Assembly: GCA_025774205.1 (NCBI GenBank)
Contig: JALGWK010000043.1
Location: 1 to 11,629, forward strand
Source: a bacterium
GTDB taxonomy: Bacteria > Blakebacterota > Blakebacteria > Blakebacterales > Blakebacteraceae
Length of the DNA: 11,629 nt
Direction of reading: 5' to 3'
Below the pieces are notes generated by a model. That model searched no databases, was not told the DNA's origin, and saw only the letters and a program-made list of their open reading frames with translations. A program made the translations under genes and the position numbers. Shown here in pieces: positions 1-11,629 of the stretch. Position 1 is the first letter of the stretch. Every line of letters begins with the position of its first letter.

Positions 1-621
1 CAGATCCATGCCTGGCAGGGTGGAATGCTCCAATCCCGCAGCTGCCAGAGCCGCCGTGTTCGCCAGATAGAGTTCCCGATCCCAACTGTTGACGAAAACG
101 GGGTGGTCCGGGGTCACGGGATCGATGGTCCTTCGGTGGGGCCTCCAGCGGTTTTCCTTCAGGCGCTCCCGCTCTCTCCAATCAGCCTCCCAGAGCCGGT
201 GCCCGTCCCAGGAACCACCGGTTATCCACTCACCCTCCGGAAGGATTCCCGCCACCCGGGTCAGCTCCGTTACCAGTCCGTCGTTCTCGGAGACGGCCAT
301 CAGGTCCGCATTATTCCAGATGGATCCCCACCCCGCGAAATGGGTGTGACTATCGATAAAGCCCGGCATGACGAAGGCCCCGTCCATGTCGATCACATGT
401 GTATCGGGTCCCCGCCAGGCTCTGATTTCAGAATCGGACTCAAGGACGGCAGTAATGGTATTTCCGGTGATAACGACCGCGCTGGCCCATGGCTGGTCCG
501 GCTCGAGTGTATAAACGTCTGCGTTCTTGAGGATAAGGTCGGCGGATTGTTGCCTGGTTCCTCCACAGGCAACCAGGAACACCCCCAGGATCAAGCTCGT
601 GATCAGTCTTGTTGTTTTCAT
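1..621 (-). CDS. Amidohydrolase family 3 (YtcJ-like) lipoprotein, N-terminal 207 codons, cut by window edge
   Basis: This gene reads leftward from an ATG at 621 and stays open to position 1, so the C-terminus lies outside the window. Residues 1-19 form a lipoprotein signal: basic MKTTR, a hydrophobic stretch, then the lipobox LVAC with Cys19 as the lipidated residue. This predicts a membrane-anchored protein facing the periplasm or outside. The mature part begins like an amidohydrolase: a beta-strand domain, then PGFIDSHTH with the metal-binding His92 and His94. A GGAG lies about nine bases before the ATG and supports this start. The remaining metal ligands are beyond the edge. It is a paralogue of the gene just upstream (655-2385), sharing blocks such as ITGNTITAVL, GEWITGG and DRELYLANTAAL, and it starts 33 bases after that gene's stop. 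The family hydrolyses C-N bonds (for example N-substituted formamides), but the substrate here cannot be told. Confidence 0.9.
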   Translation of the reverse strand, partial: MKTTRLITSLILGVFLVACGGTRQQSADLILKNADVYTLEPDQPWASAVVITGNTITAVLESDSEIRAWRGPDTHVIDMDGAFVMPGFIDSHTHFAGWGSIWNNADLMAVSENDGLVTELTRVAGILPEGEWITGGSWDGHRLWEADWRERERLKENRWRPHRRTIDPVTPDHPVFVNSWDRELYLANTAALAAAGLEHSTLPGMDL

Positions 622-654
622 GGACACGATCTCCTGTAACTGGCGTAAAGCCGG

Positions 655-2385
655 TTAGCGCTCGAAAACGATTCTGCCGTCTACTATGGTCATTTCGATC
701 TCCATATCCAGGAGATCGTCCGGATTGTTCACAATATTCCTGTCGATGACGGTGATATCAGCCAGTTTCCCCGGTCTGATCGTACCGCGTACGGAATCCT
801 CTCCCATACACGCGTAGGCGCCATAGAGGGTGAAGGCTCGTATCGCTTCCTCGATGGTAATCTTGAGATGCGGCTGCCAGCCCCCGGTCGGTTCGCCTTC
901 GTTGTTGGTCCGGTTCACCGCCGCGTTGAGTACGTATTTCGGATGATTGAAGAATATCGCGCCGGCGTTGCCCGGAACGTCCGAGCCGAAGTTCATGACG
1001 ATGCCCTTATCGATAAACGTTCGGAAGGGAAAGGCCAGCTTCTCCCGTTCCGGACCGAGCCTGTTCTCAAGCCAGCGCATGTCGTCGGCTATCTGGCTCG
1101 GATTCGTCTCGGCGATGAGGTTCAACGCCTTCATTCTCTCGAACTCCCGGGGTTGAACGATCTCGGCATGAATGATGCGGAACATGCTCATGTCAGCGTC
1201 AAGGTCCTGCTGAATGCGCTCCAGAACATCGATGACTTCAGAAATGCCACGGTCCCCGATGGCATGGGAATCGACTGAGAATCCGTGCTCAACCGCCGCT
1301 TTGCAGTACTGGTAGAAGACTTCGGGATTGCCGACCAGGCTGCCGGGCTGAGCCGCGTCACTGTTGTACTCCTGGTAGTGGCCTTTGTAGTCCGGCCGGT
1401 CAGTGTACGGCTCGAACAGCATGGCTCCGCGGGAGCCGAGGAAGCCATCATTGGCACTCTTGAAACCGCCGTACCGGAGGAAATAATCACGCTCCAGTGT
1501 CTGAGGGTGCACCCCCATGGTCAGATCCCGCTGGAACATCTCCTCGCTCAGGTCGAGCCAGGGTCTAACCCACACCCGGGCGGTGAGTTCACCACTCTCC
1601 TGCAGCTTCACGAAGCGCTCTACCTGAGTGAAACTCCTGATCATATCATGGATTTCCACGATCCCCATCTCTGCCAGCACCTCCAGGCCGGTGCGGTATT
1701 CGTTCAGGATTCGCTCTTCAGATTTTGGCTTGATTACGCCCCTGATGCGGTCGATTGCGGGAGATCCCCGATAGATCAAGCCGGTCGGTATCCCTCCCTC
1801 GAGCTGCATTCCCTCGAGAGCCGCGTCCGCAAGGCCGGCAGCTTCAAGGGCTGCCGTATTGGCCAGGTAGAGTTCCCTGTCGTAGCTATTGAGAAAACAG
1901 GGGTTGTTCCCGGTGAGATCATCGATGGCAAATCGATCGGGTTCCCAGCGCTGAGGGGGCCTTTCGGTGTTCAGTTCACCCGTCCCGGCCAGCCACTGAA
2001 TGGCTCCGGACCAGTCTCCTCCGGTAATCCATTCCCCATCACCAACCAGAGGTACCACCCGCCTCAGTTCCTCCAGCAGGCCGTCATCGCTATCCACGTT
2101 CATCAGCATGATATCGTGCTGCTGGGCCGCGAATCCGGCGAAGTGCACGTGAGTATCGATGAATCCGGGAAGGGCCAGTCCGCCCTCCAGATCTACGACG
2201 CGGGTATCTGGTCCGATATAGTCCTCAGCTTCGGATTCGTCCGCGAGCACGGCGGTGATCGTATTCCCGGTGATAATGATCGCCCTGGCCCAGGGCTGGT
2301 CTTCATCAACGGTGTACACATCACCGTTCATAAGAACTCTGCGATCCCGAATACCCACCCTATCTTGATGCAGTCCTCTGTTCAA
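655..2385 (-). CDS. YtcJ-like metal-dependent amidohydrolase (Amidohydro_3), no signal peptide
   Basis: This is a full-length amidohydrolase of about 576 residues, the usual size for YtcJ/NfdA-like enzymes. All expected metal-centre residues are visible: His79 and His81 in PGFIDTHVH; Lys309 in GGFKSANDG, the usual carboxylated lysine; His374 in SHAIGDRG; His406 in RIIHAE; and Asp469 in GSDVP. It should be an active hydrolase of an amide or related bond, but the substrate is unknown. The start is uncertain. The frame opens after the preceding methyltransferase stop and contains no ATG before codon 19. TTG at 2385 is the longest choice, GTG at codon 10 and ATG at codon 19 are alternatives, and none has a strong ribosome site. 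In every case the N-terminus lacks a signal peptide, unlike the lipoprotein paralogue that follows, so this copy is probably cytoplasmic. It lies 45 bases after the methyltransferase gene, in the same direction. Confidence 0.9.
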   Translation of the reverse strand: MNRGLHQDRVGIRDRRVLMNGDVYTVDEDQPWARAIIITGNTITAVLADESEAEDYIGPDTRVVDLEGGLALPGFIDTHVHFAGFAAQQHDIMLMNVDSDDGLLEELRRVVPLVGDGEWITGGDWSGAIQWLAGTGELNTERPPQRWEPDRFAIDDLTGNNPCFLNSYDRELYLANTAALEAAGLADAALEGMQLEGGIPTGLIYRGSPAIDRIRGVIKPKSEERILNEYRTGLEVLAEMGIVEIHDMIRSFTQVERFVKLQESGELTARVWVRPWLDLSEEMFQRDLTMGVHPQTLERDYFLRYGGFKSANDGFLGSRGAMLFEPYTDRPDYKGHYQEYNSDAAQPGSLVGNPEVFYQYCKAAVEHGFSVDSHAIGDRGISEVIDVLERIQQDLDADMSMFRIIHAEIVQPREFERMKALNLIAETNPSQIADDMRWLENRLGPEREKLAFPFRTFIDKGIVMNFGSDVPGNAGAIFFNHPKYVLNAAVNRTNNEGEPTGGWQPHLKITIEEAIRAFTLYGAYACMGEDSVRGTIRPGKLADITVIDRNIVNNPDDLLDMEIEMTIVDGRIVFER

Positions 2386-2430
2386 GGAGAGAGGGATCGC
2401 ACTATTGACACCGGGGATCGGGGTTGCGGT

Positions 2431-3042
2431 TCAGACCTTCCGGGCTCGCATGACAGCGATATTCGCTTCCCTTCCAAACTCATACCTCATGTCTTCGGGA
2501 TCGCTGAACATCTCCGAGATCCGGCGCACCTCCGCCTTCTCGATGGTCAGATCGGAGAGTATCTCAGTCATCTCCTGGAGGGGGAGGAAGTCACCTTCCT
2601 CGAAGAACTCCCAGACCTCCCGCATCGACACATCCCATTCAACCACCAGCAGGGTTCCACCCTCAGCGAGAGCCGACCTGGCGGTCCGGATGGCTGTTCG
2701 GGCATCATCACCAGCCGGCAGGGCATAGGTGCTGATCACAAGATCATATTGCTCCGGAGGTTCCCAGGTGGTGACATCCCCGACCATGAAGCGGGCATCA
2801 ATCCCCTTCGCAGCGGCAGCCTCGGTCGCCAGGCGGACGGCCTCTTCCGACCAGTCCACACCGGTGACCGTCCAGCCCTGCCCGGCCAGCATAATAGCGT
2901 TCGATCCGGCCCCGCACCCCAGATCGAGCGCCCGCCCCGGTTCCAGATGTTCGATCTCATCCCCGATGACGAAGTCGAGGACATGCACACCCTCCGGGCC
3001 CTCTTTGAAACTGCCATCCCAGAAGGTCTGGTCCATTTCCAT
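2431..3042 (-). CDS. Class I SAM-dependent methyltransferase (TehB/Methyltransf_25-like)
   Basis: This is a protein of about 203 residues with a Rossmann-type SAM-binding fold. Motif I is ALDLGCGAGS (residues 38-47), followed by the acidic Asp63 in GVDWS that should bind the SAM ribose. Asp89 in VGDV and YDLVISTYAL (residues 99-108) form the next motifs. The opening MDQTFWDG with a following glycine-rich turn resembles small methyltransferases of the TehB/thiopurine type. The substrate is unknown. The frame could begin at 3090, but that would overlap the upstream peptidase gene by 46 bases. ATG at 3042, just two bases after the peptidase stop, fits better and puts the conserved fold near the N-terminus. 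ATG at 3036 is also possible. No strong Shine-Dalgarno site is visible, so translation may be coupled to the peptidase gene. Confidence 0.88.
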   Translation of the reverse strand: MEMDQTFWDGSFKEGPEGVHVLDFVIGDEIEHLEPGRALDLGCGAGSNAIMLAGQGWTVTGVDWSEEAVRLATEAAAAKGIDARFMVGDVTTWEPPEQYDLVISTYALPAGDDARTAIRTARSALAEGGTLLVVEWDVSMREVWEFFEEGDFLPLQEMTEILSDLTIEKAEVRRISEMFSDPEDMRYEFGREANIAVMRARKV

Positions 3043-3044
3043 GT

Positions 3045-3629
3045 TTATTTGTTGAACACCCGTCGGAAAAAGGGAAGCGGATCCATGCAATGCCGATCGA
3101 GTTCGGCCATGGTTTTACTGTGGGTACTGGCCCGACCGTTATCCTGAAGGTCTTTCCGTATCTCGAGGTGCAGATGGTTGTCGGACCCGAAGTTCGACCG
3201 TGCCAGCTCATCAGCGGTGAAGAGTCTGCCCAGGATGGTGTAGTGATTGACGTAGTCACCCCGCTTCACCTTTATATCCTCGATATGGATATAGATCGCA
3301 TATGACCAGGCCTGGTCGGCCTGCTGATGCTCGATGATGACCGAACGGTTCGGGAATCTGCCGGATACATTGAGCACTTTGCCCCGGCCGATGGCATACA
3401 CTGTCTCTTCGTATTCACCCTTCAAATCGACGCCGGCATGGAGATGACCCGGTATATAACTCGATCGCCAGTCACCGTACCTGCCGACAACCCGTGCCTG
3501 CAGCATCTCATAACTCTGTCGGTGAGAATCCTGGAATGGTGAGTAGACCGTGATGGCCCTCTGGACATCCGGTTCAGGAAGAACAGTCAGGAGGAAAATG
3601 ATGCCGATGCCGGGTACGCTGCGGATCAT
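3045..3629 (-). CDS. Secreted M23-family (LytM-like) metallopeptidase domain protein
   Basis: This is a 194-residue protein with a short N-terminal hydrophobic segment (about residues 5-18, preceded by Arg3) that looks like a Sec signal or anchor. The rest is a compact M23 domain. The zinc-site pattern is intact: His64 and Asp68 in HAGVD (HxxxD), His115 in YIHI, and His152/His154 in NHLHLEI (HxH). M23 enzymes cut peptidoglycan cross-bridges or stem peptides in the cell envelope, and such an enzyme is small and simple enough to be secreted. GRGKVLNVSG and RGDYVNH match the beta-sheet core of the family. The ATG at 3629 has no clear ribosome site. The gene lies 66 bases after the HATPase gene, and its TAA is two bases before the next start codon. 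Active hydrolysis is inferred from the intact ligands. A regulatory or scaffold role cannot be excluded. Confidence 0.85.
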   Translation of the reverse strand: MIRSVPGIGIIFLLTVLPEPDVQRAITVYSPFQDSHRQSYEMLQARVVGRYGDWRSSYIPGHLHAGVDLKGEYEETVYAIGRGKVLNVSGRFPNRSVIIEHQQADQAWSYAIYIHIEDIKVKRGDYVNHYTILGRLFTADELARSNFGSDNHLHLEIRKDLQDNGRASTHSKTMAELDRHCMDPLPFFRRVFNK

Positions 3630-3695
3630 GGTGTACTGATGGTAATCCCGGAGAGAGACATCAGAGAGGAGTTCACTGACCCTGTTCGGGCCGGT

Positions 3696-4142
3696 TCAGT
3701 CGATCCTCATGTGGATCTCGGTCCCGCCGCGGAGATACCGGACCTCGTCCACCAATTGATTGATCATGTAGACCCCGCGGCCGTGGGTCAGAAAAAGATT
3801 CTTACCGACTACCGGATTCGGGATGGAAGCGGGATCGAAACCGGGACCGGGATCACGGATCACGATCAGCATCCCCTTTTCCTCATCACAGCAGACCGCA
3901 ACCTGGATCTCCTTGTCGGGATCACCGCCGCAGCCGTGCTCGATGGCATTCATCAGCGCTTCTTCAAGAGCCAGCTTGACCTCGAACTCCCTGCCCTCGG
4001 CACACCCCATCCCGGTGACGGCTTCCATGATGTCGGCGACCAGATTGTCCATCGCGTCGACATCGCACACCAGGGTCTCGTCGAGACGCAGGATCAGATC
4101 CTTCGTGTTGAAATCACACCGCGCCGGAGCTTGATCGGTCAT
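3696..4142 (-). CDS. RsbW/SpoIIAB-like HATPase_c_2 domain protein (anti-sigma-type serine kinase)
   Basis: This is a 148-residue protein that is almost entirely a GHKL ATP-binding domain of the anti-sigma-factor kinase type. The N box is EEALMNAIEHG (residues 60-70, with Asn65 as the usual Mg ligand), the G1 box is RDPGPGFDP (residues 96-104), and the G2 region is GRGVYMINQL (residues 121-130). Proteins of this family bind ATP and either phosphorylate a STAS-domain antagonist or sequester a sigma factor. No STAS, PP2C or sigma-factor gene is visible in this window, so its partner is unknown. The start is well supported: AGGAG sits five bases before the ATG and overlaps the stop codon of the preceding kinase gene (TAG, then GAG), with an eight-base gap. 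This points to translational coupling and a functional link with that kinase. Confidence 0.93.
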   Translation of the reverse strand: MTDQAPARCDFNTKDLILRLDETLVCDVDAMDNLVADIMEAVTGMGCAEGREFEVKLALEEALMNAIEHGCGGDPDKEIQVAVCCDEEKGMLIVIRDPGPGFDPASIPNPVVGKNLFLTHGRGVYMINQLVDEVRYLRGGTEIHMRID

Positions 4143-4147
4143 GGCAT

Positions 4148-4152
4148 CTCCT
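4148..4152 (-). promoter_or_regulatory. Shine-Dalgarno AGGAG overlapping the kinase stop codon
   Basis: On the minus strand the sequence reads GGATAGGAGATGCCATG. TAG ends the kinase gene, AGGAG starts within that stop codon, and the HATPase ATG (4142) follows after five spacer bases. Ribosomes finishing the kinase are thus placed on the next start, which suggests coupled, roughly matched expression of the two proteins. Confidence 0.75.
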
Positions 4153-6745
4153 ATCCATTCGGCGCTATCAGTGCCAGGTATCCCGGGTGTTCCCGGAGTG
4201 GATGGTATCGACCGGAACTGATCGAAGTCCGCCAGGCACCATACTCCACAGCACGTTCAAGAAGTTCGACGGCTTCATCGAGTTCACCCAGGTGGGCGGC
4301 GATGATTGCTCGCGAGTCATACCCCCGACCCCGTTCGTACTGCCGATCGAACTGCATGAACCATTGCTGAGTCTGCCGGGCTCGCAGGGTGTCACCCTTA
4401 CCGGCTGCGACCATCCCGAGATAGACTCGGTACACTCTATCCTCGGGATATTCGGCAACCAGGTCAGTAAAGATCTCATCGGCAATATCGATGTCGCCTG
4501 CCAGAGCGTGAGTTCTGCCCAGAATATCGCGATAACGTACTGTACTCCGTCCTGCTTCAGGTACTGAAGAAAAAGCGCTCGTAAGCAGACTGAACACTCG
4601 CTGCACTCCCTCTTCATTCCCGGACACAACGACCCCATGCAGACTGCCAGCGAGGAAATTAGTTGGACTCTGTCCCAGGGCCACCAGTTCCCCGGCCGTC
4701 GCCTCGAGTTTGGCCAGGTTTCCGCTCGCTCCGACAGCAACGCCATGGTAAATCTGCTCATAGGTCGGATCGTCGAGTGCCAGGCGTGCTTCCTCGATGG
4801 TATCGATCATCCTCTCGAAATCATTGAGGGTGAAATACGTCATGAGCAGCTGGTTCCAGTATTTCTCCGCTCCACGTCCATAGGCGAAGACCGGCCCCTC
4901 CGGATCGAGCTGGGCGAAATATGAGAGCGCCTCGTTCGGCCGGTTCGCGAATTGCGCTGACTGGGCGGCGATGAACGTCCAGTACGTTCCCGGAGCGAGT
5001 TCCGCAGCTCTCCTGGCTGCGGGAAGTTTGCCATCCTGGTCCCATTTCACAGCGGCCTGAATGATATCGAGCATCGCCTGATCCAGCTCACTGAGGGATG
5101 CCCGTTGGGTTTCCAGTATCTGTGCCAGCGAATCCGCGCGCGCCATGTGAGTGATATCATTCTGACCGATCAGGTAGTGGATGCGGGCGGCCCAGATCCT
5201 TGCCGTGGTATATTCGGGATCGATTTCCAGCGCCCGGTAGAAGTATACGAGCGATTCCTCGGTGTAGCTGTCATCCATGTAGATGTCCAGCCCCCGCGTG
5301 AATTCGTTGAACGCTTCAATCAAACGGGGCGGCTCGGTGATATCCGCCCACGATTCATAACCAGGGCTGAGTCGGGAGGCCAGGGACGCCAGAACGCGCT
5401 GACGCAGTTCGGCGACGACAGCGTTCTTCTCATCCAGCGAGCCCGACACATCATCAAAGGTGTCGATGGTACGGTCCCGGGCGATATCACGGATCCGCAC
5501 CTGGAATTGAATGGTCTCATCATCGAGGATGTAGAAGCCGCCCGAAATCGCGATCCCGGCTGAAGCCTCAACGGCCAGGATCCGGATCGGATCGGAGACT
5601 TCTCCTGCCGCCGACCGATCCAGCAGTATCTGACTGGTCGGAAGAGAATGTTCGAGTGGAACGGCCCTCGCGAACTCTGCCTGTTCGACGCCTCCGTGGA
5701 TATGATCGACCGCCCACCGGCCGAACTGATCGTAGGCCGTGTCACCCGAATGATTCTCGAACGTGGATACTACGACGAGGTCGGGTATCAGCTGCTCACC
5801 TCGTCCACTGGAGAGCAGTACCGCCGTGGCCCCGGCGATCATGATCACCGTCGCCACCCCCGCCCTGACCAGTCGGCTCTTCTTCAGCGTCACTGTCGGC
5901 AGGGCGGTCGTGATCTGGACTGTGGTCGTCTCCAGCTCGCTCCGGATCCCGTTCAGGTCGGAGAGCAGTTCCGCGCAGCTCTGGTAGCGAAGGTCGGGCT
6001 GTTTGATCAGCATCTTCGTGATGACCGCTTCAACATTATCCGGGACATCATCGCGCAGCCCCGAAGGACGATCCTGTTCATTGTTGATGATCTCGAAGAG
6101 GAGTTCCCCCTCGGCCGGGCTCTTGAAGGGCAGTTGCCCTGTCAGGAGTTCGTAGAAGACAACTCCGAGAGAGAATATCTCGCTGCGCCGGTCGACCACG
6201 GCACCTGTGAGCTGCTCAGGCGAGGAGTAGGCCAGGGTGCCCATAGTCGTGCCGGTCCGGGTCAGCTGGCTCTTGTGCTCCAGGTGGGCCAGCCCGAAGT
6301 CCATCACCTTCACGTTCCCCTCCATGGAGATCATGATGTTGGCGCTCTTCACATCCCGGTGAAGGATCCCCTTGTTGTGGGCAGCTTCGAGGGCCTGAGC
6401 GGTCTGGATGATGATATCGAGAGCCTTGCGGATCGAGACATGGCCCGACTCGACCATGTCCCGGATGGTCTTGCCATCCACGTACTCCATGACGATGTAC
6501 TGCTCGCCGTCTTCTTCCAGCAGCTCATAGATGGTCGTGATATTGCTGTGGTTGAGTGATGATGCCGCCTGGGCTTCCCTGATAAACCGCTCCCGGGCAT
6601 CTTCATGTTCCGCGAACTGACCCGACAGAGCCTTGATGGCAACCAGTCGCTCCAGCGTAGAATCCTCAGCCCTGTAGACGGTGCCCATACCGCCCTCGCC
6701 GAGTTTGTCGACAATAGTGTAATGACTGATCGTTCTGCCGATCAT
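4151..6745 (-). CDS. Transmembrane Hanks-type Ser/Thr protein kinase with TolB-like and TPR-like C-terminal region
   Basis: This is an 864-residue protein from the ATG at 6745; the frame can be extended to a TTG at 6889, but MIGRTISHYTIVDKLGEGGM is the typical start of this kinase group. Residues 1-265 are a complete kinase: glycine loop LGEGGMG, Lys38 in VAIK, HRDVKSAN with catalytic Asp131 and Asn136, DFG at 149-151, and TLAYSSPEQ ahead of the C-lobe. A single hydrophobic segment at about 291-312 suits a transmembrane helix. Residues about 320-460 resemble the TolB N-terminal-like domain found with such kinases, and from about 470 the chain is helical with TPR-like features, such as YFYRALEIDPEY and GELDEAVELLERAVEYG. 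The kinase should face the cytoplasm and the TolB/TPR part the periplasm, acting as a sensor, though the signal is unknown. The stop overlaps the ribosome site of the HATPase gene. Domain assignment past the membrane segment is inferred by eye. Confidence 0.93.
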   Translation of the reverse strand: MIGRTISHYTIVDKLGEGGMGTVYRAEDSTLERLVAIKALSGQFAEHEDARERFIREAQAASSLNHSNITTIYELLEEDGEQYIVMEYVDGKTIRDMVESGHVSIRKALDIIIQTAQALEAAHNKGILHRDVKSANIMISMEGNVKVMDFGLAHLEHKSQLTRTGTTMGTLAYSSPEQLTGAVVDRRSEIFSLGVVFYELLTGQLPFKSPAEGELLFEIINNEQDRPSGLRDDVPDNVEAVITKMLIKQPDLRYQSCAELLSDLNGIRSELETTTVQITTALPTVTLKKSRLVRAGVATVIMIAGATAVLLSSGRGEQLIPDLVVVSTFENHSGDTAYDQFGRWAVDHIHGGVEQAEFARAVPLEHSLPTSQILLDRSAAGEVSDPIRILAVEASAGIAISGGFYILDDETIQFQVRIRDIARDRTIDTFDDVSGSLDEKNAVVAELRQRVLASLASRLSPGYESWADITEPPRLIEAFNEFTRGLDIYMDDSYTEESLVYFYRALEIDPEYTTARIWAARIHYLIGQNDITHMARADSLAQILETQRASLSELDQAMLDIIQAAVKWDQDGKLPAARRAAELAPGTYWTFIAAQSAQFANRPNEALSYFAQLDPEGPVFAYGRGAEKYWNQLLMTYFTLNDFERMIDTIEEARLALDDPTYEQIYHGVAVGASGNLAKLEATAGELVALGQSPTNFLAGSLHGVVVSGNEEGVQRVFSLLTSAFSSVPEAGRSTVRYRDILGRTHALAGDIDIADEIFTDLVAEYPEDRVYRVYLGMVAAGKGDTLRARQTQQWFMQFDRQYERGRGYDSRAIIAAHLGELDEAVELLERAVEYGAWRTSISSGRYHPLREHPGYLALIAPNG

Positions 6746-6823
6746 GCGCCGAATGCTCCGCTGGGGTGGTACAGCCGATCTACAAACGGGAAATGATGCC
6801 TGCTGTGCGAGATGGTGATCGAG

Positions 6824-6853
6824 AGTGTAGAGGAGGGAATCCCGGAGAATCAA
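6824..6853 (-). promoter_or_regulatory. Candidate sigma-70 promoter for the leftward kinase operon
   Basis: Reading leftward, TTGATT (6853-6848) is separated by 18 bases from TACACT (6829-6824). Both match four of six consensus bases. A transcript starting near 6817 would carry a leader of about 70 bases before the kinase ATG at 6745. This is a by-eye assignment in a short region where weak matches are common. Confidence 0.4.
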
Positions 6854-6864
6854 AGGTATTACCT
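6854..6864. repeat. Short palindrome AGGTA-T-TACCT between the divergent promoters
   Basis: AGGTA (6854-6858) and TACCT (6860-6864) are inverted copies around one base. The site abuts the -35 box of the leftward promoter candidate and lies 11 bases before that of the rightward one. The position would suit an operator that controls both. Five-base arms arise often by chance, so the functional call is weak. A longer, looser pairing of CGGAG (6843-6847) with CTCCG (6863-6867) encloses part of it. Confidence 0.3.
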
Positions 6865-6875
6865 CCGTGGTGACT

Positions 6876-6904
6876 TTGCCTCGAGACAAACCACCTGCTA
6901 CACT
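6876..6904 (+). promoter_or_regulatory. Candidate extended -10 sigma-70 promoter for the rightward operon
   Basis: TTGCCT (6876-6881) is followed, after exactly 17 bases, by TACACT (6899-6904). A TG one base upstream of the -10 box gives an extended -10. Transcription would start near 6911, about 34 bases before the ATG at 6945, with the GGAG ribosome site at 6933-6936 in between. The optimal spacing and sensible distance to the gene make this the better of the two promoter candidates. Confidence 0.5.
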
Positions 6905-6944
6905 TATCGGATATCCTGAACACAGTCAGCCTGGAGAAAGCAAC

Positions 6945-7907
6945 ATGATCGAAGAGATCCGTATCGAAAACCTGGATCCGGCGGCATTCATCGAGGATCA
7001 GGTGAGTCACATTGCCGGCAAGGTCGGCGATGGTCTGGCGATCAATGCCCTTTCGGGCGGGGTCGACTCATCGGCGGTCACCATGCTGGGACACAGGGCG
7101 ATCGGCGATAACTGCCGGACCTATTTCGTAGAGAACGGCCTGATGCGGAAGGGTGAGCCGGAGCAGGTCGTCTCCCTCTTCGCCGAACTGGGAGTGCATG
7201 TCGAGGTCATCGACGCCAAGGAAGAGTTCTTCGAAGCGCTGAGGGGCGTGGTCGATCCCGAGGAGAAACGGGAGGCCATAACCCAGACCTTCTATAAGGA
7301 AGTATTCGGCCGGCTGGTGAAGGAGAGCGGCGCGAAGCATCTCCTCCAGGGCACGATCCTGACCGACGTGGATGAGACCGTGGCCGGGATCAAGCGGCAG
7401 CACAATGTCTTTGAACAACTGGGGATCGATCCGCAGGAGACCTTCGGCTACCAGATCATCGAACCCCTGCTGCAGATCCGCAAAGACGGCGTCCGGAAGG
7501 TCGCCGAAGCTCTCGATCTGCCTGAATCAACCTGGAACCGGATGCCCTTCCCCGGTCCGGCCCTCTCGGCCCGCGTGATCGGTGAGGTCACCCCGGAACG
7601 GATTGACCTGGTGCGGCACGCGACCTCCATCACTGAAGAGGAACTCGAAGACATCGACGCCTTCCTGAAGCTGGCCATCATTCATGAGGACCGGGTGACT
7701 GGGATGCGCGACGGTAAGCGGGAGTTCGGCTTCCAGATCGAAGTCAGATGCTGGGACAGCATCGACGCGCGGATCGGCACTCCGACGAATATCCCGTTCG
7801 AGACGCTGACAGGTCTCTCCGATCGACTTGTCAACGAGGTACCCGGCGTGGTGAGCGTGACGTATAACATCGCCTCCAAGCCGCCCTCCACCATGGAACC
7901 GGTGTAG
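6945..7907 (+). CDS. GMP synthase-like PP-loop ATPase, stand-alone synthetase subunit (GuaAb type), divergent
   Basis: This is a 320-residue protein equal to the C-terminal part of GMP synthase. The PP-loop SGGVDSS (37-43) binds ATP, and QGT (135-137), PFPGP (201-205), VNEVPGVV (296-303) and the C-terminal SKPP (311-314) match the ATP-pyrophosphatase and XMP-binding/dimerization parts. GMP synthase aminates XMP to GMP. Here the glutamine amidotransferase domain is missing, as in two-subunit archaeal-type enzymes, and no partner glutaminase is in the window. Several usual residues differ: FVENG for FVDHG, RQHNVFEQ for SHHNVGGLPE, PGPAL for PGPGL, no WAR-type motif near 280, and a C-terminus TMEPV in place of TIEWE. 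It may be a true GMP synthase subunit or a paralogue acting on another acid substrate. The ATG at 6945 is preceded by GGAG at eight bases. A longer frame from 6867 adds residues with no family match. Confidence 0.88.
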   Translation: MIEEIRIENLDPAAFIEDQVSHIAGKVGDGLAINALSGGVDSSAVTMLGHRAIGDNCRTYFVENGLMRKGEPEQVVSLFAELGVHVEVIDAKEEFFEALRGVVDPEEKREAITQTFYKEVFGRLVKESGAKHLLQGTILTDVDETVAGIKRQHNVFEQLGIDPQETFGYQIIEPLLQIRKDGVRKVAEALDLPESTWNRMPFPGPALSARVIGEVTPERIDLVRHATSITEEELEDIDAFLKLAIIHEDRVTGMRDGKREFGFQIEVRCWDSIDARIGTPTNIPFETLTGLSDRLVNEVPGVVSVTYNIASKPPSTMEPV

Positions 7908-7942
7908 GGAGTGGTCCCGGGAGGATCGACGCGGGTACGACC

Positions 7943-9379
7943 ATGACTGATATCCCTGCCGACAGGGTCGACCGATTCATCCCCCGGTCAATCAACCCGA
8001 TTAAAGTCGGGCGGGTCGTGATCTTCAGCGCGGAGAAACGGATCCGGGAGACCACCACGATCCTCGCGGAGAACATACCCTGGACCAGTGTTGATCTCGT
8101 AAGCGATCCTCAATCGGTCAATGACTACCGTGCTGAGATGCCGATCGTCTTTATTCTCGATGATACCGCCCTGCCCCTGGTCGACATTGAAACCGTACGA
8201 TCCAACAATCCCGACAGTGTGATCGTCCTGGTCACTGCCAACACCTTTCTCCAGAGTTCCGCCCCCCAGCCAGCTCGTGAGAGGTACCCCTACTCGGCGC
8301 AGGCTGACCTCGTGTTCGCATACGATTCCGATACCTGCGCCCCGGCCCTGATCATCCCGGCGGCGGTCAGAGCGGCCGAAGATCTGATCAATATCCGGCA
8401 ATCGGGACGTATACGGCGGTTCGTCTTCCTTGTCGTCGATGACGAACCCCGGTGGGTATCACAGTTTCTCCCGGTCCTTTACAGCATCATCGGTCAGCGG
8501 GCAGCAGTGATGATCGCCAGAACATATGAGGAAAGCCTGAAATTCCTGTTCGGGACAGGTGATGAGGACCTGATCGAAGATCCCGGATCAGAGACCACCG
8601 GTCAGGGTAAGGACACGGTAATTCTGATCACCGACCTCATCTTTCCCCGGGGTGATGAACTCGACAGCGACACCGGACCGGATCTGATCCGACTCGTCAC
8701 CCGCCATTTTCCGCGGATCCCGATTGTTATCGCTTCGAAGGCTGATGAGGCGGAGGCCTTCAGAAGTGATTGTCATATCCTGCCGAAGGGGGATCCGGGA
8801 AGCCTGGTGGAGTTGAGGGAGTATATCCTCGATCACGCCGGTATCGGTGATTTCCTGGTATTGGACGAGCATGGTGGTGTTCTCTTCCGGATCACGAATA
8901 TTCACGAGATGTATAATGTGCTCTGTTTCGCCGAGTGGGAGGGGCCTGAGGGCAAGAAATTCCGTGACATCTTCGAGGCGTACGGTCAACGGGACGCTTT
9001 CTCCACCTGGCTCTATATGCACAGTTACCGGGAGCTGGGAGACATCATCCGGCCTGACCGGAGTCAGGGATTGCAGTTGATCTCCTTCCTGAAGGAACAT
9101 ATCGAAAAAGAGATTCAGAAACTCGACACCACCCCGCTGATCATCGGCACGGAGCACGTGTTCACCCTTCACGATCTCCTGGCAACCCTGAAGTCGGTAT
9201 CTCAGGAAGTCATCCAGAATCTGGCGGATAACGATGTCATTTCATCCTGGCTCGACTGGCAGGGGTATTCGCTGCTCGCTGAAGAGGTACGGCCGATCCA
9301 TGGGAGTGGAGAAAACCAGCGGGAGACTATCATGAATGCGATCGAGCGCCGGATACATGATTACAGGATCGAGGGCTGA
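7943..9379 (+). CDS. Tandem receiver protein: pseudo-receiver, canonical receiver, and duplicated C-terminal WL...RP module
   Basis: This is a 478-residue soluble protein. Residues about 22-150 look like a degenerate receiver. Residues about 158-300 form a second receiver with all key positions: the acidic pair Asp166/Asp167 in VVDDE, phospho-acceptor Asp231 in LITDL, Ser265 in IASK, and Lys282 in LPKGD. Then come GIGDFLVLD (300-308) and AFSTWLYMHSYRELGDIIRP (352-371), with a similar segment DVISSWLDWQGYSLLAEEVRP at 431-451, so the C-terminal module appears duplicated. There is no DNA-binding or enzymatic output domain. From memory, the same order (pseudo-receiver, receiver, GFGDF, FSxWL) precedes the PEP/pyruvate-binding domain in large Bacteroidetes proteins; here that enzyme part is absent. 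The gene follows the GMP-synthase-like gene by 35 bases. GGGAGG at 7919-7924 is 18 bases before the ATG, unusually far, so the start is only fairly sure. The partner kinase is unknown. Confidence 0.85.
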   Translation: MTDIPADRVDRFIPRSINPIKVGRVVIFSAEKRIRETTTILAENIPWTSVDLVSDPQSVNDYRAEMPIVFILDDTALPLVDIETVRSNNPDSVIVLVTANTFLQSSAPQPARERYPYSAQADLVFAYDSDTCAPALIIPAAVRAAEDLINIRQSGRIRRFVFLVVDDEPRWVSQFLPVLYSIIGQRAAVMIARTYEESLKFLFGTGDEDLIEDPGSETTGQGKDTVILITDLIFPRGDELDSDTGPDLIRLVTRHFPRIPIVIASKADEAEAFRSDCHILPKGDPGSLVELREYILDHAGIGDFLVLDEHGGVLFRITNIHEMYNVLCFAEWEGPEGKKFRDIFEAYGQRDAFSTWLYMHSYRELGDIIRPDRSQGLQLISFLKEHIEKEIQKLDTTPLIIGTEHVFTLHDLLATLKSVSQEVIQNLADNDVISSWLDWQGYSLLAEEVRPIHGSGENQRETIMNAIERRIHDYRIEG

Positions 9380-9415
9380 TTACAGCATGACCGGAAACAC
9401 TGCCGGCCGGACGAT

Positions 9416-10054
9416 ATGAGCAGGGATCACTACCAGTGGATGGCGCGACTCTACGATCCGGTGATCGGTCGGTTCAACCGGGTCCTGAGAGAGATAGCGA
9501 TGTCGATGCTCCCGCCCTGTGAAGGAGCGAACGTTCTCGATGTCGGATGCGGGACCGGGCTGCACCTGGAACTCTACGCCCGATCCGGATGCCGGATCTC
9601 AGGCGTAGATCTTTCGCCGGCGATGCTTGCGATCGCCCGGAAACGGCTCGGTGATGAGGCCGATCTCAGAGAGGTTGACGCCCGGGAGATGCCGTTCGAC
9701 GACAATGCATTTGAGGTAGTTCTCGCCTCCCTCTTCCTCCACGAACACCCGCCGGAAATACGGATGACGATCCTGGAGCAGATGCGTCGCGTCCTGAAGC
9801 CGGATGGCCGATTGCTGATCCTCGATTTCCATCCCGGCCCATTCACGGGGATCAGGGGGCACTGGACGAACGCGGTCATCACCGTCGCGGAACGGTTCGC
9901 CGGACGGGAGCACTTCCTCAATTCCCGCTTCTTCCTCGCCAACCAGGGAATGCTCCCGCTCGTCGAAGATTTCGGGATGACGATCGAGGAGATGAAGGTC
10001 GTCGCGGGCGGCACCATGGGACTCTATCTGCTGCGAAAAGGAGTAACTCGATGA
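9416..10054 (+). CDS. Class I SAM-dependent methyltransferase (UbiE/Methyltransf_11-like)
   Basis: This is a 212-residue protein with the complete SAM-binding core. Motif I is VLDVGCGTG (40-48), Asp65 in GVDLSP should bind the SAM ribose, DAREMPF (88-94) marks motif II, FEVVLASLFLHE (99-110) follows, and RRVLKPDGRLLILDF (124-138) is the classic post-core strand. The N-terminal WMARLYDPVIGRF resembles UbiE and phospholipid or quinone methyltransferases, which suggests a small or lipid-like substrate, but this cannot be fixed. It is unrelated in detail to the methyltransferase of the other block. No strong ribosome site precedes the ATG, and the gap after the receiver gene is 36 bases. Its TGA overlaps the ATG of the following secreted protein (ATGA at 10051-10054), so the two are likely translated together. 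Confidence 0.9.
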   Translation: MSRDHYQWMARLYDPVIGRFNRVLREIAMSMLPPCEGANVLDVGCGTGLHLELYARSGCRISGVDLSPAMLAIARKRLGDEADLREVDAREMPFDDNAFEVVLASLFLHEHPPEIRMTILEQMRRVLKPDGRLLILDFHPGPFTGIRGHWTNAVITVAERFAGREHFLNSRFFLANQGMLPLVEDFGMTIEEMKVVAGGTMGLYLLRKGVTR

Positions 10055-11535
10055 GGCGTTCGGGAGTATTGAGCCTGTTGTGCGTAATCTGCCTGTCGAT
10101 TCTGAACAGCGCCCCGACAGTCCTGGCCCAGTCGGCTCGGAGCCCCCTGCTCGATTCGTTCGAAGAGTACCTGGCGATCCGGGACGCGTCTGAATTCAGA
10201 CTCGAGTGGGTGCCGCTCGGACCGGTCATGAATTCCGCCCGGGTCGAGGCGGTGCAGGGAGATCCCCGGTCACCCGCTACCATGTATGCGGCGTTCGGAT
10301 CGGGCAACCTCTGGAAGACCACCGACCACGGACTCACCTGGCGACCGATCTTCGAGGATCAGTCAGCCCTCGGCATCGGTGACATCGCCCTGGCGCCGTC
10401 GAATCCGGATGTCATCTGGCTCGGATCGGGGGAGAGTCTCAAGAAAGCGCGCAACTTCACCATGCCGGGCACCGGGGTGTTCCGCTCCGATGACGCCGGC
10501 GAGACCTGGCGGAACGTGGGCCTGCCCGACTCATACCACATCGGCGAGATCGCGGTGCACCCGGGCGATCCCGACATCGCCTTCGTGGCGGTGCAGGGTC
10601 ACTTCTGGTCTACAAATCCGAACCGGGGGCTCTACCGGACCGTCGACGGCGGCGAGTCGTGGGAGCATGTGCTCTACGTGAACGAGCGAACCGGGGCAAA
10701 TGACGTCGTCATCGCCCCCTCCGATCCCGACCGGGTGTATGTCTCGATGTGGGAGAACAATCCGGGGGTGGCGGGACCGGAGAGCGGCGTCTGGTACAGC
10801 GCCGACGGCGGCGCGACCTTCACCCGGGCCCGGGACGGTTTTCCTGATGGCGACATGACAGGACGGATCGGCGTGGCAGTTTCCTGGACCGATCCCCTGA
10901 AAGCCTATGCCTTCGTCGACAACCTGAACCGGACCGGACGGCAGGAGGGGAAGGGCGAGGTCTACCGTACCCTCGACGGCGGGGTGACCTGGAACCGTAC
11001 CCACGAGGAGGAACTGCTGAACCTGGCCGGTCTTGGCTGGTACTTCGTCGATTGCCATGTGAATCCGCGGGATGACGACGAGATCTGGGCCCTCGGGGTA
11101 CAGACTGCCCACAGCGCCGACGGGGGTAAGACCTTCAGCCTGATGGGCGGCGAGGTCTACCACCTCTTCCCCAATCCGGCGGAGATGCTCCAATCCCGAC
11201 CGTCTCCTCCTGGGCAACGACGGCGGCTTCTTCGTCAGCTACGACCGGGCGGAAACGTGGATGCACTACAACAACATCCCGGCCGGGGAGTTCTACGACA
11301 TCGCGGTCGACAACCAGTATCCCTACCGGGTCTACGGCGGAACCCAGGACGACTCTTCCGTCATGGGCCCCTCCCGGGAGTGGCAGGCGAAGTACCCCGA
11401 CGACTGGCAGTACGTCTGGCTCGACTCATGGTCGGGCGGCGACGGCTGTTATACCCTGCCCGATCCGATCGATCCGAATATCGTCTACTTCTCGAGCCAG
11501 AACGGCGGAATCCGCCGCAAGGACATGGCGGCTGA
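10051..11535 (+). CDS. Secreted BNR/sortilin-like beta-propeller protein, N-terminal part; frame lost near 11191
   Basis: The first 26 residues form a Sec signal (MRRSG, a hydrophobic core, then TVLA before Gln27). The mature protein carries Asp-box (BNR) repeats, each a hairpin of the form S/T-x-D-x-G-x-T-W: KTTDHGLTW (89-97), RSDDAGETW (145-153), RTVDGGESW (196-204), YSADGGATF (249-257), RTLDGGVTW (306-314) and HSADGGKTF (354-362). Such propellers occur in sialidases, sortilin/VPS10-like proteins and many secreted proteins of unknown role; no sialidase catalytic set is recognised here. After about residue 380 (AEML) the frame turns into low-complexity, Pro/Arg-rich sequence with no family match and ends at TGA 11533-11535. 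The real family sequence continues in another frame (11192 onward), so this 494-residue product is probably a truncated or artefactual form. Start ATG overlaps the methyltransferase stop by four bases. Confidence 0.85.
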   Translation: MRRSGVLSLLCVICLSILNSAPTVLAQSARSPLLDSFEEYLAIRDASEFRLEWVPLGPVMNSARVEAVQGDPRSPATMYAAFGSGNLWKTTDHGLTWRPIFEDQSALGIGDIALAPSNPDVIWLGSGESLKKARNFTMPGTGVFRSDDAGETWRNVGLPDSYHIGEIAVHPGDPDIAFVAVQGHFWSTNPNRGLYRTVDGGESWEHVLYVNERTGANDVVIAPSDPDRVYVSMWENNPGVAGPESGVWYSADGGATFTRARDGFPDGDMTGRIGVAVSWTDPLKAYAFVDNLNRTGRQEGKGEVYRTLDGGVTWNRTHEEELLNLAGLGWYFVDCHVNPRDDDEIWALGVQTAHSADGGKTFSLMGGEVYHLFPNPAEMLQSRPSPPGQRRRLLRQLRPGGNVDALQQHPGRGVLRHRGRQPVSLPGLRRNPGRLFRHGPLPGVAGEVPRRLAVRLARLMVGRRRLLYPARSDRSEYRLLLEPERRNPPQGHGG

Positions 11536-11629
11536 CCGGTCAGTGGGGATCAGGCCGCGTTTCCCGAGGGATGATGGTCGTGAACTGACCTACAACTTCA
11601 TCGCGCCCTACATTATCTCACCCCACAAC
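11192..11629 (+). pseudogene. Continuation of the BNR/sortilin-like propeller in the +1 frame, after a frameshift; runs off the window
   Basis: From the AAT at 11192 the frame is open to the last base (146 codons). It reads as the normal next part of the propeller: NPDRLLLGNDGG, then the Asp-box-like FVSYDRAETW, NNIPAGEFYDIAVDN, YRVYGGTQDD, and later GGDGCYTLPDPIDPN and RRKDMAADRS. These are the typical central motifs of long BNR/sortilin-like secreted proteins, and there is no start codon or ribosome site that would make this a separate gene. By comparison with recalled relatives, around ten residues before NPDR (a region usually rich in His and Trp, of the HHELWI type) seem to be missing. 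That fits a deletion of 3n+2 bases rather than a single-base slip. It is either a real pseudogene or an assembly or sequencing error. Confidence 0.8.

Follow-up and report, generated by a model that had tools for sequence, protein, structure and literature searches.

The stretch of DNA analyzed (the window; 11,629 nt, contig C128 of a metagenome-assembled genome, hereafter the bin) contains a gene for a stand-alone tandem-receiver protein, which we call the head. It lies between a gene resembling guaA and a methyltransferase gene. The following features, all on the + strand, were assigned:

6945..7907, +, GMP-synthase-like ATP pyrophosphatase without GATase domain (guaA-like gene; Pfam/NCBIfam), whose counterpart is the upstream neighbor of the enzyme gene in genome G001
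7908..7942, +, leader of 35 nt, probable scar of a lost enzyme ORF, homologous to the guaA-like/enzyme spacer of G001, which also has 35 nt
7943..9379, +, stand-alone head of 478 aa with ATG start, composed of tandem receivers and two FSxWL (DUF5752-like) modules
8006..8398, +, degenerate first receiver, residues ~22-152 (strand/helix alternation in the structure model; the homologous part of fused proteins matches Response_reg)
8414..8842, +, canonical second receiver, residues 158-300 (characteristic residues invariant in 8/8 heads; weak RcsB match; tandem-receiver folds in the PDB)
8849..9130, +, FSxWL module 1, residues 303-396, DUF5752-like, following a GIGDF linker (the homologous module of fused proteins matches PF19027)
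9131..9376, +, FSxWL module 2, residues 397-478, a tandem copy (hhalign of both modules; BLASTP cross-matches)
9416..10054, +, SAM methyltransferase, which also follows the head in G001 (listed for context)

The ORF at 7943-9379 is far beyond chance: its relatives show 46-76% identity, and dN/dS values of 0.15-0.22 indicate purifying selection. An earlier note made from the letters alone had described the frame, the GIGDF linker and an FSxWL module correctly, and the acidic pair D166/D167, the phospho-acceptor D231, S265 and K282 of the second receiver lie where it had placed them; they are invariant in the eight stand-alone heads compared. Its FSxWL module is present, but a second copy in tandem had gone unnoticed. 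The two modules align with each other (hhalign probability 97.7, E 2e-12), as against one module in the fused proteins described below. In the first receiver, the acidic pair after strand 1 and the Lys after strand 5 are absent, while D73/D74 lie at the end of strand 3. The two receivers disclosed no statistical similarity to each other (hhalign E 0.11).

A Pfam search with the head revealed no family at E<=1, and the NCBIfam search only gave a weak match to RcsB (E 0.15). The FSxWL modules are homologous to DUF5752 (PF19027) via their fused relatives, the window protein itself lying below the Pfam cut-off. A DNA-binding output domain was found in neither Pfam nor NCBIfam, the C-terminus being DUF5752-like. 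No PPDK_N match was obtained on the chain, which stops after module 2, in agreement with the claim of the earlier note that the enzyme part is absent from this gene. A structure model calculated from three sequences (pLDDT 63) was used for secondary structure and receiver folds only and exhibited two domains of alternating strands and helices plus two helical modules; across residues 21-100, where strands and helices alternate, pLDDT was ~75-88. Among the PDB structures matched by the model are PleD and the tandem-receiver proteins 3luf and 3mf4. Within the window, no histidine kinase of a suitable type was detected; the HATPase_c_2 protein encoded at 3696-4142 resembles an anti-sigma factor.

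The earlier note had likened this domain order to the N-terminal third of large PEP/pyruvate-binding proteins of Bacteroidetes. This family match was corroborated, as nearly all relatives found, apart from close ones, are N-terminal heads of receiver-PPDK_N proteins of ~1000 aa. Beyond three genomes of the window's family, matches in the 60 genomes searched resided only inside open frames of 984-1096 aa with the domain order Response_reg, DUF5752-like and PPDK_N. In these fused proteins PPDK_N was recognized with E-values of 1e-31 to 1e-39 (110-135 bits), while their FSxWL module exceeded the PF19027 cut-off of 23 bits once (24.4 bits). The window protein aligns with the first third of the fused proteins and the separate enzymes of its relatives align collinearly with the remainder. 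BLASTP of the window head against fused heads gave E-values of 1e-9 to 1e-17, and profile matches reached 1e-25 in many genomes. Two profile surveys gave matches in 43 of 386 genomes and in 88 of 297. Outside the clade of stand-alone heads nearly all of them were single frames of ~980-1130 aa; the few shorter frames inspected were due to contig ends or masked stretches or, in G121, encoded a truly separate head.

Eight stand-alone heads were identified, two in the window's own bin and one each in G001 (same genus), G002 (same family), the Aminicenantes MAG G060, and G479, G548 and G450 of the same phylum as G060. They form one clade (SH-aLRT 100), into which the window head falls with 73-76% identity to the paired heads. 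In seven of the eight cases the gene immediately preceding the head, on the same strand, encodes a separate PPDK_N-like enzyme; the window copy is the exception. The two genes usually overlap or are spaced by few bases (overlap of 8 nt in G001 and on contig C442 of the window's bin, 4 nt, ATGA, in G060). Since the enzyme gene comes first, the gene order reverses the domain order of the fused protein. Thus, the head is indeed separate from its enzyme, as the earlier note had proposed with its freed regulatory module, but it is not unique in this and belongs to a clade with enzyme and head as separate genes.

The separate enzymes share the motifs GGK, RSSA, EF...Q and GR.G with the fused ones and end in QG[ST]HF, as does the enzyme of G121. 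Their PPDK_N scores (15.6 and 14.6 bits) lie below the curated cut-off of 27, and beyond PPDK_N they gave no Pfam match to a phosphohistidine swivel or PEP-binding domain. A PF01326 profile search of the own genome and G060 yielded nothing because the separate enzymes score below the profile; a protein query did find them. Their structure model, derived from a two-sequence alignment, was unusable (pLDDT 35). In G121 the two genes occupy different places on opposite strands, while in G258, of the same family, head and enzyme are fused; judging from these arrangements, the separation in G121 is a second, independent one. G450 (L126, L127) has both arrangements: a fused receiver-PPDK_N protein, the end of which lies convergent to a split enzyme-head pair, and on a second contig another such fused protein.

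The gene upstream of the window head was confirmed to encode a GMP-synthase-like ATPase (GMP_synt_C, E 2e-15; TIGR00884, 283 bits, below the cut-off of 339), as the earlier note had stated. It is conserved at 49-87% in G001, G002, G004 and G060, some of which also carry a full-length GuaA-like frame (513-520 aa). Its linkage to the head was only found within the genus, the two genes residing on separate contigs in G002 and G060; owing to this limited linkage, the guaA-like gene was rejected as the true partner of the head. In G001 the order is guaA-like gene, enzyme, head, methyltransferase and BNR protein, with the enzyme gene spanning a break between contigs C229 and C181 (270-nt overlap at 96% identity). 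The window contains the same set minus the enzyme, whose ORF is missing exactly from its own start codon to that of the head. Homology to C229 covers the guaA-like gene and the 35-nt spacer up to the start codon, and homology to C181 starts at the head start codon, so that in the window the leader is joined directly to the ATG of the head. The window head starts with ATGACTGA, and the out-of-frame TGA therein is the enzyme stop codon in G001. The enzyme begins with ATGAAG in G001 and the head with ATGACT; the shared ATGA is a microhomology that may offer an ordinary route for deletion of the enzyme ORF.

The earlier note had suggested looking in the same genome for a PEP/pyruvate-binding protein without a receiver head, and such an enzyme is encoded on contig C442. 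It lacks a head on its own chain, but adjoins a separate one, a paralog of the window head with 76% identity. Altogether the bin possesses one enzyme gene (C442) and one guaA-like ortholog (C128). C442 opens with 28 nt that correspond to the guaA-like leader of G001 and continue straight into the guaA-like/enzyme spacer; the guaA-like ORF is lacking precisely from its start codon to its stop codon (L046, 1-66). Comparison of these gene orders suggests that a guaA-like/enzyme/head segment was probably duplicated, whereupon the C128 copy lost the enzyme ORF and the C442 copy the guaA-like ORF; duplication followed by reciprocal loss would be the simplest cause of one enzyme, one guaA-like gene and two clean gaps. 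The dS value between the two heads of the bin (0.71) is below those to G001 (0.98 for the C442 head, 1.11 for the window head), as expected if the duplication postdates the divergence from G001. Protein identities do not pair the two heads, and the tree leaves the branching within their trio with G001 open.

Some further observations concern the surroundings of these genes. The bin thus contains two ORF-precise deletions, and the one on C442 shows only ~2 nt of microhomology. Downstream of enzyme and head, C442 carries a convergent S9 peptidase gene, whose G001 counterpart has an unrelated location. The C442 head ends at a terminator-like hairpin (L046 3137-3179) that in G001 is situated downstream of the S9 peptidase; hence the enzyme-head cassette adjoins the terminator of this gene. 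At the position of the cassette, G001 has a reverse-transcriptase-like ORF of the group II intron type downstream of its S9 peptidase (L092 4808-5662, contig C159).

The window head retains 113 of the 114 columns that are invariant in the seven other heads, L459Q being its sole private change, and therefore does not appear to be decaying. It departs from invariant columns less often than any other member, a count that is in part due to two near relatives in the set, although these two themselves depart more often. Its dN/dS to G001 is 0.152 compared to 0.153 for the paired C442 head. Judged by its residues, the window head is constrained as if it were still bound by the same partner and by phosphorylation.

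These data fit a model in which the window head is the regulatory subunit of a receiver/PPDK_N system that has been split. Most bacteria with such a system have a single polypeptide, of which two receivers and a DUF5752-like module make up the N-terminal third and a putative PPDK_N-type ATP-binding enzyme, lacking a recognized phosphohistidine swivel domain, the remainder; two adjacent genes supply enzyme and head in genomes of the window's family and in a few of the G060 phylum. To judge from its residues, the second receiver may be phosphorylated at D231 by a histidine kinase. The receiver/DUF5752 part would then dock on the enzyme, presumably as it does in cis in the fused proteins, and might thereby alter its activity. 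The orphan head of the window would act on the enzyme encoded on C442, in parallel to or in competition with that enzyme's own head, and would thus be a second, separately expressed input to the enzyme or a competitor for it. That the window head is an orphan subunit acting in trans, derived from a system that was split, duplicated and reciprocally lost, appears fairly probable to us. More tentatively, we propose that duplication and reciprocal ORF-precise loss left one genome with a lone split enzyme and two receiver subunits that are expressed separately and compete with each other.

Other explanations were also considered. That the gene encodes a common stand-alone response regulator with no relation to PEP/pyruvate-binding proteins is scarcely credible. 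Admittedly, RcsB is the weak best match in curated libraries and the PDB, but collinear fused-head matches with E-values of 1e-9 to 1e-25 occur in many genomes and the enzyme adjoins the head in seven relatives. The outcome that the earlier note had regarded as contradictory to its proposal, ordinary response regulators as best matches, did not come about, and this candidate was discarded on the basis of family matches and gene neighborhood. A loss of the enzyme ORF during assembly of C128 seems very improbable as well. The MAG is fragmented, the join coincides exactly with the ORF boundaries and C442 has another gap of the same precision; however, the enzyme is not repeated in the bin (one match), a dropout of 1.65 kb at start codons is without obvious assembler mechanism, and the ATGA microhomology supplies an ordinary deletion route.

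We regard it as distinctly unlikely that the orphan head is a leftover of the duplication without a separate role and on its way to loss. It is redundant with the C442 head and has no adjacent partner, but its one private change, the fewest of any member, its dN/dS equal to that of the paired copy and its start codon exactly behind the old leader do not resemble decay. Rather unlikely, finally, is that two congeneric species were binned together and that the window species lost the enzyme, its head serving another output (e.g., the guaA-like ATPase) or none. Completeness of the bin is 85.85% and contamination 4.84%, and C442 could therefore belong to a congener. The head is the only gene common to C442 and C128, and divergence from G001 differs slightly between them (dS of 0.74 for the S9 peptidase and 0.73 for the enzyme on C442 versus 0.84-1.11 for C128 genes), although the C442 head has a value of 0.98. 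The guaA-like gene, moreover, is the present operon neighbor of the head. On the other hand, the bin contains no congener-like duplicate of any other window or C442 gene, the C442 peptidase being single too, which argues against a contaminating congener without settling the matter. A single guaA-like gene and a single enzyme gene on different contigs are what duplication with reciprocal loss predicts, and an output via the guaA-like protein is at variance with the lack of conserved linkage in G002 and G060.

Fused receiver-PPDK_N proteins are widespread and already known. They have two N-terminal receivers, a linker, an FSxWL (DUF5752-like) module and a PPDK_N-type enzyme, like the window system, but on one polypeptide with the head first and one module, whereas in the window the head stands by itself, carries two modules and has no enzyme gene next to it. 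Asp-less receivers and pseudo-receivers have been reported in association with pyruvate phosphate dikinases (PMC4395418) and resemble the window family in that a degenerate receiver precedes a PPDK-type enzyme. Unlike those, receiver 1 of the window head keeps the Asp ending strand 3, though neither the acidic pair nor the Lys, and a full canonical receiver follows. In the two-component dikinases HpeHI, CreHI and PpsAB, a PPDK/RPH-type enzyme is encoded by two genes and its two parts work in trans (PMC12167813). Enzymes of this superfamily can therefore work divided, though cut elsewhere: there the ATP-grasp part is apart from the swivel and substrate domains (PMC12167813), while in the window system regulatory receivers are apart from an ATP-binding enzyme. 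In the literature searched, which covered few subscription papers, we found no description of the split form, the doubled FSxWL module or an orphan head, and no paper naming DUF5752; nor did the search yield work on how the receivers act on the enzyme in the fused proteins.

With its regulator outside the operon of the enzyme, the window may be a snapshot of a cis-acting domain possibly turning into a trans-acting one. If one genome does have two competing receiver subunits for a single split enzyme, this would illustrate how a regulatory domain built into an ATP-grasp-type enzyme can evolve into a diffusible two-component regulator that is no longer linked to it. The naturally separated halves can be produced and combined independently, and control of an ATP-binding enzyme by receiver phosphorylation is thus directly testable.

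Two minor observations were made at the ends of the window. The BNR-repeat (sortilin-like) protein at 10051-11629 is distributed over two frames with a break near 11187-11261, which is either a frameshift or an assembly indel; its G001 counterpart is an intact frame of 886 aa (L003 3443-6100). Contig C394 of the bin ends in exactly the sequence of window positions 1-114, and the two contigs probably join. C394 carries a further amidohydrolase-like stretch with 66% identity to window positions 657-1124.
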